Assembly: GCA_030754235.1 (NCBI GenBank)
Contig: JASMAS010000051.1
Location: forward strand, 1-64,000
Direction of reading: 5' to 3'
DNA from: Litorilituus sp.
GTDB taxonomy: Bacteria > Pseudomonadota > Gammaproteobacteria > Enterobacterales > Alteromonadaceae
Length of the DNA: 64,000 nt
Below the pieces are notes generated by a model. The model saw only the letters and a list, made by a program, of their open reading frames with translations, did no database searches and was not told the origin of the DNA. A program made the position numbers and the translations under genes. Positions within the stretch are counted from its first letter, which is position 1. The number at the start of each line of letters is the position of its first letter. This document shows positions 1 through 64,000 of this stretch, in pieces.

Positions 1-51
1 TTATTTAGCTTATCAAGTAGAATTACTGCACTTTCGCAGAAGGAAAAATAA
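1..51 (+). CDS. C-terminal tail of upstream gene, probably argG (partial)
   Basis: The first reading frame is open from base 1 to a TAA at 49-51 and encodes a 16-residue tail ending in SQKEK. Argininosuccinate synthase (argG) normally precedes argH in the arginine operons of Vibrio and Alteromonadales, so this is probably its C-terminus. The identification rests on position; the visible residues are too few to prove it. The gap to argH is 58 bases, which fits one transcript. Confidence 0.4.
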   Translation, partial: LFSLSSRITALSQKEK

Positions 52-109
52 TCATGGCTTTACTTTATAGTGTAAATAGTCAAACCCAAAAAAAGTGGAG
101 TGAATAATT

Positions 110-2047
110 ATGGCTTTATGGGGCGGACGCTTTAAAGAAAAAGCGAGTGTACAATTCAAAAAATTTAATGATTCTCTACCAGTTGATTATCGCATGGCAG
201 TGCAAGATATTGTCGGCTCAATTGCTTGGGCACAGGCAATTCATGAAGTAGGAGTATTGACTGATGAAGAGTTAACACAGTTGATTGCTGCACTAAATGA
301 ACTCAAAACATCAGTGGAAAATAACCCAAAACAAATTTTGTTATCTGATGCTGAAGATATTCATAGTTGGGTAGAAATTCAATTAATTGAAAAAACTGGT
401 GATTTAGGTAAGAAACTCCATACTGGCCGTAGCCGTAATGATCAAGTAGCAACGGATCTTAAGCTGTGGTGTAAAGAAACGGGCGGTGAATTACTTTTTG
501 CTTTAGTGAATTTACAACAAGCGATGATGAATTTGGCTGAACGTGAAAAAGATACCGTATTACCAGGTTATACTCATTTACAACGTGCTCAGCCTGTAAC
601 TTTTGGGCATTGGTGTTTAGCTTATGTTGAAATGTTTAACCGTGATATTGGTCGCTTAAAAGACGCACTCTACCGTTTAGATGTTTCACCGTTAGGCTCA
701 GGTGCTTTAGCGGGTACCGCCTATCCTATTGATCGTAATGCACTTGCTCACAGGCTAGGCTTTAGAACGGCTACCATGAATAGTTTAGATGCAGTCTCTG
801 ATAGAGATCATGTTATTGAGTTGTTAGCCTCTGCCAGTATTTCTATGATGCATTTATCGCGTTTTGCAGAAGATCTTATATTCTACAATTCAGGTGAAGC
901 AGGCTTTGTTGAAATGAGTGACTTAGTAAGCTCAGGCTCATCATTGATGCCACAAAAGAAAAACCCAGATGCTTGTGAGTTAATTCGTGGTAAAGCGGGG
1001 CGTGTTTTTGGTTCTTTAACCGGCATGTTAACCACCATGAAAGCACTCGCGCTTGCTTATAATAAAGATATGCAAGAAGACAAAGAAGGTTTGTTTGATG
1101 CCTTAGATACTTGGCAAGAATGTACTGAGATGGCGGTGCTGGTTGCTGATGGTTTAAAAGTGAACCGTTCACGCACCTTAGCTGCGGCTCAGCAAGGTTA
1201 TGCTAATGCTACGGAACTTGCCGATTATTTAGTGGGCAAAAACATCCCCTTTCGAGTGGCGCATCATATTGTTGGTGAGGTTGTATTAGCTGCCATCGAC
1301 AAAGGTTGTCCATTAGAAGATCTCACTTTAACGCAATTACGTGAATTTAGTGAAGAAATTGAGCAAGATGTTTATCAACATTTATCAATAGAATCAACAC
1401 TGGATAAACGTGAAGCCCTCGGTGGGACTTCTCGTGCGCAAGTGGAAAAAGTGATTGCTAATATTCAATCTGGCAATGAAGAAATTTTGAACGAACAAGT
1501 TGTTGGTGCCCCCGGTAAACAACAAACAGAAGTTGCGTTAAAACAAGTCAAGCAACGTTTAAATGCGCAACGTGCGGCGGCAATGTCGGTGCGCAGAGCA
1601 CGCATGTCTGATGTTAATAAAATTCATCAACTCGTTAATATTCAGGCAGATAAAGGTGAAATACTCCCTCGCTCTTTAGATAATATTATTCATGATGTGC
1701 AAAACGTTGTGGTAGCTGAGCTAGAAGGTGACGTCGTTGGCTGTGCGTCTCTTTATATTTATCAAACTGGCTTGGCTGAAATTCGCTCTGTTGTGGTTGA
1801 TGAAGCTGCTCAACGAAAAGGACAAGGGCAAGCATTAGTTCAATATTTGTTAGAGTTTGCTCATCAAATGGAGCTAGAAAAAATTATTGTTTTAACCTAT
1901 ATTCCTGAATACTTTAGTCATTTAGGTTTTAATTTGATTGATAAAAGCTCACTAGCTGAGAATATTATTGAAGACAGTGAACCTAGTCCACATAAAGATC
2001 CTGCTGATGAAGTGGCGATGGAATATATTGTTGGTCAAAGTACATAA
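110..2047 (+). CDS. argH: Argininosuccinate lyase fused to a GNAT acetyltransferase (ArgHA)
   Basis: The first ~460 residues are argininosuccinate lyase, which splits argininosuccinate into arginine and fumarate in the last step of arginine synthesis. The fumarase/aspartase-superfamily signature [12 protein letters not shown] is at residues 276-287. At 645 aa the protein is about 180 residues longer than a plain ArgH. The extra part, from about residue 492, is a GNAT domain with the acetyl-CoA loop RKGQGQALV, like the C-terminal half of N-acetylglutamate synthase. Such ArgH(A) fusions are known from Moritella and other Alteromonadales and can supply N-acetylglutamate synthase activity. The ATG lies 58 bases after the upstream stop, and argA follows after 29 bases, so the genes look co-transcribed. 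The lyase call is firm; the activity of the GNAT half is inferred. Confidence 0.95.
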
Positions 2048-2076
2048 CGAACATTTGCCTTATAAAGAATAAAAAC

Positions 2077-3390
2077 ATGAATAACAGTGATCAAAATTAC
2101 GTTAAATGGTTTCGAAACGCAGCACCCTATATTAATGCTCATCGAGGCAAAACAGTGGTGTTAATGTTTGGTGGTGAAGCGGTTTCACATCCTAATTTTG
2201 CCAATATTATTCATGATATCTCTTTATTAAGAAGCTTAGGGGTTAAACTCGTAGTGGTGCATGGTGCAAGACCGCAAATTGAAGAGCGTATGACTCAACG
2301 TGGGATTGAAAGGTTTGTTGAAAAAAATATTCGCGTTACCGATGCTGACACGTTAAGTGCGGTCAAAGATGCCACAGGTTTTTTACGTCTACACATTGAG
2401 GCTTTACTGAGTACAGGTTTAGCTAACTCGCCCATGCACGGTTCACAAATTAGAGTGAGTACAGGTAACTTTGTGATCGCTAAACCCATGGGAGTGCGTA
2501 ACGGAGTTGATTTTAAATATACCGGCACGGTACGCAGAATTGATTCTGATGGCATTAATATGCAGTTAGACTATGGCTCTATTGTGCTACTATCCCCTAT
2601 TGGTTATTCGCCTACGGGAGAAGTATTTAACCTCGCTTTAGAGGATGTTGCCGCCCAAACAGCTATTGCATTACAAGCGGATAAACTCATTACGTTAACA
2701 GAAGATGCTGGTCTGTTAGATCAAGCTGGTGTGTTAATTAAAAGTTGTAGTGTACGCCGGGTAAAAACCTTATTAAATGAAAAAGATTGTCATGTTCGCC
2801 AATTATTACTTCGAGCCATTATTCAAAGTGGTGAAAACGGTGTTGAGCGTTGTCATTGTGTTAGTTATCAAAGTGAAACCGCATTATTACAGGAGCTGTT
2901 TACACGAGATGGTTCAGGCACACTGATTGCCAAAGATCACAAAGAACAATTATCGACAGCTACCATTGATGATGTTGCGGGCATTTTAGAACTATTAGCC
3001 CCCCTTGAAGCAGAGGGAGTGTTAGTTAAGCGATCGCGTGAATTGCTTGAAGTGGAAATTGACAAATTTTCTGTGCTGAAAAAAGAAGATGTCATTATTG
3101 CGTGTGCAGCTCTTTACCCTTATCTAGATGCTCGAACCGGTGAAGTTGCTTGTGTAGCCATTCACCCAGATTATCGTAAAGGCAATCGTGGCAGTCGTAT
3201 GATTTTGGCACTGGAAAGCGAAGCAAAAGCTCAGCAATTATCGTCTATTTTTGTCTTAACGACTGTCAGTGGTCATTGGTTTCAAGAACAAGGATTTATT
3301 GAGCACCCTATGGATAAGTTACCTGAAGGGAAGCAAAAAATGTATAATTTTCAACGTAAATCTAAAGTCTATATCAAATATTTAAGCTGA
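2077..3390 (+). CDS. argA: N-acetylglutamate synthase (ArgA)
   Basis: Acetylates glutamate with acetyl-CoA, the first committed step of arginine synthesis, in the cytoplasm. The N-terminal ~290 residues form an amino-acid-kinase fold (VVLMFGGEAV near residue 27 and VVVHGARPQIEERM near residue 60), which in this family is the arginine-binding regulatory domain. The C-terminal ~150 residues are a GNAT domain with an acetyl-CoA loop (DYRKGNRGSRMI, near residues 364-375). The 437-aa length matches classical E. coli-type ArgA. It follows argHA by 29 bases. A second GNAT domain of the same kind is fused to ArgH just upstream, so the locus carries two candidate N-acetylglutamate synthases. Confidence 0.95.
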   Translation: MNNSDQNYVKWFRNAAPYINAHRGKTVVLMFGGEAVSHPNFANIIHDISLLRSLGVKLVVVHGARPQIEERMTQRGIERFVEKNIRVTDADTLSAVKDATGFLRLHIEALLSTGLANSPMHGSQIRVSTGNFVIAKPMGVRNGVDFKYTGTVRRIDSDGINMQLDYGSIVLLSPIGYSPTGEVFNLALEDVAAQTAIALQADKLITLTEDAGLLDQAGVLIKSCSVRRVKTLLNEKDCHVRQLLLRAIIQSGENGVERCHCVSYQSETALLQELFTRDGSGTLIAKDHKEQLSTATIDDVAGILELLAPLEAEGVLVKRSRELLEVEIDKFSVLKKEDVIIACAALYPYLDARTGEVACVAIHPDYRKGNRGSRMILALESEAKAQQLSSIFVLTTVSGHWFQEQGFIEHPMDKLPEGKQKMYNFQRKSKVYIKYLS

Positions 3391-3396
3391 TGGCTG

Positions 3397-3691
3397 TTAG
3401 GCTCTGTTGACCTTTGTGTTTATACCTCTGTTGAACTTTCGAGCTTGATTTTGCAGCGATTTGTTGGGGATTTATACAAGGCCGAGCTTTTGTCGTGTGG
3501 TTGTTTCACATAAAAAAGCGATAACGCCGTAAAAATGTCCAACAAACACTGTTTGAAGGATTCGGCTAAAAGCGCTTTAACTCTTTGTTGAGTAGTATTT
3601 GCTTAGAATGACTAGGCTACACACTGCTCGCCGCGATTAAAACGCTTTTATCTCGAACAAAATTTAACCGCCAAAGATCAACAGACCCTAA
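3397..3691 (+). repeat. MITE-like element with 20-bp terminal inverted repeats
   Basis: The left end reads TTAGGCTCTGTTGACCTTTG (3397-3416). The reverse complement of the right end (3672-3691) is TTAGGGTCTGTTGATCTTTG, 18 of 20 bases identical. The termini are flanked by TA on each side, which could be a target duplication. The 295-bp interior has no ORF of note. This is the structure of a non-autonomous miniature transposable element or a dispersed intergenic repeat. No second copy was found in the window, so mobility and family are inferred. Confidence 0.65.
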
Positions 3692-4091
3692 AATTAAAGA
3701 TCAACATATCTTAGTTTTCTACTTCTTATATCCATGCTTAAATCAAGCCTAAGTGTAAACACGTAGATAAATTACGTACATTCCCCGATTTAGTTTTTTG
3801 CTACTATTTATTAATGTAATTGACTCATTAGTCCAATTGATATCAGTGGCACAAGTGATTAACCTGTATTGATGTTTATTGTTCAAGCTGGTGCTATTCA
3901 GTTAACATTGACAGGGCTAGTTATGCAAGAATAAGCGCTAATGAGTTTGTTTTAATAGCAATTACGTTAACGAATTAGTCAGCTTAGCGTGACATTAGCG
4001 AGCTTAGAATAAATAAAATTACTTAAACATAGTTATTCTATATTTCATTCATTTTGTGTACTTGCTATAACTTGTTGATAAGAGGAATATA
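3692..4091. other. Intergenic control region upstream of the lactate dehydrogenase gene
   Basis: No gene is seen in these 400 bases. They hold the 14-bp motif at 3753-3766, which is repeated upstream of the porin gene, and a purine-rich ribosome-binding site (AAGAGGA) just before the ATG at 4092. No convincing sigma-70 promoter could be picked by eye. Confidence 0.5.
3753..3766. promoter_or_regulatory. Candidate operator GTGTAAACACGTAG, shared with the porin/TRAP promoter region
   Basis: GTGTAAACACGTAG contains the palindrome GTGT-AA-ACAC. Its exact reverse complement, CTACGTGTTTACAC, occurs at 14639-14652 in front of the porin gene. The site is about 330 bases before the dehydrogenase start. 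The LuxR-type response regulator encoded between the two sites is the obvious candidate ligand, by inference. Confidence 0.45.
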
Positions 4092-6923
4092 ATGTTATTA
4101 CCCAAGTACCTTGAGTTCGCTGCTAAATTGGCAACATTTTTACCTAAAGAGCGGGTAATTACTGATTATGCTAAACGGCTTGCCTATGGTGTTGATGCTA
4201 GCTTCTATCGCTTAGTTCCCCAATTAGTACTCCTACTTGATAGTGAAGAAGAAGTTGTTAATGTATTAAAAAAAGCAGCGGTAGATGCGCTTCCTGTCAC
4301 TTTTAGAGCGGCGGGGACAAGCCTTTCGGGACAAGCTCAATCTGATTCAATTTTGATTATGTTGACCACAAGTTGGCGCAAACATCAGATCATAGATTTA
4401 GGGCTTAAAATCAAACTAGGCCCAGGGGTTGTTGGTGCTGATGCCAACAAGTATTTATTGCCTTATGGTCGAAAAATCGGACCTGATCCTGCTTCTATTA
4501 ATACCTGTAAAGTTGCGGGTATTGCTGCTAATAATGCCAGTGGTATGTGTTGCGGTGTTGCACAAAATAGTTACCATACTTTAGACAGTATTCGGGTGGT
4601 GTTACACGATGGAACTGTGCTTGATACAGCGGATAAAAAAAGCATTTTAGCCTTTGAGAAAAAGCATGTTAGCTTGATAGGTAATTTAAAAAGTCTCTCC
4701 CTTAAAACACGCAATAATAACGGTTTGCATCAGTTGATACGTCATAAATACCGTTTAAAAAATACTACGGGTTATGCGATTAATTCTTTAATTGATTTTG
4801 ATGATCCTATTGATATTCTTGCTCATTTAATGATTGGATCAGAAGGGACATTAGGGTTTATTTCATCTATCACTTACAACACTGTGATAGAGCACAAGCA
4901 CCGTGCATCTTCTATCGTTTTCTTTGCTGATATGCAAACCACTTGTCTTGCGGTATCAGCACTGGCTAATGCCGATGTATCCGCGGTTGAGTTGATGGAC
5001 AGGCGTGCTTTGGCTTCTGTCAGCGATATGGAGGGGTTGCCTGACTTTATTAAGACCCTTGATGACAATGTGGGCGCTTTACTAATTGAAACGAGAGCGG
5101 CTAATGAAGACTTGCTACAACAACAAATTAATAACCTTGAAAGCTTGTTAGCTGATTTTGAGCAAACTAATGTCATTAAATTTACCGATATTGCCAGTGA
5201 ATATTCACAGCTATGGGCGATAAGAAAAGGTACCTTCCCTGCGGTTGGCGCAGTTAGAGAAACAGGCACCACAGTTATTATTGAAGATGTTGCTTTTCCT
5301 GTTGAACAGCTAGCAAATGGTGTTGCTGACTTACAAGCTCTCTTTGATAAGTATCATTACGATGAAGCAATCATTTTTGGCCATGCCCTTGAAGGTAATT
5401 TGCATTTTGTTTTTACCCAAGATTTTGGCACGCAAGAGGAAGTTAATCGCTATAAAGCCTTTATGGACGATGTTTGTCAGCTAGTTGCTGTTGATTATCA
5501 AGGCTCGTTAAAAGCTGAGCACGGTACGGGTAGAAATATGGCCCCCTTTGTTGAGCTAGAATGGGGTAAACAGGGATTTGAGTTGATGCAAAAAATCAAA
5601 ACCCTGTTTGATCCTAAAAATCTGCTTAACCCTGGGGTTATTATTAATGAAGACAGCCTTGCTCATATTAAGGATTTAAAGGCATTACCTGCGGCCGATA
5701 CCATTGTTGATAAGTGTATTGAATGTGGTTTTTGTGAGCCTGTTTGTCCATCAAATGGGTTAAGTTTTACACCTCGTCAACGTATCACTAGCTTTCGCGA
5801 AATAAGTCGCTTAACACGTACCAACGAAGACCCTAAGTTGCTTGCACACCTTAAAAAAGAATTTAGTTACTCAGGTATAGATACCTGTGCGGCTACTGGG
5901 CTTTGTGCTGAACGTTGCCCTGTTGGCATTAATACTGGTGATTTAATTCGAGAGCTACGCCATCGCCAGAATGAAAAATATCAAGGGCTAGCCAAAATAC
6001 TTGCCAATAACTTTTCAACAGTAGAAAAAATGACTCGTGTATCATTGGCCGTTGCCGGTGTTAGTCATCAATTAATCGGCAGTAAAGTCATGGGTAGATT
6101 AACGGGTACGGTGAGAAAATTATCAGCCAACAAGCTACCATTGTGGACTAAATATTTGCCACAAAGAGCGAGTTATCAACCACAAACAATTATCAGTGAA
6201 GGTAACTTAACAAAGAGGAAGGTTGTTTATATACCAAGCTGCGCAAGTCGCAGTATGGGGCAAGCTTTACATGCCGCAGAGCAGCGTTCATTGACACAAG
6301 TGACAGTGGAATTAATAACTAAAGCGGGTTTTGATGTCATCAGCCCTGATTTCACCGGTGAGTGTTGTGGCATGCCTTTTAATAGTAAAGGCCAGTTTTC
6401 CCAAGCTAATCAAAAGCGTAGTTCAATGTTAACTAAGCTGAGTGAGTTAAGTGAACAAGGTAAATACCCGATATTAATGGATACTAGCCCTTGTAAATCA
6501 ATGTTATTAGAAGATAAAGAAAAAACGCACGGTTTAGCACTTTATGAACCCGTAGCTTTTGTCACTGATATTTTAGCTGAACACCTTAACTTCGAACCTA
6601 TAGACGAGCCTGTAATGCTTCATGTCACCTGTACCAGCAGACGAATGGGTTTAGCTAATAAGATGCAACATTTAGCGGAGCTTTGTAGTACACAAGTAAT
6701 TATACCTGCGCATATTCAATGTTGTGGTTTTGCCGGTGATAAAGGTTTTACCACGCCAGAATTAAATGAAAACGCACTGTCTACCTTGAAGTCTCAAGTG
6801 CCACAAAATTGTAAAACGGGCTATAGTAATAGTAGAACTTGCGAGATAGGTTTGTCTTATCATGCCGGTATTGATTATCAATCTATTATGTATTTAGTTG
6901 ATCAGGCTACGACTAAAAAATAA
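4092..6923 (+). CDS. D-lactate dehydrogenase, FAD/4Fe-4S type (Dld-II-like)
   Basis: Predicted to oxidise a D-2-hydroxyacid, most likely D-lactate to pyruvate, and pass electrons to the respiratory chain. The N-terminal half is an FAD-binding_4 oxidase (TFRAAGTSLSGQAQSD near residue 78, KVAGIAANNASGMCCG near 140) followed by FAD-oxidase_C. Two ferredoxin-type clusters follow: CIECGFCEPVCP near residue 543, and a degenerate CAATGLCAERCP near 598. The C-terminal part carries two cysteine-rich CCG motifs (GECCGMPF near 756, CCGFAGDKG near 876). The 943-aa length fits Shewanella Dld-II (SO_1521 family) better than the ~1018-aa E. coli YdiJ, a D-2-hydroxyglutarate enzyme, which remains the main alternative. 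A TRAP transporter and two-component system nearby support lactate use. Confidence 0.85.
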   Translation: MLLPKYLEFAAKLATFLPKERVITDYAKRLAYGVDASFYRLVPQLVLLLDSEEEVVNVLKKAAVDALPVTFRAAGTSLSGQAQSDSILIMLTTSWRKHQIIDLGLKIKLGPGVVGADANKYLLPYGRKIGPDPASINTCKVAGIAANNASGMCCGVAQNSYHTLDSIRVVLHDGTVLDTADKKSILAFEKKHVSLIGNLKSLSLKTRNNNGLHQLIRHKYRLKNTTGYAINSLIDFDDPIDILAHLMIGSEGTLGFISSITYNTVIEHKHRASSIVFFADMQTTCLAVSALANADVSAVELMDRRALASVSDMEGLPDFIKTLDDNVGALLIETRAANEDLLQQQINNLESLLADFEQTNVIKFTDIASEYSQLWAIRKGTFPAVGAVRETGTTVIIEDVAFPVEQLANGVADLQALFDKYHYDEAIIFGHALEGNLHFVFTQDFGTQEEVNRYKAFMDDVCQLVAVDYQGSLKAEHGTGRNMAPFVELEWGKQGFELMQKIKTLFDPKNLLNPGVIINEDSLAHIKDLKALPAADTIVDKCIECGFCEPVCPSNGLSFTPRQRITSFREISRLTRTNEDPKLLAHLKKEFSYSGIDTCAATGLCAERCPVGINTGDLIRELRHRQNEKYQGLAKILANNFSTVEKMTRVSLAVAGVSHQLIGSKVMGRLTGTVRKLSANKLPLWTKYLPQRASYQPQTIISEGNLTKRKVVYIPSCASRSMGQALHAAEQRSLTQVTVELITKAGFDVISPDFTGECCGMPFNSKGQFSQANQKRSSMLTKLSELSEQGKYPILMDTSPCKSMLLEDKEKTHGLALYEPVAFVTDILAEHLNFEPIDEPVMLHVTCTSRRMGLANKMQHLAELCSTQVIIPAHIQCCGFAGDKGFTTPELNENALSTLKSQVPQNCKTGYSNSRTCEIGLSYHAGIDYQSIMYLVDQATTKK

Positions 6924-7030
6924 CAGCTTAACAAATAGCAATTACCTATACTCATTGGTTAATTTAAAGTTGTCCTTAGGGTTAATTAACGTACTTGGTA
7001 TCATTTCAACAGCATAGAGAAGGGGCTAAC

Positions 7031-8455
7031 GTGAGCATAAATTTAAAATTACAATTGGTTACTATCATCCCCTTGATATTTGCCTTGTCTGCGGTACTTG
7101 TTGTCACTCAGGTACAATATCAATCTCTTTCCAAGCAAACTGTTGAGGAATACCGGCGTAGTGTCATTAACCACCGTAAGGAGGAGTTACGTAACTATGT
7201 TAATATTGCCGAAGGAGCCACAGAGCATATTTATCAAAATAAAAACTTAAACGCTCAAGAGGCACAAGCATTAGTTAAACAAGTCTTATCGACTATGCGT
7301 TTTGGTAAAGATGGTTATTTTTTTGCTTATGATTATGATGGGACTGCATTGGCTGTCCCTGGCCAAGAATGGCGTGTAGGAAAAAATTGGATAGATCTTA
7401 AAGATACAAATGGCACAAAACTTATTCAAGGGCTTATTGAAGCAGCGCAAGGTGGAGGCGGTTATCTTAACTATGTTTTTAACCAACCCTCTAAAAATGG
7501 TGCAGAGGCAAAAAAATTAAGTTATTCACGCGCTCTAGAAGACTGGAAATGGATGATAGGAACAGGGGTTTATATGGATGATATTGACCAAGAAACAGCG
7601 TTGCTTAATAAGTCTATTGGCCAACATATTCTTAACACCTCAAAAATGACACTTGTTATAGGGTTAGTGGCAATTATTGTGATATTTGTTTCTGGTCAAT
7701 TTATTCGTTTTAGTGAAAAAAAATTAGCAAATCGAAAATTACGTGAACTTAATGAACGTATTTTTCAAACCCAAGAAGAAGAATGTAAGCGCGTGTCACG
7801 CGAATTACATGATGGTATTAGCCAAAGTATTGCTGCAACGAGATTTTCCATCGAAACGGCGCAGTTAAAGCAAAAGAATAATGATGATGCTAGCCAAGAA
7901 CTTGATCGCTCTATGCAACTAATTTGTAAAATAATGGGAGATATTCGTAGTATCTCTCATCAATTGCATCCCGGTTTATTAGAGGATTATGGATTAGGCG
8001 CCGCACTGGAAGAATTAGGAAGAGATTTTACCCGCCGAACCAACATTTCAGTAACAGTGAAGCGTTTATCAATTCGTAATATACTTTCAAAAGAAGTTAA
8101 AACCGCGTTGTATCGAATTGCTCAAGAATCCTTAACCAATATTGAACGACATGCTGATGCCAATAAGGTGAGGATGAGTATTCAATTGATTTCAGGCTGG
8201 CTTGTGTTGGAAATATCAGATAATGGTCGTGGCTTTGACTATCAAGATTATGATCATAATAATAATAAAACTTCAGTTTATCAGGGGATTGGCTTAAGGA
8301 ATATGAAAGAAAGGCTAAGCTTTTATCAGGGAGATTTACAAGTACATACAGGTAAAAAGGGAACTACTATTTATGCACGCATTCCGCAATCGCAACTGCG
8401 ATATAATGCCAGTACTGCAAGTGAAAGCGTATTAGAAGGGGAAAATCATGATTAA
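7031..8455 (+). CDS. Cache-domain sensor histidine kinase (NarX/DegS-like HisKA_3)
   Basis: Membrane sensor kinase. A TM helix (residues ~7-27) is followed by a periplasmic single-Cache domain (~30-200, with FGKDGYFFAYDYDG and WMIGTGVYMDD), a second TM (~205-225), a HisKA_3 dimerisation domain with the phosphoacceptor in SRELHDGISQS (His260), and a HATPase_c domain (QESLTNIERHA near 363, DNGRGFD near 397). Cache_2 domains commonly bind small carboxylates. I chose GTG 7031 because AGAAGGGG lies six bases upstream; an in-frame TTG at 6995 would add 12 residues but lacks such a site. The gene overlaps the response regulator by 8 bases, so the two are translationally coupled. Confidence 0.9.
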   Translation: MSINLKLQLVTIIPLIFALSAVLVVTQVQYQSLSKQTVEEYRRSVINHRKEELRNYVNIAEGATEHIYQNKNLNAQEAQALVKQVLSTMRFGKDGYFFAYDYDGTALAVPGQEWRVGKNWIDLKDTNGTKLIQGLIEAAQGGGGYLNYVFNQPSKNGAEAKKLSYSRALEDWKWMIGTGVYMDDIDQETALLNKSIGQHILNTSKMTLVIGLVAIIVIFVSGQFIRFSEKKLANRKLRELNERIFQTQEEECKRVSRELHDGISQSIAATRFSIETAQLKQKNNDDASQELDRSMQLICKIMGDIRSISHQLHPGLLEDYGLGAALEELGRDFTRRTNISVTVKRLSIRNILSKEVKTALYRIAQESLTNIERHADANKVRMSIQLISGWLVLEISDNGRGFDYQDYDHNNNKTSVYQGIGLRNMKERLSFYQGDLQVHTGKKGTTIYARIPQSQLRYNASTASESVLEGENHD

Positions 8456-9068
8456 AGTTTTACTTGTTGATGATCACCCTCTGTTTCGAGAAGGCTTAAA
8501 ATATCGCTTAAGTCTTGATGAAGAACTAGAGGTTGTGGCTGAAGCTGAAAATGGTAAACAGGCATTAGAGTTAATTAAGGTGAATGATTTTGAAATTGTG
8601 TTAATGGATATCAATATGCCTGAAATGGATGGTATGTATGTACTTGAGCTGATCAAAGAGCAAAACCTTGATTGTAAAGTGCTGATGCTTAGTATGCACG
8701 ATAATAAAGAGTATATTCTTGGAGCCATGCGTCATGGTGCAGATGGTTATATCTTGAAAGATGTGCCCGGCAATGAACTCATCGAGGCAATTAAAAAAAT
8801 TGTTTCGGGCAAACATTATTTTAGTGCTGAGGTCACAGATATTTTATCAAAGGAACTTTCGGGCGAACAACGTGGCATAGTAACGCGACGAGAGCAATTA
8901 GTGCTTAGGCTGATCTCTCACGGACTCAATAATAAACGCATTGCTCAAGAGCTTAATGTCAGTGTTCGTACTGTTGAAACTCATAAACGTAATATTAAGC
9001 AAAAATTGGCTATTGATTCAACCTTAGGTTTAATGCGCTATGCTATTGATTATGGATTAGATCGTTAA
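8448..9068 (+). CDS. LuxR/NarL-family response regulator
   Basis: Cytoplasmic DNA-binding partner of the preceding kinase. The receiver domain has the acidic pair D8/D9, phosphoacceptor D54 in VLMDINMPEMDG, and the conserved Lys in YILKDVPG. The C-terminal LuxR helix-turn-helix spans about residues 145-190 (NNKRIAQELNVSVRTVETHK). The start overlaps the kinase stop and is preceded by AGAAGGGG. Its position between the lactate dehydrogenase and the TRAP/porin genes, which share a palindromic motif, suggests that it controls them. The binding site is inferred. Confidence 0.93.
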   Translation: MIKVLLVDDHPLFREGLKYRLSLDEELEVVAEAENGKQALELIKVNDFEIVLMDINMPEMDGMYVLELIKEQNLDCKVLMLSMHDNKEYILGAMRHGADGYILKDVPGNELIEAIKKIVSGKHYFSAEVTDILSKELSGEQRGIVTRREQLVLRLISHGLNNKRIAQELNVSVRTVETHKRNIKQKLAIDSTLGLMRYAIDYGLDR

Positions 9069-9348
9069 TCAATCTAGTTGCTCTTATGGGGAGCTTGATA
9101 GTTTCTGGTTGAATGATCACCAAAGGCTATTAAGTGGTATCTTTGTTATTGACTTGATTAAGCTCTTTGGATAAGTTTTCTCGCTCTTGAACTTTTTACG
9201 TAAACGAGAAGGATTTTAGCCGATATCCTCAACAAAATTGGCAATACCCCTCATTTCTTTTGCATTAATAATAGTTCTTCACAATTAAGTAAAAGCAACG
9301 AAAAATACAAAATGCTGACGTAACGGGACACAACTTAACCATGGTGCG

Positions 9349-10143
9349 TTATGTAAAGTTTAGTTGATATTTATCCAATAATTGTTGGTAATAAGGAGAC
9401 GCTTTTAATTGTTGGGTGAGTTGTTCAAATATTTGTTGTATTTCTTGTGAATCTTCTCTTTTCTTGGTCAGAGCCATGTGTACTGGTGTAGTTGCTATGT
9501 ATGGCTCTAAAACCTTGATCTGTGAAGTTAGGCTTTTTTTCGAAATAATTCTGTTGAAAATTAATGGATTACCGATAATAAGGTCGACTCTATTACCAAG
9601 TAACAGTTTTAATAGTACCTCTTCCTTTAACGCTGGTAATTTGTTTAGATAATCTGCTTGATCAAAGGCTTCTCCATAGGAATAATCCCGAGTTGTTCCG
9701 ATAGAATATGGCTGTAATTGCTTTAACTCCCCATTAAACTCGAATTTATTACCTACTAAAGTAAATAATTGATTAGCTTCATAACCATAATAAGGGTCAA
9801 TAAAGTGATATTCTTGTTCGCGCTTTGGTGTTTTAAATAAAGTCAATATAAGATCGATTTTACCCTGAGCAACCCCATAAAGTGTTCTTGGCCAAGGTCG
9901 AACGATAAACTCAAAATCATACTTAGAATGGGCTTTAAAATAATCAAGAATATCGATAGAAAATCCCTTCATTTGACCATTTTCTTGATAATTAAAAGGA
10001 AAGTAACCGCTATCATCTATAGCAACAGTCAGAATAACTTTAGTTTTTTTGGGCAAATAATCTGAAGGTTTTGAGCTGGTGTGCGCTAAAACAGAGGATG
10101 GTAAAATGCACAGTAAAAATATTATTTTTATAAAATTTATCAT
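9349..10143 (-). CDS. Periplasmic solute-binding protein, SBP_bac_3 family (orphan)
   Basis: Secreted binding protein of the amino-acid ABC-transporter type. A signal peptide (INFIKIIFLLCILPSSVLA) is followed by the family pattern: FPFNYQENGQMKGFSIDILDYF, the YGVAQGKIDLILTLFKT lobe and a C-terminal hinge segment. No ABC permease or ATPase gene is nearby, so it may be a stand-alone ligand-binding protein, as is common in Alteromonadales. I chose ATG 10143; an in-frame TTG nine bases upstream is less likely. It lies between the two-component genes and the TRAP genes, but nothing in the sequence ties it to them. The ligand is unknown. Confidence 0.8.
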   Translation of the reverse strand: MINFIKIIFLLCILPSSVLAHTSSKPSDYLPKKTKVILTVAIDDSGYFPFNYQENGQMKGFSIDILDYFKAHSKYDFEFIVRPWPRTLYGVAQGKIDLILTLFKTPKREQEYHFIDPYYGYEANQLFTLVGNKFEFNGELKQLQPYSIGTTRDYSYGEAFDQADYLNKLPALKEEVLLKLLLGNRVDLIIGNPLIFNRIISKKSLTSQIKVLEPYIATTPVHMALTKKREDSQEIQQIFEQLTQQLKASPYYQQLLDKYQLNFT

Positions 10144-10297
10144 AATACACAAAAGTATAACTATAGCGTTCTTATTTTATTTAAGTTAGTTCATCGAGAA
10201 CATAACCTTGTTTATTTTCATTTAACTAGTTCTAGGTTACCGTGTCGAGAGAGTGTTGTATATGTTTTCGTCTCAATCATCTAACAGGTAGAGTGAT

Positions 10298-10331
10298 AAG
10301 TTGATTCACTTTGCTAATGATGAATCAACTT
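10298..10331 (-). terminator. Hairpin downstream of dctM
   Basis: AAGTTGATTCA (10298-10308) pairs perfectly with TGAATCAACTT (10321-10331) across a 12-base loop. It begins 11 bases after the dctM stop, between two minus-strand genes. There is no strong T run, so it may stabilise the RNA end or work as a weak terminator. Confidence 0.5.
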
Positions 10332-10341
10332 GTTCTATCTA

Positions 10342-11730
10342 TTAATTACCATAAACCACTGAGGGCAGCCATAGGGCAACTTGAGGATAAAGAATCAACA
10401 CTGCAAGCCCAAGTAATTGTAATAAAATAAAGGGCGTAACACCTTTATAAATATCTGTAAGCTTGATTTCTGGTGGACAAACACCTTTTAAATAAAAGAG
10501 TGCAAAACCAACTGGCGGTGTTAAGAAGGATGTTTGTAATGTCACAGCAATGAGCATAACAAACCATACTAACACTGGTTGATCTAACCCGCCAACACTG
10601 CCTATACCAAAGTCTAACATGCCAATGACGGGAGCTAACAAAGGTAACACAATTAAAGTGATTTCTATCCAGTCCAATAAAAAACCTAATAAAAATACTA
10701 TGGCTAGAATGACAAGTAATACCCCATAAGGACCAAAAGGCAAGCCAGTTAACATGCTAGAAATAAACTCATCTCCACCAAGCTCTCGTAATACTAATGA
10801 GAAAACAGTGGCACCAATAAATATTGCAAATATATAAGCTGTTGTTTTATATGAAGACATCAATACTTCATGAAAAACTTTTAGGTTAAGTTTTTTATTT
10901 ATTGCAGCTAATATAGTCGCTCCTAAAGCACCAACACCACTGGCTTCGGTAGGTGTTGCAATACCAGCGAAAATTGAGCCTAATACGGCAATAATAAGAA
11001 TAATTGGGGGTAAGATAGCGCGAAGCACTTCTTTTAATACATGAAGAGTTAAGGGTCTACGATTTTTTGGTGCAGGTGCTACTTCAGGTTTGAAAAAAGA
11101 TAAACCTAAAATGTAAACGAGATAAACCACACCTAGCATCAAGCCAGGAAAGACCGCAGCGGTAAATAAATCACCGACAGATAGCGCTAGTTGATCTGCC
11201 ATTATCACTAACATAATGCTTGGTGGAATTAAAATACCCAAACACCCAGCACTACAGACAATGCCAGTAGCAAAGGTTTTAGAATAGTTTTGCTTCATCA
11301 TAGCTGGTATTGATAATAAACCCAGTAAGACAACCGACGCTCCAATAATGCCCGTTGAAGCGGCTAAAATAATGCCGATTAGAGTAACAGTAATACCTAA
11401 ACCACCACGAACACGGCCGAATAACTCTTGCATTGCCATCATCATGCGCTCTGCAACACCTGACTTATCAAGCATTAACCCCATAAAAATAAACATGGGT
11501 AAGGCCACCAGTACCCAGTTTTCCATGAGGGAAAATATCCGTGAAACTGTTATCCCTAATACATTGAGATCTAGCCCTGTAAAGGTATCCATGTAAATAT
11601 CAGAAAGATAACCAATACCGCCGAATAATATACCAACACCCGCTAATACGTAAGCAATTGGAATACCTGTAAATAAAAAAACAATGAAGGTTAGAAACAT
11701 GCTGATGACTAGAATTTCATTAAAATCCAT
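10342..11730 (-). CDS. dctM: TRAP transporter large membrane subunit (DctM)
   Basis: The large integral-membrane subunit that forms the Na+-coupled transport channel of a TRAP transporter. It is 462 aa long and almost wholly hydrophobic, with many predicted helices. Family stretches include FTGIPIAYVLAGVGILFGG near the N-terminus, AASTGIIGASVVLLGLLSIP, and TPTEASGVGALGATILA in the middle. It follows dctQ with a 2-base gap. The substrate is set by the DctP partner; gene context and the DctP family suggest lactate or another 2-oxo/2-hydroxy acid. Confidence 0.95.
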   Translation of the reverse strand: MDFNEILVISMFLTFIVFLFTGIPIAYVLAGVGILFGGIGYLSDIYMDTFTGLDLNVLGITVSRIFSLMENWVLVALPMFIFMGLMLDKSGVAERMMMAMQELFGRVRGGLGITVTLIGIILAASTGIIGASVVLLGLLSIPAMMKQNYSKTFATGIVCSAGCLGILIPPSIMLVIMADQLALSVGDLFTAAVFPGLMLGVVYLVYILGLSFFKPEVAPAPKNRRPLTLHVLKEVLRAILPPIILIIAVLGSIFAGIATPTEASGVGALGATILAAINKKLNLKVFHEVLMSSYKTTAYIFAIFIGATVFSLVLRELGGDEFISSMLTGLPFGPYGVLLVILAIVFLLGFLLDWIEITLIVLPLLAPVIGMLDFGIGSVGGLDQPVLVWFVMLIAVTLQTSFLTPPVGFALFYLKGVCPPEIKLTDIYKGVTPFILLQLLGLAVLILYPQVALWLPSVVYGN

Positions 11731-11732
11731 GA

Positions 11733-12281
11733 TTAAGCCTCCTTCTGAGTTAAGGTGATAATATTTCTAAATAAACGGGCAAGCACTGCCAAACCAAGTA
11801 ACATGAAGCTAGCTGGAATCGCTGATTTAATCAGCCAGCGAAATGGCATACCTAAAGGTGAAGAAGAGCTCTCACCCAGCGCATAAGAGCTAGCGACATA
11901 GTCAAAGCTATTAAATAAAATGACAAAAATAGTCGGAAAAACAAAAAAAATAGCACCAAAAATTTCCCACTTGATTACTGTTTTTGGTTTTAACATAGAT
12001 GCAACGACATCTACTCTAACTTGTGAGTTGGTTATTTCGGCATAAGACAAACCAAACATAATGCCGATAGCATAAAGGTGCCATTGAATTTCTTCAAATA
12101 ATATCAGACCGTTATTAAAACCGTAGCGCATAGTGACATTACAAATAATGACCGCAATTAATAACGCTGAAGACCAACAGCATACTGCAGATACTTTTAA
12201 AATGATTGACTCAAAAAGATCTGCTGTTTTATGCATAAAACCAGATAAAGAGCCTGTTGGTTGAGAAGATGAATCAGTCAT
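11733..12281 (-). CDS. dctQ: TRAP transporter small membrane subunit (DctQ)
   Basis: The small four-helix subunit of the TRAP transporter, 182 aa, which joins DctM in the inner membrane. Hydrophobic segments are at about residues 35-55, 65-85, 105-130 and 150-170. The pattern NGLILFEEIQWHLYAIGIMFGL is typical of the family. It lies 94 bases after dctP, with a strong hairpin between them, and is directly joined to dctM. Confidence 0.92.
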   Translation of the reverse strand: MTDSSSQPTGSLSGFMHKTADLFESIILKVSAVCCWSSALLIAVIICNVTMRYGFNNGLILFEEIQWHLYAIGIMFGLSYAEITNSQVRVDVVASMLKPKTVIKWEIFGAIFFVFPTIFVILFNSFDYVASSYALGESSSSPLGMPFRWLIKSAIPASFMLLGLAVLARLFRNIITLTQKEA

Positions 12282-12300
12282 ATGACTCTCCTAATTCAGT

Positions 12301-12330
12301 AAAAAAACCTAGAGCCAACGGCTCTAGGTT
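12301..12330 (-). terminator. Intra-operon terminator/attenuator between dctP and dctQM
   Basis: AACCTAGAGCC (12306-12316) and GGCTCTAGGTT (12320-12330) form a perfect 11-bp stem with a 3-base loop. On the transcribed minus strand the stem is followed by a T run, from the seven A's at 12301-12307. This is a classic rho-independent terminator 45 bases after the dctP stop. It should make most transcripts end after the binding-protein gene and only some continue into dctQM. Confidence 0.88.
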
Positions 12331-12374
12331 GTGCAAATAATAGGGATATAGTTGCACATAAGTAAGCTTTTAAC

Positions 12375-13439
12375 TTAAAGGCTAGGTTTTGGACGAGGTA
12401 AAAAAGCGTTTGATTCCCATAAATCATAAACCTTACGGAACTTAGCTAGGTCATCATGTATTTTCTTAAAGGCTGGATCTGAAGCTGACTGCTCTAGAAC
12501 CACTTCTTCCCATTTAGCTTTGAAAGTATCAAGCATTTCGGCTGACCAGTACTTATTAATTACGCCGCTTTTAACATTGTCTTTCATTGTGGGAGCTTGA
12601 ATTGCTTCACCAAGCGCAATAGCTTCTAGAGTAGCCGATTTACATAAATGCTCAATAACCGATTGTTGGCGATCACTCATCTTATTCCAAGTATCTTTAT
12701 TGATAATCAGCTCCATGATTGTGGCTTGTTGATGCCAACCTGGAAAGTAATTATATTTTAATAATTTTTTCAAACCGATTCGCTTGTCAACCACAGGCAT
12801 TGAAAACTCAGTAGCATCAATAACACCCTTTTCTATAGCAGGGAATATTTCACCACCAGGTAGCCCTACGGTACTCACACCGAGCTTTTCCATCACTAAA
12901 GCGCCTAAACCGAAGAAACGCATTTTTAAGCCTTTTAAATCTTCAGGTTTATTGATTTCATTCTTAAACCAACCTGATGTTTCAGGTGCAAGCACACCAC
13001 ACACTTGTACTTTGACATTCAGATTATTATTATCATAAAGCTCTTGATGTAGCTTATTACCATTTCCATGATAGAACCAAGCTAAATATTCAGGGGCTTC
13101 TGGGCCAAAAGGCACGGCTGAAAATAAACGAGCAGCGGGGATTTTTCCGCCCCAGTTTCCAGCGGTTGCATAGCCTGCTTGTACTTTACCTGTAGAAACA
13201 GCGTCTAGTATTTCTTTAGGGTTAACGAGTTTATTCGGTTCGTATAGTTTCAGCCTTAAGCTATTGCCACTTAATGTTTGCATATTATCAGCAAGATATT
13301 TTGCTGTAGATCCTAAGCTAGGCAATACAGAGTTATAATAGATTGGCATCTTAAGTAACATTTTCTTTTCAGCCATAGCAGCACTTGAAAAACTGCTGGC
13401 AACCAAGGCACTTAAGAGTAGTAAAGGTAATTTTTTCAT
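12375..13439 (-). CDS. dctP: TRAP transporter substrate-binding protein (DctP, 2-oxoacid/lactate type)
   Basis: Periplasmic binding protein that delivers substrate to DctQM. The signal peptide ends at about residue 23 (SSFSSAAMA). The mature part resembles the TakP/lactate-binding branch of DctP proteins: FGPEAPEYLAWFYHGNG, GVLAPETSGWF, MRFFGLGALVMEKLGVS, GLPGGEIFPAIEKGVIDATE and YFPGWHQQATIMELIINK. Proteins of this branch bind 2-oxo acids or lactate, which suits the D-lactate dehydrogenase next door. It is the first TRAP gene after the porin, 30 bases downstream, so the order is porin-dctP-terminator-dctQ-dctM. Confidence 0.9.
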   Translation of the reverse strand: MKKLPLLLLSALVASSFSSAAMAEKKMLLKMPIYYNSVLPSLGSTAKYLADNMQTLSGNSLRLKLYEPNKLVNPKEILDAVSTGKVQAGYATAGNWGGKIPAARLFSAVPFGPEAPEYLAWFYHGNGNKLHQELYDNNNLNVKVQVCGVLAPETSGWFKNEINKPEDLKGLKMRFFGLGALVMEKLGVSTVGLPGGEIFPAIEKGVIDATEFSMPVVDKRIGLKKLLKYNYFPGWHQQATIMELIINKDTWNKMSDRQQSVIEHLCKSATLEAIALGEAIQAPTMKDNVKSGVINKYWSAEMLDTFKAKWEEVVLEQSASDPAFKKIHDDLAKFRKVYDLWESNAFLPRPKPSL

Positions 13440-13469
13440 GGTATTTCTCCAGTAGAGTTAGGTGAAAAA

Positions 13470-14516
13470 TTAAAGAACGTATTTAGCTGAGAGTTGAAGA
13501 TAATTTGAATCTGCATTAGCTTTTGCCATTTCAAAATTACCCACTTCAACACCAAAAGAAAGTTGCTTGGTGACGTTTTTAAATAAGTTCACCCCCCAAT
13601 GGCTGCGATCTCTATCACTTAGGTCATTTGTAGCATTACCGTAAAATAGAGTACTTCGCATATCTTTTGTCCAGAAGTGACGGTAAGCCACTAATATTGA
13701 CGTGCTCTCTTCTACTTCTTCACCTACCATATCCACTGACGAGGTAGCGCCGACATAGCGACCAACTTCACCACCGTGTAGCTGGAATCTAAAGTCATCT
13801 TTACCAAATGTTTTAATACGGCCAGAAATACCGTAGCCAAAAGCTGATTGACTTGTATTAGTTAAACTTTTTAATTGACGTGCTAAAGCTGATACAGCAA
13901 CATTACCCCAATCTCCTTTGAAGGTATATTTAGCAATAAAATCTGGTACAGAGTCATCTTTAGTTGTTGCAGTACCTCGATAACCACCGTAGGTTTCAGG
14001 GTTCTCAATAGCGAGTTGTAATCCACCATTAGTGTAACGAATTTGGCCTTGACGAATGAATGCTGTCGCAACGAGGGGGCCACCAAAATCAACGGCTTCA
14101 ACTATTGAACTCGTGTTCATAAAGGTTGACCAGGTTTGACCAGCTAAGACATTTTTATACTTGATAAAAGCATGACGCAGACGAGGATGCGCTGAGTTTG
14201 AAATGACTTCATTACCCCCACCTCCGTCAAAGTCCATTTCGATAAAACCTGTCACATCGCCGTGTTGGTATTTGGCATTAAAACGAGTTTCCCTTGCGGA
14301 AATAGCAAAGTTTGATTGGTTGTTATCCAGTACTGTTCCACCGCCAATCCAGTAGTCTCTTGCACCTATGTTACCATCGGTGTAGCGTGCATCGGCTTTA
14401 ATATAACCACCAAAGGTAATTTTATCTTTATCGGTTAAATCGAAAGTATAACCAGCAAAAGAAGGCGTAGAGACCAATGCTGTCAACATTAAACCGGATT
14501 TAATTATAGTTTTCAT
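13470..14516 (-). CDS. DcaP-like outer-membrane porin
   Basis: Predicted 348-aa outer-membrane beta-barrel that lets small organic acids into the periplasm. The signal peptide runs to about residue 21 (LTALVSTPSFA). It lacks the long coiled-coil that some DcaP porins carry. Alternating hydrophobic strands fill the protein, with the family-like segments GGYIKADARYT, SARETRFNAKY, GFIEMDFDGGGGN, LRHAFIKY and LAGQTWSTFM, and a terminal strand SNYLQLSAKYVL. It is the first gene of the porin-dctP-dctQ-dctM series, so it probably supplies the TRAP substrate. The upstream region holds the palindrome shared with the dehydrogenase gene. Confidence 0.85.
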   Translation of the reverse strand: MKTIIKSGLMLTALVSTPSFAGYTFDLTDKDKITFGGYIKADARYTDGNIGARDYWIGGGTVLDNNQSNFAISARETRFNAKYQHGDVTGFIEMDFDGGGGNEVISNSAHPRLRHAFIKYKNVLAGQTWSTFMNTSSIVEAVDFGGPLVATAFIRQGQIRYTNGGLQLAIENPETYGGYRGTATTKDDSVPDFIAKYTFKGDWGNVAVSALARQLKSLTNTSQSAFGYGISGRIKTFGKDDFRFQLHGGEVGRYVGATSSVDMVGEEVEESTSILVAYRHFWTKDMRSTLFYGNATNDLSDRDRSHWGVNLFKNVTKQLSFGVEVGNFEMAKANADSNYLQLSAKYVL

Positions 14517-15095
14517 TTTATTTCCTTGTTAGTTGAGAGAGGATGATTTCAGTGTTTTAAGAAGTCATCTAACTTATTGCATTATTAACAATATTAGATA
14601 TTTCAAATACGTGCTATCGGTGAATGCCCGTATTATTTCTACGTGTTTACACGTATTTTTTGATTGATTTTGCGCTGTTATTCTTTGGGACTAACTTGCA
14701 GGCTGCGTTTTTAAAGGGGTTGGTGCTGCTTTATGGTTTTATACCAATCTCACTAACTATGTGAACATTGCTACTTGCTATAATCACCAACTACATTGTT
14801 ATTTATTTAATAATTAGAACAACTAGTTATTGAAATAAATGCCTTGTATTCGGCAATTTTTCTACGTGTAAAATAGATCACTTAATTAATAATACTGGTA
14901 TTATATTGACCAAAATTGTGGAAAGGTCACATGAATTCAATTAATGGTATAATGCGCTTTGAGAAGTCGTTTTTATTTAAGCTAAAGGTGTAAATACTAT
15001 TTAGTCCCTAATCTATCAGTAACTTAATGATTTGGATTTTTGCTGGTTAGTCAAAGAAAAACCTCTTTTCTTGGCTCACCAACCTAGAGAATAGA
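14517..15095. other. Intergenic region upstream of the porin and downstream of mrcA
   Basis: No credible gene is seen. The part next to the porin contains the perfect palindrome at 14640-14655 and a half-site (CTACGTGTAAAA) at 14862-14873. Near 15050-15075 is an imperfect hairpin (CAAAGAAAA / TTTTCTTGG) that may help end the mrcA transcript. Confidence 0.5.
14639..14655. promoter_or_regulatory. Palindromic operator candidate TACGTGT-TT-ACACGTA
   Basis: Two 7-bp arms (TACGTGT and ACACGTA) match perfectly around a 2-base centre. It lies about 125 bases upstream of the porin ATG. Fourteen bases of it recur in inverse orientation upstream of the lactate dehydrogenase gene at 3753-3766. It is the best binding-site candidate for the response regulator at 8448-9068. 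Confidence 0.55.
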
Positions 15096-17699
15096 TTAAA
15101 ATAACTCATCGTCTTCGATGTTCTCCTCGCCTTGAAATATATCAATACTGTTATCTTGACTGAGATATTCAGATGGCGCACTGCCTATTTTAAAATATTC
15201 AAATAAGCTGGTTTTATTTGTTTTTGTGGTCAGTTTTCCTGTTGCTTTATCAATGCGTACAGACACAATTTCCGCCGGAGGCTCAAAAGGCTCTACCGGT
15301 AAGTCAGCTAAGGCAATTTTCATAAAGTCTATCCATGCAGGTTGAGCTGATTTAGCGCCAAATTCTTTGCCGGTTATTTGATCTTTCCCTAAATTATTGT
15401 TGGAAACCGTCTTGCCTAGATTACGACTAGGGTCATCAAAGCCAATCCAAGATGTAGTCACTAAGCGGCGAGAAAATCCAGAAAACCAGGCATCTTTAGC
15501 CTCATTCGTTGTCCCTGTTTTACCCGCTATATCTCGGCGTTTTAATGTTCTAGCTCGCCACCCGGTTCCTTGCCACCCATTTTCTACTGACCAATCAGCT
15601 CCCCATATGGCGCTATTTAGAGCCTGTCCGATTAAAAAAGCATTTTGCTCTGAAATAGCTCTATAGGCTGAATTGATGAGGGGGTTAGGCTCATTAGCTG
15701 TGTCGATAAAGGTATCGGTATCATTGCTTGAAACTGTTGTCTGATTAACTAACTTGTCTAGATCTTCTTCTGATGTTTGTGACTCATCTATACAAGGATC
15801 GCAGGCTAAAACAGGATTTGCTTGATAAATAATCTTTTGATCGGCATTTTCAATTCGTTCAATGAGGTAAGGCTCTATTAAAAAGCCGCCATTGGCAAAA
15901 GCAGCAAAACCAGTAACCACTTCTAAGGGGGTGAGCGAAGCTGAACCTAACGCTAATGATTCATTACGTGGTAATTCATCAGGTGCAAAACCAAAAGAGG
16001 ATAGATGATTTATCGCCTTATCTAAGCCTATGTTTTTTAGTAGCCTAACCGCAATAACATTTTTAGACTCTGCCAATGCCCGGCTTATTCTGATTGGTCC
16101 AGCATAAACTTCAGGAGAATTTTTAGGTCGCCACACAACACCACTGCCTTTATCCCATTGATTGATTGGTGCATCATTAACCAGTGATGCAAGGGTAAAG
16201 TTATTTTCTAATGCTGCCGAGTATATGAAGGGTTTAATATTGGAGCCTACTTGTCGTTTAGCCTGTGTAACTCGGTTGAACTGACTTTGTTTAAAGCTAA
16301 AGCCACCAACAGCGGCTTTAATGGCGCCGTTATCAGGCGAGATTGACACAATGGCGGCACTGGCTTTAGGTAATTGACTTAAGCGGTATTGCTGTGTAGA
16401 TGTTTTATTTACCAGAATAACATCACCATAAGCCAGAATGTCGCTGGCAATTTTTGGAGGGAGTCCTTGTTTTTGATCGTTTATGTAAGGGCGTGCCCAA
16501 GCCAAGCCAGACCAAGCTATAATAGCTGTTTTTTTGTTGGATAACGCAATCTCAACGCTGCGCTCATTTACTTGGGTAACCACCGCAGGTTCTAGCATTT
16601 GGTAACCTTGGACCTGAGTGAATGCTGCAGAAATTTCTTCCTTTGTCAAAGGGAGTGTTTCATCGTCTATGGCGCTTTCATTTTTTTTCGTTTCTTTATC
16701 ATTGAGTAAGCTTTCATCAATTTTGGGCCTAAGTGATAAAGTTGCGCCTCGATAGCCATGGCGTTGGTCATAACGAAGTAGATTAGAGGTAACAGCGCTA
16801 TGAGCAGCAAGCTGCAGTTTACTTGGAACTGTCGTAAACACTTTATATCCGCCGGTATAGGCTTGTTCTTTACCATACATTTCAATCATTTTCTGATGTG
16901 CCATTTCAGCTATATAAGGTGCATCTAAAGTGATCTTCGCTCCATGACGCTTGCCGGTAATCGGAGCATTTTTAGCGATGTGGTATTCTTGCTCATTAAT
17001 ATAACCCGTAACAAGCATACGATGAAGCACAGTAGTACGGCGAATTTTGGCACGATCAGGCCTACTAATAGGGTTATACGTTGAAGGTGCTTTTGGTAAC
17101 CCAGCTAACACCGCTATTTGGGCTAAAGTTAGATCATTAATATTTTTACCATAATAAACTTGTGCCGCTGCACCAAAGCCGAAAGCGCGGTGACCAAGTG
17201 GAATTTTATTGATGTATAGAGCTAGTATTTCATTTTTTGTTAGCAAACTTTCAATGTGAAATGATAAAAATATTTCACGAATTTTACGAATATAGGTTTG
17301 TTCACGTGTTAAAAAGAAGTTGCGAGCAACTTGCATAGTAATGGTGCTGGCACCACCACTATGATTACCTGTTATTTGCCCTAATACAGCGCGAGTCATA
17401 CCGATAGGATCTACACCAAAATGAAAGTAAAAGCGATCATCTTCGGTAGCGAGCAAAGCATCAATTAATTGTTGAGGGATTTCATCAAAAGAGAGCGGGA
17501 GGCGTTTTTTCTCACCAAACTGAGAGATAAGTAAACCATCGCTGCTATATATTTGCATCGGTGTTTGCCACTTTACAGCTTTTAATGAATGAATGTCGGG
17601 TAATTCATTTCGTAAGTTTAAATACAAAGCCGATAGTGCGGATGCAACTAACAGCAGTAAAATTAAGCTGAATTTGAAAAGTTTTTTAACTAAAAGCAC
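15096..17699 (-). CDS. mrcA: Penicillin-binding protein 1A (bifunctional class A PBP)
   Basis: Builds peptidoglycan as a glycan polymerase and a crosslinking transpeptidase, anchored in the inner membrane by an N-terminal helix (residues ~8-28). The glycosyltransferase domain has catalytic Glu86 in LLATEDDRFYFHFGVD and the motif GGASTITMQVARN. The transpeptidase domain shows all three motifs: S486-x-x-K489 in GSNIKPF, SKN in LAESKNVIA, and K727-T-G in AGKTGTTNEAKDAWF. An OB-like insert separates the domains. The 867-aa length is normal. Its position divergent from pilMNOPQ is the usual gammaproteobacterial arrangement. Confidence 0.96.
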   Translation of the reverse strand: MLLVKKLFKFSLILLLLVASALSALYLNLRNELPDIHSLKAVKWQTPMQIYSSDGLLISQFGEKKRLPLSFDEIPQQLIDALLATEDDRFYFHFGVDPIGMTRAVLGQITGNHSGGASTITMQVARNFFLTREQTYIRKIREIFLSFHIESLLTKNEILALYINKIPLGHRAFGFGAAAQVYYGKNINDLTLAQIAVLAGLPKAPSTYNPISRPDRAKIRRTTVLHRMLVTGYINEQEYHIAKNAPITGKRHGAKITLDAPYIAEMAHQKMIEMYGKEQAYTGGYKVFTTVPSKLQLAAHSAVTSNLLRYDQRHGYRGATLSLRPKIDESLLNDKETKKNESAIDDETLPLTKEEISAAFTQVQGYQMLEPAVVTQVNERSVEIALSNKKTAIIAWSGLAWARPYINDQKQGLPPKIASDILAYGDVILVNKTSTQQYRLSQLPKASAAIVSISPDNGAIKAAVGGFSFKQSQFNRVTQAKRQVGSNIKPFIYSAALENNFTLASLVNDAPINQWDKGSGVVWRPKNSPEVYAGPIRISRALAESKNVIAVRLLKNIGLDKAINHLSSFGFAPDELPRNESLALGSASLTPLEVVTGFAAFANGGFLIEPYLIERIENADQKIIYQANPVLACDPCIDESQTSEEDLDKLVNQTTVSSNDTDTFIDTANEPNPLINSAYRAISEQNAFLIGQALNSAIWGADWSVENGWQGTGWRARTLKRRDIAGKTGTTNEAKDAWFSGFSRRLVTTSWIGFDDPSRNLGKTVSNNNLGKDQITGKEFGAKSAQPAWIDFMKIALADLPVEPFEPPAEIVSVRIDKATGKLTTKTNKTSLFEYFKIGSAPSEYLSQDNSIDIFQGEENIEDDELF

Positions 17700-17826
17700 A
17701 ACAATAACTCTATTTATGGATTAAACCGCCAGTTATTACTAGTATATCTTGTAAAACCATGTAATAAATGTGTTTAGGTGAAAAAATCTATTAAATATAT
17801 TCAACAATATAATGTAGTGGGTTGTT

Positions 17827-18906
17827 ATGCTAGCTAATCTTTGGAAAAAGAAAACAACAATGATGGTTGGGATCGACATAGGCTCCTATGCTGTTAAAGC
17901 TGTTTTACTTAGCCAAGGGAATAATGGTTTTATTTTAGAAGATTATGCAATAGAGCCAATGGTACGTGGAGCTATTGTCGACCGTGAAATTCAGGATATT
18001 GAAGCGGTTGCTCATGTTATTAGCAAAATCCGCCAGAATATTTCAATGAAGGCAAAAGATGTAGCTGCCGCTGTATCTGGTCAAACGGTTATCACGAAAA
18101 TCATCTATATGGATGTAGCGCTTTCAGAAGGCGAGTTAGCGAGTCAAATTGAAATTGAGGCTGATAGCCTTATACCCTATCCCCTTGATGAAGTAAGCCT
18201 TGATTTTGAAACGTTGGAGGTTAATGAGTCAGATCCAAGTAAAGTTAATGTACTATTAAGTGCAGCACGCACAGAGTCAATAGAAGCTAGAGTTGAAGCA
18301 CTTGATACCGGTGGTTTTCATACAAAAGTCATTGATGTGGAGTCTTATGCGGTAAGTCGTTCATATGATTTATGTTTATCACAACTACCTAATGATGCCA
18401 AAGAAAAAATAGTTGCTATTGTTGATATTGGCGCAACGATGACTTTATTTTCGGTAACCAAAGCTGGAAAGCATATATATAGCCGCGATCAAATGTTTGG
18501 AGGTGAGCAATATACTCGCTCAATAGTTTCTTATTATAATAAATCGTTTGAAGATGCTGAAGCTGCAAAAATAACTAACGATCTACCACCTAATTACACC
18601 TTTGAAATCTTAGCTCCCTTTCATACAAAACTAATACAACAAATACGGCGTGCTATTCAAATGTTTTTAACCTCAAGTGGTGTTGATAAGGTTGACTATC
18701 TTTTGATTTCAGGAGGGTCGGCATCAATTGAAGGCATAGAGCAGTTGTTAATAGATGAGCTAGGGATACATACTATCATTGCCAATCCATTTAAGGGGCT
18801 AGCATTAGCCAAGGCACTCAACTGCGAAGCCGTAGCTAAAGTTGCCCCACAATTAATGGTGGCAACTGGATTAGCATTGAGGAATTTCGCACCATGGCAT
18901 ATATAA
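17827..18906 (+). CDS. pilM: Type IV pilus assembly protein PilM
   Basis: Cytoplasmic actin-like ATPase-fold protein that binds the PilN tail and links the pilus alignment complex to the motor. Visible signatures are MVGIDIGSYAVKAVLL at the N-terminus (phosphate-1 loop), VAIVDIGATMTLFSV in the middle, and DYLLISGGSASIEGIEQLL. The 359-aa length is typical. It is the first gene of pilMNOPQ, divergent from mrcA with a 127-base gap that must hold both promoters. It overlaps pilN by 13 bases. Confidence 0.96.
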   Translation: MLANLWKKKTTMMVGIDIGSYAVKAVLLSQGNNGFILEDYAIEPMVRGAIVDREIQDIEAVAHVISKIRQNISMKAKDVAAAVSGQTVITKIIYMDVALSEGELASQIEIEADSLIPYPLDEVSLDFETLEVNESDPSKVNVLLSAARTESIEARVEALDTGGFHTKVIDVESYAVSRSYDLCLSQLPNDAKEKIVAIVDIGATMTLFSVTKAGKHIYSRDQMFGGEQYTRSIVSYYNKSFEDAEAAKITNDLPPNYTFEILAPFHTKLIQQIRRAIQMFLTSSGVDKVDYLLISGGSASIEGIEQLLIDELGIHTIIANPFKGLALAKALNCEAVAKVAPQLMVATGLALRNFAPWHI

Positions 18907-19487
18907 ACCTGCTTCCTTGGCGTGAAGAAGCGCTCAAGGCAAAACAAAAACAATTTTTAACCATATTATCTGCTGCTTGTATTTGTGCCTTTGCATTAAT
19001 TGTTATGATTAATCTGTATTTTCAAGCAAGAGTAGATGGACAAATATCGCGAAATCAATTCTTAAAAAATGAAATCCAACAACTCGATATCCAAATTGCA
19101 GAAATTAAAACCTTGAATGAAAAAAAAGCCGCTCTGCAAAAAAGAATTGATGTGGTTGAACAATTACAGCGTAGTAGAAATGTTGGTACCCAAGTATTAG
19201 ATGAAATTGCAAAAATAATTCCTAACGGCATTTATATTACCCGACTAAGTAAGCAGGGTAATATTATCGAGATCATGGGAAAAAGTGAGTCAAATAACCA
19301 TTTGGCTAATATGATACGCGCCATAGAATTATCAGATTTGTTTACTGATGCAACGCCAGAATCAATAACCTCAGACGATGACTCTCCTAAATTACTAAGT
19401 AACTTTACCATGAAAGTTAAAATCAGAGGTTTGGTAGCTGATGCAGAGGCTAGGCTTGTAATTACATCAAATGGAGCGGGCAAATGA
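18894..19487 (+). CDS. pilN: Type IV pilus assembly protein PilN
   Basis: Bitopic inner-membrane protein of the pilus alignment complex. It begins with the conserved PilM-binding tail INLLPWREE (residues 3-11), then one TM helix (~22-43), a coiled-coil (~45-90) and a ferredoxin-like periplasmic domain. It is 197 aa long, overlaps pilM by 13 bases and pilO by 4 bases (ATGA), and so is translationally coupled to both. Confidence 0.95.
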   Translation: MAYINLLPWREEALKAKQKQFLTILSAACICAFALIVMINLYFQARVDGQISRNQFLKNEIQQLDIQIAEIKTLNEKKAALQKRIDVVEQLQRSRNVGTQVLDEIAKIIPNGIYITRLSKQGNIIEIMGKSESNNHLANMIRAIELSDLFTDATPESITSDDDSPKLLSNFTMKVKIRGLVADAEARLVITSNGAGK

Positions 19488-20080
19488 AATTTGATGCTTC
19501 GCAATTTGAAGACCTAGAATTGGACAATATAGGACAATGGCCACTATCGGCAAAACTGGTGTTAACGATTTTTCTATCTTTTGTTGTCATTGGATTAGGG
19601 TATATTGGTTTAGTGAGTGGTAAAATTAATCAACTGGATCGCGTTGTAGTCCAGGAGCAAACATTAAAAGATTCATATCGCACCAAGTATCATATTGCAG
19701 CCAATTTAGAATTATTTAGAGCGCAAATGAGAGAAGCAGAAGAGGTTTTTGCGAATCAACTGAGAAGCTTGCCTAATAGCCATGAAACACCTGGGTTGCT
19801 TGATGATATTACTTTTATCGGCACAACCAGCGGTCTTGAATTTGTAAAGCTTGAATGGCAACGAGAAATCAGCAAAGAAATATATATAGAGTTGCCTATT
19901 GATATTGAAGTGTATGGCTCTTATCACTCATTTGGTCATTTTGTTAGTAAAATTGCAAGCTTACCTCGTATTGTCACTTTACATGACTTTACTATTGATA
20001 TTAAGGCTATCAATACAGACGTATTAAATTTAAAACTTCAGGCTAAGACATATCGTTATCAAGGAGCTGATGAAAAATGA
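19484..20080 (+). CDS. pilO: Type IV pilus assembly protein PilO
   Basis: Partner of PilN. A short cytoplasmic tail is followed by a TM helix at about residues 24-46 (LVLTIFLSFVVIGLGYIGLV), a coiled-coil, and a periplasmic domain containing LRSLPNSHETPGLLDDITFIGTTSGLEF, a standard PilO stretch. It is 198 aa long, with 4-base overlaps to pilN and pilP. Confidence 0.95.
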   Translation: MKFDASQFEDLELDNIGQWPLSAKLVLTIFLSFVVIGLGYIGLVSGKINQLDRVVVQEQTLKDSYRTKYHIAANLELFRAQMREAEEVFANQLRSLPNSHETPGLLDDITFIGTTSGLEFVKLEWQREISKEIYIELPIDIEVYGSYHSFGHFVSKIASLPRIVTLHDFTIDIKAINTDVLNLKLQAKTYRYQGADEK

Positions 20081-20601
20081 GAATATTGATTTTATTTCTT
20101 TTAGCATTTTTAAGTGCTTGCTTTGATGATACTCGTGATCTTATTGCCCATATGGAACATGTCAAAACGACCACGACTAGTCAAATTGAACCCATTCCTG
20201 AAATTCATCCATTTAATCACTTTGCTTATTCATCATATGACTTACGTAGTCCCTTTGTACTACCTGAGCGAGAAGTTATTCAGCAAAAAATACAGCAAAA
20301 ATCAGGCTGTTTAAGCCCAAATCCTCAACGTCGTAAACAACCGTTAGAAAAATTTTCTCTAAGTGAACTAACCATGCGAGGTACTATGGGGGATGCTGGT
20401 ATTTTATGGGCTTTAGTTGAAGCATCTGATTTGTCATTGCACAGAGTTTCTAAAGGAAGTTATTTGGGGTTATTTAATGGCCGTATTTCACAAGTGAGTG
20501 CAAACCGCGTGAAAGTAATAGAGTTAACACCTGATGGTGCTGGTTGTTGGGTGGAGCGAGAAACGGTTATAACAATGACCAAAACAAAGTCAGAAGGGTA
20601 A
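20077..20601 (+). CDS. pilP: Type IV pilus lipoprotein PilP
   Basis: Periplasmic lipoprotein that connects PilN/PilO to the PilQ secretin. The N-terminus is a lipoprotein signal with lipobox LSAC, placing the lipidated Cys at position 15. It is followed by a flexible proline-containing linker, the short DLRSPF motif and a beta-domain (LSELTMRGTMG, LHRVSKGSYLGLFNGRIS). The 174-aa length is typical. It starts inside the pilO stop and is followed after 11 bases by pilQ. Confidence 0.94.
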   Translation: MRILILFLLAFLSACFDDTRDLIAHMEHVKTTTTSQIEPIPEIHPFNHFAYSSYDLRSPFVLPEREVIQQKIQQKSGCLSPNPQRRKQPLEKFSLSELTMRGTMGDAGILWALVEASDLSLHRVSKGSYLGLFNGRISQVSANRVKVIELTPDGAGCWVERETVITMTKTKSEG

Positions 20602-20612
20602 AGGGAATAATA

Positions 20613-22700
20613 ATGCTATTGAATAAAATGAAAAATTATAAAATCTTTACTGACATTGTTACTATACATTCACTTTGCTTAGTTAGTCTATTGTTGTTAT
20701 TGCTTTGTATTATTGTCAATAAAGTCAATGCCGAGCAAATGGATAGCGGTAAGTTGTTAGGTATTTCTTATAATACTATTCAAGCTGATCAGATTGAGTT
20801 GGTATTTGAATTCTCTCAAGAAATATCTGCATTACCAGCAGTACAAACATCAATGAATCCAGCTTATGTAGAAATTAACTTTTCTGCGGGCACCTTCAAT
20901 AAAAATATACAAGAAACACTTATTAACCATGCCGGTATCACTAATATTACAGTAGATGATAATAGCGGTAACGTTGTTGCCTTAATTAACTTAGAAAAGC
21001 TTTCAGTATTTGATGTTGCAATAGACAAAAAACAGTTTTATATCACTTTTAATCATGGTCAATCAGCCGAGGTTGTTGAGAAATTAAAGCCAGTGGGCAA
21101 GCAATTTATTAATCAAATAGAATCACTTGATTTTAGGTTGGGGGTAAACCATTCCGCTGAAGTCTTAGTTTATTTAGAAGAAAACATGGTGGCTGTTGAT
21201 GTTAACGATAAATTGGGTAAAGTGAATGTGGAGTTTCATAATACTGAAATTATTGACGATTTACTGTATAAATTAGATGTTACTGATTTTGGTAGCATTG
21301 TTACAAGCATTGAAACATTTAAAGAGGGGCGTAATGCTCGTTTAGTGGTTGATGTGGATACCCATTTTACCTTTGCACATACCCAAGCAGGTAATTTATT
21401 TGTTTTAACCATCACCGAAAAAGAAAAAAAGCCTCCGGGCTATTTAGGTGATCACGAAGACTTTACAGGTCGTGCAATATCGCTTAACTTCCAAGATATA
21501 CCTGTTAGGACGGTATTACAAATTATTGCCGATTATAACGAATTTAACTTAATCACTAGTGATACCGTAACGGGTAATATAACTTTGCGTTTAGATGGTG
21601 TGCCTTGGGATCAGGCCCTTGATATTATCTTAAAAGTAAAAGGCCTTGATAAGAGAATGCGCGGTAATATCTTAATGGTGGCGCCTAGTGATGAGTTGGC
21701 TGCTCGTGAAGCAAAAAACTTACAAGCTCAACAACAAGTTGAAGAGTTAGCTCCGCTTTATTCCGAGTATGTACAAATAAATTACGCTAAAGCGGGGAAA
21801 TTTGCTGAATTAATTAAAAATGAAGACACGAGTATTCTTTCACCCCGTGGCAGTGTTTCTGTTGATGAGCGAACAAATACCTTACTCATTCGTGATACCA
21901 CGAAAAGTATTGAAGATATTAAACGTATGGTGACTATGTTAGATATCCCTGTTCGTCAGGTGATTATTGAAGCTCGAATGGTTACGGTTACCGATAATAT
22001 CAATGAAGAATTAGGTATCCGCTGGGGAGTTACCGATACTGACGGTGAGTACTCTACAGCTGGTTCATTAGCCGGTGTTGACTCTGCTGGTGGAGGAAAT
22101 GTTCCTAGCCTGTCCGATCGACTTAATGTCAATTTACCTGTGGTTAATCCGGCAGGTGCATTAGCTTTTCAAGTAGCACGCTTAGCTGATGGCACCATTC
22201 TTGACCTTGAATTGAGTGCGATGGAAAAAGAAAATAAAGGTGAAATCATTGCTAGTCCTCGTATTACAACAGCCAATCAAAAAGAGGCGTACATTGAACA
22301 GGGGGTGGAAATACCTTACCAAGAAGCCGCCTCTAGTGGAGCAACATCAACACAATTTAAAAAAGCAGTATTAAGTTTAACGGTAACACCTCATATCACG
22401 CCAGATAACAAAATAATCCTAGATCTTGTGGTAACACAAGATACCGTTTCAGATGTACAAAGTGGTACAGCTCCTGCAATTGATACACAACGTATTGGTA
22501 CGCAAGTGTTAGTGAATAATGGTGAGACGATAGTCTTAGGTGGTATATATCAACAGTCCATAATAAGCACTGTCTCTAAAGTTCCCATTCTTGGTGATAT
22601 TCCCTATTTCGGCTGGTTATTTAGAAATACCAATCAATTTAATGAGAAAAAAGAGCTACTGGTTTTTGTTACCCCGCGCATAGTAACTGAGCACTTTTAG
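20613..22700 (+). CDS. pilQ: Type IV pilus secretin PilQ
   Basis: Forms the outer-membrane pore through which the pilus passes. A signal/anchor region (~residues 20-41) is followed by AMIN-type domains, an STN domain (SLNFQDIPVRTVLQIIADYNEFN), a secretin N0/N1 region (VSVDERTNTLLIRDT) and the secretin core (VIIEARMVTVTDNINEELGIRWG, IASPRITTANQKEAYIEQG, VPILGDIPYFGWLFRN). I chose ATG 20613 because AAAGGGA lies just upstream and it follows the pilP stop. Longer in-frame starts would overlap pilP without a ribosome-binding site. The length is then 695 aa. Confidence 0.95.
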   Translation: MLLNKMKNYKIFTDIVTIHSLCLVSLLLLLLCIIVNKVNAEQMDSGKLLGISYNTIQADQIELVFEFSQEISALPAVQTSMNPAYVEINFSAGTFNKNIQETLINHAGITNITVDDNSGNVVALINLEKLSVFDVAIDKKQFYITFNHGQSAEVVEKLKPVGKQFINQIESLDFRLGVNHSAEVLVYLEENMVAVDVNDKLGKVNVEFHNTEIIDDLLYKLDVTDFGSIVTSIETFKEGRNARLVVDVDTHFTFAHTQAGNLFVLTITEKEKKPPGYLGDHEDFTGRAISLNFQDIPVRTVLQIIADYNEFNLITSDTVTGNITLRLDGVPWDQALDIILKVKGLDKRMRGNILMVAPSDELAAREAKNLQAQQQVEELAPLYSEYVQINYAKAGKFAELIKNEDTSILSPRGSVSVDERTNTLLIRDTTKSIEDIKRMVTMLDIPVRQVIIEARMVTVTDNINEELGIRWGVTDTDGEYSTAGSLAGVDSAGGGNVPSLSDRLNVNLPVVNPAGALAFQVARLADGTILDLELSAMEKENKGEIIASPRITTANQKEAYIEQGVEIPYQEAASSGATSTQFKKAVLSLTVTPHITPDNKIILDLVVTQDTVSDVQSGTAPAIDTQRIGTQVLVNNGETIVLGGIYQQSIISTVSKVPILGDIPYFGWLFRNTNQFNEKKELLVFVTPRIVTEHF

Positions 22701-22762
22701 CTTAAATCATTAGTATATTAGTTAGTAAGTAAGCTTTTTACCCTACTTACTGGTAATGATGC

Positions 22763-22792
22763 TTGCAATCTGACCCCAACAATTGCGATAAT
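22763..22792 (+). promoter_or_regulatory. Candidate sigma-70 promoter for aroK-aroB
   Basis: TTGCAA (22763-22768) and GATAAT (22787-22792) are separated by 18 bases, about 110 bases before the aroK start. An 8-bp inverted repeat (AGTAAGTA at 22724-22731, TACTTACT at 22744-22751) just upstream could weakly end the pilQ transcript. This is pattern recognition only. Confidence 0.4.
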
Positions 22793-22901
22793 TACGCCCT
22801 TGAAATTTCCGAGGGAGACCTCTATAGCGTTAAAGGGTGGTAGCTATTGCTTTAAAACCCCTTTAATAAGACCCGTAACAAACGAGTATAAAGTAAATCT
22901 A

Positions 22902-23420
22902 ATGGCAGAAAAAAGAAATATCTTCCTGATTGGCCCTATGGGCGCAGGTAAAAGCACTATTGGCCGAGAGCTTGCTGACAGGCTACATCTTGAGTTTTTT
23001 GATTCTGATCAAGAAATTGAGCGTCGTACTGGCGCAGACATTGCTTGGGTTTTTGATCTTGAAGGTGAAGAAGGCTTTCGTAAAAGAGAAGAAACTGTTA
23101 TTGAAGATTTAAGTGAAAAACAAGGTATTGTTTTAGCCACTGGCGGTGGTTCAGTAATTAGCGCACAAGTTAGAAATCGCTTATCTGCGCGCGGTATTGT
23201 TGTTTACCTTGAAACAACAATTGATAAGCAAGTAGCACGTACTCAGCGAGATCGACGTCGTCCATTACTGCAAACTAAAGAAGAGCCACGTACAGTGCTA
23301 GAAAATTTAGCCTTAGAGCGCAATCCGCTCTATGAAGAAATTGCTGACGTTGTGATTAAAACTGACGATCAAAGTGCTAAAGTTGTGGCTCATAAAATTA
23401 TTGAGCGTTTAGACTTTTAA
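22902..23420 (+). CDS. aroK: Shikimate kinase I (AroK)
   Basis: Phosphorylates shikimate to shikimate 3-phosphate with ATP in chorismate synthesis. The P-loop GPMGAGKST is at residues 11-19. The shikimate-binding region [15 protein letters not shown], the lid [13 protein letters not shown]-like segment and ATGGGSV are all present. The start at 22902 gives MAEKRNIF, the usual AroK N-terminus, and 172 aa, close to the 173 of E. coli. An upstream in-frame TTG at 22800 would add 34 unrelated residues. aroB follows after 29 bases. Confidence 0.96.
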
Positions 23421-23449
23421 TTAATACCTCAAAATAGTAGTGATCTATC

Positions 23450-24514
23450 ATGCCAACACTTCAGCTAGAGTTAGGTGAGCGCAGTTACCCTATTTATATT
23501 GATTCAGGTCTATTGACTAATATAGATCTGCTGACAAAGCATATTCGTGCTAAACGAGTATGTATTATAACCAATACAGTTGTCGCTCCTTTATACCTTG
23601 AAGAAATTAAAGCTAAATTATCCGATTATGAACTGGATGAGGTGATTTTGCCTGATGGTGAAGCCGAAAAAAGTTTAGCTAATTTTGAACGTATTATGTC
23701 ACATTTGTTAGCAAATGAGCATGGGCGAGATACCACCTTAATCGCTTTAGGTGGCGGCGTTATCGGTGATATGACAGGTTTTGCCGCGGCGTGTTATCAA
23801 CGCGGTGTCGATTTTATACAAATACCTACCACAGTACTTTCACAAGTAGACTCATCGGTTGGCGGAAAAACAGCGGTTAACCACCCTTTAGGTAAAAATA
23901 TGATAGGGGCATTCTATCAACCTAAAGCCGTTATTATCGATATTAATACTTTAACAACACTGCCTGTAAGAGAGTTTAATGCTGGCATAGCCGAAGTAAT
24001 CAAATACGGTATTTTAGGCGACAAAGAGTTCTTTTGTTGGCTTGAAAATAATATTACGGCAATTCAACAAGGTGATGAAGCTATATTAGCAACCATGATT
24101 GAAAAATGTTGCCAGTGTAAGGCTGATATTGTTTCTAACGATGAAACAGAGTCGGGCGTTCGTGCTTTACTTAATTTAGGTCATACTTTTGGACACGCAA
24201 TAGAAGCTGAACAAGGTTATGGAAATTGGCTTCATGGCGAAGCTGTGGCTGCTGGCATGGTACTTGCTTCTAAGTTAGCAGTAGTAATGGATTTGCTTGA
24301 AGTGTCAGAACTTTGTCGAATAGAATCACTCATTAAAGCATTTGATTTACCTTTGTTAGCACCTGAAAATATGGGCTTAGATGAATTTGTTCGTCATATG
24401 CGACGAGACAAAAAAAATATTGGTGGTAAATTACGCTTTATTATACCTACCAGTATTGGTAATTCAGAAATTCGTGATGATGTTACAGTGAAAATGCTTC
24501 AGCAAATTCTATAA
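23450..24514 (+). CDS. aroB: 3-dehydroquinate synthase (AroB)
   Basis: Converts DAHP to 3-dehydroquinate, the second shikimate-pathway step, using NAD+ and a divalent metal. The signatures are clear: [46 protein letters not shown], and the metal-binding [14 protein letters not shown] with a later HGEAVAAGM. The length of 354 aa is slightly below E. coli's 362. It is co-transcribed with aroK. Confidence 0.97.
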
Positions 24515-24570
24515 CCGTTTTGGACTCGCTTAAATTCTAGGTGAGTTGAGCTTTATAGAAAGGGCTGACT

Positions 24571-25920
24571 ATGTCTGTTTCAGCAAATCAACAAATAAAT
24601 CATAGCATTAAATTAAGTGTAGCCACCACCAATGATCAGCAAGCCGTAACACCAATCAGTGTGACGGCTCGTATTGATTATATTTTACGCTTCTCAAAGC
24701 AAGCTGTTTTAGTGGTAGGTGACAATGCAAGTACTTATACTCAGTTAGCCCGTCAATATTTAGCTACCTTAAGTCAACCTCCTTCAACGCAAAAGTTAAC
24801 CACGAATACAGTACAAGATGAGAATATTGCCTTTGTGGTAGCATCTAATCAATTAAATGATATTCAAATGCGTTGTCGTTTAATTGAACAGCTTTTTGCT
24901 AATACACTATTTGATCCAGAGCAGTCGCTAGCGGTAAGCATTCTTCGCTTAGCTAAGCAACATAACGGTGTGGTTACCATTGTGATAGAGCATGCACATG
25001 CCTTATCTTTACAGCTCAAATATGAGCTTTGTCAACTGGTCGACATTGCCAATAAAACAAAAATTAAGATAAATGTGGTGCTGTTTGGGCAAGAACATGC
25101 CGCCCAAGAAATATCACAAAATAGGCGTATATTTGATAAAAAAATTAGCATAATTGACGCTAATTCAGGACAGGTTATAGCAATAGATCATGCCAGATTT
25201 GCTAATTCAGCGCCTATATTAACCGCTAAAGTCTTATTTCGTATTGGTTTAATTACCATTATGAGTGTGATTGTTTTGTTTTCGTCATGGTTTTTCTTAA
25301 CTGAGCATGAAAATTTAACTTTAACCCATTTGTTTCCGGATAAGGTCATGAAACATCAAGTAGGTAAGACTGAGCCTCAAGTGCAGGAAATGGTTACAAT
25401 ACCCCCAAATGCGCACAAAGCTTTAGCTTCAACTGATGATATCTATTTAGCTTTATTAGATAAAACCCTACCTAATCCCCCCCCTGTTGAAGCAAAGTCG
25501 GCTCAAAGAGCAGACATTTTACAAGCTTTAGTATTGTCAGAGCAGAAGAGCATTGCTCCTATAAAAGCAGAGGTTAGCAAGAAAGAAATAAAAAATGAAA
25601 CTGATGTAACCTTACCTATTGTGTTAAATGAGCAATATTATTTAGATAACAAGCAAGGCGGCTATGTCATACAAATAGCGGGTTTTTCAGATCTAACCGT
25701 TTTAGCTAATTTCATTCAAGAATATAAAAACCTAAAATATTTTAGTTATCAAAAAAGTCTACATGAGCAAAAATTTATTGTGTTAACTAGTCAAGTTTTC
25801 ACTAACAAAGCAAAGGCAAAAGCAGCCTTAAGTCAATTGCCAAAAGCCATACAGCAGCGCGGTGCGTTTTTAAAATCAGTTTCAATAATTAAACGTGAAA
25901 TAAATACCGTTAAAGGCTAA
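24571..25920 (+). CDS. damX: DamX-like SPOR-domain cell-division protein
   Basis: Probable division-site protein that binds denuded peptidoglycan through its SPOR domain. The N-terminal ~215 residues resemble an AAA/ExeA-like ATPase region without an obvious Walker A motif. One TM helix follows (~226-247), then a variable periplasmic linker and a C-terminal SPOR domain starting near residue 362 (GGYVIQIAGFSDLTVLANFIQEY). The position between aroB and dam matches damX in enterics and vibrios. Naming rests on synteny plus the SPOR domain, since the N-terminal half is divergent. Confidence 0.85.
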   Translation: MSVSANQQINHSIKLSVATTNDQQAVTPISVTARIDYILRFSKQAVLVVGDNASTYTQLARQYLATLSQPPSTQKLTTNTVQDENIAFVVASNQLNDIQMRCRLIEQLFANTLFDPEQSLAVSILRLAKQHNGVVTIVIEHAHALSLQLKYELCQLVDIANKTKIKINVVLFGQEHAAQEISQNRRIFDKKISIIDANSGQVIAIDHARFANSAPILTAKVLFRIGLITIMSVIVLFSSWFFLTEHENLTLTHLFPDKVMKHQVGKTEPQVQEMVTIPPNAHKALASTDDIYLALLDKTLPNPPPVEAKSAQRADILQALVLSEQKSIAPIKAEVSKKEIKNETDVTLPIVLNEQYYLDNKQGGYVIQIAGFSDLTVLANFIQEYKNLKYFSYQKSLHEQKFIVLTSQVFTNKAKAKAALSQLPKAIQQRGAFLKSVSIIKREINTVKG

Positions 25921-25986
25921 TTCAAGCTACAATCCGCCCTTGTAAATTAATGTGTAGTTTCAGTAAGAGCTGATATAAGCGACAGT

Positions 25987-26805
25987 ATGAGTAAGAAAAA
26001 TCGTGCTTTTTTAAAATGGGCTGGTGGTAAGTATGGATTAAGTGATGTTATCGCTAAAATGCTACCTAAAGGTGATTGTTTAATAGAACCTTTTGTTGGT
26101 GCTGGTTCTGTTTTTCTTAATACGGATTACTCCCGCTATGTGCTTAATGATATAAATAAAGATCTCATTAATCTTTATCAAATATTGCAAGTCAAGCCAG
26201 ACACTTTTATTCATGATGCTAGAAAATTTTTTAGTGCTGAAAATAACGAAAGTGATACATACTATCAATTAAGGAAAGAGTTCAATGAGAGTAAAGATCG
26301 TTACTTTCGTTCCTTAATTTTTTTATATATGAATCGTCACGGTTATAATGGTTTGTGCCGTTATAATAAGTCAGGTGGCTATAATGTACCTTTTGGAAAA
26401 TATAAACGTCCTTACTTTCCAGAAGCAGAATTGAATTTTTTTGCTGCTAAAGCAGAAAAAGCAACGTTTGTCTGTGAAGGGTATCGAGACACTTTTGCTC
26501 GAGCAAAAGATTCTGATGTTATTTACTGTGACCCACCTTATGTGCCGTTGAGTAAAACGGCAAGTTTCACAAGTTATGCTGGTAACGGCTTTGGTTTAGA
26601 TGAACAAGCAGATTTAGCGAATGTTGCAGAAGAAGTGTCTAGTGAAAAATCTACCCCTGTGCTTATTTCAAACCATGACACCATCTGGACACGTAAAATA
26701 TATCAATACGCCAGTAAAACTAAATCAATTAAAGTGGCTAGAACAATAAGTCAAACGGCAACTAAGCGCAAAAAGGTAGCGGAATTATTAGTGTTGTATA
26801 AATAA
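25987..26805 (+). CDS. dam: DNA adenine methylase (Dam, GATC)
   Basis: Methylates adenine in GATC, serving mismatch repair and replication timing. The SAM-binding motif FLKWAGGKYGL is at residues 8-18, and the catalytic motif DPPY is at 182-185. NRHGYNGLCRYNKSGGYNVPFG is typical of this alpha-class methylase. The length of 272 aa is normal. It follows damX by 66 bases, in the conserved order. Confidence 0.97.
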   Translation: MSKKNRAFLKWAGGKYGLSDVIAKMLPKGDCLIEPFVGAGSVFLNTDYSRYVLNDINKDLINLYQILQVKPDTFIHDARKFFSAENNESDTYYQLRKEFNESKDRYFRSLIFLYMNRHGYNGLCRYNKSGGYNVPFGKYKRPYFPEAELNFFAAKAEKATFVCEGYRDTFARAKDSDVIYCDPPYVPLSKTASFTSYAGNGFGLDEQADLANVAEEVSSEKSTPVLISNHDTIWTRKIYQYASKTKSIKVARTISQTATKRKKVAELLVLYK

Positions 26806-26875
26806 GCTGACTCATTCATTGATCTCTTGAGTATCAATCATTATTATCAGATTTTAGTGGTTACATTAGAGTGTT

Positions 26876-27163
26876 TTATTTAAGAAAGCTATAATGTAAC
26901 AGTTCAACTAAGTCTAAAAAATGAAAGTGGGCTGATTTACTATCACTTGATAGCCATGCCCACCAGCTTTTATTAGACATATATGTTGCATGGCAAGGAT
27001 GGTTGTGGTGGCTGATAGGCAAGTTTGACTCTACTACCATACATGAATTAAGTAAGTTTGCTTGTCTATCGTTAGCACTTTTCTCAAGAGAATAGGCTGC
27101 TGTGATGGTGAGCATTGTTGCAAGGGAAAAAGCTGTGAGTTTTGTCATGATCCTTTTTGACAT
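26876..27163 (-). CDS. Small secreted protein of unknown function
   Basis: A 95-aa protein with an N-terminal signal sequence (TKLTAFSLATMLTITAAYS) and a C-terminal part rich in aromatics and histidine (SWWAWLSSDSKSAHFHFLDLVELLHY). Two cysteines could form a disulfide. ATG 27163 is preceded by AAGGA at good spacing, which supports translation; a second ATG 15 bases inside is possible. I have a weak impression of similar uncharacterised proteins in other Alteromonadales, but no function is known to me. It is convergent with dam. Confidence 0.6.
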   Translation of the reverse strand: MSKRIMTKLTAFSLATMLTITAAYSLEKSANDRQANLLNSCMVVESNLPISHHNHPCHATYMSNKSWWAWLSSDSKSAHFHFLDLVELLHYSFLK

Positions 27164-27254
27164 GGATAGTTCCTTGGGGTAAAAAATAAGATAGCGTTAG
27201 TTCGTTGCAGTATAACCAATCAACGCTATATTGTCAGCCTTTAGCCTTGCTTTA

Positions 27255-27926
27255 TTATAAGTCAATATCAACTGAGTACGATACGTAAACTTTAAGGTCG
27301 CCAGCACCGCCATCTAAATCCGTTTTTGATGCCCCAAACGTAAAGCCTGATTTTGAAAGACTTACACCGTAGTCAACAGATTCATCAGCTAACCAATCAC
27401 CCGTATATGAACCAAGATGCAACGCAAGTTCTGCTTCATTACTAAGTGCAATAGCGTAATCTGCAGTTGCATAAATGGTATCGCCTGCATCAGCACCTTC
27501 TCCTGAGGTTAATACCGCAACACCTAATGTTAAAGTATCGAAAGAAACACTACCGTATACTTCTGAAAAACCAGCATCTCCAGAAGTTTCATCAGGGTAA
27601 GCAAAGTAGATAAAGCCAACATCATAAGAGATACCATCACTAATATCTCCACCAAAGCCACCATAAAAGTCTAATTCATAGGTCATACCATCAGCCCAAT
27701 CAGCAGTTGAAGCCCATGTGCCAACATAAAACCCAGAATCACTGGCATAATCTATGCCGCCAGATATGGCTGCTTTACCACCTGTTTGCTCTAAACCACG
27801 CCATAGGTAATTAGACGTTGCCGCTACATTTGCGCTCAGACCTTCAACCGCTGCAGCTTGTGTTGATACAATAGCAGTACTGGCTATAAGTGAGGTAAGT
27901 GCGATATTTAATAGAGTTTTTTTCAT
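27255..27926 (-). CDS. TorF-family putative outer-membrane porin (Gcw_chp)
   Basis: Predicted 223-aa beta-barrel of the TorF/Gcw_chp family, whose function is largely unsettled. A signal peptide ends near residue 26 (STQAAA). The family pattern LSANVAATSNYLWRGLEQT opens the mature protein, with GGIDYASDSGFYVGTWAST after it and a final strand LKVYVSYSVDIDL. It stands alone on the minus strand, divergent from rpe. Confidence 0.85.
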   Translation of the reverse strand: MKKTLLNIALTSLIASTAIVSTQAAAVEGLSANVAATSNYLWRGLEQTGGKAAISGGIDYASDSGFYVGTWASTADWADGMTYELDFYGGFGGDISDGISYDVGFIYFAYPDETSGDAGFSEVYGSVSFDTLTLGVAVLTSGEGADAGDTIYATADYAIALSNEAELALHLGSYTGDWLADESVDYGVSLSKSGFTFGASKTDLDGGAGDLKVYVSYSVDIDL

Positions 27927-28234
27927 ACTAATTCTCGGTAAGTTATTAAAAATTGTAAGTCTATTATTAATATAGCAAAGAAAGTGCCTTTGTGTTGTTT
28001 GAGTGGCTAATTAATATAAAAGTCAATATAAACAGATGGTTGCTAGTCTATGTTTCTGCCCTGACGCTTGATAAATATTTTTGATTTGCTCTAAAGTGGT
28101 GCGCTTTTGTAAACATTGTGCCAATGGTGTGCACCTAAAGTGAAACTGGTTAGCGTTGTGAGAATGACACTTTATTCGCATTTAATAGTGGCTTGGGTAT
28201 AATACGGAATAATTTTTTTTAGAGAGCAAAAGTT
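27927..28234. other. Divergent intergenic region between the TorF-like gene and rpe
   Basis: Holds the promoter proposed for rpe at 28175-28203. No small gene or RNA could be recognised in the remainder. Confidence 0.4.
28175..28203 (+). promoter_or_regulatory. Candidate sigma-70 promoter for rpe
   Basis: A perfect -10 box TATAAT (28198-28203) stands 17 bases after TTCGCA (28175-28180, four of six matches to TTGACA). It is 31 bases before the rpe start codon. Confidence 0.55.
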
Positions 28235-28912
28235 ATGCCGTCGTTTTTAATTGCCCCTTCTATTTTATCTGCAGATTTTGCTCGTTTAGGTGATGATGTT
28301 GCCAACGTATTATCTGCTGGTGCCGATGTTGTGCACTTTGATGTTATGGATAATCATTTTGTTCCTAACCTCACTTTCGGCCCTATGGTGTGCAAGTCAT
28401 TACGTGATTATGGCATTACCGCACCTATTGATGTGCATTTAATGGTAAAGCCGGTAGATAGTTTAATTCCTGAGTTTGCTAAAGCAGGTGCTAATATCAT
28501 AACTTTTCACCCTGAAGGGAGTGACCATATTGATCGCACTCTACAGTTAATAAGAGATCATGGCTGTAAAGCTGGTTTGGCATTAAACCCTGCAACCCCT
28601 TTACATTGTTTAGATTTTGTTATGGATAAATTGGATGTGATTTTATTAATGTCGGTAAATCCTGGTTTTGGTGGGCAGTCTTTTATTCCTTCAACATTGG
28701 ATAAATTACGCTTAGTTAAAGAAAAAATTAAGCTAAGTGGTCGTGATATTCGTTTAGAAGTTGATGGTGGTGTTAAAGCCAGTAATATTGCTGAAATCGC
28801 TCAAGCTGGCGCTGATATGTTTGTGGCTGGCTCTGCTATTTTTTCTCAACCAGACTATAAAGTGGCTATAGATGAAATGCGTGGACAATTAGCGAAAGTT
28901 TACGTTAGTTAA
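28235..28912 (+). CDS. rpe: Ribulose-phosphate 3-epimerase (Rpe)
   Basis: Interconverts ribulose 5-phosphate and xylulose 5-phosphate in the pentose phosphate pathway. The TIM-barrel signatures are present: [17 protein letters not shown] at the start, [17 protein letters not shown] with the metal ligands, [26 protein letters not shown] and [11 protein letters not shown]. The 225-aa length is standard. It is probably transcribed with trpS, which follows after 52 bases; gph, usually between them, is absent. Confidence 0.97.
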
Positions 28913-28964
28913 TCAAAAAATTAAAAATAATCTTAAGGTAAGAAACACCTTTTAAAGGAAAGAT

Positions 28965-29969
28965 ATGAGTAAACCTATTGTATTAAGTGGCTGTCAGCCA
29001 TCAGGTGAATTAACCATTGGTAATTATTTAGGTGCATTAAAACAATGGGTTAATATGCAACAAAGCCATGAATGTTACTACATGCTGGTTGACCAACATG
29101 CTATCACCGTGCGACCTACAGCAGCGGACTTACGCAAAGCAACACTAGATGGCTTAGCCCTTTATCTTGCGTGTGGCGTTGATCCTGAGCAAAGTACTAT
29201 CTTTATTCAGTCACATGTACCTGAGCATGCTCAGTTAAGTTGGGTGCTTAACTGTTACACTCAAATGGGTGAGTTAAACCGTATGACCCAATACAAAGAT
29301 AAGTCTCAAAAATCCGAAGCCAATATGAACTCAGGTTTATTTACTTATCCAGTATTAATGGCGGCAGATATTTTATTGTATCGTGCAGATAGAGTTCCTG
29401 TGGGTGATGATCAAAAACAACATTTAGAATTAGCGCGTGATATAGCGACCCGTTTTAATAACCTTTATGGTGAAATTTTTACAGTACCAGATCCCTTTAT
29501 TCCTCAACATGGTGCAAGAGTAATGAGTTTGCTTGAACCAACGAAAAAAATGTCTAAATCAGATACTAACCCTGGCAATTTTATTGGTTTATTAGAAGAA
29601 CCGAAAAAAATTGCCAAGAAAATTAAACGTGCTGTGACTGATTCTGATGAGCAGGCACGTATTTACTATGATTTAGAAGAAAAACCAGGTGTATCAAACT
29701 TGTTATCTTTATTATCTTGTGCCACAGGAAAATCAGTTGATAGTTTAGTACCTGAGTATGAAGATAAAATGTACGGTCATTTAAAAGGTGATGTTGCTGA
29801 CGCCGTTGTGACTATGTTAGCGCCTATTCAAACTAAATATCATCAATACCGTGAAGATCAGGCATTTCTTGAACAGGTGATGAGTAAGGGTGCAGAAAAA
29901 GCTTCTATTCGAGCGAATAAAATATTAACTTCTGTGTATGATGCTGTTGGCTTTATTCCTCGTCGATAA
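28965..29969 (+). CDS. trpS: Tryptophanyl-tRNA synthetase (TrpS)
   Basis: Charges tRNA-Trp. Class I signatures are seen: [18 protein letters not shown] near the N-terminus (TIGN, the HIGH-type motif) and KKMSKSD (KMSKS). The 334-aa length is normal. AAAGGAAAG precedes the ATG. A strong terminator follows the gene. Confidence 0.97.
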
Positions 29970-30010
29970 TACATAGGTTTTATGAGGGAGTTCTTCGATG
30001 GTTTCGCGCT

Positions 30011-30052
30011 CAGGGTGAAGTTTATTTAAATAAACTTCACCCTGATTTTTTT
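30011..30052 (+). terminator. Strong rho-independent terminator after trpS
   Basis: Bases 30011-30027 and 30028-30044 form a perfect 34-bp palindrome (arm CAGGGTGAAGTTTATTT), directly followed by ATTTTTTT. It ends the rpe-trpS transcript and lies tail-to-tail with the minus-strand FHA gene. Confidence 0.92.
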
Positions 30053-30075
30053 GAAAGGGGTTAACTAAATTAAAA

Positions 30076-31110
30076 TTATTTTTTTTGTGCTTCTTTACTC
30101 GTTTTATCAAACAGCTTACTGCTATCTTCAATAAAGCTATCAACACTACTACTTGGGGCCACTAAAAAATTTGGCATCATAATAGTGGCATCGTATTGAG
30201 GACGTGGATTAAACTCAGGTTTATTGCTGTAACGGACTAAGTAACTGCCGCCAAATAATAAGCCTGTAATGCTTGCGGCAATAATGATACGACGTCGAGC
30301 ACTCATATGAAAACCTATATAGCTATTTAACCAGAATAAACTGAAGGCTAACGCAATAGAAATTAACATAATTATCATAGGTAGAATGGCATTACTTGCA
30401 CTGTTAAAGGTGACAATTGTTTCTAAAATATCGCTAAACCACATTAAATTAAAGAACGCAAAACTCACTCCAAGTTGGGTCATCACCCTTGCATCATGCT
30501 TACTTAAATGAGAAACCAGTGAAACTCCAGCTGGCCATATAGTGAACCCTAATGTCATACCAATAGCCGGTACTAGTAATTGACTAAAGTTGACTTCTGT
30601 TGGTTTGTTGAAATAAAAGACGCCTCCGGCGACTATAGTAAATAACAGTATGCTTAAAAATAATGCTATTGGATGGCGCATTAAATCAATGAAGCTTTCA
30701 AAAGGGCTAAAAGCAAGTGTTGGTGAAACTTGGTGATTGTTAAAAACCATACGCAGTTGGCTTTTACCCAAGGTGATAATGTCGCCATCTTGAATGATAT
30801 ATTGATTGGCAGCATGTTTTTTGTGTTTGACGTTTTCAATAAAAGTGCCATTGACCGTTTGATGATCTATGATTTTCCATTTACCGTCAATAAACTCTAT
30901 ACTGAGGTGACTAGGGCAAATATGAGGGTCGGCTAAAATAACATCATTATGATAGTCACGGCCAATATGGATATTCTCTTTAGTGAGTCGGTGACGGTGT
31001 AGCAACTTATAATTCTTACTCACCTCTTCAATAATTAACTCCGGTATCGTTTCTTTGGTAGCGATGTTTTGCATGGTCATACTTTGAGGAGAAATAGCTT
31101 TTATTTCCAT
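30076..31110 (-). CDS. FHA-domain membrane protein
   Basis: A 344-aa protein with a cytoplasmic forkhead-associated domain at about residues 40-115 (IHIGRDYHNDVILADPHICPSHLSIEF, ... VNGTFIEN), a fold that binds phosphothreonine. It is followed by five or six TM helices. FHA residues G-R near the start and S-x-x-H (PSHLS) are kept. The start overlaps the end of the upstream protease gene by 10 bases, so the pair is translationally coupled. The role is unknown; the pairing suggests a membrane signalling partner of the protease. Confidence 0.8.
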   Translation of the reverse strand: MEIKAISPQSMTMQNIATKETIPELIIEEVSKNYKLLHRHRLTKENIHIGRDYHNDVILADPHICPSHLSIEFIDGKWKIIDHQTVNGTFIENVKHKKHAANQYIIQDGDIITLGKSQLRMVFNNHQVSPTLAFSPFESFIDLMRHPIALFLSILLFTIVAGGVFYFNKPTEVNFSQLLVPAIGMTLGFTIWPAGVSLVSHLSKHDARVMTQLGVSFAFFNLMWFSDILETIVTFNSASNAILPMIIMLISIALAFSLFWLNSYIGFHMSARRRIIIAASITGLLFGGSYLVRYSNKPEFNPRPQYDATIMMPNFLVAPSSSVDSFIEDSSKLFDKTSKEAQKK

Positions 31111-32357
31111 GACACAGCCTCCATAAATTTACGGGTAAATGCTAGTGAGTTTTCCTGATTGATGCCAGCGACAGTAAAATGGCTAACCAATGCTTCTTTG
31201 TTTTTATCAATGGAGGCACTTAAATAGAGAATATCAAATAAGTTAGGGAATTTTTTATATGCACGTGTGCAAAAGATGCTCTTATTGTTAATGGCATTAT
31301 TTTCGGGTTTCACTAAATCATGGTGACACTGATACTCAGTGACATTATCTTTACCTGCTCTGTTGCTAGCGCCAGCATGAGCTATTTGCTGCTGGTAAAG
31401 TTGGTAAAATTTATTTGCGCCAATATTTTTTGCGTTCATAGTACGAAACTCTATTTCCATTGAGCCAGTAAAAAAACGTGATGAAATGTAAGTATTTTCA
31501 TCTAACGAGCAATTAGCGATGGCTGTTAATATTAATGCGTCAGCTTTATCGGCATTAGAGTCTCCCCAGCAACGGATAAAAGGCACATCGATAATAGGGA
31601 TAATTGCTTGTTTTCCTAATTGCTTTGCTTGCCATGGGCTATTAAGAATTTCAGACATTAATTTTTCTTGGTTAGCCAAGAGTTGCTCAGACATTTGTTC
31701 TTCAATTGAACCCTGTGCTGTTGTTAAAAAAGCTTTATATAAAGTAACTAGCTTATCGTGTGGTACTAAAAAGCCAATGGCATTGCCTGAAGTAGCAACA
31801 TTAACGCCAACTACCTCAGCTTGTTTATTGACTACTGGGCCACCACTCATGCCTGAATTGATTGAGCCGGTAAAATGAATTCGATCATTGAAAGATTCTT
31901 TTTTTAAACCGTTATATGTGCCAGGTACAACAATCATGCCTAAGTCATGGGGGTTACCTAACGAAAATAATTGCTCACCTTTTTGAGGTGTTGTTTTTGA
32001 TAGTTTAAAATATGGCATATCAGGCTGGCTAGTACGGCTAACTAGAGCAAGGTCGTTAATAACATCCACGCGTTGTAGTGATAAATCCCCTTTATTACCC
32101 TGACTATCTAAATATTCAATTCTATACTTTTTGGGGTGTAGGGCATAGCTTGAAATGACATGGTAATTGGTGGCAATAATACCATCAGCGCTGATTTGAA
32201 AACCTGAGCCAATGGAAGATTTTTCACCACTGGCTTTATCAATTAATTTAATTTGATAAAGCGAGGGTTTTAATTGATTAAACAGCTGCTCTGCTTGTTC
32301 AGTAGCGTAAATACTACTGCTTAGTAATAAAAATACTAAGGTTAAAAAAGCTTTCAT
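31101..32357 (-). CDS. Secreted trypsin-like serine protease (S1C/Trypsin_2)
   Basis: Predicted periplasmic protease, 418 aa. The signal peptide ends near residue 18 (SSSIYA). The catalytic triad reads His66 (TNYHVIS), Asp102 (NDLAL) and Ser171 (GMSGGPV), as in DegP-type enzymes, but no PDZ domain is visible. The ~200-residue C-terminal extension has several cysteines and no recognised fold. It is coupled to the FHA membrane protein gene. The substrate is unknown. Confidence 0.82.
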   Translation of the reverse strand: MKAFLTLVFLLLSSSIYATEQAEQLFNQLKPSLYQIKLIDKASGEKSSIGSGFQISADGIIATNYHVISSYALHPKKYRIEYLDSQGNKGDLSLQRVDVINDLALVSRTSQPDMPYFKLSKTTPQKGEQLFSLGNPHDLGMIVVPGTYNGLKKESFNDRIHFTGSINSGMSGGPVVNKQAEVVGVNVATSGNAIGFLVPHDKLVTLYKAFLTTAQGSIEEQMSEQLLANQEKLMSEILNSPWQAKQLGKQAIIPIIDVPFIRCWGDSNADKADALILTAIANCSLDENTYISSRFFTGSMEIEFRTMNAKNIGANKFYQLYQQQIAHAGASNRAGKDNVTEYQCHHDLVKPENNAINNKSIFCTRAYKKFPNLFDILYLSASIDKNKEALVSHFTVAGINQENSLAFTRKFMEAVSWK

Positions 32358-32482
32358 TGAGTATCCTAAAAAATTGTTCTAATAAAACCTCTCTAAAGAG
32401 AGGTTATCTATTGTGCCATTGTTACAGTATTAGTCACTTAATATTTTTATATTCTTATTTCTCATATATTACGCTGCAAATT

Positions 32483-33107
32483 ATGAGCAAAAAGGCGAAC
32501 GTTATGAAGGCAATTAAATCAGTGCTGTTGAGCTTTATTAGTGTATTAACTCAGGCTGGCGAATCACAGGAACGTTGCCAACAGTTTAATCGCTTTAGAT
32601 TTAGGACTGATTAAAAACGCTTCACAACCACTAACATACAATAAAGAAGTATATCCCACACAAGTTTGGTGGCCTCATGTATGGCAACTACCTCGTTACA
32701 CGTTAACCACAGTATTTACATATTATATGGTGGCTATTTTTCGACAATTAGCGAATGATATTGGTGAAAAAAATATGCGTGCTTATTTACATAAAATGCA
32801 CTGTGGCAATAAAGACATTTCTACGGGCTTAGATAATTTTTGGTTAAATGGCAGCATAAAAATTTCAGCACAGGAGCAAGTTCAGTTATTACGTAAAACT
32901 TATCATAATCAGTTTGCCTTTGATGCAAGGGCAATAACTGAGTTAAAAAAAGTGATGCTACTAGAAGTTAAACCTCATTATCGCTTATATGGTAAAACCG
33001 GCACACCAGTATTGCCGATGGAGATTGAGTATTTTGAAAATCACAGGCAAAAACCTAGCAAGATGATTGCAGTTAAACCTAAGATACCTTATCTATCAAT
33101 AAACTAA
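32483..33107 (+). pseudogene. Decayed class D (OXA-like) beta-lactamase
   Basis: The 3' part, read in the frame ending at 33107, is OXA-like: SLIALDLGLIKNASQPLTYN from about 32582, then WWPHVWQLPRY, YLHKMHCGNKDISTGLDNFW, KISAQEQVQLLRKTY and the KTG motif in YRLYGKTG. The 5' part (ATG 32483 or 32504) encodes a signal-like peptide, MKAIKSVLLSFISVL, then runs in another frame to a stop at 32614. The segment that should hold the nucleophile motif S-x-x-K is missing, so there has been a deletion and a frameshift. After KTG the expected C-terminal strands are also gone. It cannot encode an active enzyme. Confidence 0.75.
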
Positions 33108-33220
33108 GAGTTATGTCGTGCCTAAAGTCTGTTAATTGCATAGCGAATAAGACATTATTTATTAGATTTGCACGTTAAATATCGGCTGTTCCTCTTACAA
33201 GTGGTCAATATAGTGATCTT

Positions 33221-33750
33221 ATGATGAGGATGATTCGTACTCAAATTAAGTCATTAACAAACAATAATAGAGCTATTATGAATACAAATTCTCCAACAAA
33301 AAAATTAAGCCATGCCGACTATTATCGGGGTAGTGAAATCATATCGGTATCTGATTGATAGGTATGATAAATCAAAACAATATTGTAACAGCAGCGCTAG
33401 AGTTTCCGTCTGCATATGACGAGATGTTTGGAACAACCACGAATCAACGCTATCTAGAATTAGTTCAGTTATTATATTTTGGACAAAATGTGATGAAAAA
33501 TTTATTAAAAGGAAAACGTGACTTTCTACGCGCCTATAATCTGATAACCGCACAAGGGATGAAAGACGGCGGAACTTATGAATTAGAGGGTATAAAAGCA
33601 TGGCATGACTTTGAAGGATATATCTGTTGGATGAAATATAATGATTTGACTGTCACCATGCTTTTTCATAACCAGTATCAGTTTGATTATAAACATCAGG
33701 ATACGGTTAAAAACTTTATCGACACAGTTGATAAACTACTAATGAAATAA
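33221..33750 (+). pseudogene. Frameshifted gene of unknown function
   Basis: An open frame starting at ATG 33221 (or 33278) reaches a stop just after ...SEIISVSD near 33354. The next frame continues at once with LIGMINQNNIVTAALEFPSA and is open to 33750. Adding one T in the GATTGAT stretch would join the two into one protein of about 155-175 aa. I recognise no domain. The break is either a real one-base deletion or a sequencing error. The intact downstream part has a coding look, with DYKHQDTVKNFIDTVDKLL at its end. Confidence 0.55.
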
Positions 33751-33761
33751 CACCAACTATA

Positions 33762-34385
33762 ATGGATACCCCTTTGATTAAACATAATTTTACAGGCGTT
33801 GTTTTTGATCTTGATAACACACTGGTGTCTTCTTCGTTAAATTTTAGCGAAATTAGGGATGTTGTTGGCTGCCCTAACAATAAAGACATACTCAGCTACA
33901 TTGACTCTCTCCCTTTGGAGCAAAAGGTTATTGTAAAAAAAGTGATTAATGAATATGAAATGGCAGATGCTCAAGATGCAAAATTTCTTCCTGGTGCAAA
34001 GGAAGTTTTAAGCCTACTTAGACATTTGCAAATACCATATGCCGTAGTAACACGTAATAATCAAAGGGCTGCAGCTATAAAAATTAACAACAACGAACTA
34101 GAGGTTCCATTACTGTTAACACGAGAACATTTTAAGGCTAAACCAGCCCCAGATGCGGTGTTATTTTTATCTCGTTACTGGAAGACACCACCAACAAAAT
34201 TGTTATGTGTCGGTGACTACTTATACGATATACAAATGGCGAATAATGCCAATGCACTCTCTTGTTTGGTTAGTTATGGACAAGCGCTAAGGTATGCTAA
34301 TTTAGCAAGTTTTGTTGTTAATGATCTTAATGCATTGAGTAATATGATTGCCCAATTACACGGTAAGAAAAAATATGATACATAG
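33762..34385 (+). CDS. HAD-superfamily hydrolase
   Basis: Probable cytoplasmic phosphatase of the haloacid dehalogenase family, 207 aa. Motif I is FDLDNTL with nucleophile Asp16 and acid Asp18; motif II is VVTRNN; motif III Lys is in KAKPAPDAVLF; motif IV is VGDYLYDI. The cap is the small helical type, as in phosphoglycolate phosphatase-like enzymes. It could serve as a phosphoglycolate phosphatase, since gph is missing from its usual place between rpe and trpS, but that is speculation. Its end overlaps the next gene by 11 bases. Confidence 0.88.
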   Translation: MDTPLIKHNFTGVVFDLDNTLVSSSLNFSEIRDVVGCPNNKDILSYIDSLPLEQKVIVKKVINEYEMADAQDAKFLPGAKEVLSLLRHLQIPYAVVTRNNQRAAAIKINNNELEVPLLLTREHFKAKPAPDAVLFLSRYWKTPPTKLLCVGDYLYDIQMANNANALSCLVSYGQALRYANLASFVVNDLNALSNMIAQLHGKKKYDT

Positions 34386-35046
34386 ACAAGTGAAAAGAAC
34401 AGTGCTGGTGTTGTTGCTTGTGATGACATTTACTTTTTATAGCTACGCGGAGCCTGCATTCAATAGCGAAGGCAACTCTCAAGTTTTACTGTTATCATCA
34501 AATAAGACAAAAAACATGATCATTGACTTTACAAAACCACACGAGATAACCCATTGGCGTATAGTTAATGATGATGTTATGGGGGGTAACTCCAGGGGGT
34601 TTTTGAGTTCTTCGGGTAATTATGGTGTTTTTAGCGGTAATATTTCCTTAGAAAATAATGGGGGGTTTAGCTCTACGCTTCGTTCAATAAAACCGCTAGA
34701 ACAGGGGCTAAACTATCTTGTGATTGATATTGAAGGAGATGGACTAAGTTATCAGCTAAGAGCAATAGTATTTCTCAATGGTTATCGATTAGCTTACAAA
34801 CATGATTTTGACACCAAAAAAGGTAAACGAGAAAAATTACGGTTATCACTAGCCAATTTTAAGGCATCATTTAGAGGTCGTATCATTAAAAATGCTCCTC
34901 TATTAGTCTCAGAAAATATCGCTGAAATAGGCTTGTTAATTACCAACAAAACCGAAGGGGCATACTCATTGAATATTCATAGTATCGAGGCCCAAAAAGA
35001 TGACACTAACAAAGCCAAAGATATAGTAAACACTAAAAATGAATAA
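34375..35046 (+). CDS. CIA30-family secreted protein
   Basis: A 223-aa protein with an N-terminal signal sequence (TVLVLLLVMTFTFYSYA) and a CIA30-like galactose-binding-type domain (WRIVNDDVMGGNSRGFL, NGGFSSTLRSI, DIEGDGLSYQLRAI). Bacterial CIA30 proteins are uncharacterised despite the name from a complex I assembly factor. I chose ATG 34375; an in-frame TTG at 34348 would bury the signal peptide. It overlaps the HAD gene by 11 bases and is overlapped at its stop by a tiny ORF. Confidence 0.8.
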   Translation: MIHRQVKRTVLVLLLVMTFTFYSYAEPAFNSEGNSQVLLLSSNKTKNMIIDFTKPHEITHWRIVNDDVMGGNSRGFLSSSGNYGVFSGNISLENNGGFSSTLRSIKPLEQGLNYLVIDIEGDGLSYQLRAIVFLNGYRLAYKHDFDTKKGKREKLRLSLANFKASFRGRIIKNAPLLVSENIAEIGLLITNKTEGAYSLNIHSIEAQKDDTNKAKDIVNTKNE

Positions 35047-35155
35047 AGTGACACGCAACGAAAAGCACTTTATTGTCACTAAAATTACTTTTGATGAAAA
35101 TCAAAAGGTCATTGATTGTATTGTTGAAGCGGTAACAAATAAAAAATCAATATGA
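35039..35155 (+). CDS. Possible 38-aa protein coupled to the CIA30 gene
   Basis: ATG 35039 overlaps the CIA30 stop codon (ATGAATAA) and opens a 38-residue frame (MNKVTRNEKHFIVTKITFD, ending in TNKKSI). Overlapping start and stop is typical of real translational coupling. No family is recognised, and it may be the shortened remnant of a larger protein. Treat as tentative. Confidence 0.35.
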   Translation: MNKVTRNEKHFIVTKITFDENQKVIDCIVEAVTNKKSI

Positions 35156-35256
35156 CGCCAATTGACGAGGCTTAACAGATAACCACTACTGGCCTTAGCT
35201 GACAATAATTGAGTTAGCAACTGCCTTTATATAGCTCTATATGAAAGACATTTCTA

Positions 35257-35988
35257 CTACCATTTTATTGAACTCCCTTGCCAATCAAGATAACTGGCTT
35301 GGCCATCAATTTCCATTTTTTCAATCATAGCAATTAATTTATTAGCAACAAACTCCGGAGTGAAAAGTTTTGTAGCAGGAACATTTTTTTGAAAAGGTTT
35401 TGATAGCGGACTGTCGGTGGTGCCCGGATGAAAGGAAATCAGTTTAATATTTTTAGCGCGCCTTGCTAACTCTACTGCGGTTGTTTTTAAAAGCATATTC
35501 AATGCCGCTTTTGAGGTTCTATAGCTATACCAACCACCTAAACTATTTTCATGAATGCTACCAACTCGTGCAGAAAAAACGACAATTTTACAGGGGTTTT
35601 TAGATGTTAAGATAGGCACCAAGTGTTTCAGCCACAGCATAGGGATAACTGTATTTACGTGTAGCACTTCATTAAATGCAACAGGGGAAAAATCTTCTAA
35701 ACGCTTTTCTGGTTGGAAGCGTGCATTATGTAATACGCCATGGCAGATAAAAACTCTTGAAATAATCACCTCACCCTGTTGGCTAATAGCTTTCATTGTA
35801 TGAGCTATTTCACTTTCTTGATAATTTTCTAGAAAGATTACCGTGGTATCTTTAAATGAATCTTGTTGGTAAAAGTCGCTGTTTCGCGTGACGACAACGA
35901 GTGCCTCATTCTGATCAACTATTTGTTTTGCTATCGCTTTTGCAATAGTGCTATTTGCGCCGATGATCAGTGTTTTTGTTTTTTTCAT
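35257..35988 (-). CDS. Short-chain dehydrogenase/reductase (SDR)
   Basis: NAD(P)-dependent oxidoreductase of unknown substrate, 243 aa. The dinucleotide loop is G10-A-N-S-T-I-A; the active-site Ser139 (VVFSARVGS) and Y156-x-x-x-K160 (YSYRTSK) are present. After the catalytic Lys comes a FHPGTTDSPLSKPF stretch, common in the CsgA/YciK-like SDRs. ATG 35988 is chosen; an in-frame start 33 bases earlier is less conserved. It overlaps the preceding gene by 38 bases and is last of a four-gene operon. Confidence 0.88.
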   Translation of the reverse strand: MKKTKTLIIGANSTIAKAIAKQIVDQNEALVVVTRNSDFYQQDSFKDTTVIFLENYQESEIAHTMKAISQQGEVIISRVFICHGVLHNARFQPEKRLEDFSPVAFNEVLHVNTVIPMLWLKHLVPILTSKNPCKIVVFSARVGSIHENSLGGWYSYRTSKAALNMLLKTTAVELARRAKNIKLISFHPGTTDSPLSKPFQKNVPATKLFTPEFVANKLIAMIEKMEIDGQASYLDWQGSSIKW

Positions 35989-36403
35989 TACAGGTTCCCA
36001 GCTCGCAATTGTTAAGGCCAATGCCTAAGTGTTGATAAATAAACTGTGATATTGGATGGCGGAATTTGGCCATTAACAAATAAATCATGTGCGCTAGCGG
36101 CTTAATAACCGGAAATTGTAAGGGAGCAACATACAGTCCTTTTCCTACAATTGTCCATGCTCTGTGAGTGACGTCTAAACCTAGTAATAATTTATTTTGG
36201 TAGTACCCATGCAAGATAGTCATTGCTTTATCAACATTAATTTCTGGGAAAAGCGCAGGAAAATCCAGTTGATGCAAGTTGACCAGCTTAATTTGATTTA
36301 AGGTATCGAACCGTTGTAACTTTTGCATTTCCAAACTGCATAATGGACACTTGCCATCGTAAAAGATAACTAATTTATTGTTTGAATATAACGTTTTTCC
36401 CAT
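35951..36403 (-). CDS. DCC-family thiol-disulfide oxidoreductase (DUF393)
   Basis: A 150-aa protein with the family motif FYDGKCPLC (Cys19 and Cys22, residues 14-22), a thioredoxin-like redox pair of unknown partner. AGGAGG stands six bases before ATG 36403, a strong ribosome-binding site that decides the start over an upstream GTG. A DUF393 protein next to an SDR and DUF3429 is a combination I know from photolyase-linked clusters in gammaproteobacteria, although no photolyase is present here. Confidence 0.85.
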   Translation of the reverse strand: MGKTLYSNNKLVIFYDGKCPLCSLEMQKLQRFDTLNQIKLVNLHQLDFPALFPEINVDKAMTILHGYYQNKLLLGLDVTHRAWTIVGKGLYVAPLQFPVIKPLAHMIYLLMAKFRHPISQFIYQHLGIGLNNCELGTCNEKNKNTDHRRK

Positions 36404-36427
36404 TCTCACCCTCCTATGAACTGAAGT

Positions 36428-36883
36428 TTAAAACCAGGAATTTAAAGCCACAAAATGTAAAAAAACCACCGATATAGTTAAAATGGCTCTCATTTTACAA
36501 TAAGCAACAGTAAAGGAATCTTGAAATTCTTTGAACAAGATATATTCTGCCAATAAAATCAACATGTAACCTAATGGCAGCATAAATAGTTGAAAAAAAC
36601 AGGGTAAAAATAAACAAAAAAATGCATATAAACAAAAACTATTACTCATCACTTGTTTTGCTGATGAAGCACAAGCATATTTTTTGGGTTGATCATCGGC
36701 CTTAATATGAACCTGATCTTTTGGCCACAATGTGCCTGAAAGAAAACTTAAAATTATGGCACTATAAAAAAGAAAGGCTTGCTGTGGATCAATCGGTAAT
36801 GATTGTATTGGAAATTTTACTAACCACAAGCAAGCCAAAAAGGGAGTCAATCCAAAATATCCTAGCCATTGCCAAATTTTCAT
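36428..36883 (-). CDS. DUF3429 membrane protein
   Basis: A 151-aa inner-membrane protein with four or five helices. The opening (WLGYFGLTPFLACLWLV) and LFYSAIILSFLSGTLWP are characteristic of DUF3429, a family without a known function. It overlaps the stop of the flavin reductase gene by four bases and is followed by the DUF393 gene 24 bases later. Confidence 0.82.
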   Translation of the reverse strand: MKIWQWLGYFGLTPFLACLWLVKFPIQSLPIDPQQAFLFYSAIILSFLSGTLWPKDQVHIKADDQPKKYACASSAKQVMSNSFCLYAFFCLFLPCFFQLFMLPLGYMLILLAEYILFKEFQDSFTVAYCKMRAILTISVVFLHFVALNSWF

Positions 36884-37572
36884 TTCACATCTCTATCACT
36901 ACAGTTAACTATTTGTTTAATCAATGCGGAGCCGTTTACATTAATTTTCTCAGCCGAAACATCCGGTTTAGCATAGCTTAAGCGAGATAAACGTGTTGTT
37001 AGATGGTAGCTATCGAGCCCAGAGATACTCACCGTTTTTAATGCTTCAATATCAATGTAACCATCTCGTTGTAGGACATTTTTTTTACACAGTATGTCAG
37101 TGATTTCACCTATAACAAACATGGTATTGTTGAGTTGAATGGGCACAATGTCTTTCAATGTTACCGCATATTTTAAAGGACTTTCAGCAACAAAGGGGGC
37201 GGCAATGTCAGCGATAAATTGCCGAGACAAGCCTGTTTGTTCGAATTCACAGGCATTTTTTTCATAACGCGCTGAGGTTTGATGAGCAGCTTGCCAAAAA
37301 CTCTCATCTACTTGGTTGATTGTAAATTGCTTGGTTACTTGAATGTTTTCTAGGGTATGTCTTTCAACCATACTAGGCCGGATAATAAGTCCTACAAGCG
37401 CAGGAGAAGCTCCAAGATGAACGACAGAACTAAATATTGCAACATTAGTTTTACCTTGTTCGTCAATAGTCCCTATCAAGTTGGCACTTTTAAACCCAGA
37501 TAAACTATTTATTAGCTTTATTCTATAGCGCGAATGCATGCTAGTAAGTTTGTCGCGTGTAATGTAGGTCAA
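36880..37572 (-). CDS. Flavin reductase-like FMN-binding protein
   Basis: A 230-aa protein of the flavin reductase/DIM6 family, which binds FMN. Visible stretches are LINSLSGFKSANLIGTIDEQG, VAIFSSVVHLGASPALVGLIIRP, RHTLENIQ and FVIGEITDI. The TTG at 37572 is favoured because family members usually carry about ten residues before the RYR-x-x-LINS segment; an ATG at 37539 would remove them. It is the first gene of the minus-strand operon that continues through DUF3429, DUF393 and SDR. Confidence 0.83.
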   Translation of the reverse strand: MTYITRDKLTSMHSRYRIKLINSLSGFKSANLIGTIDEQGKTNVAIFSSVVHLGASPALVGLIIRPSMVERHTLENIQVTKQFTINQVDESFWQAAHQTSARYEKNACEFEQTGLSRQFIADIAAPFVAESPLKYAVTLKDIVPIQLNNTMFVIGEITDILCKKNVLQRDGYIDIEALKTVSISGLDSYHLTTRLSRLSYAKPDVSAEKINVNGSALIKQIVNCSDRDVK

Positions 37573-37783
37573 TTTATTGCTCTAAACGGTCAATTTATTA
37601 AAGTGTTATACGTTACTTTTAGTACTATGGATCAATATCACATCGCCAATCTTATCTAGCAATGTGCTAGTGTTATTGTATGTATGTATGTGTGAATCTT
37701 GACACTAGCTAGGTAGAAAGTATGATTTACTTCTAGCATTACGGGTAAAGAAGAGTTTGATTTAAATATAGGTATTATCCTTT

Positions 37784-38839
37784 ATGACGTTACTTTTATT
37801 ATATGTTTTTGTTGCGATAGCTTTTTCATTTTTGTGCTCGATCCTTGAAGCCGTTTTATTGAGTGTTAACTCTGCCCATACTTCATTACTGATCAATGAA
37901 GGGAAAGCTGCAGGAAAACTTTTAAAACAGTGGCAGCAAGATATAGACAAACCCTTAGTTGCTATTCTTACGCTAAATACTATAGCTCATACTATAGGCG
38001 CCGCAGGGGCTGGTGCTCAAGCTTCCGCTGTTTTTGGTAGTGTGTATGTTGGTGTTTTTTCAGCAATATTAACGCTGTTAATTCTGATCTTTTCCGAAAT
38101 TATTCCTAAAATGATAGGAGCAAGATATTGGCGGCAATTATCTTGTTTTACTGCATATACCTTAAAGTACATGATCTGGTTCTTATTTCCTTTTATTAAA
38201 CTGGCTGAAGTGCTTACTAGTCGTTTTAAAAGTGATAAAACACTTGCTGGCTTTAGTCGGGAAGAATTTGCCGCCATGGCTGATTTAAGCTCTGAAGAAG
38301 GGCAACTAGAAGTACAAGAAAGCCATTTCCTTAAAAGCTTGTTGTTATTACGTAAAATGCGTGTCAGAGATGCCATGACGCCAAGACCCGTTATTTTTAG
38401 TTTATCCGAGACCTTATTAGTTGAGGAGTATTTCCATAAATATGATCAGGTACATTTTTCAAGGATTCCTGTCTATCGCGGTGATGTTGAGAATATCATC
38501 GGATATGTTTTTCGCAGTGATCTATTGTTAGCTAAAGCCAGAGATAATGGTCAACGTGAATTATCAAATTATATCCATTTTATTTCGCCAGTATTGGAAA
38601 ATATGCCGATACAAAACGTTTTCAATAAACTGTTAAAAGACAGAACGCATATTATGTTGGTGATAAATGAATACGGCAGTTTACAGGGTATCATTACTTT
38701 AGAAGATGTTATTGAAACGGCGTTAGGGTTAGAAATTGTTGATGAAAAAGATAAAGCGGTTGATATGCAACATGAAGCTCGCCGTCTATGGAAAAAAAGG
38801 GCGAAAAATAAAGGCATTGATATAGGCGTTGATGTTTAA
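37784..38839 (+). CDS. CNNM/CBS-domain membrane protein (HlyC/CorC family)
   Basis: A 351-aa inner-membrane protein of the DUF21-CBS family. The N-terminal ~170 residues are the CNNM domain with four hydrophobic segments (FCSILEAVLLSVNSA-type first helix, SEIIPKMIGARYW). Two CBS domains follow at about 190-320 (MTPRPVIFSL, FSRIPVYRGDVENIIGYVFRSDLL, GSLQGIITLEDVIETALG). Homologues take part in Mg2+/Co2+ or Na+ movement or contact tolerance. The C-terminal CorC_HlyC domain of longer relatives is lacking. It appears monocistronic. Confidence 0.88.
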   Translation: MTLLLLYVFVAIAFSFLCSILEAVLLSVNSAHTSLLINEGKAAGKLLKQWQQDIDKPLVAILTLNTIAHTIGAAGAGAQASAVFGSVYVGVFSAILTLLILIFSEIIPKMIGARYWRQLSCFTAYTLKYMIWFLFPFIKLAEVLTSRFKSDKTLAGFSREEFAAMADLSSEEGQLEVQESHFLKSLLLLRKMRVRDAMTPRPVIFSLSETLLVEEYFHKYDQVHFSRIPVYRGDVENIIGYVFRSDLLLAKARDNGQRELSNYIHFISPVLENMPIQNVFNKLLKDRTHIMLVINEYGSLQGIITLEDVIETALGLEIVDEKDKAVDMQHEARRLWKKRAKNKGIDIGVDV

Positions 38840-39035
38840 GAGTGAAAAAAGGGTTAAGTCATTTTAGATTTTTATTTGCAAAATTATGTAAGCGTTTATA
38901 TACAGACTAAAACGTTAAACTAGATTATCTTATTGCTGAAATAAGTGCCAACTTGCGACATTATGTCACAGGCCAAGGCATTATAAATTCATTAATATAG
39001 CAGTATTCTTTAAAGAACTAATAAAAATACTTGCG

Positions 39036-41144
39036 ATGAAAAAATTAATGAAACTTTGTGTTGCTGCCCTTGTTGTGAGCCAATATTGTGGCACATTGGC
39101 AGCTGACACTATATCAGCTGAAAGTGGTTTTGATGATGATAGCCTTGAGCGAATAACGGTTATAGCAACGCGGAGAGAATCGTTAGATACTGATCTTGCT
39201 ATGTCAGTTCACAGTATTGGAAAAGATGGATTAGAGGTTGATAATGGTCAGCATGTTGCGGAATCATTAAATAGTATTTCAGGCGTTCTAATTGACCAAC
39301 TTTCGGGTGGTCAAGGGCATAAATCGGCTATTAGAATGCCCATGAATACCGGTGGATACTATTTATACCTACAAGATAATATTCCACTGCAGTCACCTGC
39401 TTTTTTTAATCACAATGCCCTGTGGTGGTCAAGCTTTAACTCTAATGTGGCTCGTATGGAAGTTTTAAAGGGGGCTGGTACCGTACTGCATGGTTCAGGT
39501 GCAGTGGCAGCAACCGTTAATGTTTTGTCAACTACTGTCGCTGATTTACCTGAAACTAGCCTTGACCTGATGTTGGGTGAAGGTGAGTACACCAAAGTAC
39601 AAGCTAGTCACAGTAATAAAATGTCTAGTGATCAAGGTTTTCGTTTTGCTGGCTCTTATATGAATAATGGAGGCTGGCGAGAACACACTGGTTCAAAACG
39701 TGCGGAGGGTACTTTTCGTCATGAATGGGAATTAACTGACAACGAGCATTTGGTGACATCATTTGTTGTCTCTGATCTTGAACAGGAAATGGCTGGAAGC
39801 TTAAGTGAAGCTCTGTATGATAATGATAGAACCAATTCAGGACTTTCAGATGACGTGTTAGCGAGTGATCCACTGCGTAAAACCCAATATGTACGACTTT
39901 CTACCCAGTGGAATAAAACGGCTGATAATTACTATTATTCATTGATACCTTATTATCGTTACCGCACTAATGACTATACTGCGACTTGGAATTTAAATAT
40001 GCCAAAAGTAGAATCTGAAGTACAAACATTAGGTTTATTAACGTTAGCGAACTTTGAGCACCATGGTGATAGTCATACCACGATAGGTTTAGATATTGAA
40101 CTTACCGAAGGCAAGCTACTTTCTTATCAGCCTATCGACTATGCCACAACAGGCTGGGGCGCAGATACTTATTTAGCAGGAGAAAAATTCTATGATGATA
40201 CTACGCAATTCATTAGCCTTTCTCCTTATATTCAACATCAACGTCATTTAAGCGAAAAACTTGAATTAACCTTAGGTGCGCGTTATGACTATGCGCAGTA
40301 CGACTTTGATAACCATCTAGGTGTTGTTGGTGATATAGGACATGGTAAAATTAGTGTTGCCAATAGGAGTGATAATTTCTATCATTTTAGTCCGAAATCC
40401 AGTTTAAATTATCATCTAACTGACCATAGTAGCGCTTATGTAAGGTACGCTAACAGTTTCCGGTTACCAACGGCTGGCAGTATATATCACTTAACCACTA
40501 AAGATGATGGCAACGCCAAAGCAGTTGATCCAGAAACATCAGATACTTATGAACTAGGTTATAAAGCCAATTGGAGAACAATAACTTTTGATGCCGCCTT
40601 ATATTATATGGATGTGAAAGACGGTATTGTGCATGATTATAACGACGCAGGACAACGTTATTTAACCAATGCAACTCGAGTCATTCATAAAGGGATTGAA
40701 CTCGATGTGACTTGGCAAATCAATGATCAATTTACTATCAATACTGCCTATAGCTTATCAGAACATAAGTTTGATGAGCATAAAGCCTTATCCGGTAATG
40801 ACATGGCAGCTGCGCCCGATTATATCGCTAATGTACGCTTGCGTTATAAACCGAGTATTGTTGCAGGTTTAACGACCATGCTAGAAGTACAATCTATTGG
40901 TGAATACTGGTTAGATCATAGCAATAGCCAAGATAGTGAGGGAAATGCTCGTGTTGAAGAAGGTTACACCATAGCTAATCTAAAAGCCCGCTATCAAGTG
41001 TCTGAACAGCTTTCATTTCATGCGCGTTTGGTCAATATTAGCGATAAAGCATACGTACAAGAAGGTGCATATCGTTATGGTAAGGTACAATATTCACCGG
41101 GCGCACCAAGAACTGCTTATGTTGGCTTAAGTTATCAATGGTAA
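39036..41144 (+). CDS. TonB-dependent outer-membrane receptor (metal-type)
   Basis: Outer-membrane gated channel, 702 aa. The signal peptide ends near residue 23 (CGTLAA). A plug domain follows (ITVIATRRESLDT, RMPMNTGGYYLYLQDNIPLQ, VLKGAGTVLHGSGAVAATVNVLS), then the 22-strand barrel, ending in the aromatic terminal residue of YVGLSYQW. It lies first in a tight cluster with a sialidase-fold protein, 11 bases downstream, and a TlpA-like thioredoxin. The cluster and cysteine content suggest a metal such as copper as cargo, by inference. Confidence 0.88.
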   Translation: MKKLMKLCVAALVVSQYCGTLAADTISAESGFDDDSLERITVIATRRESLDTDLAMSVHSIGKDGLEVDNGQHVAESLNSISGVLIDQLSGGQGHKSAIRMPMNTGGYYLYLQDNIPLQSPAFFNHNALWWSSFNSNVARMEVLKGAGTVLHGSGAVAATVNVLSTTVADLPETSLDLMLGEGEYTKVQASHSNKMSSDQGFRFAGSYMNNGGWREHTGSKRAEGTFRHEWELTDNEHLVTSFVVSDLEQEMAGSLSEALYDNDRTNSGLSDDVLASDPLRKTQYVRLSTQWNKTADNYYYSLIPYYRYRTNDYTATWNLNMPKVESEVQTLGLLTLANFEHHGDSHTTIGLDIELTEGKLLSYQPIDYATTGWGADTYLAGEKFYDDTTQFISLSPYIQHQRHLSEKLELTLGARYDYAQYDFDNHLGVVGDIGHGKISVANRSDNFYHFSPKSSLNYHLTDHSSAYVRYANSFRLPTAGSIYHLTTKDDGNAKAVDPETSDTYELGYKANWRTITFDAALYYMDVKDGIVHDYNDAGQRYLTNATRVIHKGIELDVTWQINDQFTINTAYSLSEHKFDEHKALSGNDMAAAPDYIANVRLRYKPSIVAGLTTMLEVQSIGEYWLDHSNSQDSEGNARVEEGYTIANLKARYQVSEQLSFHARLVNISDKAYVQEGAYRYGKVQYSPGAPRTAYVGLSYQW

Positions 41145-41155
41145 GGGGCGCCTCA

Positions 41156-42391
41156 ATGTTAAGCAAAAATACTTTTGCGATATTGGCTTTAACAGCATTG
41201 TTCTTTACTGCAACGATCAATGCTGCAGATAGCCATAAACATCAAGCTACTTCTGAAGTTGATCCGCAAAAGAGTCGTTGTGAAGATAAAGTCGTCACTT
41301 GCGCAAAAACCGTCACTTCTGCCTTTGCGCCCAATGGTGATTTATGGCGCCTGTGGGTGATAAGTCAAGCGATGTATTATCAAATATCTAAGGATAATGG
41401 AAAAAGCTTTTCGCCTGTGGTGCAAGTGGCCATTGCGGCAGAAAAAATATCAGCTCGCAATGAAAACCGCCCTAAAATTGCCTTTGATAACTACGAGGGT
41501 GTTTACCTTTCTTGGGCGATGCCAAGAGCAAGGAAATACACCGCAGATGTCCGCTTTAGTTATTCTAAAGACTACGGGAAATCATTTTCTAAACCTATTA
41601 CAGTTAATAACGATAAGGTGCTAACTGGGCATAGCTTTAACGAAATGTTAGTTACTGAAGAAGGTGATATTAGCCTTGTTTGGTTAGACGGTCGTTTAGC
41701 TCACAAGCTAAGCAATCAAGGGAAGAAAGCCCATGGCTCAGCTTTGTTTTTAGCGCAGGCCAATTTTAGAGAGCATAAAAGCACCTTTACTAACAAGCAA
41801 TTAGCTAATAATACTTGTGTTTGCTGCCGTATTGCGATGACTTATAATCAACAAGGTGATTTGGCCATTTTATGGCGACATATTTATGGTGATAATATCC
41901 GTGAATTTGCCTTATTAACCTTCAGTGAAACAAGTGATCAAAGTCAACCTATTCAAATTAGCCATGATCACTGGAAAATTAACGGCTGTCCGCATCAAGG
42001 TGGTGGTATTAGCGTAGATGAGGATAATCGTTACCATATAGTGTGGTTTAACATGGGAGAAAAGGGTAAAGGTATTTTTTATGCTAATACTCTTGATCAA
42101 GGTAAAACGCTTTCAACACCTCTTTCTATCGGCGAATTAACAGCCCAAGCTGCTCATCCGCATGTGCAGCAACATGATCAAAGGGTCGATATTGTGTGGA
42201 CACAGTTTAATGGTTTAGAGCATCAATTGTGGCATCTACAATCAAGGGACAAGGGGAAAACGTTTACTAAAGCGAAAAAAATTGCACAAGCTAGTTCAGG
42301 TTCAGATCGTCCATTTATCATTAAACAATCAGGCGTACATTATGTGAGTTGGCATCGACCTAAACAAGGACACTTAGTACAGGCATTATAA
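41156..42391 (+). CDS. Cysteine-rich sialidase-fold (BNR-repeat) exported protein
   Basis: A 411-aa periplasmic or surface protein. The signal peptide ends near residue 24 (TATINA). Repeated Asp-box motifs (SKDNGKSFSP, SKDYGKSFSK, TLDQGKTLST, SRDKGKTFTK) show a beta-propeller of the BNR/sialidase type. It has an unusual set of cysteines: CEDKVVTC near the N-terminus, CVCC in the middle, and GCPHQGG. The catalytic residues of a true sialidase are not evident, so it is unlikely to be a glycosidase. ATG 41156 is preferred because AAGGGG lies upstream. The stop overlaps the next start (TAATG). Confidence 0.75.
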   Translation: MLSKNTFAILALTALFFTATINAADSHKHQATSEVDPQKSRCEDKVVTCAKTVTSAFAPNGDLWRLWVISQAMYYQISKDNGKSFSPVVQVAIAAEKISARNENRPKIAFDNYEGVYLSWAMPRARKYTADVRFSYSKDYGKSFSKPITVNNDKVLTGHSFNEMLVTEEGDISLVWLDGRLAHKLSNQGKKAHGSALFLAQANFREHKSTFTNKQLANNTCVCCRIAMTYNQQGDLAILWRHIYGDNIREFALLTFSETSDQSQPIQISHDHWKINGCPHQGGGISVDEDNRYHIVWFNMGEKGKGIFYANTLDQGKTLSTPLSIGELTAQAAHPHVQQHDQRVDIVWTQFNGLEHQLWHLQSRDKGKTFTKAKKIAQASSGSDRPFIIKQSGVHYVSWHRPKQGHLVQAL

Positions 42392-42873
42392 TGTTAAAAA
42401 ATATCATCCTTTGTTGCATTCTAATTTTGTCGTTATGTCTTTATAGTTATAAAGCTAATGCAGAGTCAGTTGCTTTTAGTAAAGTCGTGTTTGAACAAAT
42501 AAAAAAACAAAATATCGGCAGGCAATGGATGATGTTGTTATGGTCAGTTGATTGTCCACCGTGTTTTCAAGAATTATCACTTATCCAAAAAATACGCCAA
42601 AAAAAACCTGACTTAAATATTGTTATTATCAATGTCGATGACAATGCAGAAATAACAAATGAGCGTGAGCGAGTCTTGGATTTTTATGGTTTTTCAGAGG
42701 CGATTAACTATTATTTTGTCGATGGAGAAGGGGATAGAAATCGATATTTAATAGACGCCAACTGGTATGGTGAATTACCTCGAAGTTATTTTGTTGAAGC
42801 CAATGGTAAGTTCCATGGTAAAAGTGGTTTAGTGAGCAAACCACTGATCACCCAATGGCTTCTTGATCATTGA
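42391..42873 (+). CDS. TlpA-like periplasmic thioredoxin
   Basis: A 160-aa exported thioredoxin-fold protein. A signal or anchor helix (residues ~5-24) is followed by the redox motif C55-P-P-C58 in WSVDCPPCFQELS, and the fold continues with NIVIINVDDNAE and a Pro-containing GELPRSYFVEANG. It starts on the last base of the preceding stop codon, so it is coupled to the cysteine-rich propeller protein. A likely job is to reduce or form that protein's disulfides. Confidence 0.82.
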   Translation: MLKNIILCCILILSLCLYSYKANAESVAFSKVVFEQIKKQNIGRQWMMLLWSVDCPPCFQELSLIQKIRQKKPDLNIVIINVDDNAEITNERERVLDFYGFSEAINYYFVDGEGDRNRYLIDANWYGELPRSYFVEANGKFHGKSGLVSKPLITQWLLDH

Positions 42874-42980
42874 ATAGTTAAGCACTGCTGGTATAGCTTT
42901 TTCGTTCCTGTATTGTAAAGTTGCTTCACGGTTTTGCAACGTACAGCAACAAGCACATAGACGAATCCGAAAGATAGTGT

Positions 42981-43310
42981 TTAATATTCATTCATAAGTT
43001 GTGAGGGTGAAATAGAAAAATGTTTTTTAAAGGCGGTTGAAAAATTAGAGACATGATTGTATCTAGCAGCATAGTCGGCTTCACCAAGTAATCTTTTGTG
43101 GGTAATTTTTTCAAGCCTTAGTGCATAGCCATTATTTTTATTCGCAGTGTTGTCCCATCAAATGTTGATATTCAGCTTTGTCTGTAAAACTTAACAACTG
43201 CTAACAGCCCCTAGTATTTCTTTAGTGCAGGGCCAATGATAAACATCATTTGCTTGAGAGCCAATATTCTCACCTATTTTTTGATCCTCAAAACTGTTGC
43301 AGCGGCTCAT
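42981..43310 (-). pseudogene. Decayed AraC-family regulator
   Basis: The minus strand ends in a recognisable AraC helix-turn-helix: LGEADYAARYNHVSNFSTAF followed by KKHFSISPSQLMNEY and a stop at 42981-42983. Upstream, matching pieces lie in other frames: a fragment with CTKEILGAVSS from ATG 43310 and one with LSFTDKAEYQHLMG. Several frameshifts and the loss of the N-terminal domain make it non-functional. AraC regulators of the PchR type often control siderophore receptors, so this may be the lost regulator of a neighbouring receptor. Confidence 0.7.
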
Positions 43311-43349
43311 AAGCCACTGCTTATTAACTGATATAGAAGTTAAGTGACG

Positions 43350-44450
43350 CTACACGCGAATGGATGTTAAGTGATTATCCCATTTTAAGTCAGAGAAGCC
43401 TAGCTCTAGTCTTTTTTGTGCGTCACTATTGGCGGTTTTACTCGCAATCAAACGGCCTTTGCCGCTAGTCGCATATATTTTATCTATTTGTGTAAGCCCA
43501 GCACCGTCAGTGAATTTTTCATTGGTTAGGTATTCACCTCGGGTTAGAGACCAGTAAGTTATCATGTCGGCTCTAGGGCAACTGATTGCAATTAAGTCTC
43601 TATTATCATCAATACATACACTGGCAGTATATTGATTCATACGCCGCCAAATATCTTCGTCTGCCGATAAATACTGTAAAGCGTTTTCGCCATGATGCGA
43701 AATAGCCAGGGGGACTAAATCGTTTTTAGCTCCTTGATACTGTAAACCGGCAATTACGTTTCCTGTTTTACTTACGGCTAGGTGGCGAATACTGAGCTTG
43801 TGATTGTCTAAAGTGTAGGAATCTATTATGTTACCTGAAGCTAACTCCAAATAAGCTAAGTTTGACGACATTGTATTAATATTGAGCTTTTTTCTCGGTT
43901 GAGCCGGGTGTGTTTTAATGCCTCCGTTGGCAATTACAATAGTGTTGTTATTGGGCATTAAAGCGAGTTGGTGAGGTCCTATACCACCTGAGTCGAATTG
44001 TTCAAGCACTTGATAATTTTCGGTATCACGCACGACAATTTTACCATGACCAGTAGCAAAATCATTTTCACTGGTTAACAGTACATTATGCTTTGGTGAA
44101 ATAATACCATGACCATAAAAATGAGAGTGGCTTTGGGCTTCAATTTGTTGAGTTATTTTTCCTTGAATAAAATCAACTTCTAATACAAAAGTACCTGGGC
44201 GGCGTGCAAAGATTAATGCATGGCCTGGTTTTTCAGGAATGGCTATGGCGTCATGGCCACGCGCGGGCAACTTTATTTTACTAATAATTTGTCCTTGAAG
44301 ATCAAAGGCAGCAACAAAATGTTCATTGTTTTTGTTGCTACAAGCACTCACCAACCAGTACTTTTGAGTTGAAAATAAAGGTGTACAACCCATAGTAGCG
44401 GCAGTTCCTGCCGCTGCTATAGCGAATAAAAATTGACGACGAGATATCAT
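43350..44450 (-). CDS. DUF1513 exported beta-propeller-like protein
   Basis: A 366-aa protein of the DUF1513 family. The N-terminus has a twin-arginine-like signal (SRRQFL, residues 3-8) and a lipobox-like MGC with Cys22. Repeated segments such as HDAIAIPEKPGHALIFARR, ISPKHNVLLTSENDF and GIGPHQLALMPNNNTIVIANGG fit a WD-like propeller. DUF1513 genes are known neighbours of imelysin and diheme-oxidoreductase genes. It follows the TonB receptor by 20 bases and is last in the cluster. Confidence 0.88.
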   Translation of the reverse strand: MISRRQFLFAIAAAGTAATMGCTPLFSTQKYWLVSACSNKNNEHFVAAFDLQGQIISKIKLPARGHDAIAIPEKPGHALIFARRPGTFVLEVDFIQGKITQQIEAQSHSHFYGHGIISPKHNVLLTSENDFATGHGKIVVRDTENYQVLEQFDSGGIGPHQLALMPNNNTIVIANGGIKTHPAQPRKKLNINTMSSNLAYLELASGNIIDSYTLDNHKLSIRHLAVSKTGNVIAGLQYQGAKNDLVPLAISHHGENALQYLSADEDIWRRMNQYTASVCIDDNRDLIAISCPRADMITYWSLTRGEYLTNEKFTDGAGLTQIDKIYATSGKGRLIASKTANSDAQKRLELGFSDLKWDNHLTSIRV

Positions 44451-44470
44451 AAAATGGCTTTCTTTAACGT

Positions 44471-46717
44471 TTAAAAAGTATATTTAATGCCAACAATCGC
44501 TTGGCGAGGTTTACTTGCTCTTGCACCAAATGGCCGTCTTGAAACGATACCAGACCCCTCTGTTAAGTTGTCCACTTTGGCGTAAATTCTTAATGCTTTA
44601 TTTATTTGATACCATGATGAAAAATCAATCTGTGTCATTTCATCAGTATAATAACCTTCAAGCTCTGTTGAGGTACCAGCAGATTCAAGCATTTCTTCAA
44701 TATATTTGAATAAGAAAGAGACTTGCCAATGCTCATGCGCTAAAGCAACTTCAACACTTAATTGATTTTCAGGAAGGTAAGGTAGTTGATCACCTTTGTT
44801 GACTGTGCCCCATTGGGAAAAGGTTGACTGAAAGGCATTTTGAAATTCTGACTGTGTAAAGGTGTAGGCTATATTAATTGGCATTTCAAGCCTATTATGG
44901 ATGTCAAAGCGGGCTTTCAGACTGGCTTCGACACCGTAAATATCAACTTCTCCACCATTGAACTCTTGACCTAATTCATCCAAACAACCATTTGAAAAAG
45001 TACAGTTTCCTTTTAAGTTACTATAATTGTTATAAAAACTAATTATTTCAGCGTGAGTGTTATCTCCACTGTAGCGAAGTCCTAATTCATAATTCCAACT
45101 CTCTTCTGGCGCTATATTACTATTTTGTCCAGGACTATTTGGCACATATCCTTTGTTAAGGCCAAATAATGCGCCGAACTGCTCCGTGATTTTGTAAAAT
45201 GCACCAAAACCCGGTATTAATACCGTGGTATTATTTGTCTTTCTACTTTCTTCTGCTTCCGTTTGCAAATCAAAGCTAATAGCTTCACCTTTAATGTATT
45301 CAACACGCAAACCTCCACTTAGTGTTAATTGTCCGAAATCCATATTTGCATTGACATATGAAGCTAAGGCCGTTGCTGTATCTTGATTGTGGGTAATTGT
45401 TCTGCGGTTTCCAATTAAAGATAAATGTTTATTTTCCATGGCATATTCGTCAACTCTATGGTTTCTAGCAACTTGATCTTGATGTAGTCGCACACCAATA
45501 TCTATGGCCAAATCGGCATCTAACCAATGAGTATCATAAAAGAGTTTCGACTCAATCCCTTGTGAGTAAAACGCTCTATCATTAAGTGTAAATAACAAGC
45601 GCTCTTCTTGTGTTAATGTGTCGCGTTCCCCTTTTAGTACTTGCATATAAAGCGCATTAATGCCCGTATCAGGTGAGGTGAGTATTGTGGCCATACTTCG
45701 GTTAGTATTAAAGCTGTTTAACCTATCCCAATCACGGTCAAAATCGCGGCGGTAAACTTGAGTATAAATACTAGTTCCACTATTAAGTTCTATGTAATGA
45801 GAGAGTTGAAGTTGATAGTGTTCCCAATCCATTTTATCTTTTTCACTAGCAACATAACGGCGAGTCGGGGACTGTGCAAAATCAGCATCGGTTAAGCCTA
45901 AATAAGTTTCGTGTGAAACTTCTTCAGCGTAGCCCATTTTTAATTGCCAAAATTGATAGTCATTGATATTGGCAGGTGTGAAGTTTGCTTTTAAAATGAC
46001 TTCGCTTTTATCAAAACCAGTATCGTGACTATTACCGCCATTAGCTTCTATATATTTAAAGCCATCGGAGTTGAGGGTGATTCCTTCAAGTAAAAAACCT
46101 AACTCACCAATGTTGTTAATGTTATAACTTTCACTATAGAAACCATGTGCTTTTGTGTAATTTGTTTCACCATAGGCTAAGTCAATTTCAGCTTCTCTGC
46201 CATCATCGATGCTTGCTATTGAGCGGGAGACCATATTAATCGCACCGCCAACTGTATTAGGCCCATATTTAATCGCTGATGGCCCTTTAAAGACTTCAAC
46301 CTGTGTCATGCGTGACATAAGTGGGAAGTAGTATGCTGCGGGTGCTGCATAAGCTGCAGGGGCAATTAATACGCCATCCTCCATCAAGGCTATTTTGCTG
46401 CTCCGCTCTGAGGTTGCGCCCCGAAGACCTATATTAGGACGTAAGCCATAACCATCTTCTTCGCGAATATAAACGCCGGGAACCGCTTGTAAAATGCGAT
46501 GAATATCATCAAACTCATTAAGCGCTAATTGTTCTTCATTTAATACGAAAGCTGAGCCTGTCGTCGTTTCAAGTTGATTTCGTTCGCCAAAAATACGGAT
46601 CACCTCCGTTTTTTTATTTTCGACATTGTTGACAGCGGCTTCCTTGACTGGAGTTTGTGCCATCGCGCTACAAGAAGAGAACAGCATTAGTGCAAGAGTT
46701 AGTTTGCTTTTTTTCAT
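44471..46717 (-). CDS. TonB-dependent receptor, FecA-like
   Basis: Outer-membrane receptor of 748 aa. The signal peptide ends at about residue 20 (SCSAMA). The plug is typical (RIFGERNQLETTTGSAFVL, LQAVPGVYIREEDGYGLRP, NIGLRGATSERSSKI, VEVFKGPSAIKYGPNTVGGAI), and the barrel ends in QAIVGIKYTF. GLRGATSERSS is characteristic of the FecA ferric-citrate-type branch. Its place within the imelysin/diheme/DUF1513 cluster points to iron uptake. The cargo is inferred. Confidence 0.9.
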   Translation of the reverse strand: MKKSKLTLALMLFSSCSAMAQTPVKEAAVNNVENKKTEVIRIFGERNQLETTTGSAFVLNEEQLALNEFDDIHRILQAVPGVYIREEDGYGLRPNIGLRGATSERSSKIALMEDGVLIAPAAYAAPAAYYFPLMSRMTQVEVFKGPSAIKYGPNTVGGAINMVSRSIASIDDGREAEIDLAYGETNYTKAHGFYSESYNINNIGELGFLLEGITLNSDGFKYIEANGGNSHDTGFDKSEVILKANFTPANINDYQFWQLKMGYAEEVSHETYLGLTDADFAQSPTRRYVASEKDKMDWEHYQLQLSHYIELNSGTSIYTQVYRRDFDRDWDRLNSFNTNRSMATILTSPDTGINALYMQVLKGERDTLTQEERLLFTLNDRAFYSQGIESKLFYDTHWLDADLAIDIGVRLHQDQVARNHRVDEYAMENKHLSLIGNRRTITHNQDTATALASYVNANMDFGQLTLSGGLRVEYIKGEAISFDLQTEAEESRKTNNTTVLIPGFGAFYKITEQFGALFGLNKGYVPNSPGQNSNIAPEESWNYELGLRYSGDNTHAEIISFYNNYSNLKGNCTFSNGCLDELGQEFNGGEVDIYGVEASLKARFDIHNRLEMPINIAYTFTQSEFQNAFQSTFSQWGTVNKGDQLPYLPENQLSVEVALAHEHWQVSFLFKYIEEMLESAGTSTELEGYYTDEMTQIDFSSWYQINKALRIYAKVDNLTEGSGIVSRRPFGARASKPRQAIVGIKYTF

Positions 46718-46795
46718 TATGAGTTACCCGGTGTTTAGGCCTATTTGCTTAACAATAAAAATGATTCATATTTAAGGGTGAATAATACGTTGAAA

Positions 46796-47965
46796 TTAAT
46801 CACCATCATTAGAGTTAAAGCCAATATTAATATCTGTTGCTTGAACAAAATCAGCCGTAATAACATCCCTAAGCTCGCGAATTTTTTGTATTAATTTTGT
46901 CAATTGTAGGCGGCTATGTTCATCATTTAGCAATTGCTCGAAACTCATCGAAGTGTCTAAGGCATCTACAGCGGTTGTGATTGCCGTTATTTTCGCTGTT
47001 ATGTCATTACTGATAGCTTGTTGCTCAAAATGCTCTATTAAAATATTATCGAAACCATGACCATTATTCGCGCTGAATATTTTACTAATTGCCATAGCGT
47101 TAACTTTGATACTGACCAGAGATTTATCACTTAATACAAATTCAGCAATAGTTGGAATACCCGGAGCATTTACCGCTAGCGGTTCCAGGAGTTTTTCATC
47201 TTTAACTTTTTCTACAAATTCTAACCAGTTGGTGATTAATTCTTCAACAGCATCTTTGATACTAGTAAAATCGTCTTGTCCGCCTATCAAGGATGCTACA
47301 TAGTTACCCCCAGTACTTGCCCATTCAGTGTTAATATCAGTGGTTATATTCACTAAATTATCGCTAATAGCTTGTACCGCTTCACATCGTTTGGCTTTGT
47401 TAGTGGCCAAGAGCAGTGAATTTTGTGATGTTTCAGTAAATAATAAAATTTCTAACGCGGGTATACCTTGCCCACCTACATTTACGCCTGCGACTAAGTC
47501 GGCAGTTAATGTTTCAGTTTCAGTAAGCAAAGCGTCGATACCTCGACCAACCGCATCGTTACTGTCTGGCCAAAATTGAATTCTAAACAGGCGACTACTT
47601 TCGAGCACTGGTCCCACTTTTAACCATTGAATATCTTGCCAACTAGTATTGAAGTCTACCCAACTTTGTTGCAATGTTTGTAAGTCTGCGTTGCTAGCGT
47701 TATCGATCGTGCAAAAGTGACTACTTTGTGTGGCTAGTGCTTGTGCTTTAGTTTGTAAGTCTTGGTAGCTCGGCAAAATATAGTTATTGGCTAAGTCTGT
47801 TAACCACAAAGTAAACTGCGCTGTATCCGTGCTTGTAGGTGTTGTTGGTGTTGGTGTAGTTGGTGTAGTTGAGTCAGAGCCTCCGCCTCCGCAAGCGGAA
47901 AGAGCGAAGGTTAATAACAATGGCGAAATCACTTTATATGCGGGTAATTTGTTAAAATGAGTCAT
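46796..47965 (-). CDS. Imelysin-family lipoprotein (degenerate motif)
   Basis: A 389-aa lipoprotein with lipobox LSAC (Cys25), followed by glycine and Thr/Pro repeats (TPTTPTPTTPT) and an imelysin-like helical domain. The family's GxHxxE metal motif reads G-I-P-A-L-E in GGQGIPALEILLF, so the histidine is replaced by proline. This variant belongs to the branch that accompanies DUF1111 and DUF1513. ATG 47965 is chosen over a TTG six bases upstream. It starts eight bases after the DUF1111 stop. Confidence 0.85.
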   Translation of the reverse strand: MTHFNKLPAYKVISPLLLTFALSACGGGGSDSTTPTTPTPTTPTSTDTAQFTLWLTDLANNYILPSYQDLQTKAQALATQSSHFCTIDNASNADLQTLQQSWVDFNTSWQDIQWLKVGPVLESSRLFRIQFWPDSNDAVGRGIDALLTETETLTADLVAGVNVGGQGIPALEILLFTETSQNSLLLATNKAKRCEAVQAISDNLVNITTDINTEWASTGGNYVASLIGGQDDFTSIKDAVEELITNWLEFVEKVKDEKLLEPLAVNAPGIPTIAEFVLSDKSLVSIKVNAMAISKIFSANNGHGFDNILIEHFEQQAISNDITAKITAITTAVDALDTSMSFEQLLNDEHSRLQLTKLIQKIRELRDVITADFVQATDINIGFNSNDGD

Positions 47966-47973
47966 AGTCAATC

Positions 47974-49416
47974 CTAAATTGATTTTAAAAAGGTTAATAA
48001 CGCTTGGCGTTGTACTTTGGTTAATTGCGTATATTTATGCTGAGCGTCTGCTGCTTCACCACCATGCCACAAGATTGCTTCGTTAATGCTTCTTGCTCTG
48101 CCGTCATGCAAGAATCGCTGATGACCGGTGATTTTTTTTTGCAACCCAATTCCCCAAAGTGGTGGAGTTCTCCACTCGCTTCCCGTAGCTTGATATTCAT
48201 AAACACCATCAGCTAAGCCTTCTCCCATGTCATGTAAAGCAAGATCGGTGTAGGGCCATATCTTTTGCTTTGCTAAAGCGGCAACAGGATAATTTTTATC
48301 GGTAATATAACTAGGTGTATGACATTGTTGGCAGCCTAATTGATGAAATATTAGCTGACCACTTTGTTGTTGAGGTTTTGATAAGTTGCGAGCAGGCGGT
48401 ACGCCTAATAAGCGGTTAAATGTTACCACTAAGTTAAGCAGTTTATCGGGTATTTCAACGTTTTCATGCTCTCCAAGCTTACTTGCTTGAATGCATAATA
48501 CTTGTTGTTTAGTACATGAATCATCAGTAAAGTAAGAATTGGTGATGCCTATATCATCTCTAAAAGCAGCCGCTACCTGTTGATAAAGAGTCGGGTGTTT
48601 GGCTTTGAAGCCAAAGCGTCCCAATTCCATTTGTCCACTTTTGACATTGTATACCCGATTATATTTAGCAGAAATACCCTGCTTAATAGCATGTTTGTTT
48701 TCTTCTTGTGCCAATAAGTCTTCATCGCTAATTGCGTCGAGCAAACCTGCACCGAAAATATTTGGAGCATAACGTGGAGAGGGTAAAGCATGCTCAGGCA
48801 GTGCGCCATAACCTAAGCGAGTTAATGTGTATTTGGGGTGTTGTAACTGATAAGTTTCACCATCTGCGAATTGCCCATTGATTAAGGTATACTCCAAACT
48901 GAGCCATGCTTCAGCGCTTGGAGGGGAACTTTGTTGACCATCCACAAATTTAGTTACTCGTGGTTGGATTTGCCCACCGTAAACATTATTACTGTGATCT
49001 ATTTCAGGGGTTGTAAAGCCAAGGCGCATTATCAATGCTGTTGGTATGCTTTCGCCGGTTTTTGACATTGCTGCTCGCCCTCCTGCTTGGTGACATGCGA
49101 TGCAAGATCTTGCATTAAATAATGGACCCAAACCATCGCGGTCTTTAGTGGCACTAGGCGCTGTTACCCAGGGGTCTCTAAAAAGAGAAAATCCTGTCCA
49201 AAAATCAAGTTGTTGTTTACGTGTAGCCCCTTTTCCAGCATAAATAAAACTGCGTGTTGATAGACGTTTAACCGTCATATCACCACCCGTGTTAGTTTGT
49301 TCGGCGAGGATATTTTTATCTAGTTTTATCGCTTCATCTGCGCTAAATGAAAGTGCAGGTGTTAAGCTGACAAAATTGAGAGTTAATATCAATCCAATTG
49401 TTTTTAATAAATGCAT
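47974..49416 (-). CDS. Diheme oxidoreductase (DUF1111), copy 1
   Basis: A 480-aa exported c-type cytochrome-like protein. The signal peptide ends near residue 23. Two heme-binding motifs are seen: CIACH (C105, C108, H109) and CQQCH (C362, C365, H366). DHOR-family stretches include PLFNARSCIACH, GAGLLDAISDE, DLALHDMGEGLADG, EWRTPPLWGIGL and FLHDGRARSINEAILWHGGEA. It is directly adjacent to the second copy (one-base spacing) and to the imelysin gene. A role in iron reduction or oxidation in the periplasm is inferred from the cluster. Confidence 0.9.
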   Translation of the reverse strand: MHLLKTIGLILTLNFVSLTPALSFSADEAIKLDKNILAEQTNTGGDMTVKRLSTRSFIYAGKGATRKQQLDFWTGFSLFRDPWVTAPSATKDRDGLGPLFNARSCIACHQAGGRAAMSKTGESIPTALIMRLGFTTPEIDHSNNVYGGQIQPRVTKFVDGQQSSPPSAEAWLSLEYTLINGQFADGETYQLQHPKYTLTRLGYGALPEHALPSPRYAPNIFGAGLLDAISDEDLLAQEENKHAIKQGISAKYNRVYNVKSGQMELGRFGFKAKHPTLYQQVAAAFRDDIGITNSYFTDDSCTKQQVLCIQASKLGEHENVEIPDKLLNLVVTFNRLLGVPPARNLSKPQQQSGQLIFHQLGCQQCHTPSYITDKNYPVAALAKQKIWPYTDLALHDMGEGLADGVYEYQATGSEWRTPPLWGIGLQKKITGHQRFLHDGRARSINEAILWHGGEAADAQHKYTQLTKVQRQALLTFLKSI

Positions 49417-51093
49417 CTACAAAGACTTCACAAAGTTAATAAGTTGCTGACGCTGTGCTTTACTTAGCGCCATAAAAGCTTCTTTTCTTGAGGCGGCTTC
49501 ACCGTTATGCCATAGAATTGCTTCTTCAATAGTTCTTGCTCTGCCATCATGTAAAAAACTGGCTTTTGCATTCACTGTTTGAACTAAACCTATTCCCCAC
49601 AGTGCAGGTGTTTTCCATTCTGTACCAGAAGCATTCCCCTGAATTAGGCCATCGGCTAAGCCTTCACAACGTTGAACATACATGCATTCTGCACCGGCAG
49701 AGCATGAATCTCCTGTAGTGGTTTCTCGTGTAACAGCACAAGAGCCTCCCATGTCATGTAGTAACAAATCAGTATATGGGAAAACAGTTTGCTCAGAAAG
49801 CATGGCAATAGGCTCTGCTTTTCCTTCTAAACCTGTCAGTGTTAACCCGCCTAAAACACTCCCAGCAGCTTCTCCTGTAATGTGTCTTGGGGTATGGCAA
49901 TCTACACATTGAATATCAAAGAATAGCTTTCTGCCTGCGATGATATCTTCATCCCATGTTTGAGTATTTTCATCGTATCCACGGCGTACTGGTACGCCTA
50001 ACGTACGATTGTAGAATTCAACAAGTGCGAGGTTTTTATCGGCAAAATCATGTTCGCTATCTACTTTGCTTTCTAGGGAGGCAATCATTTGACATGCAAT
50101 TTGCTGTACGGTGCAAGTTTCGCTGGGAAAGAGACTTGTTGAAATTCCAATATCACCGCCATAAGCGCCAGCAACTTGTTGTAATACAGAAGTGTTTTGT
50201 GCTTTATAGGCAAATCGGCCTAGTTTAGTTTCGCCACTAAACACATCAATTGCCATCGAAGCACGTCCAGAAATTCCGTCGTTATCACTATCATTTTCAT
50301 CAACAAGAGCTTGAATGTTTTCAGTGGGGATCGCTTCTAGTAATCCAACACCAAATGCCTGCGGAGCAACTCTTGCAGAAAAACGGATGTTATCCATGAA
50401 AGGGCCAAAGCTTAGGTTTTTTACTTTGTATACTGGGTTTCTTAACTCATAACTGGTGCCATCAGGGTATGAACCTGTAATTGTTTCATATTCAATAAAA
50501 GGAAAAGCTTCACCATATAATTCAGTGCCATTAACTGAACCATCGTGTTTTGAAATACCTGAATTAAAGTCTGATGTTGTAAAGCTTTGTACTGCAAAAG
50601 GTTGTAATTGATCGCCATAAATAGGATCGGGTAAACCACTGTCATTGCCAAGTTTTAATAGCATACTTAGCATTGGCGCAGTAGATGATGCAGGAACGTT
50701 GCCACGCCCATCATTAACATGGCAACCTTGACAGCTACCTGTGCTTAATAAGGGGCCTATGTCTTTGTCAGGCGTACGGAATAAATGATCACCAGAGGTA
50801 AAAAAACCATCTGATTGAAAATCATCGGCAATCATTTGAGGCCGGGTACTAAATGCATCTTCATTTGAAACAAATATGGTCGCATCCCCTCCCGCTAAGT
50901 ATTCTTCTGGTGCTAATGTGTCTCCGTCAAGAGGTGTTAAACCACTGTGATCTACGATAGGTGCTGGTGGTGCTGGTATTACAGGCACAGGGCTCTCACC
51001 TGTACTGCTATCACCACATGCTGTTAATACCATAGACACTACGCATGAGATGACGAAAGGGGAAAAATTTGAAAAATAGGACTTGTTTTTCAT
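49417..51093 (-). CDS. Diheme oxidoreductase (DUF1111) lipoprotein, copy 2
   Basis: A 558-aa lipoprotein (lipobox LTAC, Cys26) related to the adjacent copy. Heme motifs are CQGCH (C121, C124, H125) and CVDCH (C396, C399, H400). Shared stretches are FGVGLLEAIPTEN, DLLLHDMGG, EWKTPALWGIGLVQT and FLHDGRARTIEEAILWHNGEA. Unlike copy 1 it has a cysteine-rich insert between LLHDMGG and EGLADG, holding five cysteines. The two genes are separated by a single position, so they are co-expressed. The pair looks like an old tandem duplication that has diverged. Confidence 0.9.
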   Translation of the reverse strand: MKNKSYFSNFSPFVISCVVSMVLTACGDSSTGESPVPVIPAPPAPIVDHSGLTPLDGDTLAPEEYLAGGDATIFVSNEDAFSTRPQMIADDFQSDGFFTSGDHLFRTPDKDIGPLLSTGSCQGCHVNDGRGNVPASSTAPMLSMLLKLGNDSGLPDPIYGDQLQPFAVQSFTTSDFNSGISKHDGSVNGTELYGEAFPFIEYETITGSYPDGTSYELRNPVYKVKNLSFGPFMDNIRFSARVAPQAFGVGLLEAIPTENIQALVDENDSDNDGISGRASMAIDVFSGETKLGRFAYKAQNTSVLQQVAGAYGGDIGISTSLFPSETCTVQQIACQMIASLESKVDSEHDFADKNLALVEFYNRTLGVPVRRGYDENTQTWDEDIIAGRKLFFDIQCVDCHTPRHITGEAAGSVLGGLTLTGLEGKAEPIAMLSEQTVFPYTDLLLHDMGGSCAVTRETTTGDSCSAGAECMYVQRCEGLADGLIQGNASGTEWKTPALWGIGLVQTVNAKASFLHDGRARTIEEAILWHNGEAASRKEAFMALSKAQRQQLINFVKSL

Positions 51094-51258
51094 GATTAAT
51101 GTTCCAGATCAATGTAACTGGTGTTAGGTACTATTTTGCTTTTTGATATGCTCTCATTAAGCGGCTAATATTACCTAGTTAAACCATAAACACTTTTTAA
51201 ATTATGTAGTTTACTTGCATGTAAATACGAAAGATAATTGTTTGCGATTGATTATAAA

Positions 51259-51290
51259 CTAAAAAATAGGCTCGAAAGCCTATTTTTTAG
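51259..51290. terminator. Bidirectional rho-independent terminator
   Basis: CTAAAAAATAGGCT (51259-51272) and AGCCTATTTTTTAG (51277-51290) form a perfect 14-bp stem with loop CGAA and T runs on both strands. It stands 22 bases after the end of the collagen-like imelysin gene. That gene is thus probably a separate or partly separated transcript from the DUF1111 genes. Confidence 0.88.
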
Positions 51291-51312
51291 TGATCGTTGC
51301 ATATGTAAGTGA

Positions 51313-52713
51313 TTAGATATCTTCTTCTGTATCTTGTCTAAGATCTGAAGTAGTGACACCTAGTGCATCAATAGCTTGTTCAATTTCATCTGTTTGTTGA
51401 ACTAAGGCATCTATTATCGCCACAACATTGGCTTGTTCAATACCCTCTTGAATTAGCACATCAAATGGTGTGCCTGTTTTTGCTTTTGTATCAATAACTG
51501 CCGCTGCTGCCATTGTTGCTTCTAGTGAACCACGTAATGTATTAGCAAGTTCATGGTGACCACCAACAACTAATAAGTCATAGACTGAAGCACCAGAGAT
51601 TTCTTCGCCATCAATACGAGTATATTTAGCGTTATAGCTGTTTTGAACACCTTTAGCATTTAAGAAAATATCTCGGTGAGTGTTATCACTAAAACAAGAG
51701 TGCTCATCTTCTTGTGAATCGGTAGTAAGTGCGATGTTGATTCGTTCACCGGCCAATTCACCAAAGCTTAATCTACCCATACCCTCTAAAACTTTAGCTA
51801 AAGATTCATTGCCACCGGCAATAAATGATGTGTAATGAGTACCTGTTGCTGGTTCCCATGCTTTAACTATCGGCTCTAAATCTTGAATAAGTAAATCAGC
51901 AACGGCTGCAAGGTATTGACCGCGACGAGTACAAATATTGTCAGTGACTATATTGCCAGCACCAGAAGTACAAGCACCCACTGTATTTGCATAGTCAGTC
52001 ACAGGTCGTTGGCCACCGCTTGAATCACGATCTCCAGCACCAGATAAATCTTCGTTTAAGTCCTGACCCCATAATAAGAATTCAATGGCATGATAACCTG
52101 TAGTTACATTTCGCTCATCTTCACCATACTCAAATGCATTCGCAATTGTCATAGCGTTGATTGTTGGGAAATCAGTTGTGTTGGCAATAATATTATTTGT
52201 TAATGAATTTGCTGGGCTTTCTGGACCTGAGTCTCCATCAACTTCAACAGCAACATAATCAATGATAGCTTCACCTAATGGCCAAGCATTAATTTTACCT
52301 TCTGGTCCATCACCTTCTTCGCCAAGAGTTCCATCATCTTTAAGCGCATCAATTGGGCCAACACGAAAACGGTAAACTTCTGTTTGTCCATAAGGTTCAC
52401 GAGCATCTAACCATGCTTTTTTAGCTGCTTGCATATTTATTTCTGTGGGGACGGTAATAAAAGTCGTAATGGCAGAGCGTAAGCTTTGAGCCGCTATTAG
52501 AGAATCAGAGTAAGCAGCATAAGCAATATTAGCGTTTGTTTTTAAAACATCATCACGAGTTACAAAAGCACTAACACCATTTGCGCCATCTGTTCCAGCA
52601 ATACCATCCTTGCCAGCAATACCTTGTTGGCCATCTTCGCCGTCATCTACACAGGCTGTTAAACTGCATGCTACTAGCAATGCAATCGATATTTCTTTTA
52701 ATTTTAAATTCAT
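51313..52713 (-). CDS. Imelysin-family lipoprotein (IrpA-like) with a collagen-like stretch
   Basis: A 466-aa lipoprotein with lipobox LTAC (Cys21). Directly after it comes a short Gly-X-Y region (GQQGIAGKDGIAGTDGANG), then the imelysin domain with the canonical metal motif GYHAIE (Gly206, His208, Glu211) and WGQDLN. IrpA/imelysin proteins are iron-related surface or periplasmic proteins; the old name insulin-cleaving metalloprotease is not well founded. ATG 52713 is chosen, since the longer in-frame start at 52746 would lie within the Fur-box-like site. It heads the iron cluster. Confidence 0.9.
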   Translation of the reverse strand: MNLKLKEISIALLVACSLTACVDDGEDGQQGIAGKDGIAGTDGANGVSAFVTRDDVLKTNANIAYAAYSDSLIAAQSLRSAITTFITVPTEINMQAAKKAWLDAREPYGQTEVYRFRVGPIDALKDDGTLGEEGDGPEGKINAWPLGEAIIDYVAVEVDGDSGPESPANSLTNNIIANTTDFPTINAMTIANAFEYGEDERNVTTGYHAIEFLLWGQDLNEDLSGAGDRDSSGGQRPVTDYANTVGACTSGAGNIVTDNICTRRGQYLAAVADLLIQDLEPIVKAWEPATGTHYTSFIAGGNESLAKVLEGMGRLSFGELAGERINIALTTDSQEDEHSCFSDNTHRDIFLNAKGVQNSYNAKYTRIDGEEISGASVYDLLVVGGHHELANTLRGSLEATMAAAAVIDTKAKTGTPFDVLIQEGIEQANVVAIIDALVQQTDEIEQAIDALGVTTSDLRQDTEEDI

Positions 52714-52731
52714 GCTGTTCCCGTTTTTAAT

Positions 52732-52750
52732 GGTAATGGTTATCATTGAT
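52732..52750 (-). promoter_or_regulatory. Fur-box-like site upstream of the imelysin gene
   Basis: GGTAATGGTTATCATTGAT matches the 19-bp Fur consensus (GATAATGATAATCATTATC) at 13 positions by my count. It lies about 20 bases before the imelysin start, where a repressor would block transcription. It supports iron-controlled expression of the cluster. Confidence 0.6.
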
Positions 52751-53141
52751 GATGAGTTTAATCAATTAGAACATAAAAAACAATACCAATGAGAATACTT
52801 TCTATTCTTGTTTGTGATAAATATCAAATTTACCGTCGGTAAGTTGATGCAATTTATTGAACTATTTAGCGGTGAACACGCTTTTGATAGCTAAGAAATT
52901 AATGGGTACATATCGAAGTTAGGAGTAAAAATGATGAAAGTTACCTTGACGATTTTATTTGTTAATTTAAATATTAGTCGGGTTTTATTCCCCGCTGCTT
53001 GCGGCGCAGAGGAGTTTGATCGTGACTAATTAAGATACTTATCTTCGCGTAGCGAATTCCGCCTAAGCGATACCTTTAAGGCTCTGTATTTCATTTAGTT
53101 AGAGGAATTAGGTTGTTAATACCAAGGGACTTTGTTGTATC
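52751..53141. other. Intergenic region with a possible repeat and a 32-codon ORF
   Basis: A short plus-strand ORF (52931-53029, AGGAG before its ATG) starts with MMKVTLTILFVNL. It runs into a GC-richer stretch (CCCCGCTGCTTGCGGCG near 52990) that looks like a dispersed repeat or MITE end. No complete gene is supported. Confidence 0.35.
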
Positions 53142-54107
53142 TTAATTACCAACCGTAATTTCTTTTGTGGGGATGTTGCTAGTTAATAAGGCTTGATTGT
53201 GTGGTAATGGTTCATGTCCTGCTAATAAGTAAATAATCTTTTGCCCTTGTTTTGCTAATTCAATGGCATGCTGGTAGTTAATTAATATATGTGAAGTAAT
53301 TTCTTGTGGGAACTTTTCTGCATCCCGTCGAACATATTCAAGTAACTCGGCGTTGACATCATTGTCGTAAAAAACGGCGTCGGCAAATTGCATAGCGCGA
53401 TGGGCGCTTAGGGTTAAATTATCAGGATTACCCTCTTTAGTATGAATAAAAACGATGTCCCCTGACGGCGGGGCAATCTCTTGCTTGATTGTCGCGATTA
53501 ATTGTTGCTCTGCTTGCTGCTGTCTACCCTCAAGTACTGCTTCTCCTATTGGCCCTCTAAGGGTGGTTTCCCAAAAACTGCGTCGATTACGTAATCCTTT
53601 TACTCTGGCTTGTACATGCTCACGAAATTTATAAGAGAAATCAGCTAACTTACCATATGCTTGTGGCAATGTTTTCTCTATTTGTTCTCTGAGCATTCTG
53701 ATGAGAATAGGGGAGCTTCCTGAACTTGATAGGGCAATAATCATAGGATCTCTATCAATGATTGCCGGGGTGATATAAGTGCAAAGTTCGGGTTGATCTA
53801 CTACATTGGTGAGAAGGTTTAACGCTGTTGCTTCTTGGTAAATAGCTTGATTAACGGACAAGCTATTAGTCGCAGCGATGACTAAATTAATATCCGCCAA
53901 ATAGCCAGCTTGATAGTTATGTTTCAGCCAAGTTAATTGGTGTAGATTGATTAAGCGCTCAACACTGGCACAAACACTTTGGCTCATTACTGTGATATTG
54001 GTGGTAGACTTTAATAATAATTCAATCTTGCGGGTAGCGACTTCACCCCCACCAATAACTATCGCTGAGATTTTTTTCGCATCGAGAAAAATAGGAAAAT
54101 ATTTCAT
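53142..54107 (-). CDS. Siroheme synthase: precorrin-2 dehydrogenase/ferrochelatase with a shortened methylase-like tail
   Basis: The N-terminal ~210 residues are the CysG/Met8-type domain that oxidises precorrin-2 and inserts iron to make siroheme (FPIFLDAKKISAIVIGGGEVA, with NAD loop Gly19-21, and DPMIIALSSSGSSPILIRMLRE). The C-terminal ~105 residues resemble only the start of a uroporphyrinogen methyltransferase (GDIVFIHTKEGNPDNLTLSA, VRRDAEKF). The SAM-binding GxGPGD loop is not kept and most of that domain is missing. Total length is 321 aa against about 457 for full CysG. A separate methyltransferase gene would be needed elsewhere. Confidence 0.85.
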   Translation of the reverse strand: MKYFPIFLDAKKISAIVIGGGEVATRKIELLLKSTTNITVMSQSVCASVERLINLHQLTWLKHNYQAGYLADINLVIAATNSLSVNQAIYQEATALNLLTNVVDQPELCTYITPAIIDRDPMIIALSSSGSSPILIRMLREQIEKTLPQAYGKLADFSYKFREHVQARVKGLRNRRSFWETTLRGPIGEAVLEGRQQQAEQQLIATIKQEIAPPSGDIVFIHTKEGNPDNLTLSAHRAMQFADAVFYDNDVNAELLEYVRRDAEKFPQEITSHILINYQHAIELAKQGQKIIYLLAGHEPLPHNQALLTSNIPTKEITVGN

Positions 54108-54128
54108 TGTTAATATAATGTACTGACG

Positions 54129-54884
54129 TTAGTTTTGCTTTATATTCCACTTACGCAGAATTTCTTGATATTCACCGTTGCTTTTTATCATAGATAACGC
54201 GTCTTTAATACGACTAATAACCGATTTATCGACATCTAAGCTAGCGGAAAGATATAGCTGCGAAGAAAAGTCTGGGATTGGGTAAGCAAATTTAATTTTT
54301 GATGGGTCTAACCCTGTGTATTTTAATTCATATTGCCACAAAACACCGTTGGTAAAAGCTAAGTCAATTCGGCCGCTGTAGAGCATATACCAAAGGGTTT
54401 TGTAGTCACTACTTAAATATAAATTTTTGTTTTCAATAAAGCCACTGTTTTTTAGGTAATGCTCGGCTAAATCTTCTCTTATAGTACCAACGCTATATTT
54501 TTGAGCCTCTTCAAGTGACGTTATATTTATATTTTTGTTGCTTTTTAATGAAACTAAATAAGAGTTAGTTGCGACTAGTTTACCTATCCATTGAAACTTT
54601 TTTTCTCTACTTTCGTCTCGAAACATAGAAAAAATCAAAGCATTATTCGGTTCAGAAGCAATTTGATAACTGCGTGCCCACGGGTAAATTTCAATTGTGG
54701 CATCAATATCCGCTTTTTTGAGTACAAGGTTAACCACTTCAACCATAGCGCCTGAGGTTGAACCGTCATGATGGAGTATTTGTAGTGGTGGCAAATTTTC
54801 AGTAACAACACGTAATGGTTGAGACATTGCAGCAGAGCAAAGCAATAGTATGAAGGTAAAGACGAAGGTTTTACTACTTATCAC
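54129..54884 (-). CDS. Periplasmic solute-binding protein, SBP_bac_3 family (orphan)
   Basis: A 251-aa secreted protein with a signal peptide ending near residue 21 (LLLCSAAMS). The family signatures are LRVVTENLPPLQILHHDG, IEIYPWARSYQIA and VGTIREDLAEHYL, with a C-terminal LSMIKSNGEYQEILRKW. No permease is encoded nearby. Such proteins are numerous and often of unknown role in Alteromonadales. It lies 21 bases upstream of the siroheme synthase gene on the same strand, so they may share a transcript. Confidence 0.8.
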   Translation of the reverse strand: MISSKTFVFTFILLLCSAAMSQPLRVVTENLPPLQILHHDGSTSGAMVEVVNLVLKKADIDATIEIYPWARSYQIASEPNNALIFSMFRDESREKKFQWIGKLVATNSYLVSLKSNKNINITSLEEAQKYSVGTIREDLAEHYLKNSGFIENKNLYLSSDYKTLWYMLYSGRIDLAFTNGVLWQYELKYTGLDPSKIKFAYPIPDFSSQLYLSASLDVDKSVISRIKDALSMIKSNGEYQEILRKWNIKQN

Positions 54885-54966
54885 TGCTTGTCCGCTTAGC
54901 CGCTGCTTTTTACCTATCCTACTACGAAGAATGTAATCTGTATAGCTAGAAAGAGCGAAGATTGAT

Positions 54967-55452
54967 TTAGCGTAAAGTTAATTTTTTTTCACTAATAGCA
55001 ATACCATTTTTATCAGCGTAAATATAATGTCCTGCTTTAAATTTAAGACCGGCAAAAGCAATGTCAATATTGACATCACCGACACCAAGCTTTTCGGTTT
55101 TTATTGGATTACAGCCAAGTGCTTTTACACCTAAAGCTAGAGTCGCTATGGTTCCCGCATCACGAATACAACCGTTAATAATAATACCTTGCCAGCCGTT
55201 TTCTACTGCTTTTTCAGCTAACATATCACCTAATAAAGCATTACTCTTGCTTGCTTTACCATCAACAACCATTACTTTGTCCGTACCGTTAGTTGCGACT
55301 AATTCTTTGACTTTTGAGTTATCGTTAAAACAAGATACCGTGACTATTTCACCACTAAAAATAGTTTTGCCACCGTAATCATTAAAGAGCGGTTGCGCTA
55401 ATTCTAATATTTGTTGGTATTCATCAAATAAATCAGGTAATAAATCTAACAT
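54967..55452 (-). CDS. rraA: Ribonuclease E activity regulator RraA
   Basis: A 161-aa RraA-family protein, which in E. coli binds RNase E and slows mRNA decay. It has the expected stretches: FSGEIVTVSCFNDNSKVKEL, GDMLAEKAVENGWQGIIING, CIRDAG and LGCNPIKTEKLGVG. The length equals the E. coli protein. The related aldolase activity of other members cannot be excluded. It is divergent from prmA. Confidence 0.93.
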   Translation of the reverse strand: MLDLLPDLFDEYQQILELAQPLFNDYGGKTIFSGEIVTVSCFNDNSKVKELVATNGTDKVMVVDGKASKSNALLGDMLAEKAVENGWQGIIINGCIRDAGTIATLALGVKALGCNPIKTEKLGVGDVNIDIAFAGLKFKAGHYIYADKNGIAISEKKLTLR

Positions 55453-55569
55453 GGTATTTTACTCGCGATGATGTGAATTTATTCCTACTCTAGCACCAAT
55501 GAATGATAAACTACCATTGTGAACATTTATTGCGATCATAAACCAAAGACAACTTTATCGGAAATTAAT

Positions 55570-56457
55570 ATGCCTTGGATACAACTTAGACTTAGCGCCA
55601 ACGAAGAAACTGCTGAAAAAATCAGCGATTGGTTATCCGCTTGTGGTGCACAAGCCGTTACTTTTATTGACGCCAAAGATACGCCTATTTATGAGCCTCT
55701 GCCGGGTGATGAAGTGATTTACTGGGCTAATACTGTGGTGATGGGCTTATATGATGCGAGCTATGATATGGATAAAGTGATCCGCTATTTACAAGGTATT
55801 CATCCGGATAAGACCCAGATGAAATTTAAGCTTGAACAATTAGAAGATAAAGATTGGGAACGTGAATGGATGGATAATTTTCATCCAATGAAATTTGGTG
55901 AACGTTTATGGATTTGTCCAAGCTGGCGTGAAGTACCTGAACCACAAGCCGTTAATGTTATGCTTGATCCCGGTTTGGCTTTTGGTACCGGCACTCACCC
56001 AACAACCGCACTATGTTTAACTTGGCTTGATAGCTTAAACTTACAAGGCAAAACCGTGGTTGATTTTGGTTGTGGCTCAGGCATTTTGTCGCTTGCTGCA
56101 CTAAAATTAGGCGCTAAAAAAGTGATTGGTATTGATATCGATCCGCAAGCCCTGCAAGCTAGCCTTGCTAATGCTATACGCAATAATGTTGATGACAGGC
56201 TTGAGCTGTATCTCCCTAAAGATCAACCAAAGTGTAAAGCCGATGTAGTGGTGGCAAATATTCTCGCTGGGCCATTACGTGAATTGGCACCTACTATTAT
56301 TGAATTTGTTGATGATAAAGGCTTGTTGGCATTATCAGGTGTATTAGAAGAGCAAGCGCAAATGCTACAAGGTATTTATGGACAGTGGTGTGACATGGAG
56401 CCTGTTACCCTACAAGAAGAGTGGGTACGTTTAAATGGGCAACGTAATTTGGCTTAA
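55570..56457 (+). CDS. prmA: Ribosomal protein L11 methyltransferase (PrmA)
   Basis: Methylates ribosomal protein L11 with SAM. The start at 55570 gives MPWIQLRL, the normal N-terminus, and 295 aa; an in-frame ATG at 55519 would add 17 unconserved residues. Signatures are [37 protein letters not shown], the SAM-binding [18 protein letters not shown] and [13 protein letters not shown]. In most relatives dusB and fis follow; here they do not. Confidence 0.97.
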
Positions 56458-56566
56458 GCATCCCGTATTATGTCTTTGTAATATTAAGGGTGGTTTGTTT
56501 TCTTTTCGAGACTAAGTAACAAAATCAGTTAGTTGGCATTTTATCATCATTTGTGACAAACCAAAC

Positions 56567-56583
56567 GCGCTATTAATTAGCGC
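56567..56583 (+). terminator. Weak hairpin downstream of prmA
   Basis: GCGCTA (56567-56572) and TAGCGC (56578-56583) form a 6-bp stem with a 5-base loop, then ATTTGTC. It is 110 bases after the prmA stop and lacks a good T run. Confidence 0.3.
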
Positions 56584-56620
56584 ATTTGTCGCTATTTACT
56601 CGGTTATTAGTGTAATACAG

Positions 56621-56751
56621 CTACTTTAACGCCTCCACTCGCTGCTTAATACTGGGATGAGAGCTAAAGTATTGCGATAACTTGTTTGAATTTGATGCTT
56701 CTTGCTCGCCTACGATTAATAGCAATGCATCAGCTAATGCTGTTTCCATCA
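56621..56751 (-). pseudogene. 3' remnant of an M48-family metallopeptidase gene
   Basis: The last ~42 codons of a minus-strand frame read ALADALLLIVGEQEASNSNK followed by LSQYFSSHPSIKQRVEAL, the C-terminal pattern (F-S-S-H-P ... R-x-x-x-L) of M48 peptidases. The rest of the gene, including HExxH, is absent. Upstream in the same frame is IS66 transposase sequence, so the ORF at 56621-56842 is a chimera made by deletion or insertion. Confidence 0.6.
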
Positions 56752-57465
56752 TGAAGCGCAAGATATCGTCTTGATAATCTCTTAATCGCTCTAATAATGC
56801 TCTTGATTTGGTTCGTTTGAATCGGCCTCGCTGACCTTTCAATCGGCTAATTTATCAAGTGGTGGACATTTAATGTCACCTTGAGCCAATATTTTTTGAT
56901 ATGCCTCGATATATTGTGCTTTTGTGTCTTCGTTTAGGCTAGTCTCATCAATTTGATGTGTATTAATTTCTTTAATAAGAATTTGCATATTCTTTGCCCA
57001 TTGCATGCCGTCTTGCGCCCATGACCTTTCTAATTTTCGCATATGATGAGCATTACACAAGGCATGTTGGTACTTCGTATATTGATGATACGGTTTCCAA
57101 TGTTAGTAACAGAGTACGTCTGTGAAGTGAGGTAAAATATCGGCGTATTCCATCGCTATTTTACCTCTGTTTTCATGTGTGGGCAAAAATATGTCTAACC
57201 AGTCGTTGATGCACCATGAAGTCATCGTCTTTTACTACCGATATTAATGCCCGTTTCATCAACGTGTAATGCTTGAAAAGTGGTTTGCAAGGCTTTCTTG
57301 AACGCTGTTTCTGCTCCAGAGTACTTTACCAAGGCCGCAGCCTGTTCATTACAGTTAAATAAACTACCTGTACTGATTGGAATATCAAGTTGGTCAGATA
57401 AGTATTCTTCAATGCGGTTATGCAGCAGCAAAGAGAACAATGTGTTCAAGATACAGCAGCAAAAC
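56752..57465 (-). pseudogene. Decayed IS66-family transposase
   Basis: Three broken minus-strand frames correspond in order to the middle and C-terminal part of an IS66 TnpC transposase: EEYLSDQLDIPISTGSLFNC and HVDETGINIGSKRR (57222-57449); CNAHHMRKLERSWAQDGMQW and KILAQGDIKCPP (56839-57060); and GRFKRTKSRALLERLRDYQDD (56752-56842). The N-terminal and catalytic C-terminal parts, the tnpA/tnpB genes and clear inverted repeats are missing. It is an inactive remnant, lying directly next to the 3' end of the MalT-like regulator gene. Confidence 0.85.
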
Positions 57466-59799
57466 TTAACTAACTTGGCATTTTGCTGCTTCTTTTCTAG
57501 ATTTTACCCCTAGCTTTCTATAGATATTTTTTAAATGAAACTTCACTGTTTGCTCTGAAATATCTAGCTCTAAAGCAATTTGTTTATTTCTGAGGTTTTC
57601 CTTTAACAAAGCGTATATTTCTTTTTCTTTTTTACTTAAAATATTTGCAGTACTGGACGATTGATCCTCAAGTAAATCAAATAACTTAATCCGATTGTAC
57701 TCTTGTAAAATCTTTTTTAAAACCTCTTCAGGTATATACGATCTCATTTGCCATAACAATCCTATAAACTGCTTATCTTGTAACACTTCAATAAATTCAC
57801 TGGGTAAATATGAAGGCTTATCAATAAGTAGTTTTATCGCTTTAACTTGTAAATAAAATAATGTATTGCCATGATGACGAGCAAAACTAAGTGATTCATT
57901 TAACAAATGAAGATCATAATTATTTGTTTGCATCATAATTTCAAATTCATTAATCTTTAACCGCCATGGTAACAAGGTGAATGGCCGTAATTTAATGATG
58001 TATCTACTTAATTGACTATTTAAATTTGGATTTTTTAAAATAACCAGCTTGGCAAGCTGGCTAAGTAGTTCATCTAAATGTTCCATAGGGTTATCTTGTA
58101 AATGACTATCAGCAATAGCGAACCAGTTAGGTATATAATCAAATGCCCCTTTTAATAGAGCTACCTTGATTGCTATCGGATAGAGAATGGCATACAAGTC
58201 TAACCATGATTCGTTGTGCTTCAGTTTTTTAATGAGTTGATCTAATGTGCGAATAGCAGGGAGTAAACCACTTAAATAGTTAAGTTCTAATTTCACAATA
58301 TGTAGTGATAATCGAATACTTTTATCTTGACTAAAGTGACTTTGAATTTCGACGCTTACCTTATGTAAAAGTTGCCTGGTAGCGTTAAACTGACAATTAA
58401 GTAGTAAACTATGACTTTGATGAATATTCAAAAAAGTCACGCCATATTTAGCATTATCAATTAATTGATAAAACTTCTTTGCCTTAAATATGGCTACTTC
58501 TACTTTGTCATTGGCCCCTTTTTGTAACCAAGCTACTGAAAGTAAATTATTAATTAATGCTCGAGTAAAAGGTCCTGCCTGTAAATTACTTTCACTGAAG
58601 TTTTGTAGCTTTTGTAAATGGCTAGTTTCAAAAATTCGACCTTCATGTAACTTTATCATGGCGTCAGCGACCGTCCATGTTAATTGATCACTGCCACGCT
58701 TATTCCAAAAAATATCAACCAACTTTCGAGATTGATTAACATTACCCAATTTATAATTAACAATACAAAATAACCAGGCTACCACTTCATACTTATTTGC
58801 TTCTTCTTCAGTGAATAATTTATATAAAGACTGCAAATTGGTCAGACCATGTTGGATCCATTCTAACAGCCTCCCCATCTTATTTAAGTACTTTATAGCG
58901 CGTTCTTTTTCTCCTATTTGCAACATCAAATTAATTGCGGATTCAATATCATTGTTTAATAAAAATCGCTCAGCTAAAGTGTAGTGAACACGCTGTAGCT
59001 CATCACTATGAGTACGAAGCAAGCTGATAAAGCAAGCATGTTTTAATAGAGGTAAAAGTTGCCAAGATTGCTCATGATAAATCGTTAACCCATTAAGTTC
59101 ATGTTCACAGTAATCTTCGATTTTTACCTGTTCAAAATTGTTAAAAAGTACTTTTGGGAGTAAGTCGACAATACTCAAGCTAATTAAAAACTCTCGATTA
59201 ATGTCACAGCATGATGTAAGTAAATTGCACTTAACATAATCAGCTAAAGAATTTGGTGAAGCATTGACAATATTTTTTAAATGTTCAATGTCTCTCGCCT
59301 GTTGCGTTTTTCGTCTAATTAAATCTACCAACACAGGCCACCCTAGGCTCATCGCGTAAATATCTTTTATTAAAATATGATTATGAGAATCAATTAAATT
59401 GCATACCTGTTGATAATTAAACCTAAGTTTTTGAAAATTAATAACGTCAAACTGATTTAATGAAGCCAAACTGATCGATACATTACTTTGTAAAGTTTTT
59501 GATGAAATGATCACTTGAGCATTACTTGGTAAATTATCAAAAAGCTGCAATATAAATATATCTGTAAATAAATGTATGTCATCTATGTAGAGAACAGAAT
59601 TGGCATCATCACTATTTTTAATAAAGTAAGAATATACATTGCTATGATCTTTGGTTTTATTATCTAACCATAATTTTTCACCTGAATGCTCATTGAAATG
59701 TTGCTGTAAAAGAGTAGTTTTACCAAAACCAGTTTGAGCATAGATCCAAACAAACTGCGACGATTTTTTTATTAACTCAACGCGACTGATACTCTGCAT
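57466..59799 (-). CDS. MalT-like LuxR-family transcriptional activator
   Basis: A 777-aa STAND/LAL-type regulator. The N-terminus has an ATP-binding P-loop (AQTGFGKTT, residues 21-29) and a Walker B-like VLYIDDIHLF. A long helical, TPR-like middle follows, then a C-terminal LuxR helix-turn-helix (RNKQIALELDISEQTVKFHL, KNIYRKLGVKSRKEA). In MalT the middle part binds the inducer, and the active form oligomerises on direct repeats. ATG 59799 is chosen; a TTG at 59817 is possible. It is divergent from the hydantoinase operon and probably activates it. The gene ends right at the IS66 remnant. Confidence 0.88.
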   Translation of the reverse strand: MQSISRVELIKKSSQFVWIYAQTGFGKTTLLQQHFNEHSGEKLWLDNKTKDHSNVYSYFIKNSDDANSVLYIDDIHLFTDIFILQLFDNLPSNAQVIISSKTLQSNVSISLASLNQFDVINFQKLRFNYQQVCNLIDSHNHILIKDIYAMSLGWPVLVDLIRRKTQQARDIEHLKNIVNASPNSLADYVKCNLLTSCCDINREFLISLSIVDLLPKVLFNNFEQVKIEDYCEHELNGLTIYHEQSWQLLPLLKHACFISLLRTHSDELQRVHYTLAERFLLNNDIESAINLMLQIGEKERAIKYLNKMGRLLEWIQHGLTNLQSLYKLFTEEEANKYEVVAWLFCIVNYKLGNVNQSRKLVDIFWNKRGSDQLTWTVADAMIKLHEGRIFETSHLQKLQNFSESNLQAGPFTRALINNLLSVAWLQKGANDKVEVAIFKAKKFYQLIDNAKYGVTFLNIHQSHSLLLNCQFNATRQLLHKVSVEIQSHFSQDKSIRLSLHIVKLELNYLSGLLPAIRTLDQLIKKLKHNESWLDLYAILYPIAIKVALLKGAFDYIPNWFAIADSHLQDNPMEHLDELLSQLAKLVILKNPNLNSQLSRYIIKLRPFTLLPWRLKINEFEIMMQTNNYDLHLLNESLSFARHHGNTLFYLQVKAIKLLIDKPSYLPSEFIEVLQDKQFIGLLWQMRSYIPEEVLKKILQEYNRIKLFDLLEDQSSSTANILSKKEKEIYALLKENLRNKQIALELDISEQTVKFHLKNIYRKLGVKSRKEAAKCQVS

Positions 59800-59941
59800 A
59801 AAATAGCACCCAACCAAAATATAACGTAGCTAATTATTTTTTAATATTTTAAAAAAATTAAAAAGCATGATTAATGAAATTTACACTTAATACGATTTAA
59901 ATTTACCGAAAGAATAACGGTTATTTTTTAAACAAAAAACA

Positions 59942-59974
59942 CTACCCATTATTTATTCAAACCTACCCATTATT
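59942..59974. promoter_or_regulatory. Direct repeat CTACCCATTATT, 21-bp period (operator candidate)
   Basis: The 12-mer CTACCCATTATT occurs at 59942-59953 and again at 59963-59974. The start-to-start distance of 21 bases is two helical turns, so both copies face the same side of the DNA. It lies in the divergent control region of the MalT-like regulator and the hydantoinase operon. MalT-type activators bind direct repeats, which makes this a strong binding-site candidate. Confidence 0.6.
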
Positions 59975-60020
59975 GTCAAATAAATTATTTTGAACTGGTT
60001 TAGTGTAGTAAAAAAGTAGG

Positions 60021-60074
60021 TATAAATAATGATTCGACTAGGTAAAGAGGTGTAAATAATGATTCGACTAGGTG
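60021..60074 (+). repeat. 30-bp tandem duplication at the hydantoinase start
   Basis: The sequence TAAATAATGATTCGACTAGG appears twice with a 30-base period (ATGs at 60029 and 60059). The first copy reads MIRLGKEV and then stops at 60053-60055; the second is the true gene start. AAAGAGGTG, the ribosome-binding site of the gene, lies inside the first copy. The mini-ORF may act as a leader or may be a harmless replication slip. Confidence 0.75.
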
Positions 60075-61603
60075 TAGATGTAGGTGGTACAAACACCGAT
60101 GCAGTGCTTATTGAAGGTAAAAACATACTTGCTACAACAAAACAAGCAACAACCGATGATATCCAAACAGGCATTGTCAATGCGATAACTAAGGTAGTAA
60201 AAAGTAGCAGAATAAAAATGACAAACATTGATTACTGCATGATTGGTACAACGCAATTCACCAATGCATTTGTTCAAAGACAAGAACTCAACAGTGTTGC
60301 CATTATAAGGCTTGGGTTACCTGCTGCCGCAGCGTTACCTCCTTTATCTGGCTGGCAAAATGAATTAAAAGACGCTTTTGAGCATAAGACATATATGTTA
60401 CAAGGCGGGCACCACTTTGACGGCAAAGTAAATAGCGATTTAAACGAAATGCAATTGGATGAAGCCATTCAAGATATCTTATTAGAAGGGTATCCAGCCG
60501 TTACAATATGTTCAATATTTTCTCCAATTAATCAAGATTTTGAGCTATTAGTAGAGAACAAAATAAAGCAAGTGGCCCCTCATATAAGGTTGAGCTTATC
60601 CCACCAAATTGGTCGTGTTGGTTTAATGGAAAGAGAAAACTCGGCAATTATGAATGCGTCTTTAGCATGTTTAGCAGATAAAGTTGTCAATGCTTTTGAA
60701 AACTCACTATCTAGCCTAGGAGTCACAGCGCCTTTATATATTACACAAAATGATGGCACATTAATGAGTGCTGATGCTGTTAGAAAATATCCTGTGATGA
60801 CTTTTGCTTCAGGTCCTACTAATTCTATGCGCGGAGCTGCATTTTTATCTGGTTTGAAAGATGCGATTGTGGCTGATATTGGCGGAACAACAACTGATAT
60901 AGGCATGTTACAAGATGGGTTTCCAAGAGAATCTAGTGTACACGTTGATATTGGCGGAGTCAGAACCAATTTCAGAATGCCTGACATTATTGCACTTGGT
61001 TTAGGGGGAGGTAGTATTATAGATCCTCTGTCAAACTTTTCTATAGGACCTCAATCTGTTGGTTATAAATTACTTCAACAAGGTAAAAGCTTTGGAGGTA
61101 CACATTTAACGACTACAGATATAGCCATCAAAAGAAACTATATCCAAATTACTGGATCTGAGCCGAATAATGTGTCGTTAACAGAGCAAACTTTAAAAAA
61201 AATTGAAAACAATATCGATGCGCTTCTTGTCTCTGGGTTAGATCAAATTAAAACTTCAAGTGCCGAAGTGCCTCTTATTTTAGTCGGGGGCGGTCACTGC
61301 ATCATAAAAAACACCCCAAAAGGCATCAGTAAAATGATATCACCGAAGCATGCAGAAGTTGCCAATGCCATTGGCGCGAGTATCGGACAAGTTGCCGGTG
61401 AAATAGAACATTTTTTTGAGTACCAAACTCAACCAAGAGAAGAATGTATTGCTCAAGCAAAACAAATGGCCATTGATAAAGCAATTATCGCAGGGGCAAT
61501 CGCCAGTACAGTCAGTATTTTAGACATACAGGAAATTCCCTTAAGTTATGTCAAAGGACAAGCAACACGAATTAAAGTTAAAGCCACTGGCCAGTTATTT
61601 TAA
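60059..61603 (+). CDS. Hydantoinase/oxoprolinase family protein (HyuA-like)
   Basis: Predicted ATP-dependent ring-opening enzyme of 514 aa. The N-terminal nucleotide-binding motif is DVGGTNTD (residues 7-14), and a second actin-like phosphate motif is ADIGGTTTDIGML (from about residue 272). ALGLGGGSI and LVGGGHCII are further family features. It lacks the long C-terminal part of the ~690-aa HyuA proteins, and no HyuB gene is nearby; instead a DUF917 gene follows after 15 bases. This short HyuA plus DUF917 pairing is known among uncharacterised hydantoinases. The substrate may be a hydantoin, thiohydantoin or oxoproline-like lactam, by inference. Confidence 0.9.
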   Translation: MIRLGVDVGGTNTDAVLIEGKNILATTKQATTDDIQTGIVNAITKVVKSSRIKMTNIDYCMIGTTQFTNAFVQRQELNSVAIIRLGLPAAAALPPLSGWQNELKDAFEHKTYMLQGGHHFDGKVNSDLNEMQLDEAIQDILLEGYPAVTICSIFSPINQDFELLVENKIKQVAPHIRLSLSHQIGRVGLMERENSAIMNASLACLADKVVNAFENSLSSLGVTAPLYITQNDGTLMSADAVRKYPVMTFASGPTNSMRGAAFLSGLKDAIVADIGGTTTDIGMLQDGFPRESSVHVDIGGVRTNFRMPDIIALGLGGGSIIDPLSNFSIGPQSVGYKLLQQGKSFGGTHLTTTDIAIKRNYIQITGSEPNNVSLTEQTLKKIENNIDALLVSGLDQIKTSSAEVPLILVGGGHCIIKNTPKGISKMISPKHAEVANAIGASIGQVAGEIEHFFEYQTQPREECIAQAKQMAIDKAIIAGAIASTVSILDIQEIPLSYVKGQATRIKVKATGQLF

Positions 61604-61618
61604 CGGGGAGAGAATAAA

Positions 61619-62710
61619 ATGATAAAACTTACACCAGCTAATTTAGAAGATTATGCCAGAGGCGCCGCGCTTTTGGGGGCTGGCGGCGGTGGAGACCCTT
61701 ATATTGGTCGCCTACTGGCTGAACAAGCCATTACGCAGTATGGCTTGCCTGAAATTATCAGTGTCGATGAACTAGATGATAATGCCACTGTTATCTCAAT
61801 TGCCATGATAGGTGCTCCCACTGTATTGGTAGAAAAAGCCTGCTCAGGAGACGATTTAGACTTACTTATTAAAGAAATGTCTCGCCAATTAGGTAAAAAA
61901 GTCGATGCTCTCATGCCTATAGAAATAGGCGGAGTAAACTCTTGCTTACCCATAGTTGCCGCAGTAAGAACAGGATTACCGCTGGTTAATTGTGATGGTA
62001 TGGGAAGGGCTTTTCCGTGTTTAGAAATGGTGACATTTAATGTTTATGGAGAAAGTATATCACCGGTCGTCATGACTGATGAACATGGTAATGCCGTAAC
62101 AATAAACACTGCTTCAGCTAAAAAAGCTGAAAATTTTGCGCGCAGTGTACTTAGTGAAATGGGCTTAAGTGGCATGATTTCTTGCTACCCTATGAAAGGA
62201 TCGCAACTTAAAAAATGGGCAGTCAAAGACACTATGACCTGTGCTTTACACATAGGTGAAGCCATTAAAGAAGGCCGCCAGCAAGATAATGCTGTAAAGA
62301 CCTTAGTCAATCGTTTAAACGAAACACAATATTACACCAATGCTCAAATACTCGTAGATGGGAAAGTTATTGATGTCTTTAGAGAAACCCGAGACGGATT
62401 TTCTTTTGGTCACTGCGTTGTCGAACCTTTTGACGGTGAAGAAAACGTTACTTTAACCTTTCAAAATGAGTTTATTGCGGCTGAGAAAAATGGTCAATAT
62501 ATTGCCACTGTGCCCGATATTATCGCGGTCATTGATAGAGAGAATGCCGAGCCCATTACGGCAGAAACACTGCGCTTTGGACAAAGAGTTAATGTCTTAG
62601 CGATGGATGTTCCTTCAGTAATGAGGACAGAAAAAGCACTCGGAGTTTTTGGTCCTCAATGTTTTGGCCTTGGATGTGATTACAAAAGATTAACAAAAGT
62701 AGACCAATAA
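61619..62710 (+). CDS. DUF917 protein (S-methyl-thiohydantoin desulfurase family)
   Basis: A 363-aa cytoplasmic protein of the DUF917 family, now named in Pfam after S-methyl thiohydantoin desulfurase (from my memory of PF06032). Typical stretches are YARGAALLGAGGGGDPYIGR near the N-terminus, ISIAMIGAPTVLVEKA, LMPIEIGGVNSCLPIVAA and LPLVNCDGMGRAFPCLEM, with a C-terminal LGVFGPQCFGLGCDY. Family members sit beside HyuA-like proteins. Here the gene is 15 bases after the hydantoinase, in one operon. The reaction is inferred: processing of a hydantoin-type ring or removal of its sulfur substituent. Confidence 0.88.
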   Translation: MIKLTPANLEDYARGAALLGAGGGGDPYIGRLLAEQAITQYGLPEIISVDELDDNATVISIAMIGAPTVLVEKACSGDDLDLLIKEMSRQLGKKVDALMPIEIGGVNSCLPIVAAVRTGLPLVNCDGMGRAFPCLEMVTFNVYGESISPVVMTDEHGNAVTINTASAKKAENFARSVLSEMGLSGMISCYPMKGSQLKKWAVKDTMTCALHIGEAIKEGRQQDNAVKTLVNRLNETQYYTNAQILVDGKVIDVFRETRDGFSFGHCVVEPFDGEENVTLTFQNEFIAAEKNGQYIATVPDIIAVIDRENAEPITAETLRFGQRVNVLAMDVPSVMRTEKALGVFGPQCFGLGCDYKRLTKVDQ

Positions 62711-62761
62711 TGATGAACTAAAATTAAATAAGTCTTCGCGGACTAACTAGGGGAAAATGAA

Positions 62762-64000
62762 ATGAAAATAAATATAAAATATAGTTGTTTGCTTTTAGCC
62801 TTTACATCAACATTTGGCTATGCACAAGACAACAAAGATGAGCTATCTATTGAAGTAATCGAAGTGACTTCTAGAAAAAAAGTCGAATCACTACAAACTG
62901 TTCCTGATGCCATTACCGCTTTTAATGATGATGAAATAGAATCAGCACGTATTAAAAATGTTAATGATTTTGCTACACTCACACCTAACCTCATTATTCG
63001 CGAAGGCTTTAGAGCTGGTGCCTCCTACATCACTATGCGAGGAATTACCACTCCTCAACAGGGCTTGCCGCCAGTCACCTTTGTCGTTGATGATGTACAA
63101 GCCGGTGCTTTAGATTTTGTCAATCAAGATTTAGATAATATTGAGAGGATAGAAGTTTTAAGAGGCCCCCAAGGGGCTCTTTATGGAGCGGGAGCTATGG
63201 CGGGAGCCATTAATATTATTACAAAACATCCTGCTGATGAATGGGAAGGCGCACTAAAACTCGATGTCGCACAAGGTAATGATCGCACCTTCAATGCCAG
63301 TGTTTCAGGCGGCGTTACTGACGAAATTTTTGCTAGGGTCAACGGTAAGATTCGTAAGGCCGATGGTCTTATTGATTCTGCACAAGGAGAAGATTTAGAC
63401 TTTAACGACACACAATCTTTTAATACTCGCTGGCAATATTTGGGAGAACAATTTTCCGCTGATTTAAGATACGCTTACTCTGATTATGAGCAAGGTGCGA
63501 TTATGCAAGATTTAGTGGCTTTAAGCTCAGATCTCGATGATTTTTCAGGGCCTGGTCCTGAGCGTAGTTTTATTGGACGAGAACATAGAACCTTTCACCA
63601 AGGCAGCGTAAAACTCATCTACGAATTTACAGGTGCTGACGTCATGTGGATAAGCTCAGATCAAAAAGTTGATCAACATTTACTCGGTGACGTAGATTGG
63701 TCAGCAGCGCCTCTTTTTATTCAAGATTTAACGGATGATTTTGCTGTAAAGAGTCACGAGTTTAGAGTTTCTTCAAACTCTAGCGATAGCTATGATTGGC
63801 TCTTTGGTGCTTATTACCAAGAACGAAAAGGCTTAAATGATCTTACACTCCGATTAGAGCCCGAATTAAGAGTAGTCGGTCCAAGTATTTTTACCCAAAT
63901 ACATCAAAAGAAAGACGAAATAAACGCAGTATTTGCACAAGTTACCGCTGATTTAACGGACAACTTAGAGTTAACGATAGCTGCACGTTACGACAGTGTT
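62762..64000 (+). CDS. TonB-dependent receptor (partial, runs off the window)
   Basis: An open frame from ATG 62762 (AGGGGAAA upstream) to the window edge, 413 codons without a stop. The signal peptide is MKINIKYSCLLLAFTSTFG-like, ending at YAQ near residue 21. The plug domain follows (IEVTSRKKVESLQTVPDAIT, NDFATLTPNLIIREGF, ITMRGITTPQQGLPPVTFVV, IERIEVLRGPQGALYGAGAM, AGAINIITKHP), then the first barrel strands. Receptors of this sub-type take up organic compounds as well as siderophores. It is 51 bases after the DUF917 gene, so it probably imports the substrate of the hydantoinase pair. Confidence 0.9.
   Translation, partial: MKINIKYSCLLLAFTSTFGYAQDNKDELSIEVIEVTSRKKVESLQTVPDAITAFNDDEIESARIKNVNDFATLTPNLIIREGFRAGASYITMRGITTPQQGLPPVTFVVDDVQAGALDFVNQDLDNIERIEVLRGPQGALYGAGAMAGAINIITKHPADEWEGALKLDVAQGNDRTFNASVSGGVTDEIFARVNGKIRKADGLIDSAQGEDLDFNDTQSFNTRWQYLGEQFSADLRYAYSDYEQGAIMQDLVALSSDLDDFSGPGPERSFIGREHRTFHQGSVKLIYEFTGADVMWISSDQKVDQHLLGDVDWSAAPLFIQDLTDDFAVKSHEFRVSSNSSDSYDWLFGAYYQERKGLNDLTLRLEPELRVVGPSIFTQIHQKKDEINAVFAQVTADLTDNLELTIAARYDSV

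What the first reader, a model, noticed from the sequence alone, without database searches (positions are those of the whole stretch)
57466..64000. Candidate undescribed catabolic module: MalT-like regulator, short HyuA, DUF917, TonB receptor
The sequence shows a divergent regulator and a tight plus-strand operon of hydantoinase/oxoprolinase, DUF917 protein and outer-membrane receptor. Known families: HyuA-like ATP-dependent ring openers, DUF917 linked to S-methyl thiohydantoin desulfurase, and TonB receptors for active uptake. I infer a system that imports and opens a hydantoin- or thiohydantoin-type molecule, possibly a breakdown product of ergothioneine or a modified peptide. A large TPR-like activator plus an energy-driven receptor for such a compound would be unusual.
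Basis: partly seen in the sequence, partly recalled or inferred. Interest (0 to 1): 0.72.

Follow-up and report, generated by a model that had tools for sequence, protein, structure and literature searches.

The report
Likely cyclic-amide ring-opening regulon
A bacterium carries two copies of a widespread but uncharacterised enzyme pair, together with an uptake receptor, a prolidase-like enzyme and a regulator whose likely DNA boxes sit in front of both operons; the system probably imports and opens small cyclic, peptide-like molecules.

Summary
In detail: a divergent LuxR/STAND regulator and a tight hyuA–DUF917–TonB-receptor operon. It is half of a larger system. 0.9 kb beyond the receptor, past the window's end, lies a second operon: prolidase-like amidohydrolase–hyuA2–DUF917-2. 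A paired DNA box (CYACYC cores, 21 bp apart) precedes both operons. It also precedes the orthologous operons of Shewanella hanedai (one) and S. corallii (two, about 16 kb apart). I read it as the regulator's operator and the whole as one regulon.

Short HyuA and a distinct DUF917 clade form a recurrent two-gene unit from Proteobacteria to haloarchaea. The host genome and 6 of 15 others with the pair have no HyuB, so DUF917 probably replaces HyuB as the hydrolytic half. Most likely reaction: HyuA phosphorylates a cyclic amide, DUF917 opens it, and the amidohydrolase cuts the linear product. The prolidase-like enzyme, recurrent peptidases, peptide-type transporters and Lrp regulators favour cyclic dipeptides over ergothioneine thiohydantoins. 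That substrate is inferred, not shown. The DUF917 proteins score far below the thiohydantoin desulfurase cut-offs. My paper searches found no biochemical work on the pair.

The parts
57466..59817 (-). regulator: STAND-type P-loop NTPase with LuxR (GerE) HTH, MalT-like architecture
   Evidence: homologue (32%) beside the pair in S. hanedai and S. corallii
59942..59974 (+). paired operator-like box 1: CTACCCATTATT twice, start-to-start 21 bp, 84 bp before the hyuA1 start
   Evidence: 0 of 2000 shuffles; same kind of box before hyuA of S. hanedai and S. corallii
60059..61603 (+). hyuA1, short (514 aa) ASKHA-type ATPase of the hydantoinase/oxoprolinase A family
   Evidence: DVGGTNTD, DIGGTTTD and GGG motifs kept
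61619..62710 (+). DUF917-1 (S-Me-THD-like, N and C domains)
62762..64000 (+). TonB-dependent receptor, cut by the window end. It ends at 64831 of contig C51 (same numbering). Beyond the window on the same contig follow: terminator-like hairpin 64840-64862; paired box 2, 65548-65580 (+); amidohydrolase 65736-66974 (+); hyuA2 66976-68526 (+); DUF917-2 68526-69620 (+); IS66-like fragment 69662-70063 (-)
   Evidence: receptor: (55-59% identical in the two Shewanella operons); hairpin: consensus match only; box 2: (0 of 2000 shuffles); amidohydrolase; hyuA2 and DUF917-2 (46 and 43% identical to pair 1); IS66: below cut-off (26.5 of 180)

Best explanation
A two-operon catabolic regulon for small cyclic, probably peptide-derived amides (2,5-diketopiperazines, that is cyclic dipeptides, first; hydantoins second). 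Proposed steps: (1) the TonB receptor takes the compound through the outer membrane (inferred); (2) the short HyuA uses ATP to phosphorylate the ring amide oxygen (inferred from kept ATPase motifs and the role of CapA/HyuA); (3) DUF917, standing where HyuB stands in known enzymes, lets water attack the activated carbon and opens the ring (inferred; its desulfurase cousin displaces methylthiol from a similar C=N carbon, recalled); (4) the prolidase-like amidohydrolase cuts the linear product (inferred); (5) the LuxR/STAND regulator senses the compound or a product and activates both operons through pairs of CYACYC boxes 21 bp apart (inferred). Shown here by comparison: the module, the tight association of short HyuA with one DUF917 clade, the absence of HyuB from this genome, the shared boxes. 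Not shown: substrate, reaction, binding of the regulator.
For: Pairing: of 41 DUF917 loci with 1.5-kb flanks, the 17 places with PF06032 scores of 162 bits or more lie with a HyuA (16 within the flank, 1 as the first of a tandem), and the 24 with 141 bits or less have none there. On a tree of 59 DUF917 proteins the label 'with HyuA' needs 2 changes against a shuffled mean of 18.1, 0 of 500 as low. HyuA and DUF917 distances agree over 27 pairs (r 0.88, 0 of 5000 permutations). Within this one genome the two pairs have different nearest relatives, and each time both genes agree (S. corallii pair 2, found later, is nearer still for both genes of pair 2). No HyuB in the own genome nor in 6 of 15 others with the pair. 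Catalysis: both ATP phosphate motifs and a GGG are kept; the 37 HyuA-associated DUF917s share invariant E72, E102, N107, D126, R130, E171, R175, E284. Regulon: box pairs before 5 of 5 HyuA-DUF917 operons seen in the own genome, S. hanedai and S. corallii; the pattern came from three and was then met at the fourth and fifth. The second operon is whole in S. corallii (76, 79 and 85% identity). Peptide theme: the amidohydrolase is nearest solved structures 3feq (named prolidase) and 3mkv; an M17 aminopeptidase beside the G412 cluster; a COG1228 relative directly after hyuA-DUF917 in Rhodococcus and beside classic HyuAB in Arthrobacter; Dpp/Opp/Nik-type SBP_bac_5 binding proteins in 2 of 3 clusters tested; Lrp/AsnC regulators; isoaspartyl peptidase and dipeptidase in Alloyangia.
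Against: No assay and no substrate. Other partners point to hydantoins or purines as much as to peptides: NCS1 permeases (9 of 19 plasmid neighbourhoods with the pair) and Asp/Glu/hydantoin racemases. The peptidase theme was not tested against a background rate. HyuB is present in 9 of 15 genomes with the pair, among them S. hanedai and S. corallii, so it could serve there. S. hanedai has no close orthologue of the amidohydrolase (best 32%). The amidohydrolase is below the Xaa-Pro dipeptidase cut-off (207.6 of 500), and of 7 plasmid relatives read none lies beside HyuA-DUF917. Cyclodipeptide oxidase, which would tie the pair to cyclic dipeptides, was over the cut-off in 0 of 398 genomes of the phylum. 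The box was not found at G412's cluster or at any other pair outside these three genomes, although regulators of the same kind lie there. A regulator homologue on an Agrobacterium pAt plasmid has no pair in the 18 kb shown. The binding proteins of the Dpp/Opp/Nik type score best with nickel models, below cut-off. Both structure models are weak.
Confidence: 0.5

Rival explanations
1. Hydantoin catabolism: the pair opens 5-substituted hydantoins and the amidohydrolase acts on the N-carbamoyl amino acid.
For: Asp/Glu/hydantoin racemase genes beside the pair in several plasmids; NCS1 permeases, a family that includes hydantoin carriers (recalled), beside the pair in relatives; N-methylhydantoinase is the best PDB match of HyuA1.
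Against: No racemase and no NCS1 permease among the genes of this module; its hydrolase is nearest prolidases.
Confidence: 0.2
2. One reading: thiohydantoin (ergothioneine-derived) breakdown.
For: DUF917 belongs to the S-Me-THD fold family.
Against: 118.3 and 104.6 bits against cut-offs of 440 and 450; 2 other paired DUF917s tested also fall far below; no ErtD over the cut-off in 4 of 4 genomes, without a positive control.
Confidence: 0.07
3. Siderophore recycling: the receptor imports a cyclic or diketopiperazine-cored siderophore and the enzymes break its ring to release iron or reuse its parts.
For: The receptor's best NCBIfam match is the siderophore receptor subfamily, 188.7 bits; nickel-type binding proteins score best in two relatives' clusters.
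Against: Below that model's cut-off (223.5), and such receptors carry many other solutes; the regulator is MalT-like, not iron-type; no iron gene was noticed in the module, but none was searched for.
Confidence: 0.08
4. HyuA is an activase or repair ATPase for DUF917 (as GlmL/MutL-type proteins are for mutases, recalled), not a substrate kinase.
For: Weak, below-cut-off matches to MutL, GlmL and CoA-dehydratase activase models; the adenosine motif GxxPGP given for CapA (PMC8453981) is absent: no PGP in HyuA1 or HyuA2.
Against: Best matches are caprolactamase alpha and N-methylhydantoinase; both phosphate motifs are kept.
Confidence: 0.1

Closest known systems
ATP-dependent lactamases (caprolactamase CapAB, 5-oxoprolinase, N-methylhydantoinase)
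   Same: HyuA-type ATPase with both phosphate motifs, in one operon with a second subunit thought to be hydrolytic; in CapA, mutations in these motifs strongly reduce product (PMC8453981, passages including the abstract).
   Different: HyuA1 has 514 residues against 689 in the CapA model; HyuB with its Asp-His-Asp-His metal site is absent from the genome and DUF917, with no histidine conserved at 90% among 37 HyuA-associated proteins, stands in its place.
(S-methyl) thiohydantoin desulfurases (DUF917/S-Me-THD family)
   Same: Same two Pfam domains and same fold family as CV_3147 (2o3i; Foldseek E 7e-15 on a low-confidence model).
   Different: Far below both NCBIfam equivalog cut-offs; HyuA partner; separate clades on the tree with near-fixed residues that solo ones mostly lack (P27, E72, M128, G182, D252).
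Non-CDPS cyclodipeptide oxidase clusters (PMC11055893, passages read)
   Same: Reported there as enriched in DUF917, hydantoin racemase and AroM genes, with dipeptide transporters and peptidases; DUF917 called experimentally uncharacterised.
   Different: No cyclodipeptide oxidase in this genome; over the cut-off in 0 of 398 genomes of the phylum.
MalT regulon
   Same: P-loop NTPase plus LuxR HTH regulator, direct-repeat boxes (resemblance to MalT sites is recalled).
   Different: MalT equivalog model scores 61.1 of 537 bits, best stretch in the HTH; no maltose genes in the module.
COG1228 prolidases (3feq/3n2c, 3mkv)
   Same: 323 bits over 408 residues; metal-site motifs DxHxH, K, MAH, IEHG and GTD present (that these are the ligands is recalled).
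   Different: Xaa-Pro dipeptidase cut-off not reached; among its PDB matches are also ochratoxinase and other amidohydrolases.

Membership tests
ATP-dependent lactamase (HyuAB/CapAB) | HyuA subunit with phosphate 1 and 2 motifs | tested here: met
   DVGGTNTD at 7 and DIGGTTTD at 273 of HyuA1; Pfam over cut-off
ATP-dependent lactamase (HyuAB/CapAB) | adenosine motif GxxPGP | tested here: not met
   no PGP in HyuA1 or HyuA2
ATP-dependent lactamase (HyuAB/CapAB) | HyuB subunit with Asp-His-Asp-His metal site | tested here: not met
   0 PF02538 matches in the genome; no His at 90% or more among 37 paired DUF917s
ATP-dependent lactamase (HyuAB/CapAB) | ATP-coupled ring opening | not testable with these tools
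   needs an enzyme assay
Thiohydantoin / S-methyl thiohydantoin desulfurase | NCBIfam equivalog score | tested here: not met
   118.3 of 440 and 104.6 of 450 for DUF917-1; 79.0 of 440 and 104.0 of 450 for DUF917-2
S-Me-THD-like superfamily (DUF917) | PF06032 and PF20906 domains | tested here: met
   both over cut-off in both proteins
MalT | equivalog score over the whole protein | tested here: not met
   61.1 of 537
STAND-LuxR regulators (MalT-like architecture) | P-loop NTPase at the N end and LuxR HTH at the C end | tested here: inconclusive
   GerE over cut-off; P-loop and DDIH read by eye; Pfam NTPase models only below cut-off
COG1228 prolidase | amidohydrolase domain with HxH, Lys, two His, Asp motifs | tested here: met
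   (motifs only, no structure)
COG1228 prolidase | hydrolysis of Xaa-Pro | not testable with these tools
   needs an assay; Xaa-Pro dipeptidase model not reached (207.6 of 500)
TonB siderophore receptor | TIGR01783 cut-off | tested here: not met
   188.7 of 223.5

The most novel reading that the evidence does not exclude
HyuA-DUF917 is an undescribed class of two-component ATP-dependent cyclic-amide hydrolase, in which DUF917 replaces the zinc subunit HyuB, and this regulon is a dedicated pathway for scavenging cyclic dipeptides: outer-membrane receptor, two ring openers of different specificity, a dipeptidase, and a STAND activator acting through box pairs. It would give genes to the bacterial breakdown of diketopiperazines.
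Probability: 0.3. Interest if true: 0.8.

Novelty: new variant of a known kind. Interest (0 to 1): 0.6.

Why it matters
Public genomes hold many neighbouring 'hydantoinase/oxoprolinase family protein' and 'DUF917' genes without a function. This locus gives the pair a two-operon regulon, a likely operator and a prolidase-like downstream enzyme, so the substrate can be sought with a short list of growth and enzyme tests. If it is a cyclic dipeptide, genes would become known for the turnover of a common class of microbial products.

Tried and rejected
Thiohydantoin/ergothioneine reading: set aside on the equivalog cut-offs; the ErtD search gave only matches below the cut-off (own best 174.4 of 650) and had no positive control. 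Link to cyclodipeptide oxidase: PF19585 over the cut-off in 0 of 398 genomes, 1 broken match below it; the paper's clusters lie mainly in other phyla, so this neither helps nor kills the idea. Structure: AlphaFold with only 3 sequences gave weak models (mean pLDDT 59.7 and 52.6); only the DUF917 match to 2o3i was searched and used. Amidohydrolase neighbourhoods on plasmids: of 7 read (of 50 listed, 318 records), 1 beside HyuAB, 1 with HyuB about 6 kb away, 5 with neither, so the amidohydrolase is no general partner of the pair. Regulator as a marker: of 81 plasmid records 50 were listed; 39 of these match beyond the HTH: 20 hold hyuA-DUF917 close by (1 Novosphingobium, 19 Rhizobium; 2 neighbourhoods read, the rest from positions), 19 are near-identical Agrobacterium plasmids, of which the 1 read has no pair in 18 kb. 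Recent insertion: the enzyme and receptor genes (GC 0.39-0.42) lie within the range of the window's 3-kb stretches (0.351-0.421), the regulator and the gap (0.32) lie below it; absence from the 7 same-genus genomes drawn and IS66-like scraps on both sides suggest gain, no more. Literature: 10 searches were answered. All 4 papers that name DUF917 were looked into by passages. None holds biochemistry of the pair; PMC12915319 lists a Clostridioides difficile permease, DUF917 and hydantoinase with neighbouring locus tags changing together in an hcpR transcriptome, and PMC7513527 lists both genes among strain-variable genes. Most subscription journals are not held.
Full report
What is there. The window is the first 64 kb of contig C51 of a 3.3-Mb genome, and the contig goes on to 70544. 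The TonB receptor is complete there (62762-64831). A second operon follows: an amidohydrolase (65736-66974), a second short HyuA (66976-68526) and a second DUF917 (68526-69620), with one base or less between genes. Then come an IS66-like fragment and the contig end. The genome has two HyuA, two DUF917 and no HyuB.

Is the linkage real? A pattern-based scan of one genome per species (close relatives only) gave two loci for DUF917-1, Shewanella hanedai and S. corallii (70 and 68% identity). Both carry hyuA-DUF917-TonB, with the regulator on the other strand behind the receptor (64%, 68-70%, 55-59% and 32% identity). A distant genome of the phylum, G412, has regulator, hyuA, DUF917 and receptor in a row, with an M17 aminopeptidase next to them. 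In the family 27 of 196 genomes (the own included) have a DUF917, none of the 7 other same-genus genomes drawn.

The pair is the unit. In 41 loci with short flanks, the 17 DUF917 places with PF06032 at 162 bits or more lie with a HyuA (16 within the flank; in L064 the HyuA follows a second DUF917, seen in L072), and the 24 at 141 bits or less have none there (scores). On the tree of 59 proteins the HyuA-associated ones (37) and the solo ones (22) need only 2 label changes, against a shuffled mean of 18.1. The root is not known and several long branches are unsure. HyuA and DUF917 distances agree over 27 pairs (r 0.88, 0 of 5000 permutations). That test does not remove common descent of the hosts. 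Within this one genome, though, both genes of pair 1 are nearest Shewanella, and both genes of pair 2 were nearest the Rhizobium/Aureimonas/Aminobacter group in that sample and nearest S. corallii's second operon once it was found. The pair also occurs in Streptomycetaceae, Bacillota including lactobacilli, and Haloferax, in both gene orders. Of 15 other genomes with the pair, 6 have no HyuB and 9 have one, S. hanedai and S. corallii among the 9.

What the proteins keep. Short HyuAs keep both ATP phosphate motifs, an NDGT and a late GGG motif nearly without exception in 28 sequences (for the N-terminal motif only 18 had letters). They lack the C-terminal part of CapA-type proteins, and HyuA1 and HyuA2 lack the PGP motif. 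HyuA-associated DUF917s have fixed acidic and basic residues but no histidine conserved at 90%, so a copy of HyuB's zinc site is unlikely. DUF917-1 matches 2o3i by sequence and by a weak model. Neither DUF917 reaches the thiohydantoin desulfurase cut-offs, nor do 2 other paired and 2 solo ones tested.

The regulon. Between regulator and hyuA1 lies an exact 12-base direct repeat, CTACCCATTATT, 21 bp start to start. The stretches before hyuA in S. hanedai and S. corallii hold the same kind of pair (CTACTCGTTTT/CCACTCTTTTT, and CCACTCTTTTT twice), also 21 bp apart (the S. hanedai pair was seen by eye, the repeat finder did not list it). A scan for two CYACYC cores 21 bp apart, made from these three, then found a fourth place in the own contig at 65548, before the amidohydrolase operon. 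The S. corallii orthologue of that operon (76, 79 and 85% identity, about 16 kb from the first operon) carries the pair too, 109 bp before its start. The distances to the start codons are 84, 155, 56, 92 and 109 bp. Over all 1.24 Mb fetched (125 sequences, overlapping ones counted again) the core pair occurs at 6 distinct places: these five promoters and one place inside a DUF917 frame of Nonomuraea (L081, 7337). In a 0.94-Mb part of this, other spacings from 12 to 32 bp give 0 to 2 hits each, 21 bp gives 4. Shuffles of the first four upstream stretches gave 0, 0, 0 and 1 of 2000 with a hit; the fifth was not shuffled. The five sites share C.AC.C.TT.T......AAA.C.AC.C.TT.T. No box was found at G412's cluster or at the pairs of other organisms. 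The regulator is the only regulator in the module, so I take the boxes as its operator; binding is not shown.

Neighbours in other organisms. Of 19 plasmid neighbourhoods with the pair (L049-L060, L079-L083, L093, L094), 10 have a LuxR-type regulator, all Alphaproteobacteria; 9 have an ABC transporter and 9 an NCS1 permease near the pair (three stretches had no listed genes and were read with BLAST). In the host's family the pair lies with an NCS1 permease (4 of 4 proteins tested) and an Lrp/AsnC regulator (4 of 4 tested), and in 3 of 8 loci with a TonB receptor. Peptidases recur: M17 in G412, isoaspartyl peptidase and dipeptidase in Alloyangia, M15 in Arsenophonus and, a little further off, Parageobacillus, a COG1228 relative in Rhodococcus (34%). 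I have no background rate for these. Classic HyuAB lies beside the same kind of amidohydrolase in Arthrobacter Rue61a, which fits DUF917 and HyuB being alternatives.

Mechanism. In caprolactamase, CapA is thought to phosphorylate (or carboxylate) the lactim and CapB's metal site to hydrolyse it (PMC8453981, passages). I propose the same division here with DUF917 as the hydrolase. The chemistry is plausible because the related desulfurase displaces a thiol from a C=N carbon (recalled), as DUF917 would displace phosphate here. The prolidase-like amidohydrolase under the same boxes suggests that the product is a dipeptide, perhaps ending in proline, hence a cyclic dipeptide as the ring. This last step is the one to doubt most.

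Against. No assay; racemases and NCS1 permeases elsewhere fit hydantoins; S. hanedai lacks a close amidohydrolase; no cyclodipeptide oxidase; several genomes with the pair also have HyuB; the receptor points to no particular solute.

Verdict. A real, conserved and probably co-regulated module with an uncharacterised enzyme pairing at its heart.

Noticed in passing
60019-60080: A tandem duplication of about 29 bp around the hyuA1 start makes an 8-codon leader frame (MIRLGKEV, stop; read by eye) that repeats the protein's own first residues just before the real start.
   Followed up: no
56458-57465: Frames that look by eye like scraps of an M48-type peptidase and an IS66 transposase fill the gap after prmA. 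In 2 of 6 same-genus loci read (7 fetched) a dus-like gene follows prmA, in the other 4 a different protein does.
   Followed up: partly
L049, L050, L052, L053, L059: Several pairs have extra DUF917 genes: two after hyuA in Aminobacter, Rhizobium, Aureimonas and Qingshengfaniella, three around hyuA in Haloferax mediterranei, which may mean DUF917 hetero-oligomers.
   Followed up: no
L038-L044: Solo DUF917s of the host's family sit near a TonB receptor in 6 of 7 loci; in L038 the neighbours are an NCS1 permease, an Lrp/AsnC regulator and an M14 carboxypeptidase by Pfam, and genes of like size lie in the others: perhaps a second, HyuA-free system.
   Followed up: partly
L095: Ketogulonicigenium plasmid: classic HyuA-HyuB, an M20-type hydrolase, an AroM protein and a DUF917 gene together.
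   Followed up: no
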